Shown here: positions 1 through 64,000 of the stretch, piece by piece | Numbering within the stretch: the stretch's first letter is position 1 | How the letters are laid out: each line of letters starts with the position of its first letter | Source: Gloeobacter violaceus PCC 7421 | GTDB taxonomy: Bacteria; Cyanobacteriota; Cyanobacteriia; Gloeobacterales; Gloeobacteraceae | Reading direction: 5' to 3' | Length of the DNA stretch: 64,000 nucleotides | Assembly (NCBI RefSeq): GCF_000011385.1 | Contig: NC_005125.1 | Location: 1,054,001-1,118,000 of the forward strand | Notes under the pieces: generated by a model | What the model saw: only the letters and a program-made list of their open reading frames with translations | The model's database searches: none | What the model was told of the DNA's origin: nothing | Position numbers and translations under genes: made by a program

Positions 1-1
1 G

Positions 2-811
2 GGTGTGGTCGTCTATCTGCGCCAGGAGGGCCGCGGCATCGGGCTGATCAACAAGCTCAAAGCTTACGCCTTACAAGATATGGGCCTCGACACGGTCGAA
101 GCGAACGAGCGGCTGGGGTTTGCCGCCGATCTGCGCAGCTATGGCGTCGGCGCCCAGATCCTCAACGACCTGGGGGTGCACCGCATGAAATTGATCACCA
201 ACAATCCGCGCAAGATCGCGGGCCTGAGCGGCTATAACCTCGAAGTGGTGGACCGCGTGCCCCTCATCATCGAAGAGACCGACTACAACTCCACCTACCT
301 CAACACCAAAGCCCAGAAGCTCGGGCACCTGCTGCCGGGGGTGCGGCTTTTGACGCTGGGGGTGCTCTGGCGTCGGGCGACTATGCAGCCCTACGACCCG
401 GAGCGCTCCAATCAAGTCGAACTGCTGCGCGAACTGTTTGGTCAGCAGGATCTGCTCATCCAGGAGGAGCGCCGCCCGGTGGCGAGCGCCGTCTTTGGGC
501 CGGACGCCGTCGTGGTGCACATCGGGCTCCCTTCTGCGGGCAACAAGAGCCCCAACGCTTGGTATACCGACCCGACGAGTGCTTGCCGCCGGGCGATCTT
601 GGCCGCTTTGGAGGAACTTGTGCAGAACAACCCACCGCAAGTGCTGCAATTTTTGGTCAGCTCCGGAGCTGATCCGCTCAATCACCTCAGCGAACGCCTT
701 CAGCATCGCGAAGAAGATCTAGCATCCCTGCCGGATGCCATCAAAGGACCGCTCTCCCCCGAGACTGTCTACATCTTCAAAGCCGACGCCACCCAACCAC
801 CCACCTCCTGA
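2..811 (+). CDS. ribA: GTP cyclohydrolase II (RibA or RibBA), 3' part
   Basis: The gene enters from the left edge, so the N-terminus (and any DHBP synthase domain of a RibBA fusion) is not visible. The first ~110 residues match the C-terminal half of GTP cyclohydrolase II, with the QEGRGIGL segment and the TNNPRKI and DTK-like ([11 protein letters not shown]) motifs. This enzyme opens GTP to start riboflavin synthesis. About 155 further residues follow that are absent from the E. coli enzyme; extensions of this kind occur in cyanobacterial RibBA proteins and their role is not evident here. A GTG at base 5 is in frame but is internal, not a start. The riboflavin gene ribH lies near the other end of the window. 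The enzyme assignment is secure; RibA versus RibBA cannot be decided. Confidence 0.93.
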
Positions 812-899
812 GCAGCCGGGCCATCTTCCTGAGATGCGCCGTAGGACACCGATGACGAATAGCTGAATCTCAGCCTCAATCACAAAAAATAGCTACTAT

Positions 900-1133
900 T
901 CAAGCGAGACGTGCAGTCTCCGGGCATTCGGCAAAGCCCATCAGCCGTTGCGGCCGGGGTTCACCTACCGACTCGGGTGCGACGGTTTTGGCGAGCGGCA
1001 GGGCGAATAGTTCAATCAAGCCGTCCGTTGGGCAAGATTCCCATAACAAAGTCAAGGTACAGTGCCACTCCGTCGAACGACCGCAGTGCGGGCACAAAGT
1101 CGCGAGTTGCAACTTCTGCAGGTGACTGGCCAT
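900..1133 (-). CDS. possible small zinc-ribbon-like protein, 77 aa
   Basis: This is a weak gene call. The reading frame opens at an ATG preceded by GAGAAG and encodes about 77 residues with a CPHCGRS segment, then WHC and a further cysteine, which could form a zinc-binding knuckle. I do not recognise the family. Longer competing frames on the plus strand over 911-1448 have an arginine- and serine-rich composition typical of shadows. If this call is wrong, bases 812-1411 contain no gene, only one copy of the short ATTATGTGC repeat at 1239. Confidence 0.35.
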   Translation of the reverse strand: MASHLQKLQLATLCPHCGRSTEWHCTLTLLWESCPTDGLIELFALPLAKTVAPESVGEPRPQRLMGFAECPETARLA

Positions 1134-1224
1134 GGCTTCTTCTCGATAAGACAATCTCCATGCTCCTGCCCGGAAACTGGGCGTACCTCTACCGGATGGG
1201 AGATCTCCAGAGCCCAGCGGGGCA

Positions 1225-1250
1225 TTCGTATCATCATCATTATGTGCGTG
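1225..1250 (+). repeat. ATTATGTGC repeat, copy A
   Basis: This is the leftmost of five same-orientation copies of a ~25-base motif with core ATTATGTGC (1239-1247). The left arm, with TTCGTA then an A/T-rich stretch, is closest to copy B. It lies upstream of the phosphatase gene, about 1010 bases before copy B. Confidence 0.5.
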
Positions 1251-1411
1251 CTGCTTCTTTGCGCTTCAGTTTTGAAGCTGGGCGCCGTGCCTGCAAAGAA
1301 TGCCTTCCATACTCATGTTCGGTGCAAACGCCAACTACTTTCTTGTAGTTGTAGTTGCTGCGAATCCGTCCCAGGGTTAACAACGGTCCTTCTTCTTGGG
1401 GCAGGTTTAAA

Positions 1412-2122
1412 ATGCGTTGCAGAACTGGCAAAGGTATGGTCGATTTAGAGCTTGATCCTCCGGCACGCACTTCCGATACCGACCCGATCCGCGTCGATTT
1501 TTTGCCGGAGGGCGCCCTTGGGCTTGCCGGCCGCACCGGGATGTGTTTTGCTCCCGGTAAGCACTGCCTGGGCAAGTTCGCCCTCTGGCGGCGGGATCTT
1601 GAAAAGGACCTCGACCGCCTGCGCAGACATTACGGCTCCAACTGGCTGGTAACGCTGGTACAGGCGCACGAACTGGTCGAGTTGAAGATTCCTGATTTGC
1701 TGGAGCGGGCGCGGGCCTGGGGACTTACCAGCCGTTGGTTTCCGGTGCGCGACTACGGCATTCCGACTTCGATTGCGAGCACATTGATGCTCGTCGAAGA
1801 CATCCTGATAGCTAACGGCCAGGGTAAAACCGTGGTCATCCACTGCAAAGGCGGTCTGGGGCGCACAGGACTGGTGGCCGCCTGCTGCTTGGTGGCGCGC
1901 GGTTACAGCCACAGCGAAGCCTTTGAGATCATTCGGCGCTCGCGCCCGGGCAGCATCGAGACCGCCGAGCAAGAAGCCTTCGCGCACAAGTTTGCACGCG
2001 CCTACACCGAGCTGATGGGTTTCGGCGCGTTGCCCCACCTGCACCCCCCCTTTCACCACGCCGCGGACGCGCGCGGTGAGTGGGTGAGCAGCCCACGCTA
2101 CGGGCGCTCAGCACCCGGTTGA
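1412..2122 (+). CDS. dual-specificity/tyrosine phosphatase (CDKN3-like)
   Basis: This encodes a soluble cysteine-dependent protein phosphatase of ~236 residues. The signature HCKGGLGRTG supplies the catalytic Cys (about residue 145) and the phosphate-binding Arg six residues later. An upstream aspartate in PVRDYGIP is a candidate general acid. The overall layout resembles the CDKN3-like bacterial phosphatases. The frame is open from 1355; ATG at 1412 (after GGGGCAGG) or at 1436 (MVDLEL) are the plausible starts. The C-terminal ~35 residues are low in structure. The gene stands alone between repeat copies A and B, so the context gives no substrate. Confidence 0.82.
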   Translation: MRCRTGKGMVDLELDPPARTSDTDPIRVDFLPEGALGLAGRTGMCFAPGKHCLGKFALWRRDLEKDLDRLRRHYGSNWLVTLVQAHELVELKIPDLLERARAWGLTSRWFPVRDYGIPTSIASTLMLVEDILIANGQGKTVVIHCKGGLGRTGLVAACCLVARGYSHSEAFEIIRRSRPGSIETAEQEAFAHKFARAYTELMGFGALPHLHPPFHHAADARGEWVSSPRYGRSAPG

Positions 2123-2235
2123 CGGCGGTCTCCGCGTTGATAAAACCGAATGGGCAATAACTGCGAGCCCAGTTAGCGTTCGGGGAAAAATTCCTTTACC
2201 CATACCCATTTTGTAAAAGCCCTGGGTCCATTGAT

Positions 2236-2261
2236 TTCGTGGATTAATAATTATGTGCAAA
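2236..2261 (+). repeat. ATTATGTGC repeat, copy B
   Basis: The core is 2250-2258. It lies 27 bases beyond the 3' end of the minus-strand amine oxidase fragment and ~130 bases after the phosphatase stop, in a convergent intergenic region where a promoter role is unlikely. The left arm has TTCGTGGATT. Confidence 0.55.
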
Positions 2262-2284
2262 ATCCGACGAATTGCACTCCCGAC

Positions 2285-3139
2285 TTACCGTATCGCAGTG
2301 AGCACTTCGCGGGCAGCCCGTTCGCCGGATTCACAGGCGCCGTTCATGTAGCCTTGGGAGCTGAGGCTGGTGTGCTCCCCGGCGAAGTGGATACCGCCTA
2401 CCGCCTCCGCCTCGCAACCGGCAATTTCGGTGTACTGGCCTGGGAGGTAACAGCTGTAGCTTGCCTGGATGAACGGGGCCTGGGGCCAGCCGTAGCGGGC
2501 GGCTTTGCCGGTGTACTGCGCGGCCAGGCCGACAAAGATCTGATCGAGATGTTCTACGAACGTCTCGGCCCGAACAGTGAGGGGTTTTGCCAGCAATGCC
2601 GCGCCCGCTTCTCCCCCCAGGTAGTTGGTCAGCAGTCCCGCACTGCCCGGCTGGCCGGTGCTCGCTTCCCAACTGAGCAAATAGCTGTCGCCCAGCGTCA
2701 GGCCGGTGTGTTTTTGCTTGCGCCACAGGCGCCGCTGAAAACCGGCGATGAGCTTGACGTTGGTGCCGTAGCCCAGTTCGGCGATCGCTCGGCGCTTGCG
2801 GGGGGGCAATTCCACCTGCAGCTCGACTCTGCGCAGCATTGTGAAGGGCAACGCCAGCACCACCCGGTCTGCCTGTATTTCCTGTACACCCCCGTTTTGG
2901 TGAACGACCAGACGGTAGCTGCCGTCGGTGTGGGCGCGGAGGGCCTCAAGGGTGCACCCGAAGGTAATGGGCCTGCGCAGGCGCGCGGCGATGGTCCGCG
3001 GCACACTGTCGCTTCCCTGGGCGATGCGGTAACGCTCATCCTCTTCCTCGTCTGCCATCCCAAAGAGCGAAAGCACGTTCAAGGCACTCAGCCGCTCCGG
3101 TTCAAGCCCAAATTCGCCCACGCACGAGTATGCCAGCAA
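2285..3139 (-). pseudogene. flavin amine oxidase, C-terminal half only
   Basis: These 284 residues match the substrate-binding and C-terminal FAD-binding parts of the flavin-containing monoamine oxidase family: LPFTMLRRV in the middle and GGIHFAGEHTS near the end, the usual FAD contact, followed by GYMNGACESG. Family members are 430-500 residues and begin with a GxGxxG dinucleotide fold; that half is missing. Upstream DNA (3140-3257) contains only noncoding sequence and repeat copy C, so the gene appears truncated at its 5' end. Some residual product could be made, but flavin binding should fail. It sits between repeat copies B and C. A true short protein of unknown function is a less likely alternative. 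Confidence 0.75.
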
Positions 3140-3209
3140 CGCACCACAAACTGGAGATTTTCTGACTCTTGCTAATCACCCAAAAAGGATCGCCGCGGCC
3201 AACAAAAGC

Positions 3210-3235
3210 CACACAGTTAAATTATTATGTGCATC
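3210..3235 (+). repeat. ATTATGTGC repeat, copy C
   Basis: The core is 3224-3232, preceded by ACAGTTAA. It lies 26 bases beyond the 3' end of the histidine-phosphatase gene and ~70 bases upstream of the truncated amine oxidase. The left arm (CAGTTA) closely matches copy E and approximates copy D. Confidence 0.6.
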
Positions 3236-3257
3236 ATCTCTCTGCATCCTGCCCAGG

Positions 3258-3899
3258 TTATTTCGCACTCCACTGCGCCCAGGATTCGAACGGGATGCGG
3301 GCGACGGGCTTGAAGTCTTGTCCGCCGGCGGGTTCGAACACGACGATCTCGCCTTCTGCCACATCGGCAAATTCTTTACCGGCAACATCCTGCAGGTTGG
3401 GACGGTGCCCAACAATCAGCGTGTTGGTGCCCGCGGCGGGCTTGGTCGCAAGCAGTTTGCGCAGTTCAGCTGCCCGGCGGCGGGCTTCCAAGGGTGGTAC
3501 ATTTTGAGGCTCCGAGACGTCCAGTGACAGCTCCGCATTGGCAAAACCGGCCAGTTGGGCCGCTTCTGTGGCGCGGCTGTATTTACTGGAAATCACTTTT
3601 CCAATCGGAATCGACAGCGCCCGCATCGATTCGCCGGTCGCCTTGGCCTGGGAGCGGCCCTCTGCGGTCAATTGACGTTGGGCTTTGATGTTATCCAGAT
3701 TCAAGGTGTCGGTATCGGCCTGGGCAGGATCGGTCTTCGGATGGCGCCAGAATAGAACGTATCCGCCTTTTTGCAGCGAGAGAACGATGGCTTTATCCTT
3801 TGGCGGCACGGTCGTCTGCGCGTCGCCGGTGCGCGCAAGGAGAGCCGCGGTCAGCAGACTGCCGAGCATAGCCACTGCACGCCTTCTTGGGGCTTTCAT
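3258..3899 (-). CDS. exported histidine-phosphatase-like protein
   Basis: A ~213-residue protein of the histidine phosphatase (phosphoglycerate mutase/SixA) superfamily. The catalytic Arg-His pair appears as FWRHPKTD (about residues 52-53), and the second conserved His lies in VGHRPNL. The ATG at 3899 has an AGGA ribosome-binding site and gives a basic, hydrophobic N-terminus ending in GDAQ, a probable Sec signal peptide; the longer frame to 3989 is unlikely. RHP instead of the usual RHG is seen in a subgroup of exported members, so activity remains plausible but untested. The gene stands alone between repeat copies C and D. Its substrate cannot be inferred. Confidence 0.8.
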   Translation of the reverse strand: MKAPRRRAVAMLGSLLTAALLARTGDAQTTVPPKDKAIVLSLQKGGYVLFWRHPKTDPAQADTDTLNLDNIKAQRQLTAEGRSQAKATGESMRALSIPIGKVISSKYSRATEAAQLAGFANAELSLDVSEPQNVPPLEARRRAAELRKLLATKPAAGTNTLIVGHRPNLQDVAGKEFADVAEGEIVVFEPAGGQDFKPVARIPFESWAQWSAK

Positions 3900-4139
3900 G
3901 GCAAATCCTGTGATGCATGTGAAATTGACCGGAGCGACGGGCAGAAGGTAGAGACTAAACAAGACGCTTCCGCCGTGGGAGCGATTCAAGCTTGGGAATG
4001 CCGCGTACGCCCGTCGTTTCCGGCTCTATCGTGCCTCGCTCCGCCACTTTGATCAAGCCATGGCTCTTAACCTATCCATTTGCCCTGGCGACCTGAAACA
4101 GGTACCCGCCCTCGGCCTCAAAAACCTGGGAGGCTGCAG

Positions 4140-4165
4140 TGCAGCAGTATAAACATTATGTGAAA
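4140..4165 (+). repeat. ATTATGTG repeat, copy D, beside recombinase
   Basis: The core ATTATGTG is at 4154-4161, with A instead of C in the next position. The left arm reads GCAGCAGTATAAAC. It begins 10 bases beyond the stop codon of the tyrosine recombinase. The 270 bases between this gene and the histidine-phosphatase gene hold nothing else that I recognise. Confidence 0.6.
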
Positions 4166-4172
4166 ACCGCGT

Positions 4173-4778
4173 CTACAATAGCTGAATGGCCGCCGAGACC
4201 TGCTCGTCGCTTACTTCGATATAGCGCTGCAGGGCGGCGAGGGAGCGGTGGCCTGAAATGCGTTGGATTGTGCGTAGGCCCACGCCGCTCGTGTGCAGGC
4301 GGGTGATGGCGGTGCGCCTGAGGCTGTGGGTGCTCGCTCCCTGGATGCGGCAAGCCTTGAAGGCGGCGCGAAAGGCATAATCGACCGTGCGGCGCAGCAT
4401 CGCAGTACCCGGGGAGGTGCTCTCAAAAACGTAGACCCCCCCGGGGGCAAAACTCTCCAAACAGGCGCGCAGAGCGGGATGCACCGGAATCGAGCGCGTC
4501 GAGATGCCGCCTTTGGTGCTCGCGCGGCGAAAGGTAATCACCTCCTGCACGACGTAGCGCGGGCGGCTTTTTTTGCCGACGGTGCGCACCGACCCGGTTT
4601 CATCGAGTTCGTAGACATCGGCGGTGCGCAGCGAACAGGCTTCACTGACCCGGCAGCCGGTATAGAGCATCGCCTGAAAAAGGGCTTGGTATTTGGCGTC
4701 GATGAAACCTTTTTTGAGGACGGCCTGCACTTCCTTTTCGGAGAGCACCCGGGCTTGGCCGTGGCGGTTAATTTTCAA
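4173..4778 (-). CDS. minimal tyrosine recombinase
   Basis: A 201-residue tyrosine recombinase consisting almost only of the catalytic domain. All six active-site positions are visible: Arg43 (TGCRVSEA), Lys89 in the beta-hairpin, His151 and Arg154 (HSLRRT), His177 (SGHRS) and nucleophile Tyr186 (LQRYIEV). The usual ~90-residue N-terminal core-binding domain of Xer/phage integrases is absent, as in small recombinases such as FimB/FimE. The best start is TTG at 4778 with AGAGGAA upstream. It is the last gene of a minus-strand run and one copy of the five-copy repeat abuts its 3' end, so it is the obvious candidate to act on those repeats. That link is inference. Confidence 0.9.
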   Translation of the reverse strand: MKINRHGQARVLSEKEVQAVLKKGFIDAKYQALFQAMLYTGCRVSEACSLRTADVYELDETGSVRTVGKKSRPRYVVQEVITFRRASTKGGISTRSIPVHPALRACLESFAPGGVYVFESTSPGTAMLRRTVDYAFRAAFKACRIQGASTHSLRRTAITRLHTSGVGLRTIQRISGHRSLAALQRYIEVSDEQVSAAIQLL

Positions 4779-5019
4779 GCTTTCCTCTTTTTATCAAAAT
4801 CGACGATTTCAGGATATCAGATCTGGCGCCGCTTCGTAAAACCCTTGCCCTGAGCCGATCGCAGCCTTCATTTCCCGAATGTGTAATTTCCGGAAGCTTA
4901 CAAAACGCTATAAGATGCTCAGGATATAGATCTTAGCCGATTTAGATGTCTATCTTTGAGGTACCCAGGAGCATTACGAAGCACAGGTTCCCCCAGACAC
5001 CTGAAACCTGCACTAAGGC

Positions 5020-8000
5020 TCAGCGCGGTCCACTGAGTTTCCAGTTGGGGTCACCGACCGAGGTGAGCGACATCGAACCGACAAAACTCGTCCCATTCAT
5101 GATCCACACACTGTTTTGACCGGTTGTCCCGTTGCGCCAGAGGATGTCCGCTTTGCCGTCGCCGTTGTAGTCCCCGACTCCGCCCACCTGCCAATTCAGG
5201 TCGCCCACCAACGGCAGGGCCACCGAAGCGATAAAAGCCGTGCCGTTCATCCGCCAGAGGCTGTTTTGACCGCCCGCCGTATTGCGCCAGAGAATATCGA
5301 CTTTGCCGTCTCTGCTGAAGTCTGCCACCGCGACGATCTGCCAGTTGCGGTCCGACACCGGGCTAATCAGCAAAGAAGCAACGTAGCTCGTACCGTTCAT
5401 TTGCCAAACGGTGTTTTGGCCGGTGGTGCCGTTGCGCCACAGGATGTCCGGTTTGCTGTCGCCGTTAAAATCGCCCGTGCCGCCGATTTGCCAGGCCGCA
5501 TCCCCCACCGCAGGCAGGGTGAGCGAAGAAACGAAGGCCGCCCCGTTCATCTGCCAGATGGAGTTGGCACCGGTGGCCTTGTTGCGCCAGAGAATATCGA
5601 CTCTGCCGTCGCCGGTAAAATCGCTGGCCCCGCCGATTTGCCAGTTGGGGTCGGAGACGGGGTTGACGGCCAGCGAGCGGAGGAAAGTGGTGCTGCTCAT
5701 CTGCCAGACGGTGTTTTGGCCGGTGGCGAAGTTGCGCCACAAGATGTCCGATTGGCCGTCGCCGGTGAAGTCTCCCGCCCGGTTAGTGATATTCAGAATC
5801 ACCGAGGCGTTATCGGAAAAGAAGTTGGTTGTAGCTACATCGAGTCTGCCGTCCCCATCCAGGTCCGCAACAGTAACCGACTTGGGGTCGGCTCCGGTGG
5901 CGAAATTCACCGGAGCACCGAAGCCGCCGCTGCCGTTGCCCGTAAGCACCGAGACGCTTGCAGAATCGTAATTGGCAGTAACAACATCGAGATCGCCATC
6001 TTTGTCCATGTCCCCAAGTGACAGGGCATAGGGAAAGTCTGGAACTGGAATATAAACCGGGGTGGCCAAGGTGCCGCTGCCGTTATTTTTGAAAACCGAA
6101 AGGTCGCTGTAAAAGACGCTGGCAAAGACAGCATCGAGATCGCCGTCTTGATCGACATCGCCCAGGGCGACAAAATCGGCTCCGCCGCCAAAATTGACAG
6201 GAGCGGCGAAGCTGCCGGTGCCGTTGTTTTTGAGCAATGTTGCATTCTCATCATTGACGGTGACGACATCAAGGTCGCCATCTTTATCAACATCACCCAG
6301 GGCAAGGGAAACCGGACTGTCACCGGTAGCAAAACCGCCCGCAAAGGTAAAATTGCCGCCATTGTTGATAAAGATCGTGACGATGTCATTCAATTGATCG
6401 ACAACCGCCACATCGAGATCGCCGTCCTTGTCGAGATCGCCCAGGGCAAGTCCTCGCGCGCCATCGGTCGCGGCAGTGACCGAGACGGCCGCTGCAAAAT
6501 TGCCGCCGCCGGTGTTGATGAGCACCGAGATATTTTCCTGGGAGAGGCTGCTTGCAGTCACAATATCGAGATTGCCGTCGCCGTTTACGTCTCCCACTGC
6601 CACACCGATGGGGGCCTCGGCAACAGCAAAATCAACCGGCGCCGCAAAACTGCCGCCACCAACATTTTTCAGCACCGAAACGGTGTCACCGACCAGATTG
6701 GACACGATCAAGTCCCGATCGCCGTCGCCGTCGATGTCCGCAGCCGCAACCGAGCGTGCACCGTCGCCTGCGGCAAAGGCCGAGAAGGACACAAACGTTC
6801 CGCTGCCGGTGTTGTGGACCACTGTGACGTTGCTGCCGTCTAATTCGGTGAAAACGTCATCGTAATTGGCCGTGACAATGTCGAGATCGCTGTCGCGGTC
6901 CATGTCTGCCATGACGAGCGAATTCGGCCCGCTGCCGGCCGGTTGAAAGCGGGGCGCAGCGAAATTACCACCGCCGGTGTTGACGAGTACACCGATGTTG
7001 TCAAACGTGGAACTTGCCGTCACAATATCGAGGTCACCGTCGCGATCCACATCTCCCAATCCGACTGCATTAGGAGCAATGTTATTGGTAAGAATGGAGA
7101 CCGGAACTGCGAAATTGCCGCCGCCGGTGTTCTTGAGCACCAGTACCTGCGGGTCGTCATCGACACTGAATAAATCAATAAAATTGCCCGTGACGATATC
7201 GAGATCGCCGTCCCCGTCCACATCTCCCAGCGCCAATGCGTAGGGAGCATTACTACCGGCAACCCCCGCAGTCACATTGACCGCAGCAGCAAAGCCGGCG
7301 AGACCATCGTTTTTGAGTAAAGAGAGATTTTCGGACTCCTCATTGGCGCAGACAATATCGAGGTCGCCGTCGTTGTCAATATCGCCAATCTTGACCACTT
7401 CGGGGTTGCTGCCCACAGCCAGATCGACGCGCGAACCAAAGCCGCCGCTGCCGTTGTTCTTGAGCACCGTGACCTTATCTTCGTAGCTACTGGCAGTGAC
7501 CACATCGAGATCCCCGTCTTTGTCAAGATCTCCTAGGTCTACCGATACAGGCTCATCTCCCACCAAAAAGGCGGTAGGAGAGCCGAATCCACCGCTGCCG
7601 TTGTTTTTGAGCACCGAAATTTGCGGGGAGTCAAATGTGTTGGTGACCACAGCATCGAGGTCGCCGTCACTGTCTATATCTCCCAGGGCAATCGCATCGA
7701 CGATTTCCCCGGCGGGAAAATTGCTCGGGGCACCAAAAGTTCCGGTGCCGTTGTTTTTGAGTACCGAAATACTGTCGGCAACGGAGTTGGCTGTGACCAC
7801 ATCGAGATCGCCGTCCTTGTCGATATCGCCCACCGCTGCTGCCACTGTCGGCGCTTGGGCCAGAAAAGAACGCGGAGCAGCCAGTTCCACCTGTGCAGCT
7901 GCCGGGACTGCCGTCAGCCACACAGATAAAGCCAGGGTAAGCCACCGCTGGCGCAGTACTCTAGCTGGCGAACCATGGGTTTGCCCACAGTCTTTTTGGA

Positions 8001-8031
8001 CGATTCCACACACCGGACGGAGCGTCATCAT
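5020..8031 (-). CDS. secreted VCBS/FG-GAP repeat protein, 1003 aa
   Basis: A large exported repeat protein. A signal peptide ends at about residue 47 (PAAAQ), followed by the mature start VELAAPRSF. Residues ~50-740 hold more than a dozen repeats of the form GDIDKDGDLDVVTAN...VLKNNGTGxF, the calcium-loop (DxDxDGxxD) VCBS/FG-GAP type that builds beta-propellers. Residues ~745-1003 hold about five repeats of a second type, GDFxGDGxxDILWRN..TGQNxxWQM. No catalytic domain or membrane anchor is visible, so a surface or extracellular binding role is likely but not shown. GAGG precedes the ATG at 8031. The upstream paralogue is 29 bases away and probably co-transcribed. Confidence 0.88.
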   Translation of the reverse strand: MMTLRPVCGIVQKDCGQTHGSPARVLRQRWLTLALSVWLTAVPAAAQVELAAPRSFLAQAPTVAAAVGDIDKDGDLDVVTANSVADSISVLKNNGTGTFGAPSNFPAGEIVDAIALGDIDSDGDLDAVVTNTFDSPQISVLKNNGSGGFGSPTAFLVGDEPVSVDLGDLDKDGDLDVVTASSYEDKVTVLKNNGSGGFGSRVDLAVGSNPEVVKIGDIDNDGDLDIVCANEESENLSLLKNDGLAGFAAAVNVTAGVAGSNAPYALALGDVDGDGDLDIVTGNFIDLFSVDDDPQVLVLKNTGGGNFAVPVSILTNNIAPNAVGLGDVDRDGDLDIVTASSTFDNIGVLVNTGGGNFAAPRFQPAGSGPNSLVMADMDRDSDLDIVTANYDDVFTELDGSNVTVVHNTGSGTFVSFSAFAAGDGARSVAAADIDGDGDRDLIVSNLVGDTVSVLKNVGGGSFAAPVDFAVAEAPIGVAVGDVNGDGNLDIVTASSLSQENISVLINTGGGNFAAAVSVTAATDGARGLALGDLDKDGDLDVAVVDQLNDIVTIFINNGGNFTFAGGFATGDSPVSLALGDVDKDGDLDVVTVNDENATLLKNNGTGSFAAPVNFGGGADFVALGDVDQDGDLDAVFASVFYSDLSVFKNNGSGTLATPVYIPVPDFPYALSLGDMDKDGDLDVVTANYDSASVSVLTGNGSGGFGAPVNFATGADPKSVTVADLDGDGRLDVATTNFFSDNASVILNITNRAGDFTGDGQSDILWRNFATGQNTVWQMSSTTFLRSLAVNPVSDPNWQIGGASDFTGDGRVDILWRNKATGANSIWQMNGAAFVSSLTLPAVGDAAWQIGGTGDFNGDSKPDILWRNGTTGQNTVWQMNGTSYVASLLISPVSDRNWQIVAVADFSRDGKVDILWRNTAGGQNSLWRMNGTAFIASVALPLVGDLNWQVGGVGDYNGDGKADILWRNGTTGQNSVWIMNGTSFVGSMSLTSVGDPNWKLSGPR

Positions 8032-8060
8032 CTCGCTTACCTCGACTATTTGAATGTTCC

Positions 8061-11033
8061 CTAGCGCGGTCCGCTGATTTTCCAGTTGAGATCACTGACG
8101 GAAGTCAGCGACAGCGAACTCACAAAAGTCGTCCCATTCATGATCCACACGATGTTTTGGCCCGTCGCACCGTTGCGCCAGAGAATGTCCACTTTGCCGT
8201 CGCCGTTGTAGTCCCCGACGCCGCCTACTTGCCAATTCAGGTCGCTGACCAACGGCAGAGCGACCGAGGAAATAAAAGCCGTACCGTTCATCCGCCAAAC
8301 GCTATTTTGCCCACCCGCCGTGTTACGCCAGAGAATATCGACTTTTCCGTCTTGACTAAAATCGCCCGCTCCAACAATTTGCCAGTTGCGGTCACCCACC
8401 GGGCTAATCGGCAAAGAAGCGACGTACGTTGCACCGTTCATTTGCCAGACGGTGTTTTGGCTGGTGGTACCGTTGCGCCATAAAATGTCTGGTTTATTGT
8501 CGCCATTGAAGTCGCCCGTACCGCCGATTTGCCAGTTCAAATCTCCCACCACGGGCAGAGTAGTCGAAGTTACAAAAGCAGCGCCGTTCATCTGCCAGAT
8601 GGAGTTGGCTCCGGTGGCTTTGTTGCGCCAGAGGATGTCCACTTTGCCGTCGCCGGTAAAATCGCTGGCGCCACCGATCAGCCAGTTGGGGTCGGAGACC
8701 GGGTTGACGGCCAGCGAACGCACGAAGGTTGTACTGCTCATCTGCCAGATGGAATTTTGGCCAGTTGCAGTGTTGCGCCACAAGATATCCGATTGGGCGT
8801 CGCCGGTAAAGTCTCCTGCCCGGTTGGTAATGTTGAACAGCACCGAAGCGTCGTCAGTGTCGCGGTTGGCGGTGGCAACATCCAGGTCGCCGTCGCCGTC
8901 GAGGTCTGCGAGCGCAACCGAGCGGGGGTCATCTCCAGTGGCAAAGTTGATGGGGGTGCTGAAACCACCGGTGCCATTGTTGGTGAGCACCGAGACGCTG
9001 TCGGAATAGTCGTTGCCGGTAACGATGTCGAGATCCCCGTCCCTGTCCATATCCCCCAAAGCCAGCGAATATGGAAAGTCCCTGACCCCGAAGTAGCCAA
9101 AGGCCGTAAATCCACCACTGCCGTTGTTTTTGAAGACCGAGACATCGCCGTAAAATTCGCTGGCGGTGACAATATCGAGATCGCCGTCTTTGTCGACATC
9201 GCCCAGGGCTACGAAATCGGCCCCGGCCCCGAAGTTGACGGGAGCAGCGAAACTGCCCGCACCGCTATTTTTGAGCACCGAGACATTGTCGTAGTTCGAG
9301 GTGACGACATCGAGATCGCCGTCTTTGTCGACATCTCCTACGGCCACCGAGAGCGGACCCTGGCCGGTGAGAAAATTGGCCGCCCGGGTAAAATTGCCGC
9401 CGGTGTTGACGAGCAGCGATATGTTGTCCTCGTCGCGGTTGGCAGCCACAATGTCGAGGTCGCCGTCTTTGTCCATATCCCCCAGGGCCACCCCGCGCGC
9501 CTCGTCGCCTGCCAGGATGTTGGCTGCGGTCGCGAAAGCTCCTGTGCCATCGTTTTTGAGCACCGAGACGTCGTAGGAGGTACTGTTGGCGGTCACCGCA
9601 TCGAGATCGCCGTCGCCGTCCACATCCCCCAGGGCCACCGATTCGGGGTCAGTGCCGACATCAAAAGTGCCGGCGGCGACAAAGGTACCAGTTCCAGCAT
9701 TCTTGAGCACCGTCACGGTGTCGTTGTTGATATGGGCCACGATCAAGTCTCGGTCGCCGTCGCCGTCAAGATCGCCTGCCGCCACCGAACGTGGACCGTA
9801 GTCCGTGGCAAAGTTCGCGAAAGTGACAAACGTTCCGGGTCCGGTGTTCTTGATCACTGAGACATTGCTGCCGTCAAAATCGTCCACGAAGTCCGAGTTG
9901 GCCGTGACGATGTCGAGATCGCCGTCTTTGTCCAGATCCGCCAAAGCCACCGAGCGCGGACCATCCGCGGCCGGTAAAATGACCGGAGCCGCAAACACAC
10001 CGCTACCGGTGTTCTTGAGCACCACGGCGCGATCGCCGTAGCTTGTCGCGACCACATCCAGGTCGCCGTCTTTGTCCACATCCCCGAGCGCCAGCGAGCC
10101 TGGAGTGATTTCATTGGTCAGCGTGGCGCTCGGGGCGGCAAAATTGCCGCCGCCGGTATTCTTGAGCACCAGCACCTGCGGATCGTCGGGCACCCCAAAA
10201 AAATTGATAAAGTTGCCGGTGACAATGTCGAGATCCCCGTCGCCGTCCACATCGCCAAGCGCCAAAGCGTAAGGGTCGTTTCCAGCAATGGAGGCGACAA
10301 AGCTGAGGGCAACGGCAAAAGTACCGTTGCTGTTGTTTTTGAGCACCGAGACATTCCCGGGAATGGAGTTGGCGGTGACGATGTCTAGATCGCCGTCGTT
10401 ATCGACGTCGCCCAGGGCCACCACGTAAGGGTTGTTGCCCACCGTCAGGTCGACGCGCGAACCAAAGCCGCCGCTGCCGTTGTTGATGAGCACCGAGACG
10501 CTGTCATCGAAATTGTTGGCGGTGACAATGTCGAGATCCCCGTCTTTATCCAGATCGCCCAGGGCCACCGATTCCGGTTCATCTCCGACCGCAACAGTGA
10601 CCGGGGCTCCAAAACCGCCGCTGCCGTTGTTCTTGAGCACCGAGACGGCGAAGGAGGTAAACGTATTGTTGGTCACGATGTCGAGGTCGCCGTCGCCGTC
10701 GACGTCCCCCAGAGCCAACGCCTCGACCGATTCACCGGCCCGGAAGTTGGCAGGCGCGCCAAAATTCCCGCTGCCGTCGTTTTTGAGCACCGAGACGCTG
10801 TCGGAGGTGAAGTTGGCCGTCACCACGTCCAGATCCCCGTCTTTGTCGATATCCCCCACCGCCACCGCCAACGAAGGCGCTTCGGCCAGAAAAGTGCGCG
10901 GAGCGGCCAGCTCCACCTGGGCGGCCACCGGGACGGCCAGCAGCATCGAAGCGGCCAGAGCGAGCCACCCCCCCCGCCGCTTCAGTCTCAATAATTCTCG
11001 ATTTGTCAGCTGACACTTGTACAACATCGACAT
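8061..11033 (-). CDS. secreted VCBS/FG-GAP repeat protein, 990 aa (paralogue)
   Basis: Paralogue of the next gene, with the same order: signal peptide ending PVAAQ, identical mature start VELAAPR, calcium-loop VCBS/FG-GAP repeats to about residue 730, then the same five WRN/WQM-type repeats and an almost identical C-terminus (NWKISGPR). ATG at 11033 with GGGAGG upstream is the best start; a GTG nine bases earlier is possible. The two genes look like a tandem duplication that has since diverged. Long direct similarity between them makes the pair prone to recombination and to assembly error. Function is unknown; extracellular ligand or surface binding is an inference from the fold. Confidence 0.87.
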   Translation of the reverse strand: MSMLYKCQLTNRELLRLKRRGGWLALAASMLLAVPVAAQVELAAPRTFLAEAPSLAVAVGDIDKDGDLDVVTANFTSDSVSVLKNDGSGNFGAPANFRAGESVEALALGDVDGDGDLDIVTNNTFTSFAVSVLKNNGSGGFGAPVTVAVGDEPESVALGDLDKDGDLDIVTANNFDDSVSVLINNGSGGFGSRVDLTVGNNPYVVALGDVDNDGDLDIVTANSIPGNVSVLKNNSNGTFAVALSFVASIAGNDPYALALGDVDGDGDLDIVTGNFINFFGVPDDPQVLVLKNTGGGNFAAPSATLTNEITPGSLALGDVDKDGDLDVVATSYGDRAVVLKNTGSGVFAAPVILPAADGPRSVALADLDKDGDLDIVTANSDFVDDFDGSNVSVIKNTGPGTFVTFANFATDYGPRSVAAGDLDGDGDRDLIVAHINNDTVTVLKNAGTGTFVAAGTFDVGTDPESVALGDVDGDGDLDAVTANSTSYDVSVLKNDGTGAFATAANILAGDEARGVALGDMDKDGDLDIVAANRDEDNISLLVNTGGNFTRAANFLTGQGPLSVAVGDVDKDGDLDVVTSNYDNVSVLKNSGAGSFAAPVNFGAGADFVALGDVDKDGDLDIVTASEFYGDVSVFKNNGSGGFTAFGYFGVRDFPYSLALGDMDRDGDLDIVTGNDYSDSVSVLTNNGTGGFSTPINFATGDDPRSVALADLDGDGDLDVATANRDTDDASVLFNITNRAGDFTGDAQSDILWRNTATGQNSIWQMSSTTFVRSLAVNPVSDPNWLIGGASDFTGDGKVDILWRNKATGANSIWQMNGAAFVTSTTLPVVGDLNWQIGGTGDFNGDNKPDILWRNGTTSQNTVWQMNGATYVASLPISPVGDRNWQIVGAGDFSQDGKVDILWRNTAGGQNSVWRMNGTAFISSVALPLVSDLNWQVGGVGDYNGDGKVDILWRNGATGQNIVWIMNGTTFVSSLSLTSVSDLNWKISGPR

Positions 11034-11138
11034 TTTCCCCACCTCCCCGTCAACCAGCAGACAGGGCTCCCATGTTTATATGGACGGCGCGCAAAAAAAA
11101 CTTAAGCCCAAAGCCAAAAAGCTTTGTTGAAAACCGGC

Positions 11139-11552
11139 TCAGGGCTCAGACCACCCCCGGTCCGGCCAGGCGGCCTCGAACCGCGCCGCCAACGCTCGAT
11201 AATCCGAATGGTCCGCCTCCCAGCCCACCAGACCCGCAACAAACTGTTCGATCGACTCCGCTGCCCATGCCTGCGGGCAACGCGCCTCCAGACGCAGCAA
11301 ATAGCGCTCGCAGCCGAAGCGCAGCGTCGGATAACTGGCAAGCTGCCGGTTTTGAGTGTCCATAAAACTCTGGGCGCCCTCGCGCGGCGTCCAGGGGATA
11401 TGCCAGTAGTTGTGGTGGCGGCGGGCCGCCTCGCTGGTCAGCCCTTCGCAAGCCCACTGGGCATGCACCCAGCCGAAGCGGGCCAAGCCGGGACGCAGTA
11501 CATACAGCGTGCGCAACAAGACGCCGCCGGTGTCGGTGGAACCTGCAACCAT
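11139..11552 (-). CDS. hypothetical protein, 137 aa
   Basis: I do not recognise this protein. It is soluble, rich in Trp, His and Arg (segments such as HHNYWHIPWTP), with no signal peptide or membrane segment. It is kept as a gene because composition and codon use look coding and it heads the minus-strand run leading into the two FG-GAP genes. No convincing ribosome-binding site precedes the ATG at 11552. Instead, repeat copy E begins only six bases upstream of that ATG, so the gene abuts a putative recombination junction. Confidence 0.55.
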   Translation of the reverse strand: MVAGSTDTGGVLLRTLYVLRPGLARFGWVHAQWACEGLTSEAARRHHNYWHIPWTPREGAQSFMDTQNRQLASYPTLRFGCERYLLRLEARCPQAWAAESIEQFVAGLVGWEADHSDYRALAARFEAAWPDRGWSEP

Positions 11553-11558
11553 GATTGA

Positions 11559-11585
11559 TTACGCAGTTATGCCATTATGTGCAAA
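11559..11585 (+). repeat. ATTATGTGC repeat, copy E
   Basis: The core is 11574-11582, preceded by ACGCAGTTATGCC. It is the rightmost copy found and marks the border between the accessory region and the phosphoketolase operon. The left half GCAGTTAT and right half ATTATGTGC form an imperfect inverted repeat, as expected for a two-armed recombinase site. Confidence 0.6.
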
Positions 11586-11715
11586 GTCGAGGATTCCGGC
11601 CTGTTTCAATTGCTTAATACTCTTTTCCTTGTCGCGTCCATATACCTTAACTATCCTTTAACTGGGTTTTGAGACGATGAGCCCACGTCCCCATCCAGGA
11701 TTCGAGGCGAGATCC

Positions 11716-14097
11716 ATGGTAGTAGCCAAGATTGAAAAAACCGGCACCTTGAGCACAGAGCAGTTGCAAAAGATGCACGCCTACTGGCGGGCGGCCAACT
11801 ATCTGTCGGTGGGCCAGATTTATCTAATGGACAATCCCCTGTTGCGCGAGCCGCTTAAACTCGAGCATGTCAAGCCGCGGCTTTTGGGGCACTGGGGCAC
11901 CACCCCAGGGCTGAATTTCATTTATGTCCACCTCAACCGCGTGATCCAAGACGAGGATCTCGACATGATCTACATCGCCGGACCGGGGCACGGCGGACCC
12001 GGTTTGGTGGCAAACACTTATCTCGAAGGCACCTACAGCGAGTACTACCCGAACATCTCCGAGGACGCCGAGGGGATGAAGCGCCTCTTCAAGCAGTTCT
12101 CCTTTCCCGGCGGCATCCCGAGCCACGTCGCCCCGGAGACCCCCGGCTCGATCCACGAAGGGGGCGAGTTGGGCTACGCGGTCTCCCACGCCTACGGCGC
12201 CGTCTTCGACAATCCCGATCTGATCGTCGCCTGCGTGGTAGGCGACGGCGAAGCCGAGACCGGTCCGCTCGCCACCTCCTGGCACTCCAACAAGTTTCTC
12301 AATCCCGTGCGCGACGGGGCGGTATTGCCGATTTTGCACCTCAACGGTTATAAGATTGCCAACCCGACGGTGCTCGCGCGCATCAGCCACGAGGAACTGG
12401 AGAAGCTCTTTGAAGGCTACGGCTACAAGCCTTATTTCGTCGAAGGCTCCGAGTACGAACCGACCCACCAGTTGATGGCAGCGACACTCGATACCTGCAT
12501 CGCCGAGATCAAGGCCATCCAGCACGAGGCGCGTACCGGCGGCGCGACCGCCCGTCCCCGGTGGCCGATGATCGTCCTGCGCACCCCCAAGGGCTGGACC
12601 GGCCCCAAGGAAGTGGACGGCAAAAAGACCGAGGATTTTTGGCGCTCGCACCAGGTGCCTTTTTCGGAGATGGCGGGCAAGCCCGAGCACGTGCAGTTGC
12701 TCGAGACCTGGATGCGCAGCTACCAGCCGGAGGAGCTGTTCGACGAGAACGGTACCTTTTTGGGCGAGCTCAAGGCCCTGGCCCCCAAGGGGCACCGGCG
12801 CATGGGAGACAATCCCCACGCCAACGGCGGCATCCTGCTCAAAGATCTGAAGATGCCCGATTTTCGCTCCTATGCGGTGGATGTGGCCAAACCCGGCACC
12901 ACCTTCGCAGAAGCGACCAAGGTGATGGGCATCTTCTTGCGCGACGTGATGAAGGCGAACCTCGATCAGCGCAACTTTCGGATCGTCGGCCCCGACGAAA
13001 CGGCTTCCAACCGTTGGGGACCGCTTTTTGAGATCACCAACCGCACCTGGATGGACGCAATCCACCCCTACGACGATCATCTCTCGCAGGACGGCCGGGT
13101 GATGGAAATCCTCAGCGAGCACACCTGCCAGGGCTGGCTGGAGGGGTACCTGCTCACCGGTCGGCACGGATTTTTCTCGTGCTACGAAGCGTTTATTCAC
13201 TTGGTCGATTCGATGTTCAACCAGCACGCCAAATGGCTGAAGACCACCCGGCACATCCCCTGGCGCCGCCCGATCGCTTCGCTCAACTACCTGCTCACCT
13301 CCCACGTCTGGCGACAGGATCACAACGGTTTTTCGCACCAGGATCCGGGCTTTATCGACCACGTGGTCAACAAAAGAGCGGAGGTCATCCGGGTGTACTT
13401 GCCGCCGGATGCCAACACACTTTTGTCTGTCACAGATCATTGCCTGAGAAGCCGCCACTACGTGAACGTGGTCGTGGCGGGCAAACAGCCCGCCTTGCAG
13501 TACCTCGACATGGACGCGGCCATCAAGCACTGCACCAAGGGCATCGGCATCTGGGACTGGGCGAGCAACGACCAGGGCGTGGAGCCGGACGTGGTGATGG
13601 CCTGCTGCGGGGACATCCCCACCCTGGAGACGCTCGCGGCAGTGGACATCCTGCGTCAGAACTTCCCCGATCTGAAGATCCGAGTGATCAACGTCGTCAA
13701 CTTGATGAAGCTGCAGCCGGAAAGCGAGCACCCCCACGGCCTGTCGGACAAAGATTTCGATTCGATCTTTACCCCCGACAAACCGGTGGTGTTTGCCTTC
13801 CACGGTTATCCCTGGCTCATCCACCGGCTCACCTACCGGCGCAACAACCACAACAACATCCACGTGCGCGGCTACAAAGAAGAAGGCACCACCACCACGC
13901 CCTTCGACATGGTGGTAATGAACGACCTCGACCGCTTCAACCTGGCGGACGACGTGATCGACCGGGTGCCCCGGCTGCGCTACACCGCCGCCCACGTCAA
14001 GCAGATGCTCCACGACAAGCTCATCGAGCACAAGCAGTACATCCACGAGCATGGCGACGACATGCCCGAGATCCGCGACTGGTGCTGGCCGTACTAG
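11716..14097 (+). CDS. xfp: xylulose-5-P/fructose-6-P phosphoketolase
   Basis: A 793-residue thiamine-diphosphate enzyme that cleaves xylulose 5-phosphate (and usually fructose 6-phosphate) with phosphate to acetyl phosphate plus an aldose phosphate. Family motifs are seen in order: [24 protein letters not shown] for TPP-Mg binding, and the full C-terminal transketolase-like domain. Length matches the family. ATG at 11716 follows GGCGAG; an in-frame ATG at 11677 would add 13 residues. It leads a same-strand group with glgP, a phosphatase and ackA, which would turn the acetyl phosphate into acetate and ATP. A huge minus-strand frame within it is a shadow. Confidence 0.95.
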
Positions 14098-14104
14098 CCC
14101 GAGT

Positions 14105-14143
14105 GTTGAAGCGGGGCATCGACAGGAGATGCCCCGCTTCAAC
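14105..14143 (+). terminator. 16-bp hairpin between xfp and glgP
   Basis: A perfect 16-base inverted repeat, starting GTTGAAGCGGGG, with a 7-base loop, lies 8 bases after the xfp stop. No T-run follows, so it may be a leaky terminator, a 3' stabilising structure or a processing site that sets different levels of xfp and glgP. Confidence 0.6.
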
Positions 14144-14191
14144 GACTGAATCTTTGACTGCTCCGAACACCCACTGCGTCGAGAACCCACG

Positions 14192-16762
<2,571 letters not shown>

Positions 16763-16773
16763 AGGAGAGGGGC

Positions 16774-17412
16774 ATGAGCCTGCGGGTCCATTTTCTGCGC
16801 CACGGTGAGACGATCTACAGCCGCACGGGGGGCTACTGTGGCGAACTCGACCCCGAGTTGACCGCTGAGGGCGAGATGATGGCGGCGGCGTTTGCCGCCG
16901 CCCACCGCTCCACCCCCTGGGATGCACTCTACGTCAGTCCGATGCGGCGCACCGTGGCGACGGCCAGGCCCCTGTGCGAAGCCCTGGGATTGGAGATGCA
17001 GTTGCGCGACGGCCTCAAAGAGATCCGCTACGGCGCATGGGAAGGCAAGACCAGCGACGATGTCAAAGCGCACTACGCCGACGATTACGGGCGCTGGCTG
17101 ACCGAACCCGCCTGGAACCCGCCCACCGGCGGCGAGACCTCAGTGGCGATCGCCAGCCGCGCCATGCCGGTGATCGCCGAGATCGAATCGAAGTATGCGG
17201 ACGGCAACGTGCTTGTGGTTTCGCACAAGGCGACCATTCGCATTATGCTCTGCTCGCTGTTGGGCATCGACCTCGGCCGCTACCGCGACCGCATCAACAT
17301 CCTGGCGGCCTCGCTGAGTACGGTCAAATTCGACGTGCACGGACCGCTTTTAGAATCGCTCAACGACCGCGCCCACCTCGGTCAGGAGTTGCGCACCCTA
17401 CCGGGAACTTGA
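16774..17412 (+). CDS. histidine phosphatase / phosphoglycerate mutase family
   Basis: A 212-residue cytosolic member of the histidine phosphatase superfamily. FLRHGET near the N-terminus gives the catalytic Arg-His, VSPMRRT the second conserved Arg, and VVSHKATIR the second His. AAAGGAGAGG stands 7 bases before the ATG. It lies between glgP and ackA with short gaps (11 and 10 bases), so a role on a sugar phosphate of the glycogen/phosphoketolase route is plausible. Members of this group include cofactor-dependent mutases, fructose-2,6-bisphosphatase-like and nonspecific phosphatases; the sequence alone does not choose. Confidence 0.85.
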   Translation: MSLRVHFLRHGETIYSRTGGYCGELDPELTAEGEMMAAAFAAAHRSTPWDALYVSPMRRTVATARPLCEALGLEMQLRDGLKEIRYGAWEGKTSDDVKAHYADDYGRWLTEPAWNPPTGGETSVAIASRAMPVIAEIESKYADGNVLVVSHKATIRIMLCSLLGIDLGRYRDRINILAASLSTVKFDVHGPLLESLNDRAHLGQELRTLPGT

Positions 17413-17422
17413 GGGCTGTGAG

Positions 17423-18640
17423 GTGAAAGTACTCGTTCTCAACGCCGGTTCGAGCAGCCAGAAAAGCTGCCTGTACGACCTGCCGCACACCCAGCTGCCC
17501 CAGGAGCCGCCGCAGCCGCTGTGGGAAGCACAGATCGACTGGCCCCACGGCGGAGATGGCGCAAAGCTGAAGATCAAAACCGTCCACCATCGACACGAAA
17601 AAACCCTGCAAGGCGGGTCGCGCTCCGAAGACAGCGCCCGGATGCTCGAAACTCTCTACAGCGGCGAGACCCGGGTGATCGCAGATCCAAGCGAAATCGA
17701 GATGGTCGGACATCGGGTCGTCCACGGCGGTGAAGCGTACCGCGAGAGCACCCGGATCACCCCCGAGGTGAAGGCAGCCATCGATCAGCTCGCACGCTTT
17801 GCGCCGGTGCATAACCCGGCCAACCTCGCCGGTATCGAAGCGCTCGAAGCGCTCCTCGGCCCGCAGGTGCCCCAAATCGCCGTTTTCGACACCGCCTTCC
17901 ACAGCCGCCTGCCCGCTGCTGCCTACGTCTACCCCGGTCCTTACGAGTGGCTCGATCAGGGCATCCGTCGCTACGGCTTCCACGGCATCAGCCACCGCTA
18001 CTGCGCCGAGCGCGCCGCCCAGATCCTCGGGCGCGACCTGGCGCAGTTGCGCCTGATCACCTGTCATCTGGGCAACGGCTGTTCGCTCGCCGCCGTGCAG
18101 GGCGGCTTCAGCATCGATACCACCATGGGATTTACGCCCCTGGAAGGACTGATGATGGGCAGCCGCTCAGGCTCCGTCGACCCCGGCATTTTGATTCATC
18201 TGATGCGCCAGGCCGACTACACCGTGGACAAGCTCGATCACATCCTCAACCAGGCTTCGGGGTTGGAAGGCGTCTCCGGGATTTCCAACGACCTGCGCCC
18301 GCTCTTCAAAGCGATCGACGAAGGCAACGCCCGCGCCAAACTGGCGCTCGATATATACATCCACCGACTGCGTGCCGGGATCGGAGCGATGGCCGTGAGC
18401 CTGGGCGGCCTCGACGCCTTGATCTTTACTGCCGGGGTGGGAGAAAACGCAGCCCCCGTGCGCGCCGGAGCCTGCGAAGCGCTGGGATTTCTCGGGGTGG
18501 CCCTCGACCCCCAAAAGAACAACGGCCGACCCAGGGACGCAGACATTGCCGCCGCGGATTCAGCGGTGCGGGTGCTGGTCATTCACACCCAGGAGGACTG
18601 GGCGATTGCCCGGGAATGCTGGCAGCACCTGCGCCGTTGA
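17423..18640 (+). CDS. ackA: acetate kinase
   Basis: A 405-residue acetate kinase converting acetyl phosphate and ADP to acetate and ATP. It has the ASKHA-fold starts MKVLVLNAGSSS, GHRVVHGG, FDTAFH, RRYGFHGISH, HLGNGCS and the C-terminal FTAGVGENAAPVR. A GTG start follows GAGGGCTGTGAG. It ends the operon that starts with phosphoketolase, so acetyl phosphate made by Xfp can yield ATP directly. It converges on the LysR gene with only 7 bases between the stops and no clear terminator hairpin. Confidence 0.95.
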   Translation: MKVLVLNAGSSSQKSCLYDLPHTQLPQEPPQPLWEAQIDWPHGGDGAKLKIKTVHHRHEKTLQGGSRSEDSARMLETLYSGETRVIADPSEIEMVGHRVVHGGEAYRESTRITPEVKAAIDQLARFAPVHNPANLAGIEALEALLGPQVPQIAVFDTAFHSRLPAAAYVYPGPYEWLDQGIRRYGFHGISHRYCAERAAQILGRDLAQLRLITCHLGNGCSLAAVQGGFSIDTTMGFTPLEGLMMGSRSGSVDPGILIHLMRQADYTVDKLDHILNQASGLEGVSGISNDLRPLFKAIDEGNARAKLALDIYIHRLRAGIGAMAVSLGGLDALIFTAGVGENAAPVRAGACEALGFLGVALDPQKNNGRPRDADIAAADSAVRVLVIHTQEDWAIARECWQHLRR

Positions 18641-18647
18641 GGCGAAT

Positions 18648-19592
18648 TCAGGCGGGCCGCTCCAACAGACTGGTCATCTCGAAGCTGGTGCGCTCGGCCA
18701 CCTCGCGGCCCTCTTCGATGAGGTACTGCAAGAACGTGCGGGCGACCACCGAGAGGCGCTTGCCCGCCGGATAGACGACATGCCAGTGGCGGCGGATCGG
18801 AAAACCTTCGACATTGAGGATGGCCAGATGGTGCAACGCCCCTTCGCTCGCCAGGGCGTGGTGGGAGAGCACTGCGATGCCCAATCCGCCGATGACCGCC
18901 TGCTTAATCGCTTCGGAACTGCCCAGTTCCATCTTGACGCGCGGGGTGAGACGGCGCTCTTCGAAAAATTGCTGCACCACCATGCGCGTGCCCGAGCCGG
19001 GTTCGCGCATCAAAAAGGGTTCTTGCACCAGACGGCTCGCAGGAATATTGCGCTGCAGCGCCAGCGGATGGTGGTAGGGCGCAATCACCACCAGTTGGTC
19101 ATCGAGAAACGGATGCATCTCGACGTTGAGATCCTCGGGCACCTGGCCGACGATATAAAAATCATCGAGGTTCTCCGCCAACCGTTCGAGCACCCGGCCG
19201 CGGTTGGCCACCTCCAGCGAAATGTCGATCTCCGGATAGCGCTGGCAAAACGGCCCCAAAAGGCGCGGCGCAAAGTACTTGGCTGTTGTCACCACCGCGA
19301 GGCGCAATTGCCCTTTTTTGAGCCCCTGCATGTCGGAGACGGTCATCTCGAACTGGGCCAGACGGGTGAATATCTCTTCGCAGGTGGCGAGCAGCTCCCG
19401 GCCCGCATCCGTCAAAAACAACCGCTTGCCGATCTGCTCGAACAGCGGCATCCCAACCGCCCGGGTCAGCTGCTTGATCTGCATCGAGACGGTCGGCTGG
19501 GTGAGGAACAACTCCTCCGCGGCGCGCGTGAAGCTGCGGTGGCGCGCAACCACCTGAAACACCTGCAGCTGGTGCAATGTGGCGTGCTTCAA
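18648..19592 (-). CDS. ndhR: LysR-type regulator, NdhR/CcmR type
   Basis: A 314-residue LysR-family regulator: winged helix-turn-helix at residues ~5-65 (LQVFQVVARHRSFTRAAEELFLTQPTVSMQIKQL) and a periplasmic-binding-protein-like effector domain after residue 90. The N-terminus and length match the cyanobacterial CbbR-like group (RbcR, NdhR/CcmR, CmpR). Its position, reading away from ndhF3-ndhD3-cupA-cupS with one small gene between, points to NdhR/CcmR, which in Synechocystis represses that operon and senses 2-oxoglutarate, NADP+ or 2-phosphoglycolate. RbcR cannot be excluded by sequence alone. Confidence 0.85.
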   Translation of the reverse strand: MKHATLHQLQVFQVVARHRSFTRAAEELFLTQPTVSMQIKQLTRAVGMPLFEQIGKRLFLTDAGRELLATCEEIFTRLAQFEMTVSDMQGLKKGQLRLAVVTTAKYFAPRLLGPFCQRYPEIDISLEVANRGRVLERLAENLDDFYIVGQVPEDLNVEMHPFLDDQLVVIAPYHHPLALQRNIPASRLVQEPFLMREPGSGTRMVVQQFFEERRLTPRVKMELGSSEAIKQAVIGGLGIAVLSHHALASEGALHHLAILNVEGFPIRRHWHVVYPAGKRLSVVARTFLQYLIEEGREVAERTSFEMTSLLERPA

Positions 19593-19720
19593 GACGATCC
19601 TCCAGCACCTATAGACATAGTTCTATCATGAACAGGAATAACATCAACTTAAGGTGATGGCTGAATGAGAATGTTCTCATCTACCAGCCGACAGCGGGTC
19701 GGGAGCCGCCTGCAGAAAAC

Positions 19721-20029
19721 CTATAAATGGGCGCGAAACTCCTGCTCCAGCGAGGGCGGCTCGATCGGCTCCGCGGCCAGTGCTTCGAGATCTTGCAGGT
19801 CGGAGCGCAGCTTGTCGATGCGCTCACCGAGCAACCGCCGGATCACCTCGGCAGAAGCCCCGGCACAATCGCGGCAGGCCTCGCCGCAGGCTTGTCCCCG
19901 CTGGTTATAGACCACCGCCAGCAATGAGAGACTGCCGCGGGCGCGCAGCGGATGAAAGCGATCGGTGCAAATCGCGCAGTAGCTCGGCCCGTTTCCCGCG
20001 TACACCGTCGTTTCCCACACGATCTTCAC
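19721..20029 (-). CDS. small cysteine-rich protein, 102 aa
   Basis: I do not recognise this protein. It carries five cysteines in two groups, YCAIC (residues 18-21) and CGEACRDC (about residues 48-55), followed by a charged helical C-terminal half. This pattern could bind zinc or an iron-sulfur cluster. It is very probably real: GTG at 20029 has a textbook AGGAGG seven bases upstream. It lies between the LysR regulator and the CO2-uptake operon, divergent from the latter, and so shares the ~220-base control region with ndhF3. Confidence 0.75.
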   Translation of the reverse strand: MKIVWETTVYAGNGPSYCAICTDRFHPLRARGSLSLLAVVYNQRGQACGEACRDCAGASAEVIRRLLGERIDKLRSDLQDLEALAAEPIEPPSLEQEFRAHL

Positions 20030-20119
20030 GGGCCACCTCCTGCCTGGCGGATATTGTGCTCAGATATAGCAGATCCGCAGCGAGCCCACCGCCCCAACCG
20101 GACAAAATCATAGATGAAA

Positions 20120-20190
20120 GTCGATATTAATTATTGATATCATCTACTTTTATCTATTGCAAAGCAATATTAACATCGATGCAATAGTCC
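20120..20190 (+). promoter_or_regulatory. AT-rich inverted repeats before ndhF3 (LysR operator candidate)
   Basis: The region between the divergent 102-aa gene and ndhF3 turns AT-rich and holds nested dyads: TATTGC-AAA-GCAATA at 20155-20169, a second GCAATAG at 20181-20187 that can also pair with CTATTGC at 20154-20160, and GATATtaattattGATATC nearby. LysR-type regulators bind T-N11-A dyads of this sort. Assignment to NdhR/CcmR is inferred from position. Confidence 0.45.
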
Positions 20191-20280
20191 AAGCGGGTCG
20201 AAAAACGGTCCCTCGCGCCGCGGGGAGCCGCTCGGGCCGGATGTTCGTGCATGTGTCCAGCGTCGGGAGTTCTGGCTGCG

Positions 20281-22089
20281 ATGGATCTCGCTATTGTTCA
20301 ATCTGCCTGGTGGATTCCCCTGTACAATCTGGCCGGCGCCGTGCTGGCCCTGCCCTGGTCCCCGGGGATCATCCGCAAGACCGGACCGCGCCCGGCCGGT
20401 TACCTCAATTTGATTGCGACGCTGTTTGCCCTGGTCCATTGCCTGCTGTTGCTGCGGGAGGTCTGGGGTCAGGGGCCGGTGGCGATGAGCTTTACCTGGT
20501 TGGAGGTGCCGGGACTGACCCTGACGCTGCCGCTGGAAATTTCGGCGGTAACGGTGACGGCGGCGGCGGTGGTGGCTGGGTTGGGCTTGCTCGCCCAGTT
20601 GTACGCCGTCGCCTACCTGGAGATGGACTGGGGATGGGCCAGGCTCTTTTCGCTGTTGGGCCTGTTCCAGGCGGGCATGAGCGCGCTGGTGCTGTGCAAT
20701 TCGCTGTTTTTCAGCTACTTTATCCTCGAAATTCTCACCCTGGGCACCTATTTGCTGGTTGGGTTCTGGTTCAACCAGCCCCTGGTGGTCACCGGGGCGC
20801 GCGACGCTTTTTTGACTAAGCGCGTCGGCGACCTGTTTATGTTGATGGGCGTACTTGCCCTCTGGCCGCTGGCGGGCACCTGGGACTTCTCGGAACTGGC
20901 GCGCTGGGCGGCTGTGACTCCCCCGGACGCGAGTGTTGCCACCCTGTTGGGACTGGCGCTGATCGCCGGCCCGATCGGCAAGTGCGCCCAGTTCCCGCTG
21001 CACCTGTGGCTCGACGAGGCCATGGAAGGTCCCTTGCCTTCGACCATTCTGCGCAACTCGGTGGTGGTCGCCACCGGCGCCTGGGTGTTGGTCAAAATGT
21101 ATCCGCTCGTTGCCCTCTCGCCGGTAACCGTCGCGGCCCTCATCGCCATCGGCTCGATCACCGCCCTGGGCGGCTCGCTGGTGGCCCTGGCCCAGATCGA
21201 CGTCAAGCGGGTATTGTCGTACCTGGTGAGTGCTTACCTGGGCCTGGTGCTCGTCGCAGTGGCCACCGGCCAGCTTTCGACCGCGCTGCTGCTGCTTTTG
21301 GCCAATGCCCTGGCGATGGCGCTGTTGGTGATGGCCGTGGGTTCGGCAGTCTGGAACAACATCAGCCAGGATCTCAGCCAGTTGGGCGGTCTGTGGTCGC
21401 GTCGGCCCGTCACCGCGCTGTGCTATCTGACCGGCTGCTTTGGGTTGGTGGCGGCTTTGCCCCTCGGGGGCCTTTGGGCGCAACTGGAGATGGTCGAGGG
21501 GCTCTGGAACGCCCAGCCGCTTTTGGCTGTGCTCGTGGTGGTCGTCAATGCCCTGGCCGGTTTTGCTTTGGGCCGCGTCTTCGGTCTGATTTTCCTGGGC
21601 AAGCCTACCCAGATGACCGTGCGCTCGCCTGAGGCGCCCTGGCCGATGGTGGTGCCGATGACGGTGCTCGCCGGTTTGGTGATTCATTTTCCCATCGTGC
21701 TTGCCACGATCGGCTTGCTGCCCGGCACCGCCGCCAATCCGCTGGCGCTCCCCGCCCTGGTGGCCCTAGTGGTGCCGGGCCTGGCAGGCGTGGTGCTCGG
21801 AGCGCGGCTCAGGCCGGTGGAATTGCCCAACCGCCCGGTGCAGGACTGGCTGGCCAACGACTTTTACACCGCCGTCGCCTACAAGAACACCATCGTCTTT
21901 GTGATCGGTTTGATTTCGCAGTTCGTTTCACTCTTTGACCGCTACGTGGTCGACGGGTTGGTGAACCTGGTGGGGCAGCTCTCGTTTTTGGGTGGCGAGG
22001 GCATCAAGTACAGCACCACCGGCCAGACCCAGTTCTATTTGCTCACGATCATTCTGGGGGTCGTGCTCCTCGGAATGCTGATGATTTAG
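20281..22089 (+). CDS. ndhF3: NDH-1 subunit NdhF3 (CO2 uptake)
   Basis: A 602-residue polytopic proton-channel subunit of the complex I/Mrp antiporter family. Segments such as GPIGKCAQFPLHLWLDEAMEGP and QIDVKRVLSYLVSAYLG are typical of NdhF, including the conserved channel Lys residues. It is shorter than NdhF1 and followed by ndhD3, cupA and cupS, which marks the NDH-1MS high-affinity CO2-uptake complex. ATG at 20281 (MDLAIVQSAWW) fits the family start; an in-frame ATG at 20251 adds 10 residues. In Gloeobacter-like cells, which lack thylakoids, the complex should sit in the cytoplasmic membrane (inference). Confidence 0.93.
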   Translation: MDLAIVQSAWWIPLYNLAGAVLALPWSPGIIRKTGPRPAGYLNLIATLFALVHCLLLLREVWGQGPVAMSFTWLEVPGLTLTLPLEISAVTVTAAAVVAGLGLLAQLYAVAYLEMDWGWARLFSLLGLFQAGMSALVLCNSLFFSYFILEILTLGTYLLVGFWFNQPLVVTGARDAFLTKRVGDLFMLMGVLALWPLAGTWDFSELARWAAVTPPDASVATLLGLALIAGPIGKCAQFPLHLWLDEAMEGPLPSTILRNSVVVATGAWVLVKMYPLVALSPVTVAALIAIGSITALGGSLVALAQIDVKRVLSYLVSAYLGLVLVAVATGQLSTALLLLLANALAMALLVMAVGSAVWNNISQDLSQLGGLWSRRPVTALCYLTGCFGLVAALPLGGLWAQLEMVEGLWNAQPLLAVLVVVVNALAGFALGRVFGLIFLGKPTQMTVRSPEAPWPMVVPMTVLAGLVIHFPIVLATIGLLPGTAANPLALPALVALVVPGLAGVVLGARLRPVELPNRPVQDWLANDFYTAVAYKNTIVFVIGLISQFVSLFDRYVVDGLVNLVGQLSFLGGEGIKYSTTGQTQFYLLTIILGVVLLGMLMI

Positions 22090-22126
22090 CTCCTGTTCTC
22101 CACACGACGCGCGAGGTACGGTTGCA

Positions 22127-23641
22127 ATGTTGAGTGTGCTTATCTGGTTGCCGGTGGTGGGCGCTCTGCTGGTGGGCCTCTGGCCCGGCGCTTCCGCCGC
22201 AAGATTGCGAAGCATCGCCCTCGCCTTCGCCACGGCCGGGGTGCTCTGGTCGGCCGGGTTGCTCTGGCAGTTCGACCCTGCCCGGCCGGGGTTGCAGTTT
22301 GTCGAATTTATCCCCTGGATTGCCCCGGTAGGCCTGCACTACAGCCTCGGGGCGGACGGCCTCTCGCTGCCGCTCATTGCCCTCAACAGCCTGCTCATCT
22401 GGATCGCCATCTACAGCAACGCGTACTCCGGCGAGCGCCCCAGGCTTTACTACGGCTTGCTGTTGCTGGCCGGGGGCGGGATGGCCGGAGCGTTCGCCGC
22501 CCAGAATTTGCTGCTGTTTTTCTTGTTCTACGAGCTGGAACTGCTGCCCTTTTATCTGCTCATCTTTTTGTGGGGCTGCAGTGAGAAGCGCGGCTACGCG
22601 GCGATGAAATTTCTCATCTACACCGCCGTCTCGGGCTTCTTAATTCTGGGTGCTTTTCTGGGCCTAGTGCTGCTGGACGGTTCGTCAAGCTTCGCCTACG
22701 GCGAACAATCCACCGCCGCCCTGCCGTTGATTACCCAGTTGATTCTGCTCACGATGCTGCTGGTCGGCTTCGGCATCAAGATTCCGCTGGTGCCGCTGCA
22801 CACCTGGCTGCCGGACGCCTACTGCGAAGCGTCCCCGCCGGTGGCCATTCTCTTAGGCGGGGTGCTCGCCAAGCTCGGAGCCTACGGCCTGCTGCGCTTC
22901 GGCCTGGGGCTCTTTCCTGAGACCTGGGCACTGGTGGCGCCGGGGCTTGCCACGATCGGTGCAATCACCGCTGTCTACGGCGCCTTCTCCGCCATTGCCC
23001 AGAGGGACATCAAGCGCATGGTTGCCTACAGCTCGATTGGCCACATGGGCTATATTCTCCTGGCCGCCGCCGCCGCCACCCCTTTGAGCCTGCTCGGGGC
23101 GATGCTGCAGATGGTGAGCCATGGCCTCATCCTCGCGATTTTGTTCCACCTGGTGGGGGTGGTCGAAGCCAAAGTCGGCACCCGCGACCTGGACGTGCTC
23201 AACGGCCTGATGAACCCGATTCGCGGCCTGCCGATGGTGAGCGCGCTATTGGTGCTGGGGGGGATGGCCTCCGCCGGCATTCCGGGGCTGGTGGGCTTCG
23301 TGGCCGAATTTCTGGTGTTGCAGGGCTCCTTTGCCGCCTTCCCGGTCCAGACGATTCTGTGCGTCGTCTGCAGCGGTCTCACGGCGGTCTACTTCGTGAT
23401 TTTGCTCAACCGCACCTGCTTCGGTCGCCTGGATAACGCCACCGCCTACTACCCGCCGGTGCGCTGGATCGAGCGCACCCCTGCATTGATCCTCGCCGGC
23501 ATCATCCTGGTCCTGGGCGTTCAGCCCGAGTGGCTCTCGCGCTGGAGCGAGGTGACCGCCGAGTCGATGGTTACCCCAGTTCAAAGTGCGGCCAACCAGC
23601 CCAAAATGCCGGCCGCCGCCGCTTCTCTCAGCCCGAACTAG
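22127..23641 (+). CDS. ndhD3: NDH-1 subunit NdhD3 (CO2 uptake)
   Basis: A 504-residue NdhD-family membrane subunit with about 14 hydrophobic segments. The conserved FFLFYELELLPFYLLIFLWG, HTWLPDAYCEASPPVAILLGG and RDIKRMVAYSSIGHMGY stretches contain the channel Glu, Lys and His positions. It starts 37 bases after ndhF3 and its stop lies 22 bases before cupA. The operon context identifies it as the D3 type of NDH-1MS rather than the respiratory D1 or the constitutive D4 type. Confidence 0.93.
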   Translation: MLSVLIWLPVVGALLVGLWPGASAARLRSIALAFATAGVLWSAGLLWQFDPARPGLQFVEFIPWIAPVGLHYSLGADGLSLPLIALNSLLIWIAIYSNAYSGERPRLYYGLLLLAGGGMAGAFAAQNLLLFFLFYELELLPFYLLIFLWGCSEKRGYAAMKFLIYTAVSGFLILGAFLGLVLLDGSSSFAYGEQSTAALPLITQLILLTMLLVGFGIKIPLVPLHTWLPDAYCEASPPVAILLGGVLAKLGAYGLLRFGLGLFPETWALVAPGLATIGAITAVYGAFSAIAQRDIKRMVAYSSIGHMGYILLAAAAATPLSLLGAMLQMVSHGLILAILFHLVGVVEAKVGTRDLDVLNGLMNPIRGLPMVSALLVLGGMASAGIPGLVGFVAEFLVLQGSFAAFPVQTILCVVCSGLTAVYFVILLNRTCFGRLDNATAYYPPVRWIERTPALILAGIILVLGVQPEWLSRWSEVTAESMVTPVQSAANQPKMPAAAASLSPN

Positions 23642-23663
23642 TCACCGCACGAGGTATCCGCCG

Positions 23664-24974
23664 ATGACGACCGCCACAAAATCCCCTATCCTCCCCGGCT
23701 ACAGCGGGGTGCTCCCGCCCTCCCAGCACGAATTTGCGCAGGTCGTTCACCGCCTGGAGGCGGGCGGAGCGATGTTGCCGGATTCGCCCGAGAACCTGAT
23801 GCAAATCATCGGCATCTACAAGGCCTACGCCGTGCCGATGGACTTCTACTGGCGCGACTTGCTCTATATGGCCGAGCAGGTCTTCCTCGATCCGCTGCCC
23901 TTTTTCAAGTACTTCCCGACCCAGGAATATCTGGATCGCCACAACCACTACGCGGGCGAGGACGCCGACTTGCGCATCTGGCGCGGTCCCGCCACCGCCC
24001 ACCCGGAACTGTTGGCCTTCATGGAAAAGGGCGAAACCGGCAAGATGCCCAAGTTGTTCCACCACCTCTGGCACGACCGTATCAACATGGAATTTGCCGA
24101 GGAGTGCATGCGCGCCATGCTCTGGCACCAGGGTATGGGCGGGCGCTTCAACGATTATCTGGACAGCGACGAATACCGCGAGGGTGCCGATCGGGCTATC
24201 CGCGCCTACTTCAAGGGCAATCCGGCCATGCTCGCCCTGCACAAACTCTTTCCGGACCTGTTCTTGGAGCAGTGCCGCCAGGCGAGTTACCTGGCCAACC
24301 TGGGCCTCTTTTGGGAGGTGATGGCCCCGGTCTTCTTCGAGATGTCGGATTTGTTCGACGAGGGCAAATTGCGCACCGTCCCCGAGGCGATGAACTTTCT
24401 CGTCAACGGCATCTTTGCCATTGCCGGGCGGCCCATCTACCACCACGTCTATATCCGGGGCGAGTGCTACGAGGTCATCCCCAAATCCAAGGGCTTCACC
24501 TGGCTGTACGAGGCGGCCCTGCCCTACGTGGAGGCCGTCTTTTACCGCACCTCTCCCTTTCGCGGCACCAAGTCCTATAACGCCCAGGCCAAGCAGGTAC
24601 CCGAAGATCAAAAAGACTTTCACTTTGGCATTCTCTATGCCGATGTCTTTCCGGTGGGCACCGCCGGGATCCCGCCCACGCTGCTGATGCAGGACATGTA
24701 CCATTTCCTGCCGCCCTATCTGGTCGAGTACTACAGCCGCCACTGCAAGGGCAAGGACGACATGCTCATCCAACTGGGCATCACCTTTCAGCGCTCGATG
24801 TACTGTGTCACCTCGGCGGTTATCCAGGCCTTGCGCGCGGCGTTACTCTACCCGCTCGACGATCCGAATCCGCGCCATTTGCAGGCCAACCGGGCTTTTT
24901 TTGAGATGCAGCTTGACCGCTTCAAGCGGCCCGAGGCGCGCCTGCGCGATATCCAGCACCAGGACTACCGTTAG
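23664..24974 (+). CDS. cupA: CO2 hydration protein CupA/ChpY
   Basis: A 436-residue soluble protein of the CO2-hydration (Chp) family, which attaches to NDH-1MS and converts CO2 to bicarbonate at the expense of redox or proton energy. The sequence is colinear with known members (GVLPPSQHEF, YKAYAVPMDFYWRDLLY, MGGRFNDYLDSDEYREG, IPPTLLMQDMYHFLPPYLVEYY). His, Asp and Cys residues that could bind zinc are spread along it. GAGG stands before the ATG at 23664. Position between ndhD3 and a fasciclin gene identifies CupA rather than CupB. Confidence 0.93.
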   Translation: MTTATKSPILPGYSGVLPPSQHEFAQVVHRLEAGGAMLPDSPENLMQIIGIYKAYAVPMDFYWRDLLYMAEQVFLDPLPFFKYFPTQEYLDRHNHYAGEDADLRIWRGPATAHPELLAFMEKGETGKMPKLFHHLWHDRINMEFAEECMRAMLWHQGMGGRFNDYLDSDEYREGADRAIRAYFKGNPAMLALHKLFPDLFLEQCRQASYLANLGLFWEVMAPVFFEMSDLFDEGKLRTVPEAMNFLVNGIFAIAGRPIYHHVYIRGECYEVIPKSKGFTWLYEAALPYVEAVFYRTSPFRGTKSYNAQAKQVPEDQKDFHFGILYADVFPVGTAGIPPTLLMQDMYHFLPPYLVEYYSRHCKGKDDMLIQLGITFQRSMYCVTSAVIQALRAALLYPLDDPNPRHLQANRAFFEMQLDRFKRPEARLRDIQHQDYR

Positions 24975-24995
24975 CTACCCAAGGAAAACACTCCC

Positions 24996-25400
24996 ATGCC
25001 CGACATTGTCGACATCGCCGTGGGCGCCGGTGCCTTCAAGACCCTGGTGACCGCCGTCCAGGTGGCCGGCCTGGTTGATACCCTCAAAAGTCCCGGCCCG
25101 TTCACTGTGTTTGCCCCCAACGACGAGGCCTTCGCCCAACTGCCCCCGGGTACCGTCACCTCCCTGGTGCAAAACCCGCCCCAACTGGCGCGCATCCTCT
25201 GCTTCCACGTCGTCCCCGGCCGCTACAAACAGGCGGACTTGGCCAGGGTGGGTTCCCTCAACTCCGTCGAAGGCGCCCCCATCCCCTTTTATTGCGCAGA
25301 AGGCGTCTTCGAGGTCAAAAACGCCACGGTCCTTGCGGCGGACATCGAAGCCGACAACGGCATCATCCACGTCCTGGACCGCGTCATCTTGATGGGCTAG
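24996..25400 (+). CDS. cupS: CupS, fasciclin-domain subunit of NDH-1MS
   Basis: A 134-residue single fasciclin (FAS1) domain without signal peptide. Both FAS1 landmarks are visible: [11 protein letters not shown] (H1 box) and [11 protein letters not shown] near the C-terminus (H2 box, YH motif replaced by IH). It directly follows cupA (21 bases), as CupS does in other cyanobacteria, where it is a small stalk subunit bound to CupA. AAGGAAA precedes the ATG. The next gene starts a duplicated Uma2 block immediately after its stop codon. Confidence 0.9.
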
Positions 25401-25436
25401 GAACATCTGCACACATCGGCTAGGATGAGGCCAAAA
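25401..25436 (+). repeat. 36-base direct repeat, copy 1
   Basis: The 36 bases right after the cupS stop are identical by eye to 27991-28026. Both copies stand immediately before an Uma2 gene, so leader and gene were duplicated together. Confidence 0.85.
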
Positions 25437-25447
25437 TGGTCCAGGCC

Positions 25448-26164
25448 ATGGTTATCTCTACCCAGGCGGTCCAGTACCCGGATTCTGACGGCCAGCCGAT
25501 GTCCGACAACACCCGGCAGTTTCGCTGGATCGTCTACATCAAAGAAGGGCTCGATTGGCTGTTCGCAGACAATCCCAGCGTGTTCGTGGCGGGCGATCTG
25601 CTGTGGTACCCAGTGGAGGGGGACAACAAGACCCGCCAGGCTCCCGACGCGATGGTCGTCTTCGGCCGCCCCAAGGGCGACCGGGGCAGCTACCGGCAGT
25701 GGGAAGAAGGCGACGTCGCTCCCCAGGTGGTCTTCGAGGTGCTCTCGCCCGGTAACACGGTGCCTGAGATGAGCCGCAAGCTGCTGTTCTACGAGCGCTT
25801 CGGTGTAGAGGAATACTACCTCTACGATCCCGATCGCTTTGATCTGGCCGGATTTGTGCGTCGGGACGACCGCCTGGATCCGGTCGATGCAATGCAGGGT
25901 TGGGTCAGCCCGCGCCTGGGGGTGCGTTTCGCTTTGGCCGACAACGGCGACCTGGTTCTTGTCCGTCCCGACAGCTTACCTTTTGAGAGCTATCAAGCCG
26001 TCGCCCGCAGGGCCGAAGCGGAACGACTTCAGACCCAGATGGCGCAGCAGGAAACCCAGATGGCGCGGCAGGAGGCCGAACAGGCTCAGCAGCGGGCTCA
26101 GGTAGCCGAGCAGCGCGCCGAGGAGCTGACCCGGCGTCTGCAGGAAATGGGATTGGAGCCGTAG
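25448..26164 (+). CDS. Uma2 family PD-(D/E)XK nuclease-like protein with coiled coil
   Basis: A 238-residue Uma2-family protein. The nuclease-like core shows DAMVVFGRPKGDRGSY, then QVVFEVLSPGNT and KLLFYERFGVEEYYLYDP, the D...ExL pattern of the PD-(D/E)XK fold. The last ~50 residues are Gln/Glu/Ala heptads (QMAQQETQMARQEAEQ), a coiled coil longer than in the paralogue at 28038. The ATG at 25448 is homologous to the paralogue's only start; the frame-open ATG at 25436 is ACG in the other copy. Uma2 proteins are greatly expanded in cyanobacteria and their function is not established. Confidence 0.85.
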   Translation: MVISTQAVQYPDSDGQPMSDNTRQFRWIVYIKEGLDWLFADNPSVFVAGDLLWYPVEGDNKTRQAPDAMVVFGRPKGDRGSYRQWEEGDVAPQVVFEVLSPGNTVPEMSRKLLFYERFGVEEYYLYDPDRFDLAGFVRRDDRLDPVDAMQGWVSPRLGVRFALADNGDLVLVRPDSLPFESYQAVARRAEAERLQTQMAQQETQMARQEAEQAQQRAQVAEQRAEELTRRLQEMGLEP

Positions 26165-26178
26165 CGCCGCAAAATGTT

Positions 26179-27201
26179 TCAAGGCAAATCTGTCCTCAAG
26201 TCTTCGATCAGGCGCACCGTCAGCGGTCCGGCCGGGACTCCGTAGACGCGCGGGGGGGCGGCGGCCGGTCCTGCGAGGCCACCCAAAAGTACTCCCAGTA
26301 AGCCGCCGATCGGGCCGCCTACCAGAAAACCGCCATAACCGGCCATCACGCTCGGATGGGCCACAGGGCCAGTATTTCCACCTGAAAGGGGCGTGTAGAT
26401 GACCGCTGAAGCGGCGGCGATCGCATAACGGTTCCCGTCAATCTCCAGTTCGCGAATCACCAGTTGCGCCCCGCCGTCGGCCTTTTCGACCAACCCATGC
26501 ACGCGGCTGCCGCGGGGAATGACGATCGTGCCGCGCGCCCCCACCACCGGCTGATCCACTACCGCACTGACCGCCACCGACGCGCTCGCCGCCAGCGATA
26601 CCTCCCGGTCAAGGCGCACCAGCATCGCGTTACCCGCGTGCACCAGCCGGCTGTCGTCGCCCCGTCCGGCGTCCGCCACCGGCTGACCGGCCATCAGCGG
26701 CTCGCCAATCACCGGCAGGTGGGGCCGGGCACTCTGGGCAGTGCTGATCGCTGGACGGGGCTCGGTGGCAGGCTCAGTCGCAAGCGCACTGAGATCCCCG
26801 GCAAAGGGGGCAAGGACAATGTTTTTGAGCCCGGCGGGGCTGCTCTGCCGCCGGATCTGACCTGCCAGACTCACTGGAACCGTCGCTTCGAGCGGTCGCT
26901 CCTCGCCGAGCAGTTGACCGCGCAACTTGACTTGTTTAATCTGTTTGTCCCGAGAACTCACCAGGTTGGCGAGCCCCACCAGCACCAGCTTCAACTGATC
27001 GCGGTCTGTATATAATTGTCCAGTCTCGATGGTGAGCATTTCCCCCGCGCGCGACAACCGCACCCGCTCCCCTGCCAGACCGCTTTGGGTGACAACCTTC
27101 TGCAAGGAAGCGACCGGGGCGGCCCCGAGTGGCTCCACGCTTGCCCAGAACAACAGCGCAACTGCCGCCGCCGCCGATACCCGTCCGCCCAAGCCCTGCA
27201 T
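26179..27201 (-). CDS. exported protein with TrbI-like core, 340 aa
   Basis: A 340-residue exported protein of unknown role. The N-terminus is a signal peptide (AAAAVALLFWASVEPLGAAP). Residues ~200-280 (LDREVSLAASASVAVSAVV followed by GTIVIPRGSRVHGLVEKA and VIRELEIDGNRYAI) resemble the TrbI/VirB10-type or general beta-barrel core in which a pre-set value is fixed by 'IPRGS'. A Gly-rich segment, GGFLVGGPIGGLLGVLLGGLAG, follows and could insert in a membrane. GGGAG precedes the ATG. It reads toward the Uma2 gene and is divergent from the next exported protein across ~100 bases. Confidence 0.65.
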   Translation of the reverse strand: MQGLGGRVSAAAAVALLFWASVEPLGAAPVASLQKVVTQSGLAGERVRLSRAGEMLTIETGQLYTDRDQLKLVLVGLANLVSSRDKQIKQVKLRGQLLGEERPLEATVPVSLAGQIRRQSSPAGLKNIVLAPFAGDLSALATEPATEPRPAISTAQSARPHLPVIGEPLMAGQPVADAGRGDDSRLVHAGNAMLVRLDREVSLAASASVAVSAVVDQPVVGARGTIVIPRGSRVHGLVEKADGGAQLVIRELEIDGNRYAIAAASAVIYTPLSGGNTGPVAHPSVMAGYGGFLVGGPIGGLLGVLLGGLAGPAAAPPRVYGVPAGPLTVRLIEDLRTDLP

Positions 27202-27304
27202 CGCTGTCTCCCGCCAAGCACTGCGGCGGCTGAGTGTTCATACAGATGGCAATTATCCTAGCGCATAGAATAGAAGCCCCTCTCTGTCTGCAGGATCACT
27301 GCCG

Positions 27305-27958
27305 ATGGCTTCTATGCTCCAGTTGTGCAAGCTAAGCAAAAGTCTACTCATCGCGACCGGTTGGCTGTTGGGCTGCGCTATCCGGGTGAGCGCCCAGACC
27401 CCCGACAGCACCGCCGACACCGAATTGAGCGAACCGTCCACCGAGTCCCCGCCCGCTTTGCAGCTGGGGATCGAAAAAGTGATCCCCGAGTGGGTGCGCG
27501 GCACCTGGCGCTACACGTCGATCATCGTCGAAGAAAAAGGCTTTCGAAACCTCGGCCGCTACCGCAAAGAAGAACTGGCCCTGCCCGGCGACCTCTCGCC
27601 GCGCTACTACACCCATTACGACGACGGCGAGAAGCTGGAGCGCGTCTGCTGGCAGGTGACCCGCCACACCTCCGAGCGCTTCGCCTTCACCGAGCGCCTC
27701 AAAGATAGCCGCGGAGCACTTCTGGAAGATTTTGTCGAAATCACCAGCGTCAAACCAGGGAAAGCAGCGATCCGCCAGCGTACCGTGGTGCTCAAAGCAG
27801 CGGGCTGGACCGGCAAAAAGCGCACCGGCGGCCTCTTTGAGCACGCCCCCGGCACCAGCGGCGCCTACCATGTACGCACCGGCGTCATGCAGCGCGATCC
27901 GGGCTCCCAGAGCGAACGGCTGCAGGATGTCGACCTTGACCGGTTGCGTTGCCGGTAG
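27305..27958 (+). CDS. exported hypothetical protein, 217 aa
   Basis: I do not recognise a family with certainty. An N-terminal hydrophobic segment ending CAIRVSAQ is a probable signal peptide. The mature part has conserved-looking segments WVRGTWRYTSIIVEEKGFRNLGRYRKEELALPGDL and a basic tail. No catalytic motif is apparent. It shares a ~100-base promoter region with the divergent exported protein upstream. The second 36-base direct repeat begins 33 bases after its stop. Confidence 0.65.
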   Translation: MASMLQLCKLSKSLLIATGWLLGCAIRVSAQTPDSTADTELSEPSTESPPALQLGIEKVIPEWVRGTWRYTSIIVEEKGFRNLGRYRKEELALPGDLSPRYYTHYDDGEKLERVCWQVTRHTSERFAFTERLKDSRGALLEDFVEITSVKPGKAAIRQRTVVLKAAGWTGKKRTGGLFEHAPGTSGAYHVRTGVMQRDPGSQSERLQDVDLDRLRCR

Positions 27959-27990
27959 AGCGCTGCACAGCGCCGCAGCACACGATGCTG

Positions 27991-28026
27991 GAACATCTGC
28001 ACACATCGGCTAGGATGAGGCCAAAA
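27991..28026 (+). repeat. 36-base direct repeat, copy 2
   Basis: Identical by eye to 25401-25436 and likewise placed directly before an Uma2 gene. It includes a TAGGAT element and possible translation signals of the Uma2 gene. Confidence 0.85.
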
Positions 28027-28037
28027 CGGTTCGTGCT

Positions 28038-28670
28038 ATGGTCATCTCCGCCCAACCGGTACAGTATCCCGACTCCGACGGCTTGCCGATGTCCGACAAC
28101 ACCCGGCAGTTTCGCTGGATCGTCACCATCAAAGAAGGACTCGATTGGCTGTTCGCCGACAATCCCAGCGTGTTCGTGGCGGGCGATCTGCTGTGGTATC
28201 CGGTGGAGGGGGACAACAAGACCCGCCAGGCTCCCGACGCGATGGTCGTCTTCGGCCGTCCCAAAGGCGACCGGGGCAGCTACCGGCAGTGGGAGGAGAA
28301 CGGCATCGCTCCCCAGGTGGTCTTCGAGGTGCTCTCGCCCGGTAACACCGTGCCGGAAATGAGCCGCAAGCTGCTGTTCTACGAGCGCTTCGGTGTGCAG
28401 GAGTACTACCTCTACGACCCCGACCGCTACGATCTGGCCGGATTCGTGCGCCGGGGGGATTCCCTGGAACCGGTCGAGGCGATGCAGGGTTGGCTCAGCC
28501 CGCTGCTCGGGGTGCGTTTCGCTTTGGCCGACAACGGCGACTTGAGCCTGATCCGCCCGGACGGTCGTTCTTTCGAGAGCTATCAGGCCGTCGCCCGACG
28601 TGCGGAAGCGGCAGAGAAACGAGCGGAAGAATTGACCCGGCGACTGCGAGAATTGGGACTGGAACCCTAG
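28038..28670 (+). CDS. Uma2 family protein, recent paralogue
   Basis: A 210-residue near-copy of the Uma2 gene at 25448. Most of the first ~170 residues are identical, including the DAMVVFGRPKGDRGSY, VVFEVLSPGNT and YERFGVQEYYLYDP nuclease-like segments. The C-terminal coiled coil is shortened to one block (RRAEAAEKRAEELTRRLRE), so the main change since duplication is loss or gain of heptad units. Its function is not established. The shared 36-base leader shows that the duplication included the control region. Confidence 0.85.
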   Translation: MVISAQPVQYPDSDGLPMSDNTRQFRWIVTIKEGLDWLFADNPSVFVAGDLLWYPVEGDNKTRQAPDAMVVFGRPKGDRGSYRQWEENGIAPQVVFEVLSPGNTVPEMSRKLLFYERFGVQEYYLYDPDRYDLAGFVRRGDSLEPVEAMQGWLSPLLGVRFALADNGDLSLIRPDGRSFESYQAVARRAEAAEKRAEELTRRLRELGLEP

Positions 28671-28735
28671 CCGCCCGGCGCACTAAAGCCTGACAAGGCT
28701 CCTGCGACGATCTGGCGGCTTCTATCGGTCGCACT

Positions 28736-29590
28736 ATGTCTTTGTTTCGACGCCGCACCTTGTTGCTTAGCAGCCTGGGTCTCTGGCCGGCCGGCCGGCT
28801 GCCGGCCCAACCGGGAGGCAATCTGGTCGTTCCCTACGTGCCCACGGCGGATGTGGTCGTGGCAGCAATGCTCAAGCTCGCCCGCGTGGGCAAAGACGAC
28901 TATTTGATCGATCTCGGTTGCGGCGACGGGCGGATCGTCGTCACCGCCGCCCGCGAGCACGGCACGCGGGGTCTTGGAGTGGACATTGCTCCCGAACTGG
29001 TGGAACTGAGCCGCACCAACGCCCGGCGGGCCGGTGTCGATGAACGGGTACGCTTTGCTGAGCAAGATCTTTTCCAGACCGACCTGCGCCCGGCCTCGGT
29101 CGTGACGCTGTATTTGTTTCCTGAGATCAACCTGAAGCTCAGGCCCAAGCTCTTTGCCGAACTCAAGCCCGGATCCCGCGTGGTCTCCAACGAATGGGAC
29201 ATGGGCGAGTGGCAACCGGACGAGACCCTCAAAGTGCAGGCGCCGGACCGTGCCTATCAGATCTTCGCCTGGACAATCCCTGCCGAAGCCCAGGGAGTTT
29301 GGGAGGGCAGTGTTTCTGCGGGCGGTCCCCCGCGCAGTTACCGGCTCGTGCTGCGCCAACGCTTCCAAGTAGTAAGCGGTATCCTGCTTGTCGAGGGTAG
29401 GGAGCATCTATTGAGCGATGCACGCTTGGAGGGCGACCGTCTGCGCTTTATTGCCCCGGCCGTAGGTTTGCGATTTGTTGGAGAGGTGTCAGGCAACAGA
29501 CTCATGGGAAATTTCAATGAAGGACCGACTGAAAAAGGCCCAGTCTGCGACTTCCAGCAGACCAGGCGATTTAATGAAGTATGGTTCTAA
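28736..29590 (+). CDS. class I SAM methyltransferase with Tat-like signal
   Basis: A 284-residue protein whose residues ~45-170 form a Rossmann methyltransferase: LIDLGCGDGRIVVTAA (SAM-binding motif I), GVDIAPELVELS (motif II), and FAEQDLFQTDL (motif III). A C-terminal ~110-residue beta-rich part follows. The first 25 residues, MSLFRRRTLLLSSLGLWPAG, carry an RRxxLL twin-arginine-like pattern and hydrophobic stretch ending LPAQ. This suggests export of an enzyme whose cofactor is cytosolic, which is odd. The alternative is that the segment is an N-terminal anchor or that the true start is internal. No clear RBS precedes the ATG. Confidence 0.78.
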   Translation: MSLFRRRTLLLSSLGLWPAGRLPAQPGGNLVVPYVPTADVVVAAMLKLARVGKDDYLIDLGCGDGRIVVTAAREHGTRGLGVDIAPELVELSRTNARRAGVDERVRFAEQDLFQTDLRPASVVTLYLFPEINLKLRPKLFAELKPGSRVVSNEWDMGEWQPDETLKVQAPDRAYQIFAWTIPAEAQGVWEGSVSAGGPPRSYRLVLRQRFQVVSGILLVEGREHLLSDARLEGDRLRFIAPAVGLRFVGEVSGNRLMGNFNEGPTEKGPVCDFQQTRRFNEVWF

Positions 29591-29639
29591 TCCAACCGGT
29601 AGTTTTCAAGGCGCCAATTTAAGAATGAAGTGCAACGGC

Positions 29640-29815
29640 TGAGAACTAGCGGGAGCCGGCCTCCGTAACATCAGCCGGATGTTCGCCAGGTAGATCATCG
29701 ACTCGCTACTTTCGGGCCACTGCTCATAGTTTTTGTGCTTCGCACGGCTACGCCTACAATCGACGCTCGTGCAGCAGCCGGCCGAAGGTCCGCTCCACCA
29801 CCCTACAGCGATTTT
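29640..29815 (-). pseudogene. IS5-type transposase remnant, frameshifted
   Basis: Read on the minus strand, this stretch gives [16 protein letters not shown], a stop, and then in another frame NYEQWPESSESMIYLANIRLMLRR. Both parts match the C-terminus of IS5-family DDE transposases, where they are contiguous. Between them lie ~25 extra bases including GTGCTTCGCAC and GGCTACGCC (29735-29754). The remnant touches the 3' end of the ABC ATPase gene. No terminal inverted repeats were found, and the 212 bases between 29591 and 29802 hold nothing else. Confidence 0.8.
29731..29758. repeat. short palindromic insert within transposase remnant
   Basis: GTGC-TTC-GCAC followed by GGCTACGCC interrupts two otherwise adjoining pieces of transposase coding sequence. 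Similar GC-rich mini-palindromes disperse in cyanobacterial genomes. Identity with a named repeat family is not shown. Confidence 0.4.
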
Positions 29816-30858
29816 TCGACTCGCGCGGGTGGGCACGACGGCAGCATACGGGCGTTTTGGCGGGTAAAGCGCAGGTGGACGGGGGTGCCTGCGGGCAATG
29901 GATCCTCGTCGGCCTGGTACGCCTGCCACAGATCGCCCGACGGCAATTTCAGCGTGTAGCAGTACTCGCGACCCAAAAAAGCGACGGCGTCAATCACCGC
30001 CACGCCGTCCGCCGCCGGTACACAGCACACCGCCTCCGGGTACAGGGCGATCTCCACCTGGGCAGCATCGGTGGCGGGCGCAAACGGCAACAGCCCCAAC
30101 TCGCTTTGCCAGCCTTCGGGGGTGCGCCGGGCGACGAGCACATTGGCGCGGCCGACGAAGCGGGCGACAAAGCGCGAACGCGGGGCGCGGTAGAGGCGCT
30201 CGGGGGTGTCCCACTGCTCTAAACAGCCGCCGTTGAGCACGGCGACGCGGTCCCCGAGGCTCAACGCCTCCGAGCAGTCGTGGGTGACGAATATCGCGGC
30301 GGTGCGTGTCTTCTGGAGGATGGCGCGCACTTCCTCGCGCAGGGCAACGCGCACGCTGTAGTCGAGGTTGCTGAACGGTTCGTCGAGCAGCACCAGGCGC
30401 GGCTCCGGGGCGAGGGCGCGGGCGAGGGCGACGCGCTGCTGTTGGCCGCCCGAGATCTGGTGGGGATAGCGCTCGCGCTCACCCGACAAACCCACCAGCT
30501 CGAGCAACTCGGCGATGCGCTTGGGGGCGGGGTTTTTGAGGCCGAAGCCGATATTTTGAGCGACGCTCAGGTGCGGAAAAAGCGCAAAGTCTTGAAAGAC
30601 CATGCCGATGCCGCGCCGCTCAGGGTTCAGGCAATACCCCGCAGCAGCGACCGTCTGCCCCGCAAAGCGAATCGAACCGGCGTCGGGCACCTCGAAGCCC
30701 GCCACCAGCCTGAGCAAGGTCGTCTTGCCGCAGCCGCTCGGCCCCAGCACCGCCAGAATTTCGCCCGCTTCGAGCGCCAAAGACACCCCCGCGAGGGCGC
30801 TCTGGCCCCGGGCGTAGCCTTTGGCGAGATGGTCGAGCACCAGCAGGGGTTCGCTCAT
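29803..30858 (-). CDS. fbpC: iron(III) ABC transporter ATPase (FbpC/FutC type)
   Basis: A 351-residue ABC ATPase. It has Walker [11 protein letters not shown]-loop, signature [15 protein letters not shown], Walker [13 protein letters not shown], His-switch VTHD, then a C-terminal TOBE-like domain as in FbpC/PotA. ATG at 30858 overlaps the permease stop by 4 bases; the much longer open frame upstream is the permease shadow. The tail ([11 protein letters not shown]) ends right at the decayed transposase, so the last residues may have been replaced by an insertion. With its neighbours it forms an iron(III) importer. Confidence 0.92.
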
Positions 30859-32486
30859 CGGGGCACCTCCGTCCGGGCGCGCACGAACAAAAAGGCAAGC
30901 GGAATGAGCGAGCAGAGCACCAGCAACAGCGCCGCCGGGGCGGCGTGGGTATAGACCGATTCGCTGGCCGGAATCCAGATGCGGATGGGCAGCGTGTCGA
31001 AGCCGGCCGGGCGCAGCAGCAGCGTGGCGGGCAATTCCCGCAGACTCGACAGAAACACCAGCGCCCAAGCGGCGATGAAACTCGGCCACAACAGCGGAAA
31101 GCTCACCCGCACCAGGGTCGACATCGGGGAGCAGCCCAGGGAGCGACTCGCCTCTTCGAGCGTGGGCGAAAGCTGGGAGAGGGCCGTGCGCAACCCCTGC
31201 AGCGCCTCGGGTAAAAAGCGGACCACATAGGCCACCAGCACCATCGCGACGGTGCCGTAGAGCCAGGGGACAAACTGGGTGCCCACGAACACCAGGCTGA
31301 GGGCGACCACCAATCCCGGCAGGGCATAACCGAGTTGGGAGAGGCGATAGAACACGCCGGCCGAGCGCGACGGATAGCGCACCCACAGCAGGGCCACCGG
31401 AAAGGCGGCGACCGTGGCGATGGTGGCGGCGGCGGCGGCACTGGCGAGCGAGTGGGCCAGGGCCTGCCAGACGTTGTTGTAAGCAGAAGTCCAGACCGCT
31501 GCCAGGGCGCTCCGGTCGGTGAGGCTCTGGAAGGTCCAGGCGACAAGCAGGGCAAAAGGCAATACCAGTGCCAGACCCACCACCGTGCCCACCGCCAGCA
31601 GAGCGGGTACGCGCCAGGGGCCAAGGGGTACGGGTGCCGGGGGCCGCCAGCCGCTTTTCATCTGGGTCACCCGCCCACCGCCCTGGGCACGCTGCTCCGC
31701 CCAGAGCACCCCGAGGGCAATCACCACCAGCACCGCGCTCAGCACCGCCGCCCCGGCCCGGTCAAAGCGGGTGGTCAGTTGCAGATAAATCGCGGCAGTG
31801 AAGGTTTCGACCCGCAGCAAGCTCACCACCCCAAAGTCGGAGATGGCATAGAGGGCCACCAGCAGGCTGCCCGCCCCGACGGCAGGCGCCAGAAGCGGCA
31901 GGGTGACGCGGCGAAAGGTCTGCCACGGACCCTGGCCACAGGCGCGCGCCGCCTCGATCAGCCCGCGGTCGGTGCTGCGCAGTTGCGCCCCGGCGAGCAG
32001 ATAGACGAACGGATAGGTCGTCAGTACCAACACCAGCGCCCCGGCCGGAAAACCGATGAGCCGCACCTGCGGCACCGCCGCCACCCCGAGCCGGACTGCA
32101 AGCCACTGCTCGATGAGTCCCTGCGGTCCTGCCAGGGTCAGATAGCAAAAAGCACCCACGTAGGGGGGGATCACCAGCGGCATGGCACAAAGCACCCGCC
32201 ACAGCGAGCGCGCCGGCAAATCGGTGCGCTCGACCAAAAAGGCCAGCCCCGTGCCCACACCGGCGGCCAGGACGGTGACTGCGAGGGCCAACGCGATCGT
32301 CGTGGCCAAGAGCGGCCCCAATTGCGTCGCAAGCAGGCTGCTCCAGGTGGCCCCATCGACCTCGAAGCTGCGCACCAGCAGATACACCAGCGGCAGTCCC
32401 AGGGCGCACGCCACCGTCCCCGCAAGCCAGAGAAGCGGAGCCGGGGCGCGGCGAAGGGCGGGTTCACCCGCTTGCAGATTGCGCAT
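30855..32486 (-). CDS. fbpB: iron(III) ABC transporter permease, fused (FbpB/FutB type)
   Basis: A 543-residue inner-membrane permease made of two tandem binding-protein-dependent transport domains, each with ~6 hydrophobic segments and an EAA-type loop (ARACGQGPWQTFRRVTLPLL in the first half, ASRSLGCSPMSTLVRVSFPLL in the second). Length and architecture match FbpB/FutB. It lies 6 bases downstream of the binding-protein gene and overlaps the ATPase gene by 4 bases. Confidence 0.93.
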   Translation of the reverse strand: MRNLQAGEPALRRAPAPLLWLAGTVACALGLPLVYLLVRSFEVDGATWSSLLATQLGPLLATTIALALAVTVLAAGVGTGLAFLVERTDLPARSLWRVLCAMPLVIPPYVGAFCYLTLAGPQGLIEQWLAVRLGVAAVPQVRLIGFPAGALVLVLTTYPFVYLLAGAQLRSTDRGLIEAARACGQGPWQTFRRVTLPLLAPAVGAGSLLVALYAISDFGVVSLLRVETFTAAIYLQLTTRFDRAGAAVLSAVLVVIALGVLWAEQRAQGGGRVTQMKSGWRPPAPVPLGPWRVPALLAVGTVVGLALVLPFALLVAWTFQSLTDRSALAAVWTSAYNNVWQALAHSLASAAAAATIATVAAFPVALLWVRYPSRSAGVFYRLSQLGYALPGLVVALSLVFVGTQFVPWLYGTVAMVLVAYVVRFLPEALQGLRTALSQLSPTLEEASRSLGCSPMSTLVRVSFPLLWPSFIAAWALVFLSSLRELPATLLLRPAGFDTLPIRIWIPASESVYTHAAPAALLLVLCSLIPLAFLFVRARTEVPR

Positions 32487-32492
32487 CGATGC

Positions 32493-33503
32493 TCACGGCA
32501 TACCGGCACCGTTGGCCAGCTTCAATGAACCGTCCACCTCTTTGGCCAGGGCCGACAGGGGCACCTGGGTGACTTTAAAATCGCCCAGCGAACGCACCCC
32601 TGCCTGGGCTTGCACCCCCGGCAGCAGCGGAAATTCGTAATTGGCCTGGGCGAAGATTTCCTGGGCCGGGGCGGTGGCCAGAAAATCCACGAAGCGCTGG
32701 GCGGCGGCGGTGTGCTTCGCCCCTTTGACGATGCCCACGCCGCTGACGTTGATCATCGTCCCCATCTGTCCTGCCCCCTGGTCGGGGTAGATGACCCCCA
32801 CGGGCGAACCTTCCGCCAGTTGCAGGTGGTAGTAGTAGTGATTGACGATGCCCAAAGGAAATTCACCGCGTCCGACCGCCTTGCGCACATCGGTGTGGCC
32901 CTTGAGAAAGGTCGTCTGGTTGGCCACCAGGCTCCTGACGAATTCGCGGGTTTTCTCGTCGCCCAGCACCTGGCGCATCTCGCTCAGTTGGCCCAGCATC
33001 GATTCGTTGGCGGTGCCGGCGGCGGCGATTTTGCCCTTGTATTTGGGATCGCTCAGATCCAATAGCGACTTGGGCAAGTCGGCTTCTTTGATCAACGATT
33101 TGTTGTACATGATCACGCGGGCACGGCCGGTGACTCCCACCCAGCCCGCACCCCGGTAGCGCGCCGGGATCTTCTCGATCGAAGCGGATTGGTAGGGCTG
33201 TAACACCCCGAGATTGCCCAGCCGACCCAGCACCCCGGCGTCGTTGGCGACAAACACGTCCGCCTGCGGGTTCTTCTGCTCCTCGAGGAGCTGGTTGGCC
33301 AGGGCGCTCGCATCCCCGCTTTTGAGCACCACCCGAACACCCGTCTCCTTCTGGAACCGCTCGAGCACCGGCTGGATGAGCGGCTCCTTGCGCCCGGAAT
33401 AGACGACCAACTCCTCACTCCCCTGGGCAAGACCGACCGACGGTACCGCGGTAAACAGGCCACCGACGGCGAGCACTCCCAACACTTGTCGACGCGTGAA
33501 CAC
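32493..33503 (-). CDS. fbpA: iron(III)-binding protein (FbpA/FutA type)
   Basis: A ~336-residue extracytoplasmic ferric-iron binding protein. GTG at 33503 preceded by GGAGG gives a twin-arginine signal (TRRQVLGVLAVGG...VGLAQ), as in FutA2-type proteins. The mature chain starts ELVVYSGRKEPLIQPVLERF and contains the VNHYYYHLQLA segment whose tyrosines are iron ligands in the family. Longer in-frame starts (33524, 33623) lack ribosome-binding sites. First gene of the fbpABC operon, downstream of a strong promoter. Confidence 0.92.
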   Translation of the reverse strand: MFTRRQVLGVLAVGGLFTAVPSVGLAQGSEELVVYSGRKEPLIQPVLERFQKETGVRVVLKSGDASALANQLLEEQKNPQADVFVANDAGVLGRLGNLGVLQPYQSASIEKIPARYRGAGWVGVTGRARVIMYNKSLIKEADLPKSLLDLSDPKYKGKIAAAGTANESMLGQLSEMRQVLGDEKTREFVRSLVANQTTFLKGHTDVRKAVGRGEFPLGIVNHYYYHLQLAEGSPVGVIYPDQGAGQMGTMINVSGVGIVKGAKHTAAAQRFVDFLATAPAQEIFAQANYEFPLLPGVQAQAGVRSLGDFKVTQVPLSALAKEVDGSLKLANGAGMP

Positions 33504-33594
33504 AGCAACCTCCAGAACATTCATTCGCACGAAAACATCTCCCGCAACCGCCGCGACCACGGGCGTTGCAAGGGGCGTTCTTGTAGCCTGTGAA

Positions 33595-33623
33595 ACTATA
33601 ATCTTGCTGCAATTAATTGTCAA
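33595..33623 (-). promoter_or_regulatory. fbpA promoter
   Basis: On the minus strand TTGACA (33618-33623), a 17-base spacer and TATAGT (33595-33600) form a near-consensus sigma-70 promoter 92 bases before the GTG. The palindrome CAATTAATTG (33610-33619) overlaps the -35 end and spacer and could be a Fur-type operator; that is inference. Confidence 0.65.
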
Positions 33624-33632
33624 TTGTGCCGC

Positions 33633-34007
33633 TTAGGGGCGCTTTTGGCGGTTGCTGCGGCGCTGTCGGCGGTTGGGTCGGGCGGGGTTGGGCGGGGTGC
33701 GCACGCCGAAGGGGGGCTCCACCCGGCCGCCGCTGCGCTCAGTGCGCAAGTTGCGGTAGCTGATGGCGGCGGACCCCCAGTAGGTGAGGCTCCAAAGTGC
33801 AAGTACCAATCCCAGCCAGTGCAGCCAGCCGTCCGGATAGGCCACAAAAAAAGTAAGACCGACTGCCCCAAAGGCAATTGCCGAGGCGACGCCGTCCTTG
33901 ATGAGCGCCGCCCAATTGCCCATCAGATTTTTCTCGGTGAGCTTGAAGTAGAAGTAGAGCGCCCCGGCTGGAACGAGCACCAGCAGCGGCCACCAGGTAG
34001 AGTCCAT
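33633..34007 (-). CDS. small membrane protein, 124 aa
   Basis: Unrecognised membrane protein with about three hydrophobic segments (LLVLVPAGALYFYF, AIAFGAVGLTFFVAY, LGLVLALWSLTYWG) and a positively charged, Pro/Arg-rich tail (RPNRRQRRSNRQKRP) that should lie in the cytoplasm. It reads toward the fbp promoter and is divergent from the hybrid kinase. Composition and topology support a real gene; function is unknown. Confidence 0.7.
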   Translation of the reverse strand: MDSTWWPLLVLVPAGALYFYFKLTEKNLMGNWAALIKDGVASAIAFGAVGLTFFVAYPDGWLHWLGLVLALWSLTYWGSAAISYRNLRTERSGGRVEPPFGVRTPPNPARPNRRQRRSNRQKRP

Positions 34008-34254
34008 GACCCAAATGTTAGCGCACGTCCAACCGCCCGGCGATGCCGGGGGATTCGGGAGCGGTTCTAGTTTGTGAAGCTAAGCCTGACGGACCAACCG
34101 GTGGGCATTTGTTGCACCCGCCGATGCGGCGGGCGCATACTGTTAACACGCGGGTTTCACAGAACTGGCCTTCCGGCAGTCTTGGGTTTCAACCTGTCAG
34201 TCACCGCATCTGCCTTTTGGTAGATAGACCAAGCGTAGGACGAGAGAGAACCGG
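34008..34254. other. 247-base intergenic region with two hairpins
   Basis: No gene is visible. Two short GC-rich hairpins occur, CCCGG-CGATG-CCGGG (34036-34050) and CCCGCCG-ATG-CGGCGGG (34117-34133), neither followed by a T-run. It may hold the promoter and an untranslated leader of the hybrid kinase. No known riboswitch was recognised. Confidence 0.4.
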
Positions 34255-37200
34255 GTGATTGCGAAATTTAAATCCCAACGAAAAGGCTCAATCGCCAGGC
34301 GGCTGTTGCTGACCCTGGGTTCGCTGCTGCTCGTTTTTTTGCTGGTCTTCGGATTCAATTATGGGCTGGTATTCAATCAGGTCGAAAACCTCCGGCAGTC
34401 CTATCGGCTCAGCCGTGAACTCAATATTAACGTCTACCGGATGCAAGAGGGCATGACCGATCAGGAGACGGGCGTGCGCGGATTTTTGCTGGCCCGCCAG
34501 GAGGAGTTTCTCGCCCCTTTCTATCAGGGACGGGTCCAGTACCTGCGCTCCCTCGAAGAAGCCCGGCGGGTCGTGCAACTGATCACCGTCCGCATCGAAG
34601 ACCCGCAGATGCGCAGTCAGATGCTCAGCGCCCTCGACGCCGCAGGACAAGCGGCTGAGAGCTGGTACGAATTTGTGCGCGCCGGCGAAATCGAATCGCT
34701 CCGGCGCGGCGATGTGGCTGCGGCTCTGGACCTTGGCCGCAGCCGCCAGGGTAAAGAACGCTTCGACCGGTTTCGCCAGGCGGCAGCGGAGGTGCGCAGG
34801 CGCAATGACCTGCTCTTTGCGCAGCTCGAAGCGCGGATCAGCGAGCGGCAGAACCAGAGCGAAATCTTGAGTATCGGGCTTCTGGCGATGGCCGGGTTGC
34901 TGGCTGGGGCAATTTCCCTGGGATTGGTGCGCAGTCTAAGGCGGCCTTTTGCGGCGCTGGAGGCGGCGGCGGTGGCCCTTGGCGAAGGAAATTTTCAGAC
35001 GCGGGTACCTGCTGAAGTCATCGAAAACGACGACGAGCTGGCGGTGCTCGCCCGCTCCTTCAACCAGACGGCCGAGCGGCTCGGCCGCCAGAACCTCGAA
35101 TTGCGCGAGCGCGACATTCTGGGCAGCCTGCGCGTCCTCGATGCGGTAATCGTCGAAGAAATCGACCTCGACTGCCTGTGCGGGCGGCTGCTCGAGAGCC
35201 TGGGGGAACTGACCGGGTCGCAGTTGGGGGCGCTCTATCTGCTCGAAGGTGAGCGGCTGCTCTTGCAGAGCAGCCTGGGTCTGAGCGCCCCGGCGCCTGC
35301 CATTCGCCTGGGTGAAGGCATGGTCGGTCTGGCGGCATCCCGGTGCGCCCCGGTAGTGCTGCAGAGCCCCCCCACGGGGGAGCCGCTCTCCCTTGAGACT
35401 CCCGCGGGCGCGCTGCAGCCGCGCAGCCTCTCCGCCTGGCCGCTTTTGAGCAAACAGCAACTGGTGGGCGTGCTGTTTGTTGCGGGTCTGGAGCCCCTGG
35501 CTCCCATGGCGCGCAACCTGCTCGAAAGTGTTTCAAGTCAGCTGGCCGTCGCCCTGCTCAACAGCCGCAGCGTGCGCGCCGTCGAAGAAGCGCGGGCGCG
35601 CCTGGAAGCCACGTTCGAGCAGATGTCCGACGGTGTGTCGATTGCCGACGCCCGGGGCAATCCGCAACTGATCAACCCGGCGGGACTGCGCATTCTGGGT
35701 CTGCCTGCCGATCAAGATCTCACCGACAGCGACTGGCAGAATCGCTTCGAGGTGTTCACCCTGGAGGGCGAGCCTTTGGAAGCGCAGGAAGTGCCGGTTC
35801 GCCGCGCCGTGCGCTTCGGCACCACGGTGCGCGCCGACTTGCAAATTCGGATCCGCCAGGGACGCTCGGTACTGTTGTCGGTCAGCGCTTCGCCGCTCAA
35901 AGACGGCCGTGGCAACATCTATGGGGTGGTGGCCGTTTTTCGCGATGTGACGGTCGAGCGCGAGCGCGAGCGGCGCCTGGTGCAGCAGGCTCGCGAATTG
36001 GAGGCTCTGAATACCGAACTGGCGGCTACCAACGAAGAACTCGAAGCCCAGCAGAGCGAACTGGAGGCCATCAACGCAGAACTCGAGCAGCAGCGGCTGC
36101 AGATCGAGAGCCAGAATCAGGAACTCGTCGAAGCCGACCGCCAGAAGAACAACTTTTTGGCCTCAATGAGCCACGAGTTGCGCACACCCCTCAACGCGAT
36201 TATCGGCTTCTCGCAGCTGCTGTTGCGCAACAAAAACCTGCAGGAGCAACCGCAGGTACTGCTGCAACTCGACCGCGTCTATCAGAACGGCAAGATCCAG
36301 CTGCGGCTGGTCAACGACATTCTCGATCTCGCCAAGATCAAAGCGGGCAAAGTCGAGTTGCGCTACCAGCCAGTCGCCCTCGAACCATTCGTGCGCGAGG
36401 TCTACGCCGCCCTCGAAAGCCTCGCGCTCCAAAAAAATCTGTCGGTGCGCATCGCCGTCGACCCATCCATAGGGTCCGTCGAGACCGATCCGCAGCAACT
36501 GCGCACGATCTTGATCAACTTGCTCAGCAACGCCTTCAAGTACACCGAGCGGGGCGAAGTCGAAGTGCGCGCCCGGCGCCCGGCGGCCGACCGCTTCGAG
36601 TTGGAGGTGCGCGATACCGGCGTCGGCATCGATCCGGACCAACAACAAAAAGTCTTCGACGAATTTAGCCGCCTGGAAGGGGCCGCGACGCGCCAGGCCA
36701 GCGGCACCGGATTGGGGCTGGCTATCTGCAAACGGTTGGTGACGCTGATGGGAGGCGAGATTTCGTTGGTGAGCACCCCGGGCGTGGGCAGCACTTTCAC
36801 CGTCCGTCTGCCCTGCGGGCCTGCTGTTATCCCTGCCGGGCGCTCGGCGGGTGAGCCGCCGAAGGTGCTGTTTATTGAGCACGACCTGCAGGTGCAGCAA
36901 CTGGTGGCCACCCGGCTTGCCGAGCGCTCCTACCGGTTGCTGTTTGCCCCCGACAGCATCGAGGGCATCCAGATTGCCAAAGCCGAACGCCCCGATGCGA
37001 TCGTGCTCGATCCGACCCTGCCGCGCACCGATCTGTGGGGGGTGCTCTTCGAGTTGCGGACCGACCCCACTACCGCCGGTATTCCAATCTTGTTGCAGAG
37101 CATCGCAGGCGAGCGGGGCCTGGCGATCCCGCTCGGACTGGCGGATTTTCTGACCCGCCCCGTGGGCCAGGAAAGTTTGCTCGCGGTACTCAAGCGCCGC

Positions 37201-37647
37201 CGGGTCGCCCCCGAGGGCGATGCGATCTTGATCGTCGACGACAGCGCCGACAACCGCGAGTACCTGGCCGCCTGCCTGCGCGACGAAGGCTACCGTGTGC
37301 AACCGGCCGCCTCCGGCCACGAGGCCCTCGCCTACCTCGAAAGCCACCGACCGCAACTGGTCATCCTCGATTTGATGATGCCGCAGATGGACGGTTTCGA
37401 AGTGCTCAGGCGACTGCGCCGGATGCCGGGGGGCAGGCAGTTGCCGGTGCTCATTTTGAGTGCCATGGATTTGACCGAACAGCAGCGTCAAACCTTGCTT
37501 GCCGAGCAGACCGAACAGATCCTCAAAAAAGGCGATCAGAACATCGACGAGCTGCTGAGCTTGCTCGACGACACCCTGCGCCGACAGCTTGAGACGGCCA
37601 GAGCGGCCGGAGCAGAGAGGCTGACACCGGATACCCGAAGCCTGTAG
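34255..37647 (+). CDS. hybrid sensor histidine kinase (CHASE3-HAMP-GAF-PAS-HK-REC-REC)
   Basis: An 1130-residue membrane sensor kinase. In order: TM1 (~16-38), a periplasmic helical domain of CHASE3 type (NVYRMQEGMTDQETGVRGFLLA), TM2 (~203-225), HAMP, GAF (~290-440), PAS (~450-575), a Glu/Gln-rich coiled coil, HisKA with His640 (SHELRTPLN), HATPase with NLLSNAFKYT, DTGVGI and GTGLGLAICK, then two receiver domains. The last receiver is canonical (VDDSADN, Asp1039 in LDLMMP, Lys in LKKGD). The first retains Asp919 but has lost the acidic pair (IEHDLQ) and the Lys position, so it is probably not phosphorylated. GTG start. The signal sensed and output are unknown. Confidence 0.93.
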   Translation: MIAKFKSQRKGSIARRLLLTLGSLLLVFLLVFGFNYGLVFNQVENLRQSYRLSRELNINVYRMQEGMTDQETGVRGFLLARQEEFLAPFYQGRVQYLRSLEEARRVVQLITVRIEDPQMRSQMLSALDAAGQAAESWYEFVRAGEIESLRRGDVAAALDLGRSRQGKERFDRFRQAAAEVRRRNDLLFAQLEARISERQNQSEILSIGLLAMAGLLAGAISLGLVRSLRRPFAALEAAAVALGEGNFQTRVPAEVIENDDELAVLARSFNQTAERLGRQNLELRERDILGSLRVLDAVIVEEIDLDCLCGRLLESLGELTGSQLGALYLLEGERLLLQSSLGLSAPAPAIRLGEGMVGLAASRCAPVVLQSPPTGEPLSLETPAGALQPRSLSAWPLLSKQQLVGVLFVAGLEPLAPMARNLLESVSSQLAVALLNSRSVRAVEEARARLEATFEQMSDGVSIADARGNPQLINPAGLRILGLPADQDLTDSDWQNRFEVFTLEGEPLEAQEVPVRRAVRFGTTVRADLQIRIRQGRSVLLSVSASPLKDGRGNIYGVVAVFRDVTVERERERRLVQQARELEALNTELAATNEELEAQQSELEAINAELEQQRLQIESQNQELVEADRQKNNFLASMSHELRTPLNAIIGFSQLLLRNKNLQEQPQVLLQLDRVYQNGKIQLRLVNDILDLAKIKAGKVELRYQPVALEPFVREVYAALESLALQKNLSVRIAVDPSIGSVETDPQQLRTILINLLSNAFKYTERGEVEVRARRPAADRFELEVRDTGVGIDPDQQQKVFDEFSRLEGAATRQASGTGLGLAICKRLVTLMGGEISLVSTPGVGSTFTVRLPCGPAVIPAGRSAGEPPKVLFIEHDLQVQQLVATRLAERSYRLLFAPDSIEGIQIAKAERPDAIVLDPTLPRTDLWGVLFELRTDPTTAGIPILLQSIAGERGLAIPLGLADFLTRPVGQESLLAVLKRRRVAPEGDAILIVDDSADNREYLAACLRDEGYRVQPAASGHEALAYLESHRPQLVILDLMMPQMDGFEVLRRLRRMPGGRQLPVLILSAMDLTEQQRQTLLAEQTEQILKKGDQNIDELLSLLDDTLRRQLETARAAGAERLTPDTRSL

Positions 37648-37746
37648 AATGGGTGTATAGTTGTGCAACAAAACATTAAAATCAAAAATTTATCAGCCCA
37701 CTCTTTTGACCAAACGCACCACTGACCAACCCGTTAAGGAGGCCGA

Positions 37747-38760
37747 TTGACAAACGCATATCGTGTCGCTGTTCTGGGAGCCACCGGAGCAGTGGGCACC
37801 GAGATGGTCAAGTTATTACAAGAGCGCCACTTTCCCCTCGCCAGTCTCAAGCTGCTTGCCTCGGAGCGTTCTGCGGGCAAGTTGCTTGATTTTGCCGGTG
37901 AATCGCTGCCCGTTGAGGTGCTGAGGCCCGAGGCTCTCAAAGGCCAGGACATTGTCCTGGGTGCCACCGAGGCAGATGTGGCCCGGCAGTATGCCGGGGT
38001 GATCGTCGAAGCGGGGGGAGTGTTTGTCGATAACTCCAGCGCCTTTCGCCAGGATCCGGCGGTGCCGCTGGTGGTGCCGGAGGTTAACCTGGCGGATCTG
38101 ACTGCCCACTGCGGAATTGTCGCCAGCCCCAATTGCTCTACAATCCTGCTGGTGGTGGCCGTGTGGCCCCTACACCGGCGCCGGCCCCTGAAGCGCTTGG
38201 TCGTCTCCACCTACCAGGCGGCTTCCGGGGCGGGGGCGGCGGGCATGGCGGAGCTTGAACGCCAGACGCGCCAGGTGCTGGCGGGCGAAGTGCCCACAGC
38301 CGAGGTTTTTCCTCACCCGATCGCCTTCAATCTTTTCCCTCACAATTCGGCTATCGGAGCGGACCGCTACTGCGAGGAAGAGCGCAAGATGGTCCACGAG
38401 ACACGGCGCATCTTTCACAGCGCGGCCCTGCCCATTGCCGTCACCTGCGTGCGCGTGCCGGTCCTGCGCGCCCACAGCGAGGCGGTCAACCTCGAATTTG
38501 AAGAGCCCTTCCCGGTGGCGGAGGCACTGGCGCTGTTGCGCGAAGCCCCGGGATTGCAGGTGGTCGAAGATTGGGAGCGCAACCACTTTCCGATGCCCGT
38601 CGAGGCGAGCGGCCAGGACGCGGTGTTGGTGGGGCGGGTGCGCGAGGATCTCTCCTGTCCGGGGGCTCTGGACCTGTGGCTTTCGGGCGATCAGATCCGC
38701 AAGGGAGCGGCCCTCAACGCCGTCCAGATTGCCGAACAGTTGGCGGGAGGGAGGCGGTGA
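37747..38760 (+). CDS. asd: aspartate-semialdehyde dehydrogenase
   Basis: A 337-residue NADP-dependent enzyme reducing aspartyl phosphate to aspartate semialdehyde, shared by lysine/diaminopimelate, threonine and methionine synthesis. The dinucleotide fold VLGATGAVG starts it and the catalytic cysteine is in SPNCSTI. The start is TTG with AAGGAGG six bases upstream. dapA, which uses its product, overlaps its stop by 4 bases, so the two are translationally coupled. Confidence 0.95.
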
Positions 38761-39638
38761 GCTTCGGTCGGGTGCTCACGGCGATGATCACACCCTTCGA
38801 CGGCGAGGGTAATGTCCATTACGCCGAGGCCGAAAAACTGGCCGACTATCTGGCGGCCCACGGCAGCGATACCCTGGTCGTCTGCGGCACCACCGGCGAA
38901 TCGCCGACCTTGAGTTGGGAAGAAGAGTACGAGTTGTTCGATGTGGTGCGCCGGGCGGTGGCCGGCCGCGCCAAGGTGGTGGCGGGCACCGGCTCCAACG
39001 CCACCCGCGAAGCGGTCGTCGCCACCCGCAAAGCCGCAGCCCTGGGTCTCGACGGCACGCTGCAGGTGTGCCCCTACTACAACAAACCTACCCAGGACGG
39101 GCTTTTTGAGCACTTTCGCGCCGTCGCCCAGGCGGGCGATCTGCCGGTGATCCTCTACAATGTGCCGGGGCGCACCGGCGTGCACCTCGCCCCTGAGACC
39201 GTCGCCCGCCTTGCCGAGGTACCGGGAATCGTCGCCATCAAAGAAGCGAGTGGTTCCCTAGACCAGGTGAGTGCCGTCCGGGCGCTCACCTGCGAGGATT
39301 TTGTGATCTACTGCGGCGACGACTCGCTGACCTTGCCGATGCTTGCCGTCGGGGCGACGGGTGTGGTCAGCATCGCCTCGCACCTGGTGGGAGAGCCCAT
39401 CCAGCAGATGATCCGGGCCTTCGAGAACGGCCACAACGACAAAGCCCGCCGGATTCACCTGCACCTGTTGCCGCTTTTTCGAGGGCTTTTTTGGGAGACC
39501 AATCCGATTCCCGTCAAGCTGGCCCTCGCCCTGCAGGGCTGGGATGTCAACCATCTGCGCCTGCCGCTCGTCGCCGGGAGCGAGGAACTCGGCTCCCGGC
39601 TTGAAAAGCTTTTGCACCAGCTTGAACTGCTGGTCTGA
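38757..39638 (+). CDS. dapA: 4-hydroxy-tetrahydrodipicolinate synthase
   Basis: A 293-residue TIM-barrel aldolase condensing pyruvate with aspartate semialdehyde. [26 protein letters not shown] and the Schiff-base lysine in VAIKEASG are all present. GTG at 38757 overlaps the asd stop (GTGA); the open frame upstream is the asd shadow. RNase J follows 58 bases downstream, a common cyanobacterial arrangement. Confidence 0.95.
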
Positions 39639-39696
39639 GCGGTCCGTCCGACCGCATCTTTACCACGACAACACCGCACACAAGGAACCTTATAAT

Positions 39697-41460
39697 ATGG
39701 CTGAAAGCCCGAACCAGACTGTTTCGCCCCTACGCATCACTCCCCTCGGTGGGCTGGGAGAAATCGGCAAGAATACCTGGATCTTCCAGGTCAACGACGA
39801 AATTATGCTCCTCGATGGGGGTCTGTCGTTTCCGACCGAGGAGATGCACGGCGTGAACCTGGTGCTGCCCAATATCGATTGGCTGATCGAAAACCAGGAA
39901 AAAATCGTCGGTATGGTGGTCACCCACGGCCACGAGGACCACATCGGCGGCATTCCCTATCACCTGCAGCGGCTGCGCATCCCGGTCATCCATGGACCGC
40001 GCCTGGCGATGGCTCTACTTGAAGACAAACTGCGGGAGGCGGAGCTGTTGGGCCGCACCCAACTGCAGACGGTCGGGCCGCGCGGCACCGTGCGCGTGGG
40101 CAAGTACTTTCTGGTCGAGTACCTGCAAAACACCCACTCGATGGCCGATTCCTACACCCTGGCCATCCACACCCCGGTAGGGGTGGTGATGCACACGGGC
40201 GATTTCAAGTTCGACCATACACCCGTGGACGGCCGCAAATTCGACTACCAGCGGCTTGCCGAATACGGCGAGAAGGGCGTGCTGTGTCTGATCAGCGATT
40301 CGACCAACGCCGAGGTGCCGGGCTTTACGCCCTCCGAGCGCTCGGTCTACCCCAATCTCGAGCGCTACATCAAAGAAGCCCCCGGTCGGGTGATCGTGAC
40401 GACGTTTGCTTCTTCGGTCCACCGCATCCACATGTTGCTCGACATCGCCCAGAAGACGGGCCGCTCGGTGTGCGTCGTGGGCCGCTCAATGCTTAACATG
40501 ATCGCCAAGGCCAAGGCCTTGGGATTTATTCCCAACTTTTCAGACTCGCTCCTCCAGCCGGTTCAGGCCGCCAATAGCCTGCCTGCCGAGCGGGTGCTGG
40601 TGCTCACCACCGGTTCGCAGGGCGAGCCGATGTCGGCCCTTACCCGCATCGCGGGTGGCGATCACCGCCAGGTCAAAATCCAGCCGGGCGACACGGTGAT
40701 CTTCTCGTCCAATCCGATCCCCGGCAACACGATCTCGGTGGTGCGCGTCATCGACAAACTGATGCAACTGGGGGCCAACGTCGTCTACGGTCGCGAGCGC
40801 GGCATTCACGTGAGCGGCCATGGGGCCATCGAAGATCAAAAGCTGATGCTCGCCCTCACCAAACCCAAGTTCTTCTTTCCCTGCCACGGCGAGTACCGGA
40901 TGATCCGCCGCCACGCCCAGACCGCCCAGGAGATGGGCGTACCGGCCGCAAACATGTTGCTTACCGAGAACGGTGACGTGGTCGAACTCACCCCCGAGTC
41001 GATGCGCGTCGTCGATCGCATCCCGGCCGGGGTGGACCTGGTGGACGCGAGCCGCTCGACGATGGTCAACAGCAACGTCCTGCGCGAGCGCCAGCGCCTG
41101 GCTGAGGACGGCTTTGTGACCGTGGCGATCGCCCTCACCCCCCAGGGAACCTTTGCCGCCCGGCCCCAGATCTCGATCAAAGCGGTGGCCCGCTCCGCCG
41201 AGACGCGCAACCTCGAAGACATGCTGCGCACCGCCCTCGAACGCACCCAGGGCCGCTTCGGCGAATTTCGCCAGCCGCTCGAAGCCGGCGCCTTGGGCTA
41301 CCAGTACGACTGGATGGGGATCAAGCAGCTATTGGAGCGCACCGTCAAGCAGGTGACCCGCGAGATGCTCCAGAGCCACCCGCTCATTCAGGTGCTCCTG
41401 CAGACGCCGCTGGAGGCTCCTGTGACCAGTTTGCCGCTCGCTGTAGCGACCTCGGCGTAG
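39697..41460 (+). CDS. rnj: ribonuclease J
   Basis: A 587-residue metallo-beta-lactamase/beta-CASP nuclease for RNA maturation and decay. THGHEDHIGG provides the metal-binding motif, HTGDFKFD another, TTGSQGEP and the HVSGH motif belong to the beta-CASP part, and a C-terminal domain follows. ATG at 39697 has AAGGAA upstream; the extended open frame from 39544 is only dapA shadow. It converges on topA with 21 bases between stops. Confidence 0.95.
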   Translation: MAESPNQTVSPLRITPLGGLGEIGKNTWIFQVNDEIMLLDGGLSFPTEEMHGVNLVLPNIDWLIENQEKIVGMVVTHGHEDHIGGIPYHLQRLRIPVIHGPRLAMALLEDKLREAELLGRTQLQTVGPRGTVRVGKYFLVEYLQNTHSMADSYTLAIHTPVGVVMHTGDFKFDHTPVDGRKFDYQRLAEYGEKGVLCLISDSTNAEVPGFTPSERSVYPNLERYIKEAPGRVIVTTFASSVHRIHMLLDIAQKTGRSVCVVGRSMLNMIAKAKALGFIPNFSDSLLQPVQAANSLPAERVLVLTTGSQGEPMSALTRIAGGDHRQVKIQPGDTVIFSSNPIPGNTISVVRVIDKLMQLGANVVYGRERGIHVSGHGAIEDQKLMLALTKPKFFFPCHGEYRMIRRHAQTAQEMGVPAANMLLTENGDVVELTPESMRVVDRIPAGVDLVDASRSTMVNSNVLRERQRLAEDGFVTVAIALTPQGTFAARPQISIKAVARSAETRNLEDMLRTALERTQGRFGEFRQPLEAGALGYQYDWMGIKQLLERTVKQVTREMLQSHPLIQVLLQTPLEAPVTSLPLAVATSA

Positions 41461-41481
41461 GGACCGGTTCGGGGTGCAGTG

Positions 41482-43440
41482 TCAGGGAGTTTGCGGGTCC
41501 GTTTTGGGCTTGGGAAGCTCCCAGATTTTGCGCCAGGGGTTCCAGAACATCACCAAATCCGCACAGGCGGGGCACTTGAGAAAGTAGCCCCGCTTGACTT
41601 TTTTGGAGGGTACCTTCGAGAGCGCCTGGCGGCAACGGGGACAGGGGGTGCGCGAAATCTGCGGTGCTTGGGCTGTGCGTGGAGCGGCCGGACGCTTCGG
41701 AAATTCCGCCGCAATCGCCGCGCGGGCGCGCGCCACCGCCGGCACCAGATAGTCTGTGTTCCAGCCGATCAAATATTTTTCCCAGGGCTCGCGGCTTGCG
41801 GCAATCGCATCGAGGCCCGTCTCCATCCGGGCGGTAAAGGCGCTGTCGACCAGTTCCGGCAGCGTGCGCCCGAGCAGCGCGTCGGTGGCCAGACCCAGCT
41901 CGGTGGGCACCAGCGCGCGGCCCTGCAGTTCGACGTAGGCGCGCTCTTTGAGGGTTTTGATCGTCGAAGCGTAGGTCGAGGGCCGCCCGACCCCTTTGCG
42001 CTCCATCAGCTGCACCAGCTTCGGCTCGCTGTAGCGCGGCGGCGGTTGGGTGCGCTTTTTTTCGTGGGCCGAGCGCAGCAGTTCCAGGTTCTGTCCGGCT
42101 TCGAGGGCGGGTAGGGCCAGGGCCGCCTCCAGGTCGTTCCAGTAGCGCGTGTAGCCCGCGAAGGCGACGGTCATGCCCAGAGCCTGCCAGTGCACCGGGC
42201 CGGAGCGGGTCAAGATCTTTGTCTTGGCCAGGCGGGCCGGGGCGCACTGCGAAGCCACCGCCCGCCGCCAGACAATGTCGTAAAGCCGCAGTTGCTCCTC
42301 GCTCAGGTGCGCTCGGATCGTGCGCGGCGTCAAGCTGACGTCGGTGGGGCGGATCGCTTCATGGGCCTGCTGGGCACCTGCGCGGGAGCGGTGCGTGGCG
42401 CTGCGGGCGGGCAGATTGTCGGGGTCATTGATCTGCAGGTAGGTGCGCGCCTGTTCGACAAATTCGGGGGCCACTTCGACGCTGTCGGTGCGCATGTAGG
42501 TAATGAGCCCCTTGCGGCCGGTGGGCAGGTCGATGCCTTCGTAGAGCTGCTGGGCGATACCCATCGTGCGCTCGGGGTTGTAGCTGAGCAATGCCCCAGC
42601 GGCCTGCTGGAGGGTACTGGTGGTGAAGGGGGCCGGGGGGATCTTCGTAACGGTGCGCCGCTCGACGCGCTCGACAGCGTGGGGGTGGCTGCGCGCCAAG
42701 GCGACCAGCCGGTCGGCCTCCGCTTCGCTCAGCACCCGGGTCGATTCGGCGGGGGGCGCTTCTTTGTTCGATTTGGCGTCGTCGGTCGCCTCGGTCGACT
42801 CGGGCGTCTCCTGCACGTCCCCTTGGTAGTAAGCCCGCCAGCCGGGGGCGTACTCGACCCACACCGACCAGTAATCGACCGGCACAAAGGCGATAATCTC
42901 CCGTTCGCGCTCGCACACAAAGTGCAGCGTCGCACTTTGGACCCGGCCCGCGCTCTTGCCGCCGGTCGCATTCCAGAGCAGGGGCGAAACTTTGTAGCCC
43001 ACCAGCTTGTCGAGGCACTGCCGGGCGCGCTGGGCGCTCACCAGGTCCATATCCAGGCGACCGGGTGATTGCAGGGCTGTGCGCACGGCTCCCTCAGTGA
43101 TCTGAGTACAGCGGATGCGCCGGGGGGATTTGAGGCGCAACTCCCGTGCCAAATGCCAGGCAATCGCTTCCCCTTCACGGTCGGGGTCGGTGGCTAGATA
43201 CACTTCCTGGGCCTTAGCCGCCGCTGTGCGCAGTTTCTTGAGCGTCGCCATCCCGCGCTCGCCGCGGGGCACGTAGCGGCAGGTTATCGCCTCGGGGCCG
43301 ACATCGAACCCCAGGTGATCGGCACCGTCGTTGGCCAACTCCATGACATGACCCAAAGACGCCTGCACGTCCCAGCCCGCGCCGAGAATTGCCTTAAAAG
43401 TTTTGATCTTACCTGGACTTTCGCAAATCAATAGCCGCAT
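41482..43440 (-). CDS. topA: type IA DNA topoisomerase I, short form
   Basis: A 652-residue topoisomerase that relaxes negatively supercoiled DNA. TOPRIM motifs CESPGK and ATDPDREGEAIAWH are at the N-terminus, the active-site tyrosine is in GLITYMRTDS, and a single C-terminal zinc-finger-like segment CPRCRQ...CPACAD ends the protein. It is shorter than typical cyanobacterial TopA, mainly at the C-terminus, so it may be a second topoisomerase of the cell. Two consecutive ATG codons occur at the start. The AT-rich HEPN/DUF262 island lies directly upstream. Confidence 0.9.
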   Translation of the reverse strand: MRLLICESPGKIKTFKAILGAGWDVQASLGHVMELANDGADHLGFDVGPEAITCRYVPRGERGMATLKKLRTAAAKAQEVYLATDPDREGEAIAWHLARELRLKSPRRIRCTQITEGAVRTALQSPGRLDMDLVSAQRARQCLDKLVGYKVSPLLWNATGGKSAGRVQSATLHFVCEREREIIAFVPVDYWSVWVEYAPGWRAYYQGDVQETPESTEATDDAKSNKEAPPAESTRVLSEAEADRLVALARSHPHAVERVERRTVTKIPPAPFTTSTLQQAAGALLSYNPERTMGIAQQLYEGIDLPTGRKGLITYMRTDSVEVAPEFVEQARTYLQINDPDNLPARSATHRSRAGAQQAHEAIRPTDVSLTPRTIRAHLSEEQLRLYDIVWRRAVASQCAPARLAKTKILTRSGPVHWQALGMTVAFAGYTRYWNDLEAALALPALEAGQNLELLRSAHEKKRTQPPPRYSEPKLVQLMERKGVGRPSTYASTIKTLKERAYVELQGRALVPTELGLATDALLGRTLPELVDSAFTARMETGLDAIAASREPWEKYLIGWNTDYLVPAVARARAAIAAEFPKRPAAPRTAQAPQISRTPCPRCRQALSKVPSKKVKRGYFLKCPACADLVMFWNPWRKIWELPKPKTDPQTP

Positions 43441-43512
43441 CATTCACAAATTTACACCCGAACAGCGCGATAGTCCCGCAAAATTAAGTTGTTGATCTAG
43501 ATGTTGTTAGGA

Positions 43513-44178
43513 TTATACAAAATTTATATCTTGCATCTTGTTTAGTGCAGTTTGATGAATATGCTCACACAATTCCAAACAGTCTGCAACTTGATCTCTT
43601 GCATCTTCTGGCGATAGAAAGCTTCTCACAATTCCCTTATGGGCTACATCTCCTCTATATTTAGCCAATCTATTTAAGGACTCTATGACTCTGGTTTCAT
43701 TCATGATATTCAAACCAACAGGTAGCAGTAGTTTCTTCAGATATTTTAGGGAAATACCGTGATTATTATTAACTTCTTTTGAGAAGGCACTGACAATGCT
43801 GTCGATATTTTCTTTCAAATATGAGTAGCAACTTTTCTCATCTTCGCGATCATCAACTTTGATCTTCGGCCTGGAACCATAAAAGCATAAAAGATAGAGT
43901 AGAGGCTCCGTCGCTTTCTGTGACGTTAACCAGACATTGCAGCTATGGTGCATGATTTTCAGCACTACACTCTCAAAGTAGTCTTCTAAGGCTGCATGTG
44001 CAAGGATGCAGTACGACTTGACATGAAAATCGTATTCTTGAGGATCAACAGGATCAGCAGTAGGATCGGTTTGAAAGAACTGCTTAATCAATGCATCCTC
44101 TATATCTGATAGCTGTTTGAACAAATCGTCGTAGACTGCTGTTAACTGCTCCTTTATGGTGGAGGTACTCGGCATCAC
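43513..44178 (-). CDS. HEPN-domain protein (RiboL-PSP-HEPN-like), 221 aa
   Basis: A helical 221-residue protein carrying the HEPN nuclease motif Rx4H as KYRGDVAH (Arg175, His180) and an AHAALEDYFESVV helix near residue 61, as in RiboL-PSP/MAE_28990-type HEPN domains. Such domains are RNases in toxin-antitoxin and phage-defence loci. It follows the DUF262 gene by 11 bases on the same strand. The DNA is strikingly AT-rich, unlike both flanks, which indicates recent acquisition. Activity and target are inferred from family, not shown. The likely start is GTG or the adjacent ATG at 44175. Confidence 0.82.
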   Translation of the reverse strand: MMPSTSTIKEQLTAVYDDLFKQLSDIEDALIKQFFQTDPTADPVDPQEYDFHVKSYCILAHAALEDYFESVVLKIMHHSCNVWLTSQKATEPLLYLLCFYGSRPKIKVDDREDEKSCYSYLKENIDSIVSAFSKEVNNNHGISLKYLKKLLLPVGLNIMNETRVIESLNRLAKYRGDVAHKGIVRSFLSPEDARDQVADCLELCEHIHQTALNKMQDINFV

Positions 44179-44189
44179 TATTTTCCGTC

Positions 44190-45398
44190 TTAACGATTTC
44201 TCACAGGAACGTCATCGATTTCACAATTGTACGCATCATTAACTAGCTCCTGGAATAAGCTATAGCGCGTTTCGTATTTGTCCAAGCTTTTGGTAGTCGA
44301 CTCAATTGAACTTCGAAACACTGGATTATTGCCACACAACTGCTTGAACTTTTCAAGAAATCGCTCATTGTTTTCAATGGTTGCATGTGCATCAGAAAGT
44401 CTACAAAAGTAATAAATTTCAACTTCAAACAAAGCCTTGTTAAATCTTGCCTCCCATTTGTCACCCGTGAATTTCCTTCCAATGTGTTGTACAGTGAGTA
44501 TCTCAGACAGCCGCGCCAGGGCTATGTTAAAGTCCCCATATAGTTTATCTACTTTGGGTTTACACTGAGACCAATTTTTTGTGATAGCGGCCATTGAATC
44601 ATCAAGAAATTTTTTCAGATTTCCTTTGTATTGATGAGGGAATAAAGAAATGCAAAAAAAACGAAGCAGAATCTCGACATCCTGAAGCCTAGGATCAGAG
44701 CCTCTGAGCCTAAGTACTTCGTGCAACAACTGATAGCTGTTGGTAATCTCAATTAAGTAGTCAGCAAATGCGCCTTTTTTCAGAACTTGCCGAAGTTCCT
44801 GAGTAGCTAATGGGGAAGAGCCAGTGTTAAGTCTGTAAAAAATATCGTACAGAATATCATCTGATGCATAGTTTGATATAACGGTGCACCGGATGTCAGC
44901 ATTTAAAAATCGTCTATAATCTTCGCTTAGGCTTGCTCGGCTTTTTAGTTGGGCATAGGTGACACTATTTAAATCTTTTCTAAGAAGTAGATTTTTAAGT
45001 TTCGGATCGTTCCAGTAGTTAAACTTATCAGGCTCAAAAAAGCCAGCAATGGTTAGAAGGCGTTGCTTACCATCAATGACTATAAATGACTTTTTGAGCT
45101 CCTTATCCTCTGCGAAAACAATCTCAGGCACTGGGATGCCGACAATTAGGGATTCGATTAACTTGCTTCTTCTATCATCGCTCCAGGCATTACGGCGCTG
45201 AAATTTAGGATTTAAGTCAATGTTTCCTTTCTGTATTTGACTAACAATTGTTTCAACAGTCCAATCCCTAGAGTAGACAATCAGCTCTGAAAGATCTTGA
45301 TCTTCAGGAGCGATATCCTCAATGGTATCTTGATTTGCTTCCTCGATATTAATGACGCTTTCGGGAACCTCGAAAAGGATTGCTTCCATATGACTCAT
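44190..45398 (-). CDS. DUF262 domain protein (ParB/GmrS-N-like), 402 aa
   Basis: A DUF262-family protein. It has the early NPKFQRRNAW segment (residues 63-72), LIESLIVGIPVPEI, and the nucleotide-binding DGKQRLLTIAGF motif (DGxQR at 109-113), then a long helical part. The C-terminal DUF1524 HNH nuclease found in GmrSD-type enzymes is not present, so cleavage may come from the HEPN partner. AT-rich codon use contrasts with the genome. It is the first gene of a two-gene unit. An alternative ATG is at codon 4. Defence is the usual context of DUF262 proteins; the precise mechanism here is inference. Confidence 0.85.
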   Translation of the reverse strand: MSHMEAILFEVPESVINIEEANQDTIEDIAPEDQDLSELIVYSRDWTVETIVSQIQKGNIDLNPKFQRRNAWSDDRRSKLIESLIVGIPVPEIVFAEDKELKKSFIVIDGKQRLLTIAGFFEPDKFNYWNDPKLKNLLLRKDLNSVTYAQLKSRASLSEDYRRFLNADIRCTVISNYASDDILYDIFYRLNTGSSPLATQELRQVLKKGAFADYLIEITNSYQLLHEVLRLRGSDPRLQDVEILLRFFCISLFPHQYKGNLKKFLDDSMAAITKNWSQCKPKVDKLYGDFNIALARLSEILTVQHIGRKFTGDKWEARFNKALFEVEIYYFCRLSDAHATIENNERFLEKFKQLCGNNPVFRSSIESTTKSLDKYETRYSLFQELVNDAYNCEIDDVPVRNR

Positions 45399-45547
45399 AG
45401 TCGATTTAGTAATGCAAGACTAACACATCTGGATTAGCGTTATATACTGCTGGAAAATGCAGCATATCTTAAAGATTTTTTGCAAAGCTTCAGTTAAAGA
45501 CACGAATTTTATGACTTGAAATCCTAACCCTTACGTGTCCAAATATC
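45399..45547. other. AT-rich intergenic border of the HEPN/DUF262 island
   Basis: No gene. This should hold the DUF262 promoter; candidate -10 elements (TATATA near 45442 on the minus strand) exist but no clear -35. Dyads TGCTG/CAGCA (45448-45464) and GACACG/CGTGTC (45499-45539) are seen; the latter may mark the island edge. Confidence 0.35.
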
Positions 45548-46747
45548 TCACTTTTTGCTCTGCGAGGAGAAGCTCTCAAACCAGCCCCGCCGCCAAAAAT
45601 AGACGACCAGACCCACGGCCACTATGAACATCAGCACCAGGCTGAACGGATAGCCCCAGTACCATTCCAGTTCGGGCATGTTCCAGGGGGATTTTTCGGG
45701 ATCGAAGTTCATGCCGTAAACCCCGGCGATAAAGGTCAGCGGAATAAAAATGGCCGAGATCACCGTGAGGGTCTTCATCACCTCGTTCATACGGTTGCTC
45801 ACCGAGGACATGTAGATGTCGGTCAGGCTCGAAGCCAGTTCCCGGTATGTCTCCACCATATCGATGATCTGGATGGCGTGGTCGTAGCAGTCGCGCAAGT
45901 AGAGGCGCACCTCCTCGCCAATCAGCGGGTTGGCATCGCGGATGAGGGCGTTGATCACATCGCGCTGGGGCCAGATGGCGCGCCGCAGCATGAGCAGTTC
46001 GCGCCGGAGCAGATAGATTCTCTCAAGGGTAGCGCGGGTGGGGTTTTCTACCACCTCCGCTTCGAGTTCCTCGAGGCGTTCGCCGAAGTCTTCGAGCACC
46101 GGGTAAAAGCCGTCGATGATCGCATCGAGCAGCGTGTAGGCCAGGTAGTCGGCGCGCTGATTGCAGATGATGCCCTTGGCGGTGCGGATGCGCTCGCGCA
46201 CGGGGCCGAAGACGTCGAATTTGGCTTCTTCCTGGACCGTGAGCAAATAGTTTTTGCCCAGGATCAAACTCACCTGTTCGCTGAAAAATTCTTCTGCTGT
46301 TTCGGAGGTGGGACAGACCATCCTGGCGATAATCAGCAAGTGATCCTTGTATTCTTCCACCTTGGGGCGCTGGGGCACATTCACGATATCTTCGAGCACC
46401 AGCGGATGCAGCCCGAATACCTTGCCCAGGCGGCGCAGGATGTCCTCGCTGCCGAAGCCGCGCACGTCGGCCCACGAGACCGAGTGGTTGTCCAGGTAAG
46501 GCGTCAGTTCCTCGGGATTTTCCACCCTGCGGCCGGTGGATTGTTCGGCATCGTAATCGATGAGGTGGATCTCGGGCGGTGGAGCGTTTTTGTCGATGCT
46601 GAGCGTTCCCGGCATGGTACCGGGGTCGTCGTAATGGTAATCGACGTAGGACTCATCCTCGTCGGAACCCATTGCTTCTCCGGCTTCCGGCTTCCGGTCT
46701 CGCATGGCGGCCGCACTCTGAAGGGCACCACCCAATTCTAGAGGCAT
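45548..46747 (-). CDS. corA: CorA family magnesium/cobalt transporter
   Basis: A ~399-residue CorA channel. A cytoplasmic domain is followed by a long helix and two C-terminal membrane segments; the selectivity motif YGMNF stands between them (IAGVYGMNFDPEKSPWNM). A basic Lys-rich end matches the family. The first ~25 residues are unsure; ATG at 46747, 46705 or 46672 are possible. It is the last gene of a same-strand set with the bilin lyase and aldolase. Confidence 0.93.
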   Translation of the reverse strand: MPLELGGALQSAAAMRDRKPEAGEAMGSDEDESYVDYHYDDPGTMPGTLSIDKNAPPPEIHLIDYDAEQSTGRRVENPEELTPYLDNHSVSWADVRGFGSEDILRRLGKVFGLHPLVLEDIVNVPQRPKVEEYKDHLLIIARMVCPTSETAEEFFSEQVSLILGKNYLLTVQEEAKFDVFGPVRERIRTAKGIICNQRADYLAYTLLDAIIDGFYPVLEDFGERLEELEAEVVENPTRATLERIYLLRRELLMLRRAIWPQRDVINALIRDANPLIGEEVRLYLRDCYDHAIQIIDMVETYRELASSLTDIYMSSVSNRMNEVMKTLTVISAIFIPLTFIAGVYGMNFDPEKSPWNMPELEWYWGYPFSLVLMFIVAVGLVVYFWRRGWFESFSSQSKK

Positions 46748-46786
46748 GGGCCGGCCGGCACCCGGGACAAACCGGACGCTACCGGC

Positions 46787-47344
46787 TTAGCTGACTTTCT
46801 TCTCGACGCCGAAACCGACCAGTTCCAGTTCCCGAAGCGGCAGGCTGTCGAACTGCGGGCGGCGGAAGTTCTGGATCTGGCGGATGCGCAGGTCCGGCTG
46901 CACGAGGGTGATCGAATCGACCGAGACGACGCGGGTGTAGCGCGTCGTCATCCGCAGTTCGGCGCGCTCGGGGTCGTAGCGGAAGTGGGACACCATCGGA
47001 CGGGCCTCCTCGTAGGCCCGATCGCGCAAATAGTCGCCTTCGAGGAAGCCACCCTCCTCGATCTGGGTCGGCACGAAGAGGATGTTCAGGTCCATCGCCA
47101 CTTTTTCGCCGCGATCTGAAACCGTATCGAAGGCCAGATAAAAGCCGTAGAGCGGTTCCGGCGCATCGGTGGGCCGTTCGTTGTCGGCGAGCACCTTGTG
47201 CTGGCGGTCGGTGGTGAGGGGGCGGATGTCGTAGTTGGTGTGGGAGCGCTCCACCCGGCCTTCGGCGTCGCCCAGGTAGTGATAAGTGCGCTCGATGGAC
47301 CACTTGCCCAGGCAAGCGTCAAAAAATTCGTCAATTGTTGTCAT
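46787..47344 (-). CDS. cpcS: phycobiliprotein lyase, CpcS/CpeS family
   Basis: A 185-residue CpcS/CpeS-type chromophore lyase, a lipocalin-like beta-barrel that attaches bilins to phycobiliprotein cysteines. The N-terminal FFDACLGKWSIERTYHYL pattern is characteristic. ATG at 47344 has GGGAGG upstream. The family splits into CpcS, CpeS, CpcU and CpeU; the sequence alone does not decide which subunit or bilin is served. Its neighbour is the class I aldolase, 50 bases upstream. Confidence 0.85.
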   Translation of the reverse strand: MTTIDEFFDACLGKWSIERTYHYLGDAEGRVERSHTNYDIRPLTTDRQHKVLADNERPTDAPEPLYGFYLAFDTVSDRGEKVAMDLNILFVPTQIEEGGFLEGDYLRDRAYEEARPMVSHFRYDPERAELRMTTRYTRVVSVDSITLVQPDLRIRQIQNFRRPQFDSLPLRELELVGFGVEKKVS

Positions 47345-47394
47345 GATCAGACCTCCCGCCCGTCTGTCGCCCATTTTAGATGGGGTGGGAGACT

Positions 47395-48471
47395 CTAGGC
47401 GATCGTCACGTCCTGGTTTAGATAGACATCCTGAATGGCGTGGAAGATGGCCGCACCGTCGGCGAGGGTCTTCTGCTGAAAAGTCTTGCGGCCGCTGATG
47501 AGGCCCATGCCGCCGGCGCGCTTGTTGATGACGGCGGTGTGCACCGCCTCGGCACGGTCGTCACCCTTGCCGGATTCGCCCCCCGAGTTGATCAGGCCGA
47601 TGCGGCCCAGGTAGCCGTTGGCCACCTGGTAGCGGGTGAGATCGATGGGGTGATCGGTGGTCAGTTCGGTGTAGATGCGTTTGTCGAAGCGACCGTAGCT
47701 CGACTGGAGGTTGAGTTTTTCGTAGCCGCCATTGACGGTGGGCAATTTTTGCTTGACGATGTCGGCCTCGATGGTCACCCCAAGGTGATTGGCCTGGCCG
47801 GTCAGATCGGCGCTGGTGTGGTAATCGACGCCGTCGATCTTAAAGGCGTTGTTGCGCAAATAGCACCAGAGGATCGTGGCCATACCCAGCTCGTGGGCCA
47901 ACTGGAACGCCTGGGAAATTTCGACAATCTCGCGACCGCTGTCTTGCGAACCGAAATAAATCGTTGCTCCTACGGCCACCGCTCCCATGTCGCGGGCCTG
48001 TCTGACGCTTGCAAAGAGGATCTGCTCGGATTTGTTGGGGTAGGTGAGCAGTTCGCTATGGTTGATCTTGAGAATAAATGGAATCTTGTGGGCGTACTTG
48101 CGTGCCACGATCCCCAGCACGCCGAGGGTGGAAGCCACCGCGTTGCAGCCGCCTTCGACGGCCAGACGCACGATGTTCTCGGGGTCGAAGTACATCGGGT
48201 TGGGGGCGAAAGATGCCCCCGCCGAGTGCTCGACGCCCTGGTCGACCGGCAAGATCGACAGGTAACCGGTTCCGCCCAGCCGCCCATGAGCCAGCAACGC
48301 CTGGAGGCTGCGCAGAACCGGGATCGGTCGGTCGGAAAAGCTCATGATCCGGTCCACCCAGTCGGAACCGGGCAGGTGGAGTTGATCTTTGACGATGCCT
48401 TTGCACTCGTGGGTCAGCAGCGACTCGGCTTCTTTGCCCAAAAGCTCTTCGATATCGGCGATAGAAAGCAT
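47395..48471 (-). CDS. fbaB: class I fructose-bisphosphate aldolase (DhnA/FbaB type)
   Basis: A 358-residue Schiff-base aldolase of the DhnA/FbaB group. [22 protein letters not shown] and [14 protein letters not shown] with the final ISGRKTFQ segments are family landmarks. It interconverts fructose 1,6-bisphosphate with triose phosphates in glycolysis or the Calvin cycle. It lies 9 bases after a small secreted-protein gene and upstream of cpcS, all on the minus strand. Confidence 0.92.
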
Positions 48472-48480
48472 GGCAGGAGG

Positions 48481-48780
48481 CTACTCCAGAGCCTGAATGT
48501 CTTCTTCGGCGGTTTCTTCTTCGGCTTCTTCGCCGTAGGTGTCGTACCCTTCGCTGCCGTAGTAGACCGAGACGCTGCCGTCGGAACCAATGTGCACCGA
48601 AGTGTAGGGTTCGGATTGGGCGTAGGGGCACTCGTACTCTTCGGCAGCCTGCTCTATGGGGGCCACGTCGAGCATCGCGGAATCTTGGGGGTTGACCAGA
48701 TTCAGAAAATGTCCGGCCATCGCCACGTTCATCGCTTGCACAGGAACAGCCAGCAGCAACAGAGCGGCACGCTTCAGCAT
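48481..48780 (-). CDS. small secreted acidic protein, 99 aa
   Basis: Unrecognised. ATG at 48780 follows GAGGAGA and starts a signal peptide (LKRAALLLLAVPVQAMNVAMAG). The mature part is strongly acidic and Tyr/Ser-rich (SVYYGSEGYDTYGEEAEEET), which could bind cations. It sits 9 bases before the aldolase gene, so co-expression is likely. Confidence 0.65.
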   Translation of the reverse strand: MLKRAALLLLAVPVQAMNVAMAGHFLNLVNPQDSAMLDVAPIEQAAEEYECPYAQSEPYTSVHIGSDGSVSVYYGSEGYDTYGEEAEEETAEEDIQALE

Positions 48781-48834
48781 CGAAGTCTCCTCAAGACGGC
48801 GGCAAGTCACTCCCGTTTTAGCACGCGGTCCTAC

Positions 48835-48864
48835 AAAAAATCCCCGGCCGATCGGCCGGGGATT
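48835..48864 (-). terminator. groEL rho-independent terminator
   Basis: A perfect palindrome with TCCCCGGCCGA / TCGGCCGGGGA arms (48841-48862), followed on the minus strand by a T-run, lies ~60 bases after the groEL stop. It separates groESL from the next operon. Confidence 0.92.
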
Positions 48865-48924
48865 CTGAACTGTCGGGTTTCAGGCATCGGGGTGCCCTTA
48901 CTGATACCTGAAAGCTGACGCAGA

Positions 48925-50884
<1,960 letters not shown>

Positions 50885-50949
50885 GCAAACCTCTCTTACA
50901 GCTCACTAAAGTCTTTGTGGAAGGAACGACTCCCTTCCAAGCACAGAGT

Positions 50950-50976
50950 TTAGCACTGAAGACCCGAGAGTGCTAA
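50950..50976 (-). promoter_or_regulatory. CIRCE element (HrcA operator)
   Basis: TTAGCACTG-N9-GAGTGCTAA, one mismatch from the CIRCE consensus. It lies upstream of groES and 4 bases below the lipA stop codon, so HrcA repression of groESL is expected. Confidence 0.92.
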
Positions 50977-50980
50977 CCCT

Positions 50981-51877
50981 TTACTCCGGCGAGTGCTGAT
51001 TTTTGGGGGTCCGGGGGTGGGAGCGCATCAGTCGCTGCACCTGCTCGGCGTGGTAGGAACTGCGCGTCAGGGGCGAGGAGACCATCTGCAAGAAGCCCAT
51101 CCCTTCGCCCGCCCGCCGCCAGCGCTCAAAAAGCGCCGGTTCGACAAAGGCTTCGACTTTGAGGTGTTTGGGGGTGGGCTGCAGGTACTGGCCGATGGTC
51201 AGGATGTCGCAGTAGACGGCCCGCAGATCTGCCATGACCGCGAGCACTTCCGCTTCGCTCTCGCCAAGGCCCGCCATCAGGCCCGACTTGGTGTAGATGT
51301 GGGATGCTTTGGCGCGAACGCGCTCGAGCAATTGCAAAGTGCGTCCGTAGTCGCCCTGGGGTCTGACCCGCCGGTAGAGCCGAGGGACGGTCTCGGTATT
51401 GTGATTGATTACTTGTGGATGGGCGGCAATCACGATATCGAGGGCCGCTTCGGAGCCGCAAAAATCGGGGATCAACACTTCGATGGTCGTTTGGGGCATG
51501 ACCCGGCGCACCGCTTCGATGCAGCGGGCAAACTGCAGAGCGCCGCCGTCGGCCAGATCGTCGCGGTTGACCGAGGTAATCACCACATGGCGCAGGCCCA
51601 TCCGCCGCACGGCCTGTGCGAGCCGCTCGGGTTCGGTCGGATCGAGGGCCTTGGGATATTTCTCAAAATCGATGTCGCAGTAAGGGCAAGCCCGCGTGCA
51701 GGCCGGTCCCATGATCAGAAACGTTGCCGTCCCGGCTTTGAAACATTCGCCGATATTTGGGCAAGAAGCTTCCTCACAGACGGTGTTGAGCGCCAGGTCG
51801 CGCAGGATGTCTTTAACTGCTCCCACCCGCTCGCGCTGCGGCGCTTTGACCCTGAGCCAGTCCGGCTTGGTGACCAT
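50981..51877 (-). CDS. lipA: lipoyl synthase
   Basis: A 298-residue radical-SAM enzyme inserting sulfur into octanoyl-lipoyl domains. The auxiliary cluster motif [12 protein letters not shown] and the SAM cluster motif [10 protein letters not shown] are both intact. ATG at 51877 ([10 protein letters not shown]) fits the family start; the open frame beyond is unlikely. groESL follows immediately downstream on the same strand, with only 96 bases for the groES promoter. Confidence 0.95.
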
Positions 51878-51958
51878 AAAAATTCGCGGACGACATCTGC
51901 GAGTGTAACGCACAGACCAACGGCTACCCAATTGGGTCGGGGCTGGAAGTATGCCCGC

Positions 51959-52546
51959 TCAGTCTGACCTGATTTGTGGGTCTGCAGCCAGATCGCCAGG
52001 TTCCAGGGGCGAAGGAGGACGATTGTTGATCTTGCTACCGGCAGGACCGCTGCCGTCGCCGAGGTCGGCAATGCGGGCGAGGGCACGATCCCGCAATTGC
52101 CTCAGCCATAGGAGCGCGGATAAAGCGTCGCTTTGTTCAGGTTCGAGAGCAGTCTGCGCATTCTCGTAAAGTTTCCAGATGGAGTTTTTTCCTTCGTCGA
52201 CAACCTCTTGCTGCAGCTGGGAACAGACCTGCTCACCGAGTAAAGGCAGGGGTACCAGCACCACCCCGCTCTCTTGCCTAGTTCGTATATGCAGTTGTCG
52301 TTCGATAGCTTGCGTTACCGGCTCAAGCAGGGCTGTATCACTGGGAAATACGGCAACCACTTCGTCGTTGATCCGCTCGAAAGTAGCGACATTATGCAAA
52401 GACGTGGCCAGGCTTCGTACCTGGAGCTCTACCTGAGGCAGCAGCATCGCCAAAGCCGGGTCGTTACCTACATTGGTGAACACGCGCGTAGTCTTTGCTA
52501 CCGCTACAGAAAACCTGTCTTCCCAAACTCGCATCTCCTGGTCCAC
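51959..52546 (-). CDS. hypothetical protein, 195 aa
   Basis: Unrecognised soluble protein, mostly helical, with a Pro-rich tail. AGGGGAG precedes a GTG start at 52546; an ATG four codons later is the alternative. It is the last gene of a close four-gene minus-strand unit headed by a Uma2 gene, with 38 bases to the previous gene. Confidence 0.6.
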   Translation of the reverse strand: MDQEMRVWEDRFSVAVAKTTRVFTNVGNDPALAMLLPQVELQVRSLATSLHNVATFERINDEVVAVFPSDTALLEPVTQAIERQLHIRTRQESGVVLVPLPLLGEQVCSQLQQEVVDEGKNSIWKLYENAQTALEPEQSDALSALLWLRQLRDRALARIADLGDGSGPAGSKINNRPPSPLEPGDLAADPQIRSD

Positions 52547-52584
52547 CCGATGGCTCCCCTATAGAGGCGACATCAGGATAGCTT

Positions 52585-52866
52585 TCAGGGGCGGCGAAAA
52601 AACCACCAACCTATTGCCGCAGCCAGAGCCGCACCGACAAGTGCGCCGCCCGCCGCGGAAGCTGGCTCGAACACCGGCCTCGGCGGTTCCGGAATGGATT
52701 TGATGTCGTGGACGTAGAACTCCACGTAGGTATCTTTGGTGCGGAAACGGTAGGTAATTTCCTTCGGCCGGTCCTTCAAAATCGTCGGCTGCACCTGGCT
52801 TTCGAAACCGGCTTCTTTGAGAAAGCGCGTCACGATATCGGGGCGCGGCGTGTAGATGTCTGGCAT
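52585..52866 (-). CDS. small tail-anchored protein, 93 aa
   Basis: Unrecognised. A soluble N-terminal ~60 residues (PDIVTRFLKEAGFESQVQPT) precedes a Gly/Ala-rich hydrophobic segment GGALVGAALAAAIGWWFF and basic RRP end, a C-terminal anchor topology. A good AGGAGG stands before ATG at 52866. It lies 17 bases after the preceding gene in the Uma2 unit. Confidence 0.7.
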   Translation of the reverse strand: MPDIYTPRPDIVTRFLKEAGFESQVQPTILKDRPKEITYRFRTKDTYVEFYVHDIKSIPEPPRPVFEPASAAGGALVGAALAAAIGWWFFRRP

Positions 52867-52883
52867 AAATGTTTGCCTCCTGT

Positions 52884-53330
52884 TCAACCGTTCTGGGGCC
52901 AGGCAGGCCACGTTTGCGGCTCTGCCTCCGCCTGCAAGCCGCCAGGTGGCGGAATTTTGGGGACTGGGACACGGGCACCGGCTTCGCCGTCGGATTCACC
53001 GCGGCCGATGGATTCAATGACCTCGACGGTGCGGGTGTGGAGCAGATTGAGCGCTTTCATGGTCCCAGCGAAGCTCAAGTGGCTCGTTTCCGGTGCGACG
53101 ATGAGCGAGAAGAGGTGTTGAGTGGCCTGCTCGTGAATGCTCTGTGCTTTACCCAAAGCACTTTTGATCAGTTTCGTCTGCAACTGCTGGCGTAAAGGTG
53201 GCTCTATTTCCGGTGCACGGCGTTGGAGAGACCGCCAGGCAAAACGGGTGGCAGTTATCAGATCCTCGAATTGTTCCTGGTAGGCAAATCCAGCCATGGC
53301 CACGACCCATTCGAGTAGGCGGCTCAGCAT
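52884..53330 (-). CDS. hypothetical helical protein, 148 aa
   Basis: Unrecognised, predicted mainly helical, with a Pro-rich C-terminus (VPVPKIPPPGG). Its ATG at 53330 overlaps the Uma2 stop as TGATG, which indicates translational coupling. Confidence 0.6.
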   Translation of the reverse strand: MLSRLLEWVVAMAGFAYQEQFEDLITATRFAWRSLQRRAPEIEPPLRQQLQTKLIKSALGKAQSIHEQATQHLFSLIVAPETSHLSFAGTMKALNLLHTRTVEVIESIGRGESDGEAGARVPVPKIPPPGGLQAEAEPQTWPAWPQNG

Positions 53331-53887
53331 CAAGGGAATAAATCCTTTACAGCTATCTGAACGACAGCAAAAGCAAGCGGCACAATACTGTCATTTTCTC
53401 CGAGGGAAAATTGCTCGGAGTGACCTTCTGAGCCGGGCTGGCGCAAGACAAGCAGTTGCCGGGTGCCGACATCCAAAATCCAGTAGTCGGCAATCCGGGC
53501 GCGGGCGTAAATCATGGCCTTGTGCCTGCGATCGTAAGCGAGGGTGGAACCGGAAACCTCGACAAGCAACAAAATATCCGCAGCATCCGGGTGCCGATCC
53601 TGGTAAAAGTTTTCATCCAGGCGGGCTGCCACAATATCCGGTTCCGGCTCTGAATCGGGCAGTAAGGTGATGGGTGACTGTACCCTCACAATTCCCACTT
53701 CTCCAAGCAACCTTTCAAAGGTTTTGGCGGTTCGGCTGATGACAGAGGCGTGGAGCGGCTGTTGTGGACTCATCTGAACAATTTGTCCCTCAAGCAGTTC
53801 AACTTGATCCTCAGCAGTCAAAATACCGGCCTCGATCATGCGGTGGTATTCCTCGACGGTCCACGCGCGCAGCCCGGTTGTGGTCAT
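53330..53887 (-). CDS. Uma2 family PD-(D/E)XK nuclease-like protein
   Basis: A 185-residue Uma2-family protein, distant from the two copies near 25-28 kb. EDQVELLEGQIVQMSP opens the domain, EPDIVAARLD supplies the Asp and LLLVEVSGSTLAYDRRHK the Glu-x-Ser/Lys half of the PD-(D/E)XK site. There is no coiled-coil tail. ATG at 53887 has GGAGGG upstream. It heads a four-gene unit and lies 34 bases below mutS on the same strand, so it may be read from the mutS transcript. Confidence 0.85.
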   Translation of the reverse strand: MTTTGLRAWTVEEYHRMIEAGILTAEDQVELLEGQIVQMSPQQPLHASVISRTAKTFERLLGEVGIVRVQSPITLLPDSEPEPDIVAARLDENFYQDRHPDAADILLLVEVSGSTLAYDRRHKAMIYARARIADYWILDVGTRQLLVLRQPGSEGHSEQFSLGENDSIVPLAFAVVQIAVKDLFP

Positions 53888-53921
53888 TGCAAATGCCCTC
53901 CTGCGGCGACCCGCCTTCAGT

Positions 53922-56594
53922 TTAGCCAGCGGCCGACTCGGAGGCGCTGCCGTTAGAATCGCGCAAGCCCACGGCAATTTGCGAATGCTGTTCGACCTGG
54001 GCCAGGACCGTGCGCGCCCGCGCCACCACCGAAGGCGGCAATCCGGCCAACCGGCCCACCTCGATGCCGTAGGAGCGATCCGCCCCGCCGGGGGTGACCC
54101 GGTGCAAAAAGACGATTCGATCGGCCAGTTCCTGCACAGTCACCTGATAATTGGCGACACCACTGACCACCGAAGCCAGTTCGTTCAGCTCGTGGTAGTG
54201 GGTGGCGAAAATGGTCCGGCAGCGGATGTGGCTTGCCAGGTACTCAGCCACCGCCCAGGCGATGGCCAGCCCATCGAAAGTCGCCGTCCCTCGGCCGATT
54301 TCATCGAGCAAGACCAGTGAGCGGGGGGTGGCGTGGTTGAGGATATTCGCCGTCTCGGTCATCTCGACCATGAAGGTCGATTGGCCGGTGGCCAGATCGT
54401 CGACCGCTCCCACGCGCGTAAAGATGCGATCGGCCACCCCGAGCACAGCCCCCCTGGCGGGCACAAAGGCCCCCACCTGGGCCAACAGCTGAATCAATGC
54501 CACCTGGCGGATGAAGCTCGATTTGCCGGACATGTTCGGGCCGGTGAGGATGATCAAGTCCGGCTCGGCTTCGGCTCCCATGCGCGCGTCGTTAGGCACG
54601 AAAAAACCCGCCGGGATCGCCTGTTCGATCACAGGGTGGCGGCCTGCCTCGATGTGCACCTCGCGCCCTTCGCCGAGCACCGGACGGCAATAGTCGTGGT
54701 AGACGGCCACCTCAGCCAGACCGGCCAGGGCATCGAGGGCGGCCACGCGCCGGGCCACCTGCCGCAGAGCCGAAACGTGACGGCCCGCCTCCTGCCTGAG
54801 GATGTTAAAAATATCGTACTCAAGCTGGTTGGTCTGCTGCTGGGCGTTGAGGATGCGGGTTTCGCGCTCTTTGAGTTCGGGGGTGATGTAGCGCTCCTCG
54901 TTGGTGAGGGTCTGTTTGCGCAGGTACTCGGGGGGCGCTTTTTCGGCCTTGCCGCGCGAGATCGACAGGTAGTAGCCGAAGGCTTTGTTAAAGCCCACCT
55001 TGAGAGTCTGGATGCCCGTGCGGGCGCGCTCGCGCGCTTCGAGATCCACCAGCCAGTCGCGATCTTCGATAAGTTGCCCGCGCATTCCTTCCAGTTCCGG
55101 GTGGACGCCCGCCCGGATCAGACCGCCCTCGGTGAGGATGAGCGGCGGGGTATCCACGAGCGTGCGGCGCAGCTTCTCTCCAAGCCGCTCCAGTTCGACA
55201 GGAATGGATTGAAGGGCTTTGAGGTAGGGACTGGTGCTCGCGGCCACCGCCTCGGCCAGAGCGGGCAATTTGAGCAGCGATTCGCCCAGAGCCACCAGAT
55301 CGCGGGCGTTGGCGGTGCCCGAACCGCAGCGTCCCGCGAGCCGCTCCAGGTCGTAGACCGATTCAAGAATGCGCTGGAGCCGTTCGCGCAACAGCCCCTC
55401 GTCGTACAACTCGGCCACCGAATCCTGACGGCGGCCGATGGCGCGCGTATCGAGCAACGGCTGCAAAAGCCAGCGCCTGAGGGCGCGCCCCCCCATCACC
55501 GTGCGGGTGCGGTCGAGCGCCCACAAAAGCGAGCCGTACTGCGCGCCGTCGCGCACGGTCTGGGTCAGTTCGAGGTTGCGCCGGGTCTGGTGATCGAGAA
55601 TCAGGTACTGCGAGAGGGTGTAGGTGCGGATGCCCTCCAGGGGAATCGACACTCCCCGCTGCGTCTCCAGCAAATGCTGCACCAACCCCCCGGCCGCCCG
55701 CACGGCAAGCGGCAGATTTTCGCAGCCGAAGCCTTCGAGTGAGCGCACGCCGAACGTTTCCATCAGCAACCGCCGCGCTTCGTCCAATTCGAAATAACGC
55801 CGGGGACGCAGCGTATAGCAAAACTGGGACGGCAGGCACTCGGGCCGTTCGCTGGAAGCCTCGCCGGGCCGCAGCAGCACCAGCGGATCGGGCGCGTCGC
55901 CGGACAGGAGCACTTCGGCCGGCTGCAGGCGCAACAACTCCTGCACCAGTGCCTCGGCACTCTCCAGCTGGGTCACCTGAAATTCGCCGGTCGAAATGTC
56001 CGCGAAGGCCAATCCCCAGCACTCCCCCGCCTGCACCAGCGCCGCCAGATAGTTATTGCGCCGTCCCACCAGCAACTGATCTTCGAGCACCGTACCGGGG
56101 GTGAGCACCCGGGTGACCGCCCGGCGCACCAGGACGCTCTCGGCACCTTCCCAGTCAATCTGCTCGCCGTCCTCCAGCAGCAGGGGCAACAGCGGCGCGT
56201 CGCCGTCGCTCTTGCTGCGACGAGCGACTTTCGCCTGCCGGGCGCGCTCTTTGGCCTGCTCGGGCGATTCGACTTGATCGCAAATCACCACCGCGTAGCC
56301 CTTTTCGATCAATTGGGCGCAGTAGCGCTCCAGAGCGTGGTGGGGAATCCCCGCCATCGGGATGCGGCCGATTTTGTCGCCCGCCTGGCGGCCGGTAAGC
56401 ACGATTTCCAGCTCGCGCGAGACGATTTCGGCGTCCGCCAGGAACGTTTCGTAAAAATCCCCCATCCGATACAGGAGCAGGCAGTGGGGATGCTGGGCCT
56501 TGACCTCGACGTACTGCTGGAGCATCGGGGTCAGATCCGATCGAGCGAAGCGGCGAAAGTCCCACTGGGAGAGTTGAGTGGCGGGGTCGGCCAT
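53922..56594 (-). CDS. mutS: DNA mismatch repair protein MutS
   Basis: A 890-residue mismatch-recognition ATPase. The N-terminal mismatch-binding domain has the RMGDFYETF motif (Phe-x-Glu), and the C-terminal ATPase has [34 protein letters not shown] and [16 protein letters not shown] at 56594 (MADPATQ) is preferred; the frame extends 8 codons more. Divergent from aat. Confidence 0.96.
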
Positions 56595-56710
56595 GGCGGT
56601 TACGCTGGGTAAGCGCAACGAATTTAACTTACAGGCTGCAACCGTGGCGATAATAGATCCGCCGCCACACGCCCCCGTGCAGCCACAGACCTGGGCCGGG
56701 CGGATCTGTA

Positions 56711-57292
56711 ATGCTGGTAACTCTCACACCCGAACTGTTGCTGCAAGCGTATACCCAGGGCTTTTTCCCGATGGCCGAAGGCCAGGGTCAACGCATCTAC
56801 TGGTACGAACCCGACCCGCGGGCCGTTTTTGAACTCGATAAAGTGCACTTCTCCAAGCGCCTGCTGCGGGTGATCCGCCAGGAGCGCTTTGAGATTCGCT
56901 ACAGCACCGCCTTTGAGCGGGTGATCCGCGCCTGTGCCGACCGACCTTCCACCTGGATCTCCGAGGAGATCATCCGCACCTACATTCGGCTTTACCGCAC
57001 GGGCTACGGCCAGTCCGTCGAAAGCTGGCTGGACGGCGAACTGGTAGGCGGGCTTTACGGCGTCAGCCTGGGCGGCGCCTTTTTCGGCGAGTCGATGTTT
57101 TGCCGGGTAAGCGACGCTTCGAAAGTGGCGTTTTTTCATCTGGTCGAACGGCTTAGGGGGCGGGGTTTCGCACTGCTTGACACCCAGTTCGCCAACGAGC
57201 ATCTTGTGCAGTTCCACGTCGTCGAAATTCCGCGCCGGGAATACCGGCAGCGGCTCAAAGGAGCGCTCGCCCTGCCGTGCAAATTTCGCTAA
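56711..57292 (+). CDS. aat: leucyl/phenylalanyl-tRNA--protein transferase
   Basis: A 193-residue transferase attaching Leu or Phe to proteins with N-terminal basic residues (N-end rule). [42 protein letters not shown] and [13 protein letters not shown] are family segments. Divergent from mutS across a ~115-base region. Confidence 0.93.
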
Positions 57293-57296
57293 CCGG

Positions 57297-57623
57297 CTAC
57301 CACTCGACGATGTCGGTGAGGATAACGGTGTCGGGTTGATCGCCAAGCAGTGCCGACTCCTGGTTGCCGCGCGGCACGCTCTGCAGCGGCGATTTGACTT
57401 TGCGCAGCTCGAAGCGTTGGGGTGGCCTCTGGAAGCGGCGCTCCTCGGCGTTGAGGTCGCGGGTGACGTTGCGGGAATTGATTACAAAAGCGGGTGGCGG
57501 GTTGAGGGTACGGGCCGGGACGGTAGAAAGCTCATCGACGCTGGTACTCGTCTGGGCACCGGCTGGTATGGCACCGAAAGCGGCAAGCGCAGCGACGGCG
57601 ATTAACACATTTCTTTTGAGCAT
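57297..57623 (-). CDS. small secreted protein with PRGNxE motif, 108 aa
   Basis: Unrecognised. ATG at 57623 opens a signal peptide (LIAVAALAAFGAIPAGAQ). The C-terminal part, SVPRGNQESALLGDQPDTVILTD, closely resembles that of the next secreted gene, so the two are paralogues. NADERQ/NAEERRF also matches. Function is unknown. Confidence 0.7.
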   Translation of the reverse strand: MLKRNVLIAVAALAAFGAIPAGAQTSTSVDELSTVPARTLNPPPAFVINSRNVTRDLNAEERRFQRPPQRFELRKVKSPLQSVPRGNQESALLGDQPDTVILTDIVEW

Positions 57624-57761
57624 TGTGGTGAGAGGCGATTCTATATTTACCAGCCTAGCGCACCTGTCGCCGGTAAAAATCCCAACGGTTGCATAACTCT
57701 TTCGAACGACTACCATCGAGTCCACGCGATTGTCTGAGATGGACCGGCATGGACATCGTCC

Positions 57762-58103
57762 TCAGCGTGGACCCTTGATGACCGCCGAGTCGGGTTGGTT
57801 GCCCTGCACGGCCGTTTCGTTGTTGCCGCGCGGAACTTTCTGGGCGGGAGACGGGGCGCCCTGGAGGGTCCAGCCGGGCCGCGCTCCCGCTTCGACCTGA
57901 CGCTCATCGGCGTTGAGTTGCTGGGTGAGCTGGCGCTCCTTGGCTTGCCTTTGCTTGTCGGCCGCCGATTGAAATTTGGAGCGGGCCTTTTTGGCGGTGG
58001 CAGGCTGGGTGGACAAATCTTTGACTTGTTCGGACTGGACGGCAACCGGTGCAATCAGCGCACCAAATGCCAAAATCGAGAACAACGCTAAAGCGATGCG
58101 CAT
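57762..58103 (-). CDS. small secreted protein with PRGNxE motif, 113 aa
   Basis: Unrecognised. A signal peptide ending APVAVQS is followed by a Lys/Gln/Ala-rich region and the shared end KVPRGNNETAVQGNQPDSAVI. Tandem paralogue of the gene at 57297, with 138 bases between them. ATG at 58103. Confidence 0.7.
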   Translation of the reverse strand: MRIALALFSILAFGALIAPVAVQSEQVKDLSTQPATAKKARSKFQSAADKQRQAKERQLTQQLNADERQVEAGARPGWTLQGAPSPAQKVPRGNNETAVQGNQPDSAVIKGPR

Positions 58104-58176
58104 GGTGGTCGAGAGGTTCTCACAACCCACCCAGCATAATCTGCCCCCCGGCCAAAATCCAATCGCTGCAAGCGCT

Positions 58177-58644
58177 TCAGGTCGAGACTAGGCCATCGGG
58201 ACGCCGCGGCTCCGCCTCCGTGACGCTATTGACTTTCCAGACTCTGCCCTCGCGGATCATCTGATAGGCGTAAGTCGCCTGTTCTTCGGCCCCTTCGACG
58301 ACGACGTGCACCACCGCCTGATCGCCATCGTCGAGAATCGGACCGAAGCGGGCCGAGCGCGAACGGGCGATGGCCGGGTAAGCGGAGCGCACCATCTCGG
58401 CGAAAACAGCCGCCGGGATGCGCCGACGAATACCCTGGGAAGCAAACGTATAAGCCTTTGCATAGTCGCCCTTGCGAAAAGCCGCCAGCTGCGACTGGAT
58501 GACCGCTTCCAGTTGTTTTTTGAGCGCTGCTTTGCTCTGGGCGAATTCGGCTGGCACAGCAGGTATGGCCAGTGCCCACGGTACCGCCGACACCTGAATC
58601 CCGATGAGCAACAGCAACATTGCAGCGACGCCGGTAGCCCGCAT
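58177..58644 (-). CDS. secreted DUF4864 family protein
   Basis: A 155-residue exported protein with a signal peptide ending about AVPWALA. The mature part, IQSQLAAFRKGDYAKAYTFAS followed by VFAEMVRSAYPAI, matches DUF4864, a NTF2-like fold domain of unknown role. Third of three small exported genes in a row on the minus strand. Confidence 0.8.
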   Translation of the reverse strand: MRATGVAAMLLLLIGIQVSAVPWALAIPAVPAEFAQSKAALKKQLEAVIQSQLAAFRKGDYAKAYTFASQGIRRRIPAAVFAEMVRSAYPAIARSRSARFGPILDDGDQAVVHVVVEGAEEQATYAYQMIREGRVWKVNSVTEAEPRRPDGLVST

Positions 58645-58731
58645 AAGTAAGATTTCGATTGGATTTTTTCCACGATACAGGTTGCCCTGGCGAAGGAATC
58701 CTTCCTGCAGCCAGATTGTCGCGAGCCCAGG

Positions 58732-60030
58732 TTATTGCTGCCGCACCCGGGCCAGGTGTTCGTAGAACTGCGGGTAGGAGACCGTCGCACAGTCGGGGTC
58801 GGCGATTTCGGTGGTGCCGGTGGCCACCAACCCGGCCACCGCCAGGCTCATCGCCACCCGGTGATCGTCATGGCTCTCGACACCGGCTCCCACCAGGCGA
58901 TGGCCGCCTTCGATCACCAGACCGTCCGGCCGCTCCTCGATGTGCGCCCCAAGGCGGCCCAGTTCGCGGGCCATCGTGGCCAGCCGGTCGCTCTCTTTGA
59001 CGCGCAATTCGGCGGCGTCGCGGATCACGGTTTTGCCCGCGGCACAGCAGGCGGCCACCGCCAGCACCGGTATCTCATCCACCAGCCGGGGAATCCACTC
59101 GCCCCCGATCGTGCAGGCTTTGAGGGGGGCTGAGCGCACCCGCAGGTCGGCCACCGGCTCGCCGCACACTTCGCGCCGGTTTTCCACGGCGATATCCGCT
59201 CCCATGGCGGCGAGGGCGTCGAGTACCCCCGTGCGGGTCGGGTTGACGCCGACCCCGCTCAGGAGCAACTGCGAATCGGGCACAATCGAGCCTGCCACCA
59301 GCCAGAAGGCGGCCGAGCTGATGTCCCCGGGCACCCGCAAACTTTGGGCGCGCAATCTGGCAGGCCCGCGCACCGCGGCGGTGGTGCCGTCTACCAGGAC
59401 CTCGGCTCCGAAGGCTCTGAGCATTCGTTCGCTGTGATCGCGCGAGCGGACCGGTTCACTGACGCTGGTCAGCCCCTCGGCGAGCAACCCGGCCAGCAGC
59501 ACGGCCGATTTGACCTGGGCGGAGGCAACAGGAGAAACAAAGTCGATCGCCCTGAGCTGCTCTCCCCAAACCGCGAGCGGCGCCCGGCCGCCCTCCTCGC
59601 GCCCCCAGATGCGCGCCCCCATCTGCCGAAGCGGTGAGACCACCCTGAGCATCGGCCGCGAGCGCAGCGATCGGTCGCCCGTGAGGGTACAAAAAAGCCC
59701 CGGCTGGCCGGCAAGCACCCCCAGCATCAGCCGCATCGTCGTACCGGAATTGCCCATATCCAGCACATCCGCAGGTTCATGCAGCCGGCCCAGGCCAACG
59801 CCGCGCACCCGCACCGACGGGCCGTCGATCCCCGAAATCTCGGCGCCCAGAGCCCGCAAACACGCGGCAGTACTGCGCGGGTCGTCCCCCGGCAGCAGTC
59901 CCTCGATCACCGATTCACCCTCGGCCAGGGCCGCGAGCATCAAGGCACGATGGGAGATAGACTTATCGCCCGCCACGGCGATCTCCCCGCTCAGCCGCCG
60001 GGCCGGGGTAATCGAAAACGCTTGTCCCAC
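58732..60030 (-). CDS. aroA: 3-phosphoshikimate 1-carboxyvinyltransferase
   Basis: A 432-residue EPSP synthase of the shikimate pathway. [37 protein letters not shown] and the DDHRVAMS segment are conserved. Gly-Asn-Ser-Gly-Thr without the glyphosate-loop Gly-Ala pair change cannot be classified further here. Start ATG at 60030. Divergent from the CPP1-like gene. Confidence 0.96.
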
Positions 60031-60149
60031 AGCGCACCTTTGCTGTCAAATCGCAGACGATTGTACGCCAGACGGCCGGGTTCTTGTCCAAGGGCCTATC
60101 TCTGGGATAGCCTGATAGAGAAAAGCTTTAGTCCCGCAGAGCGCGAGCC

Positions 60150-60755
60150 ATGAGTGAACCGAATCCCTACCATGTCCTCGGTATCGCTGAAGATGCCCTC
60201 TTTGAGGAGGTGCAGGAGGCGCGCGCGCGACTTCTGTCGGAGTTTGCCCTCGATGAGAAGCGTCAGCAGGCCATTGAAATCGCCTACGACACGATTTTGA
60301 TGCAGCGGCTCAAGCAGCGCCAGGACGGCAAGATCAAGGTCCACGAGCGCATCCGCTACGCCGATCGCACCGTGGTCGCCCGTCCGGCCCAGGCGGTGCC
60401 TGCCCGTCCGACCCAGCAGTGGTGGCGCTCACTCGCTGTGAACGCTCCGGAGGCGGGGGTTTCGGCCCTGGTTTTCTCGGCTGTCTGGCTTCTCTATTTG
60501 GCGCTCTCATCTTCCGCCCCGGCCAACGACGGCAGCTATGCCATCGCCCTGGGATTGTTTGCGACGATTTATTTTCTCTACCGCAAGATCCGGGTGTTCT
60601 GGAAGGCGGGACTTTACGCCCTGGGCGGCGTCGTGGTCGCCATTCTCGCCTCCTCGTCGCTCGCCTCGGTTTGGCAGAACCAGTCGGTTCCTCCCGGGCT
60701 CACCGGCTTTGTGCTTATCGCCATCCTCTGGGTGGTCACACTGCTCGCCCGCTAA
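60150..60755 (+). CDS. CPP1-like membrane protein (DUF3353)
   Basis: A 201-residue protein with a J-domain-like helical start (NPYHVLGIAEDALFEEVQEARARLL, lacking the HPD motif) and about four membrane segments after residue 90. This matches the CPP1/CDF1-like family of cyanobacteria and plastids; the Arabidopsis member stabilises protochlorophyllide oxidoreductase. GAGCGCGAG precedes the ATG. Confidence 0.85.
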   Translation: MSEPNPYHVLGIAEDALFEEVQEARARLLSEFALDEKRQQAIEIAYDTILMQRLKQRQDGKIKVHERIRYADRTVVARPAQAVPARPTQQWWRSLAVNAPEAGVSALVFSAVWLLYLALSSSAPANDGSYAIALGLFATIYFLYRKIRVFWKAGLYALGGVVVAILASSSLASVWQNQSVPPGLTGFVLIAILWVVTLLAR

Positions 60756-60811
60756 TTGGCTTTGTACAAAGTTTGATTGCAACGACCTGAGCGCAGACCT
60801 ACACTAGGTAC

Positions 60812-60982
60812 ATGCACCTAGCCACGTTTTCGGTTGTCGCCCTTGCCGGCCTGGCGGTTATCTCCGTCGGCAATGCCACAGTCCGCTCAGGCAAGACTTT
60901 CTCGCGCGCCTGCCTGGATCTGGCCGCGCTGAGCGGCCTGACTGTTTTTTGGTTTGCGCTCTTTCACGTGCTCAATTCGTAG
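60812..60982 (+). CDS. small membrane protein, 56 aa
   Basis: ATG at 60812 to TAG at 60980. Two hydrophobic segments (FSVVALAGLAVISVG and AALSGLTVFWFALFHVL) are joined by a short charged loop (RSGKTFSRAC). It lies 56 bases after the CPP1-like gene and stops 4 bases before the convergent tpiA stop. The length is too short to be listed by size filters; topology suggests a real small protein. Unknown function. Confidence 0.55.
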   Translation: MHLATFSVVALAGLAVISVGNATVRSGKTFSRACLDLAALSGLTVFWFALFHVLNS

Positions 60983-60985
60983 GCG

Positions 60986-61708
60986 TCACACTTCGAAGTT
61001 GACGATCCGCGCGAAGCTCTTCGCTTCGAGGCTGGCGCCGCCCACCAGCACGCCGTCGATGTCGCTCTGGGCCATCAACTCGTCGATATTTTCGGGTTTG
61101 ACCGAGCCGCCGTAGAGGATGGGCACCCCTTCGAAGTTGACGTGTTTGCGGATCATGGCGCACACCCGGTTCGCTTCGTTCGCCTCGCAGGTTTTGCCGG
61201 TGCCGATGGCCCAGATGGGTTCGTAGGCAATGATCAGGCGGCGCATGTCCACCAGTTCGAGGTCGCGATCGAGCTGGGAGCGGATGTGGGCTTCGGTGAT
61301 GCCGTCCTTGCGCACGCTCTCGGTCTCACCCACGCAGAGAATCGGGACGAGGTCGTGATCCTGGGCGTTGTTGAGGCGTCGGTTGACGGTGCTGTCGGTC
61401 TCGTTGAAGTATTCGCGCCGCTCAGAATGGCCGACAATCACGTAGTGCACACCCAGTTCGACGAGCATCTGGGGAGCGATTTCGCCGGTGTAGGCGCCGT
61501 GATCGGCCCAGTGCACGTTCTGTGCGCCGACGGCATAGGGTCCGGCCTGGGCGCTCAATAGGTCGAGGCAGGTAAACGGCCCGCAGAGAATGACCTCCCG
61601 GTTCTCGGCGCCCGGGGAGATGAGCGGTACAAAAGCCTCCAGGAAGGCGCGCGCTTCGCCGCGGGTCTTATACATTTTCCAGTTGCCCGCCAGAACCTTT
61701 CGTCGCAA
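60986..61708 (-). CDS. tpiA: triosephosphate isomerase
   Basis: A 240-residue TIM-barrel enzyme. GNWKMYKT (Lys), VGHSERR (His) and [12 protein letters not shown] (Glu) give the catalytic triad. The start is TTG at 61708, in the usual family position. Divergent from psb28. Confidence 0.96.
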
Positions 61709-61825
61709 GGCAGTGACACCCCGATATCCGATTTACCCTCAGCAGTGTACCAGCCCATCCGCCCGGAAAGCACCCGCCGCTTCGGCGCGGTACAGTGGTT
61801 GGAACGGCATTCGGGAGGGCAGTCC

Positions 61826-62200
61826 TTGGCGACGATCGAATTTATCAGCGGCATCCGCGAGGAACTGACCGAAATCAAACTGCGCCGCGGCCAGACCAGC
61901 GGCAACCGCATCGTCGTGTTCGTCTTCGAGAAGGTGAATGCGATGGACAAACTTAGCAGCTTCTCCTCGGGGGGTGCCCAGTACATGTTGCTCAACGACG
62001 AAGAAGGCGACATCCAGGTCACCCCGCGCAATCTCGAATTTTTTTATAAAAGCGACGACAACCTCGCCAAGCTTGTGTGCACCTTCGAATTGATCGACGA
62101 TTTGCAGTGGCAGCGGTTGCGCCGGTTTATGGACCGCTACGCCGCCAGCAACGGCATGGAGTACCAGGACCGAGGCCCGCAGGACAAAATGAAACAGTAG
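61826..62200 (+). CDS. psb28: photosystem II assembly protein Psb28 family
   Basis: A 124-residue soluble protein of the Psb28 family, which binds PSII assembly intermediates. [21 protein letters not shown] opens it and MYLIDEEGEL-like and [14 protein letters not shown] segments follow. The best start is TTG at 61826 with GGGAGG upstream, beginning LATIEFI as in other Psb28 proteins; a GTG at 61745 would add 27 residues not expected in the family. ribH follows 22 bases later. Whether it is Psb28-1 or Psb28-2 is undecided. Confidence 0.85.
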
Positions 62201-62222
62201 TGACACCGTCTCCCCTACCGCT

Positions 62223-62765
62223 ATGACCGTCTTCGAAGGCAACCTCCAGGACACCCGGGATCTAAAATTCGCCATTGTGATCGCGCGCTTCAACGACCTG
62301 GTGGTCGGCAAATTGCTGTCCGCCTGTGAGGATTCCCTCAGGCGCCACGGCGTCGCCGTCGGTCCCGATTCGCACCAGGTCGATTATGCCTGGGTGCCGG
62401 GCTCCTTCGAGATCCCGATGGTGGCCCGCCAACTTGCCCTCTCCGGCCGCTACGACGCGATCGTCTGCCTGGGGGCAGTCATCCGCGGCCAGACCAGCCA
62501 CTACGACCACGTCGCCTCGGAAGTGGCCAAGGGCATCCAGGCCCTCGCCTTTCAGACCGGGGTGCCGGTCACCTTCGGCGTGCTCACCACCGACACGATG
62601 CAGCAGGCGATCGAGCGGGCCGGCATCAAGAGCAACCTCGGCTGGGAGTACGGCGAGAATGCCATCGAAATGGCCACCCTCACCCGCAAAATCCGCCACC
62701 TTGTCGCCGTGCGCGCCGTTCAGCCCGAACTGCCCGAGCAAACCCCGCCCAGTTTGCTGCAGTAA
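62223..62765 (+). CDS. ribH: 6,7-dimethyl-8-ribityllumazine synthase
   Basis: A 180-residue lumazine synthase for the penultimate step of riboflavin formation. The segments [52 protein letters not shown] and [17 protein letters not shown] contain the active-site residues including His in HYDH. It follows psb28 closely on the same strand. Confidence 0.96.
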
Positions 62766-62772
62766 CCTGCCG

Positions 62773-64000
62773 ATGCGCCGCTGTCTGCTGGTGTTGCTGG
62801 TATGGCTGTGGCCGTGGTCGGCGGTAGCTCAGACTTCGTTGAAATTTGACCTGGACGGCGATGGTCAGGCTGAGACGATCGTCCTGGCGGGTAGCGAATT
62901 GCGCGTGCGCACCCAGGGTAGGAGCGAGATCCGCATGACGCTCGCCCCTTCGGCCCGGGCGGTCGAGACAGTGCCCCTCTCGGGCCGGATGGCACTGCTT
63001 GGGGTAGTCTTCGAAGGGGCCGGCAGTCGCTGCTACGCGTTTTTTCGCTACCGCACCGGCAATCTTGCGGCGGTGCCGGTGGAGGTTGGCGAGGACGATT
63101 TTGCCGATCGGCGCATCTGTGCCACAGACCAGATGCAGGTGCGCTGGACGGATCTGAACGCCGACGGCAGCTCAGAACTGATTGTCGAAGAACGGCTCGG
63201 CCAGCCCAAGCGCGCCTTGCGCCGCCGCGTCTACCGCCACGCCGAGGGCAGCTGGAACGCCGCACCGCTGCTGTCGGGGCTCTCGGTGGACGGAGTGCCG
63301 ATTTTGCCCCAGATGGTCGGTTCTTACTATCGCGCCGAGGCGGGCGCCGCCCTCGAAAATTTGCAGGACTTGCAGGAACTGCGCACCAGTCCGGCCTTGC
63401 AGGTCGCTTTGCCGGTGGGCGGCGGGCCATATCAGATAACTTTGCGCACCCCGGGGGCGGAGGCCGGTGTGGTCGTCACCGGCGCCCAGCGCTCGGTGGA
63501 CCTGGCGCGCGGCGAGCAGGTGCTTACTTTGAGTGTCGCGGTCGGTAGCCGGACCGGCCGCCTCATCTACGACTCCGCCGCCGATTTTGCCGATCCGCCC
63601 TTGTTGTTGGTGGGCCTCGGCCGCGACCTCGACGGCATCTACCGGCCCGCGCCCTACGCTCCCCAGTGGCCTACCCTCGAAGCCTATCTGGCCCAGGGGG
63701 TGCTCATCGGCCTCTGGAACCCGCTGGGTAACGTCGGGTTGGTGCTGCGCGACAGCCTGCGCATCCAGGCGGGAAGCAGCCCGAACGGGGTGGTGCTCTC
63801 TTTGCGTCCCGCAAATAACTACAGCGTCGATCTGACGGCGGCGGTGAGCGCCCCTTACGATCTGGCGCTGGTCTCAACCGGAGGGCCGTCCTGGCTTGTG
63901 GATCTGCGCGGGGCGGATTTTTTTGCCCTCGCCCCCGCCCGCTGCAACGGCGAAGGCCGTCCGACCTGCGCCCCGACCGCCAACCCGGTACTCTACCGCC
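62773..64000 (+). CDS. secreted protein with calcium-loop-like repeats, 3' end outside window
   Basis: An open frame from ATG 62773 continues to the window edge without a stop (409 codons seen), starting 7 bases after ribH. The N-terminus RCLLVLLVWLWPWSAVAQ is a signal peptide. Early segments FDLDGDGQAETIVLAG and WTDLNADGSSELIVEE resemble FG-GAP/EF-type Dx[DN]xDG loops. The rest is not recognised. It is probably co-transcribed with psb28 and ribH, though that says little about function. Confidence 0.7.
   Translation, partial: MRRCLLVLLVWLWPWSAVAQTSLKFDLDGDGQAETIVLAGSELRVRTQGRSEIRMTLAPSARAVETVPLSGRMALLGVVFEGAGSRCYAFFRYRTGNLAAVPVEVGEDDFADRRICATDQMQVRWTDLNADGSSELIVEERLGQPKRALRRRVYRHAEGSWNAAPLLSGLSVDGVPILPQMVGSYYRAEAGAALENLQDLQELRTSPALQVALPVGGGPYQITLRTPGAEAGVVVTGAQRSVDLARGEQVLTLSVAVGSRTGRLIYDSAADFADPPLLLVGLGRDLDGIYRPAPYAPQWPTLEAYLAQGVLIGLWNPLGNVGLVLRDSLRIQAGSSPNGVVLSLRPANNYSVDLTAAVSAPYDLALVSTGGPSWLVDLRGADFFALAPARCNGEGRPTCAPTANPVLYR

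Follow-up and report, generated by a model that had tools for sequence, protein, structure and literature searches.

Five short direct repeats surround the gene of a minimal tyrosine recombinase in Gloeobacter violaceus PCC 7421, and the locus raises the question of what these repeats are, and whether the recombinase in their midst is the enzyme that acts on them. A first-pass annotation of the window, i.e. the whole stretch of 64,000 nucleotides analysed here, had proposed that the repeats are core sites of the adjacent recombinase and that the intervals between them are mobile cassettes.

The core motif ATTATGTG occurs in the window at positions 1239, 2250, 3224, 4155 and 11574, in all cases intergenic and on the plus strand; four of these starts were correct in the first-pass annotation, while the fourth had been placed at 4154. 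The five copies compare with 0.50 expected, and none of 100 shuffles reached five. The single orientation and the confinement to five copies in the 64 kb, both noted earlier, were confirmed. Extending the search to the whole host genome (a single contig of 4,659,019 bases), as the annotation had suggested, returned 24 copies, only those of the array being armed. The 19 copies outside the array mostly read GATTATGTG and, by appearance rather than by a per-copy frame check, look like coding sequence for the most part; a general genomic motif was rejected because these other copies lack arms. By a rough estimate, a same-strand cluster of this density would arise by chance somewhere in the genome with a probability of 5e-7. 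In two of the relatives considered below, G002 and G004, copies outside the arrays form no armed clusters, with a few copies possibly intergenic, and a position-matrix scan detected no further degenerate repeat copies within the arrays.

We then derived a consensus weighted to 12 independent sites. It comprises the invariant ATTATGTG, after which CAA is the usual continuation, and a left half that is weaker and reads CGYA at positions -12 to -9. The upstream arm CGCAGTTATAA described earlier indeed reflects a shared left element, although it is better seen as a weak, partly conserved left half-site opposite an invariant right half, TTATGTG. The dif site of E. coli reads GGTGCGCATAA-TGTATA-TTATGTTAAAT, and the distance from CGCA to TTATG is the same in the repeats, yielding a 28-bp layout of 11-6-11 that agrees with XerCD/dif sites in spacing and right half. 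Delimited in this manner, and all on the plus strand, site A spans 1223..1250 (core 1239-1246), B 2234..2261 (core 2250-2257), C 3208..3235 (core 3224-3231), D 4139..4166 (core 4155-4162) and E 11558..11585 (core 11574-11581). As the first-pass annotation stated, B, C and D are located 10-27 bp beyond the stop of a minus-strand gene: 27 bp for B (an amine oxidase remnant), 26 bp for C (a histidine phosphatase) and 10 bp for D (the recombinase). In G001, a close relative that has kept the minus-strand gene next to A, this site likewise follows the stop of that gene; E lies upstream of a phosphoketolase gene.

The position matrix gives each array site a score of at least 23.4, as compared to at most 10.6 at all other positions in those loci. 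Several of the best non-site scores are the second strands of array sites themselves, and the sites are thus imperfect palindromes. Between homologous sites of three close strains, the core shows 0 differences in 117 positions versus 123 in 637 in the flanks (about 19%; p = 2.5e-10, an optimistic value as it assumes independent pairs). The sites were located by the exact core, but every homologous place that survives has it, so the search did not create this conservation. In the window genome (G000), no two of the six-base spacers of A-E are identical, and G004 has the same spacer in three of its four sites. Folding of the attC type is absent from the five window sites (z-scores from -0.9 to +1.4), as had been anticipated, and an RNA element was rejected, as comparison with Rfam gave no match. 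The data support a reading of the five repeats as dif-like sites of a recombination type, which partly sustains the earlier annotation.

The recombinase itself (4173..4778, minus strand) is Xer-like and 200 aa long, comprising the catalytic domain only, with all six catalytic residues conserved (Arg42, Lys88, His150, Arg153, His176 and Tyr185) and XerA as its best fold match. With a dN/dS of 0.02-0.03 between close strains, it is under very strong, housekeeping-level purifying selection. The integron integrase model TIGR02249 scores 36 bits on the protein against a cut-off of 265; this score and the absent attC folding reject a classical integron, as the first-pass annotation had also judged. 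Relatives of 36-49% identity are widespread in cyanobacteria, many of them on plasmids, and the same protein family includes small tyrosine recombinases encoded on cyanobacterial plasmids, which are 40-47% identical and have no annotation beyond site-specific integrase. These plasmid-borne homologues lack a ATTATGTG array, whereas the Gloeobacter gene is chromosomal and single-copy. A literature search returned no study of this plasmid recombinase family. On the Nostoc plasmid pNPM10 (L282; recorded as linear), a relative is found near a gene of the protelomerase family.

Upstream of the recombinase gene, once per genome, we observed a further element, site U (4870..4897), an imperfect 11-6-11 palindrome, ATTTCCCGAAT-GTGTAA-TTTCCGGAAGC, with arms unlike the repeats. 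It reads ATTTCCTGAAA-TTACAC-ATTCGGGAAAT in G002, and in Gloeobacter it precedes the gene by about 120 bases. A conserved TTTCAGGATATCAGA (4807..4821), situated between U and the start of the recombinase, may represent a promoter or binding element. In many family members, a comparable 11-6-11 palindrome precedes the gene by 40-80 bases, and at least nine matching arm positions were recovered upstream of 32 of 80 family loci, versus 9 of 80 when shuffled. In a group of 21 loci, chosen for having the palindrome, the arms are 73% identical and the spacer 34%, the pattern expected of recombination sites, and a clear palindrome is present in only one of seven plasmid copies examined, so that the feature is not universal in the family. 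We presume from these patterns that U is the cognate site of the family. As the family's own palindrome differs from the repeats, A-E are probably not its own site, at odds with the initial proposal that the adjacent recombinase acts on them. One vertically conserved gene with a single adjacent site, as which U would serve, is also the arrangement of single-recombinase Xer systems. In a set of nine Nostocales homologues (L125, L129, L132, L138, L144, L153, L154, L161 and L170), TGATAAGTT is located at about -120, a promoter-like TACAATACTT block is likewise conserved, and most of this set display an 11-6-11 palindrome at about -50. We considered TGATAAGTT as a second repeat family and rejected it, as this conserved element occurs singly upstream of the gene and forms no arrays.

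The recombinase was recovered in five genomes: four of Gloeobacter (G000, G001, G002 and G003) and one of another genus of the same family (G004), G001 and G004 being drafts. Identity to the window copy is 99% in G001, 98% in G003, 85% in G002 and 76% in G004, and the full gene is found once per genome, with a 47-codon 3' fragment nearby in G004. A direct ATTATGTG array of three to five copies is situated beside the recombinase in all five, in line with the link that the first-pass annotation had proposed to examine in relatives. G001 holds sites A, B, D and E, and G003 A-E, with the core at the homologous place of A in both; G004 has four sites across 10 kb. The genes at the G002 and G004 arrays are unrelated to those of the window, and the phosphoketolase and ribA neighbourhoods of G002, G004 and G005, examined for an empty site, differ. 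Site D is retained in all five genomes, 10-20 bp from the recombinase stop, and E only in G000, G001 and G003. Homology between the two genera starts exactly at the ATTATGTG of site D and continues through the recombinase and its upstream region; the G004 fragment also begins at a repeat, with homology from six bases left of the core. A short dispersed repeat immediately precedes one G004 array site (contig C157, reverse-complement ~14897-14982), with pieces of 29-86 bp, up to 100% identical, on several other contigs, and the G002 neighbourhood (C1:3798000-3802300) includes an insertion sequence with at least five near-identical copies in that genome.

What lies between the repeats are genes bounded by dif-like sites in a row, as in dif/pdif modules, although all sites are direct in the five genomes rather than alternating. 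In the window, these are a dual-specificity-type phosphatase (1355..2122, plus strand) between A and B, the amine oxidase remnant (2285..3139, minus), full length in G003 and with its N-terminal part deleted in the window, between B and C, the exported histidine phosphatase (3258..3989, minus) between C and D, and two FG-GAP repeat proteins (5020..8031 and 8061..11042, both minus) between D and E. The FG-GAP proteins, in tandem over 5020-11042, are of about 1000 aa each and 75-85% alike in parts; G003 has one copy, so the difference reflects a lineage-specific duplication or loss.

G000, G001 and G003, about 94% identical here, share a common array with the same genes between the same repeats, and differ by deletions inside the intervals with ends away from the repeats. 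G001 has lost site C through a deletion whose ends lie 47 bp past the B core and 38 bp past the C core, so that a site-specific B-C excision was discarded; in G000, part of the amine oxidase is gone, as is the gene adjoining A (a 147-aa ORF in G001). The claim that the intervals are currently mobile cassettes was not upheld, as the close strains differ by internal deletions and not by exchange at the repeats. The first-pass annotation had itself named syntenic strains without changes at the repeats as contrary evidence; the close strains nearly provide this. The genes of the more distant genomes differ wholly. Between U and the FG-GAP gene (4898-5019; homologous stretch in L041 and L042), the DNA of the three close strains is unrelated. 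The window has 123 bp at this place, G001 a 167-aa ORF, and G003 a TetR-type regulator with a 177-aa ORF, which points to differential loss or to a hotspot of insertion next to U.

In all five recombinase genomes the host XerC has lost its nucleophilic Tyr along with Lys and His II (scoring 134 bits in G000), and the host XerD is without Arg I and Lys (223 bits in G000). Judged by these residues, both look catalytically inactive, and none of the five genomes appears to hold a competent pair. The frames nevertheless stay open, except for a short XerC frame in G002 and a G004 XerD cut by a contig end, and dN/dS between close strains is 0.15-0.16 for XerD and 0.23-0.37 for XerC, indicating moderate selection. 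G005, a draft genome of the same family with 8% contamination and without the recombinase, has all catalytic residues in XerC (328 bits) and XerD (308 bits), and the more distant G006 has an intact XerC. One intergenic, palindromic dif candidate, GGTACGCATAA-TGCTTA-TTATGTGCGAA, was detected in G005 from sequence alone; it is identical to E. coli dif at 21 of 28 positions and moderately significant (about 0.1 exact match expected with E. coli-derived half-sites, by our own estimate). In the repeats, the left, XerC-type half is degenerate and the right, XerD-type half invariant, and XerC is the more decayed protein. The two patterns run in parallel, a correlation rather than proof. The association of XerCD decay with the recombinase, drawn from only five related genomes, amounts to one or few evolutionary events. 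GC skew, at 20 points in each of three genomes, gave no usable switch and is too weak to place the locus at the terminus, and coding bias and KOPS-like motifs yielded no signal for the terminus. Weak GC skew has been reported for cyanobacteria (PMC3025954), and xerC is rare among them (PMC5101192).

Aggregated, we tentatively favor, at slightly less than an even chance, an old array of dif modules that was entered by a plasmid-type single-recombinase system which took over from XerCD. The five repeats would be copies of a dif-type (Xer) site and the locus an array of dif-bounded gene modules, presumably made by XerCD. The plasmid-type recombinase, together with its own palindrome U, would have joined this array before Gloeobacter and its sister genus diverged, possibly as a dif module itself, with a second flanking site, E, seen only in the three close strains. 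U would be where the recombinase cuts, and the strong selection on the enzyme would most likely stem from takeover of chromosome (dimer) resolution, with XerC and XerD losing catalysis after its arrival. The parts read directly from the sequences are the repeats with their layout, the linkage, the homology breakpoint, the single U, the XerC/XerD residue losses and the selection on the recombinase. Several points count against this account. U is decayed in G000 and G001, with arm matches at 7 of 11 positions, and the three G002 sites, spaced at 46-50 bp, enclose no gene. Among close strains, no gain or loss was seen precisely at a repeat. GC skew does not place the locus at the terminus, and the G005 dif candidate, from a contaminated draft, is only moderately significant. 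The core is perfectly conserved despite inactive-looking XerC and XerD, which a pure relic would not explain.

Among the alternatives, an integron-like platform is possible but rather unlikely. Here the recombinase would cut double-stranded ATTATGTG at its left edge, D would be attI-like, and a gene with its 3' repeat would form a cassette added next to D. The constant proximity of D to the recombinase stop, an array extending from the 3' side of the recombinase in each genome, the gene stops preceding A-D (A as seen in G001) and a homology break exactly at the right box would all fit, and the strong right box, weak left box and variable spacers resemble integron simple sites. However, the conserved palindrome of the family is U, with different arms, G005 has a repeat-type site without the recombinase, E is on the other side of the recombinase, and neither fresh cassette movement between close strains nor attC-like folding was observed.

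It is improbable that the array instead grew by tandem accretion, with integrative elements each bringing a site and sometimes a recombinase, leaving attL/attR scars of no continuing function. Such a history would account for the second G004 site followed by the recombinase fragment, for D and E flanking a recombinase-bearing segment in three strains, and for the decay of genes within the array, but it does not sit well with a perfectly conserved core in diverged flanks, nor with a recombinase that is under housekeeping-level selection rather than decaying. Quite improbable, in turn, is a split Xer system, where inactive XerC and XerD still bind and position the dif-like sites, XerD on the invariant TTATGTG half, and the recombinase carries out strand exchange in trans, either at U or on the repeats; if true, one complex would serve both chromosome resolution and module capture. 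Finally, regulator binding sites or 3'-end elements unrelated to recombination are very unlikely, for while most sites are found shortly after the end of a gene or close to a promoter and a protein-binding constraint would likewise conserve the core, armed clusters occur only beside the recombinase in every genome, amid unrelated genes, with a dif-like 11-6-11 layout and neither an Rfam match nor a stable fold.

Under the favored takeover of an old dif-module array, the locus represents a concrete candidate for chromosome resolution in one early-branching cyanobacterial lineage. If true, XerCD catalysis would have been lost after replacement by a plasmid-type recombinase without the usual N-terminal domain. 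The locus would also offer an example of direct-orientation dif-type modules on a chromosome, and the U-type palindrome is a proposed recombination site for a large family of cyanobacterial plasmid recombinases. In a published survey, dif prediction failed in every cyanobacterium tried (PMC3025954), and our literature search returned no paper on this array, on a Gloeobacter integron or on loss of XerCD catalysis there.

How does the locus relate to known systems? In the dif/pdif modules and dif module islands of Acinetobacter, genes are likewise bounded by dif-like Xer sites, on plasmids and the chromosome; however, those sites alternate (C/D, D/C) and are acted on by host XerCD (PMC6449649, PMC12907356). 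The Gloeobacter sites, by contrast, are direct, with a minimal recombinase inside the array and a XerC and XerD of inactive appearance. Integrons similarly combine a recombinase with single-gene units in a row, each gene being followed at its 3' end by a site, but the Gloeobacter recombinase lacks the N-terminal domain, no cassette exchange was seen, and the sites are without attC hairpins. At the dif site of Vibrio cholerae, direct dif-like repeats accumulate as IMEX such as the CTX phage integrate. There, phages and islands make use of host XerCD, while the Gloeobacter inserts are ordinary single genes in a host with inactive-looking XerCD. Single-recombinase Xer systems, XerS/difSL, XerH/difH and XerL/dif, provide a further likeness: within a lineage, XerCD is replaced by one Xer-like recombinase whose gene is vertically conserved, the site adjoins the gene for XerS and a Coxiella plasmid copy of XerL, as U does, and mobile elements integrate at such dif sites (PMC5357621, PMC9765430). 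XerS (356 aa) and XerH (354-362 aa) are two-domain proteins, as opposed to the 200 aa and sole catalytic domain of the Gloeobacter recombinase, and, unlike in these systems, inactive-looking XerC and XerD persist in Gloeobacter and the gene lies amid an array made up of a second type of site.

Follow-up and report, generated by a model that had tools for sequence, protein, structure and literature searches.

Between topA and corA in the genome of Gloeobacter violaceus PCC 7421 lie two AT-rich genes, one for a DUF262 protein and one for a HEPN protein, and the locus raises the questions of whether this pair is an acquired anti-phage system and what kind of enzyme its HEPN component may be. The window, i.e., the whole stretch of 64,000 nucleotides that was analysed (NC_005125.1, positions 1,054,001 to 1,118,000), contains the following features, given in window coordinates.

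41482-43443: topA, flanking the insert
43444..45547: inserted AT-rich segment of 2.1 kb between topA and corA (from GC content and empty sites in relatives)
43513..44178, minus strand: HEPN gene, RiboL-PSP type, 221 aa (PF18735, structure model)
43639..43656, minus strand: RGDVAH codons (residues 175-180), the HEPN catalytic motif, here with G following R (sequence)
43756..43764, minus strand: NHG codons, residues 139-141, conserved N-x-G before the motif helix (alignment)
43972..43998, minus strand: HAALEDYFE codons, residues 61-69, with His61, Glu65 and Glu69 of helix 46-86 (model, alignment)
44190..45398, minus strand: DUF262/GmrSD_N gene, 402 aa (PF03235, PADLOC, structure model)
45060..45074, minus strand: DGKQR codons (residues 109-113), the NTP-site motif of DUF262, which usually reads DGQQR (sequence)
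45548-46747: corA, flanking the insert

A sequence-only reading of this DNA had pointed to two closely spaced genes of deviating base composition inserted between topA and corA, to a DUF262 protein with DGKQR and without an HNH domain, and to a HEPN protein with RGDVAH, and all of these observations were borne out. On the minus strand the order is corA, DUF262, HEPN and topA; the HEPN gene starts with GTG, the next codon being an ATG at 44175 that offers an alternative start, and the spacing from DUF262 to HEPN is 11 bp, or 14 bp with the ATG. The insert has a GC content of 39%, compared with 61% for the window. GC3 of the two genes is 0.38-0.40, whereas the 18 further genes compared range from 0.65 to 0.84 and none of them shares the negative codon fit of the pair. 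An empty site is present in G001 and G003, two of three same-genus genomes, where corA and topA lie 64 bp apart and the flanks are 92-95% identical to those of the window up to 43442 and from 45567; in the third (G002), corA and topA are unlinked. An ancestral topA-corA locus was rejected on the basis of these empty sites and the deviating codon use, and the DUF262-HEPN pair is horizontally acquired. Borders of a mobile element were also considered for the insert and rejected, there being no tRNA within the window and no border repeats found around 43444-45547. A tandem arrangement of corA and topA is interrupted by the insert, which starts directly after the topA start and therefore may be transcribed by read-through from corA and may have altered topA expression. 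Neighbouring genes of related pairs gave only scattered matches to defence or mobile-element families, so the island context is weak, and no family was common to more than five when a conserved third gene was sought among 134 ORFs flanking 69 pairs.

Matches to DUF262 occurred in 103 and matches to PF18735 in 92 of the 386 genomes of the phylum, and at least 78 of the 150 best DUF262 matches listed had a listed PF18735 match within 2 kb, a lower bound drawn from the best 150 matches of each kind; all 78 of these PF18735 matches were on the same strand and downstream. A profile of the subtype HEPN, i.e., the kind found in the window, matched in 20 of the 386 genomes, and every intact copy (17/17) lay directly downstream of an intact subtype DUF262 gene. 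The other three were decayed copies in G262, G287 and G118 (L276, L278 and L279), with stops in both genes in G262, a truncated HEPN adjoining an intact DUF262 in G287, and a 57-residue HEPN remnant with no partner in G118. Related loci were compared from 80 genome contigs and from 25 viral contigs, the first ones in a set of 80. HEPN directly adjoined DUF262 in 95 of these 105, three ended at a contig edge and seven had no HEPN by script, one of which (L130) does carry an overlapping HEPN; near-duplicates remain in this count, as in the 93-pair and 186-HEPN counts given below, and loci from genome contigs, from IMG/VR and from other genomes are partly the same sequences. Random co-occurrence was rejected on the strength of the 17 intact pairs and the best-listed matches, and the DUF262-HEPN pairing is obligate and operon-like.

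The closest relatives of the DUF262 protein are not cyanobacterial. Its best matches, at 47-55% identity, belong to Bacteroidota, Proteobacteria and viral contigs (IMG/VR), with relatives in the two bacterial phyla reaching 54%, and identity to other cyanobacteria is 38%. A Klebsiella P2-like phage (Peduoviridae; L074, NC_049450.1) carries the pair at 42% and 34% identity, where it sits as a cargo unit between phage tail genes. A quick DUF262 tree without bootstrap (LG+G4; 117 rows after removal of rows above 70% identity from 188) placed the subtype in one clade of 71 of the 117 rows (SH-aLRT 100), with nine phylum names among its rows. The window falls in a 14-row subclade (99) whose other members are from Bacteroidota or Proteobacteria, apart from one row that bears the label Myxococcota, and the cyanobacterial members lie outside it. 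A separate group of DUF262-linked HEPN genes, whose open frames span roughly 355-365 codons, was also seen at L039-L044 and in other rows.

The DUF262 protein matches PF03235 GmrSD_N in Pfam (E 3.3e-23), and no HNH/DUF1524 domain was matched by Pfam in either protein of the pair. Among the PADLOC models it matches NsnA with 229 bits and PD-T4-2_A with 133 bits (E 3e-39); we take NsnA and NsnB to be the PADLOC names for Menshen, and no source paper for these names was found in the literature. DGKQR is present in all 93 aligned DUF262-HEPN pairs, an alignment that leaves out HEPNs shorter than 170 aa or without a stop. The structure model (pLDDT 91.5) showed a moderate match of residues 42-395 to BrxU 1-423 (Z 8.3, rmsd 17.5 over 293 residues), a match to SspE at Z 6.8 and a weak one to DndI at Z 4.4; the protein resembles the sensor half of BrxU, SspE and DndI without their nuclease. 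At L002, L072 and L073, relatives of this DUF262 have an AAA/OLD-like gene downstream in place of HEPN, an exchange of effectors around one sensor; one member of a DUF262-relative locus matches NsnB, and this match is probably the AAA-like gene at L073.

The HEPN protein matches PF18735 HEPN_RiboL-PSP in Pfam (E 6.1e-24), and its model (pLDDT 92.7) is structurally closest to HEPN toxins of HEPN/MNT systems (7ae6, 7ae9 and 5yep are examples), with a best match of Z 10.2, toxin matches at Z 9.5-10.2 and further ones down to Z 8. These values call for caution, as unrelated helical bundles score up to Z 9.1 in the same list and even Z 10 may arise between helical bundles by chance. With Foldseek alone, the HEPN model had no match below 0.001, and sequence searches of the PDB returned nothing useful. 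According to PMC3710099, a polar residue, in most cases N, D or H, typically follows R in the HEPN motif, and the second motif typically reads Ex3[KR]. The window protein has the superfamily motif Rx4-6H (R175 and H180) and departs from these two usual but non-obligatory features with G176 and E69. RGxx[AV]H was found in the HEPN of 93 of the 93 aligned pairs, and among 186 HEPNs, 107 of the RG clade and 79 others, the same positions separate the two groups: position 176 is G in 107/107 clade members and N/H in 76/79 others; position 69 is E in 107/107, versus K/R in 56/79 and E in 15/79; position 61 is H in 104/107 and mostly Y, S, V or C in the others; and position 141, where the alignment is less certain than at 65 and 175-180, is G in 107/107 versus N in 66/79. 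E65, R175 and H180 are retained in both groups, the latter two in 107/107 clade members. Apart from L202, no row outside the clade in this comparison combines the states of the clade, and intermediates were absent among the 186 HEPNs. Positions 61, 65 and 69 share one face of helix 46-86 in the model and would be close to R175 and H180 in space. As judged by alignment, the pocket of the subtype is consistently altered, and this distinct active-site pattern, which sets the subtype apart, was missed by the sequence-only reading.

The change in HEPN goes together with the lysine of DGKQR. Among 188 distinct pairs, after removal of exact duplicate pairs from 203, RG never occurred without K (106 K-G pairs by script, and L181 with RGSFAH), and K occurred without RG in L206 and L004, where DGKQR accompanies a canonical R-N/H-x3-H HEPN, and in L202, where it stands beside a truncated HEPN. 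Two changes were counted on the tree for the HEPN G and three for the DUF262 K, the second G change being attributed to L202 with its truncated HEPN. K111 and the HEPN change are not independent events, since both mark one clade.

Such a pocket (His61, Glu65, Glu69, Arg175 and His180) may serve a different chemistry or a different nucleic acid, so that the subtype HEPN would not be an ordinary metal-independent RNase. The switching of positions 61, 69, 141 and 176 in 104-107 of the 107 clade members relative to the 79 others argues for this reading, as does the contribution to catalysis that PMC3710099 describes for the residue after R in the KEN domain; we nevertheless consider it unlikely, given that R175, H180 and E65 are retained and the predicted fold is that of HEPN. 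A related and bolder proposal, which we hold only tentatively, is that this nine-phylum subtype is a defence system in which the pocket of the HEPN effector has been rebuilt from two His, two Glu and Arg, with G after R, and matched to the DGKQR NTP site. The effector would be a HEPN nuclease of new chemistry, two-histidine or metal-dependent, switched by a GmrS-like sensor.

The reading that we favor as reasonably probable is that the two genes, acquired horizontally, make up an anti-phage system of the same DUF262-HEPN kind as PD-T4-2, in a distinct DGKQR/RGxxAH subtype. In this system the DUF262 protein, with a ParB/Srx fold, would act as an NTP-binding sensor-regulator and keep its HEPN partner inactive; a cue from the phage, be it DNA that is modified or unusual or a change in a nucleotide, would lead to NTP binding or hydrolysis by DUF262, and this step would free or activate the HEPN ribonuclease, so that RNA is cut and the infected cell or the phage is stopped. 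This sensor half drives a fused HNH domain in BrxU and SspE, whereas the effector of the window pair would be a separate RNase. A defence function is supported by the obligate pairing, the kinship with PD-T4-2, the carriage by phage and in IMG/VR, the fold matches and the transfer, and is weakened by the lack of a PD-T4-2_B match, an altered pocket that may not be that of an ordinary RNase, the weak island context and the moderate strength of the fold matches. Two of the points that the sequence-only reading had named as counting against its probable defence system, random co-occurrence and normal codon use at an ancestral locus, failed, and the system still appears a probable one.

A rival reading is a toxin-antitoxin module, in which DUF262 simply serves to neutralise the HEPN protein, an RNase toxin, and addiction or a stress response keeps the genes in place, defence being secondary or absent. 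No intact subtype HEPN occurs without its intact DUF262 (17/17), G287 keeps DUF262 beside a truncated HEPN, and the closest structural matches to the HEPN model are HEPN/MNT toxins. However, the kin of this DUF262 are defence components, namely PD-T4-2, Menshen, BrxU and SspE according to PMC10952713, and the pair is carried by a P2-like phage, which makes a toxin-antitoxin module improbable, with gene order not telling the two models apart. That the pair is a neutral, decaying insertion without present function in this genome is hardly credible, since both window genes are full length with clade-invariant residues, for all that its distribution is patchy (20/386 genomes) and decayed copies exist in G262, G287 and G118.

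DUF262 sensors occur with interchangeable effectors, i.e., HNH, AAA/OLD and HEPN, and the subtype would be a clean two-protein system for DUF262 sensing and signal transfer to a separate enzyme. The putatively rebuilt HEPN active site seems the most interesting feature of the pair, and, being fixed in nearly all sampled members, it yields a testable prediction on HEPN chemistry.

Among known systems, Menshen shares the DUF262 component, as judged by the NsnA match, and has a predicted OLD nuclease as partner (PMC10952713) in place of HEPN; no PADLOC match to NsnB, the AAA/OLD partner, was obtained for the window pair. GmrSD, BrxU, SspE and DndI have in common with the window pair the DUF262 half and its DG-x-QR motif, with fold matches to the last three, and differ from it in that the pair has no DUF1524/HNH and carries its HEPN partner on a separate protein. 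HEPN/MNT toxin-antitoxin systems resemble it in HEPN fold and Rx4H motif, whereas the window partner is DUF262 with no nucleotidyltransferase, and RG replaces R followed by a polar residue. PD-T4-2, to which the window pair is kin, protects E. coli against T4 both natively (ECOR65) and when present in K-12 (Vassallo et al. 2022, PMC9519451), and is listed under DUF262 and PF18735 HEPN (PMC10952713); a Ribo L-PSP-HEPN "operon with ParB" already appears in a 2013 table (PMC3710099). The view that a DUF262 and HEPN combination is little studied was therefore not upheld, and in our literature search no title or abstract was found to treat its mechanism. The window pair shares both families and the PD-T4-2_A match with PD-T4-2; the HEPN protein gave no match to PD-T4-2_B up to E 1, and the pair was not assigned to PD-T4-2 proper. 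Better-matching loci, L067 for PD-T4-2_B and L247 for PD-T4-2_A, have DGQQR, R-H-x3-H and HEPNs of 157-161 aa, and fall in a sister clade in the DUF262 tree, a placement of PD-T4-2 that rests on the PADLOC models. The combination is already known, and DGKQR and RGxxAH mark the window pair as a subtype that is sister to PD-T4-2.
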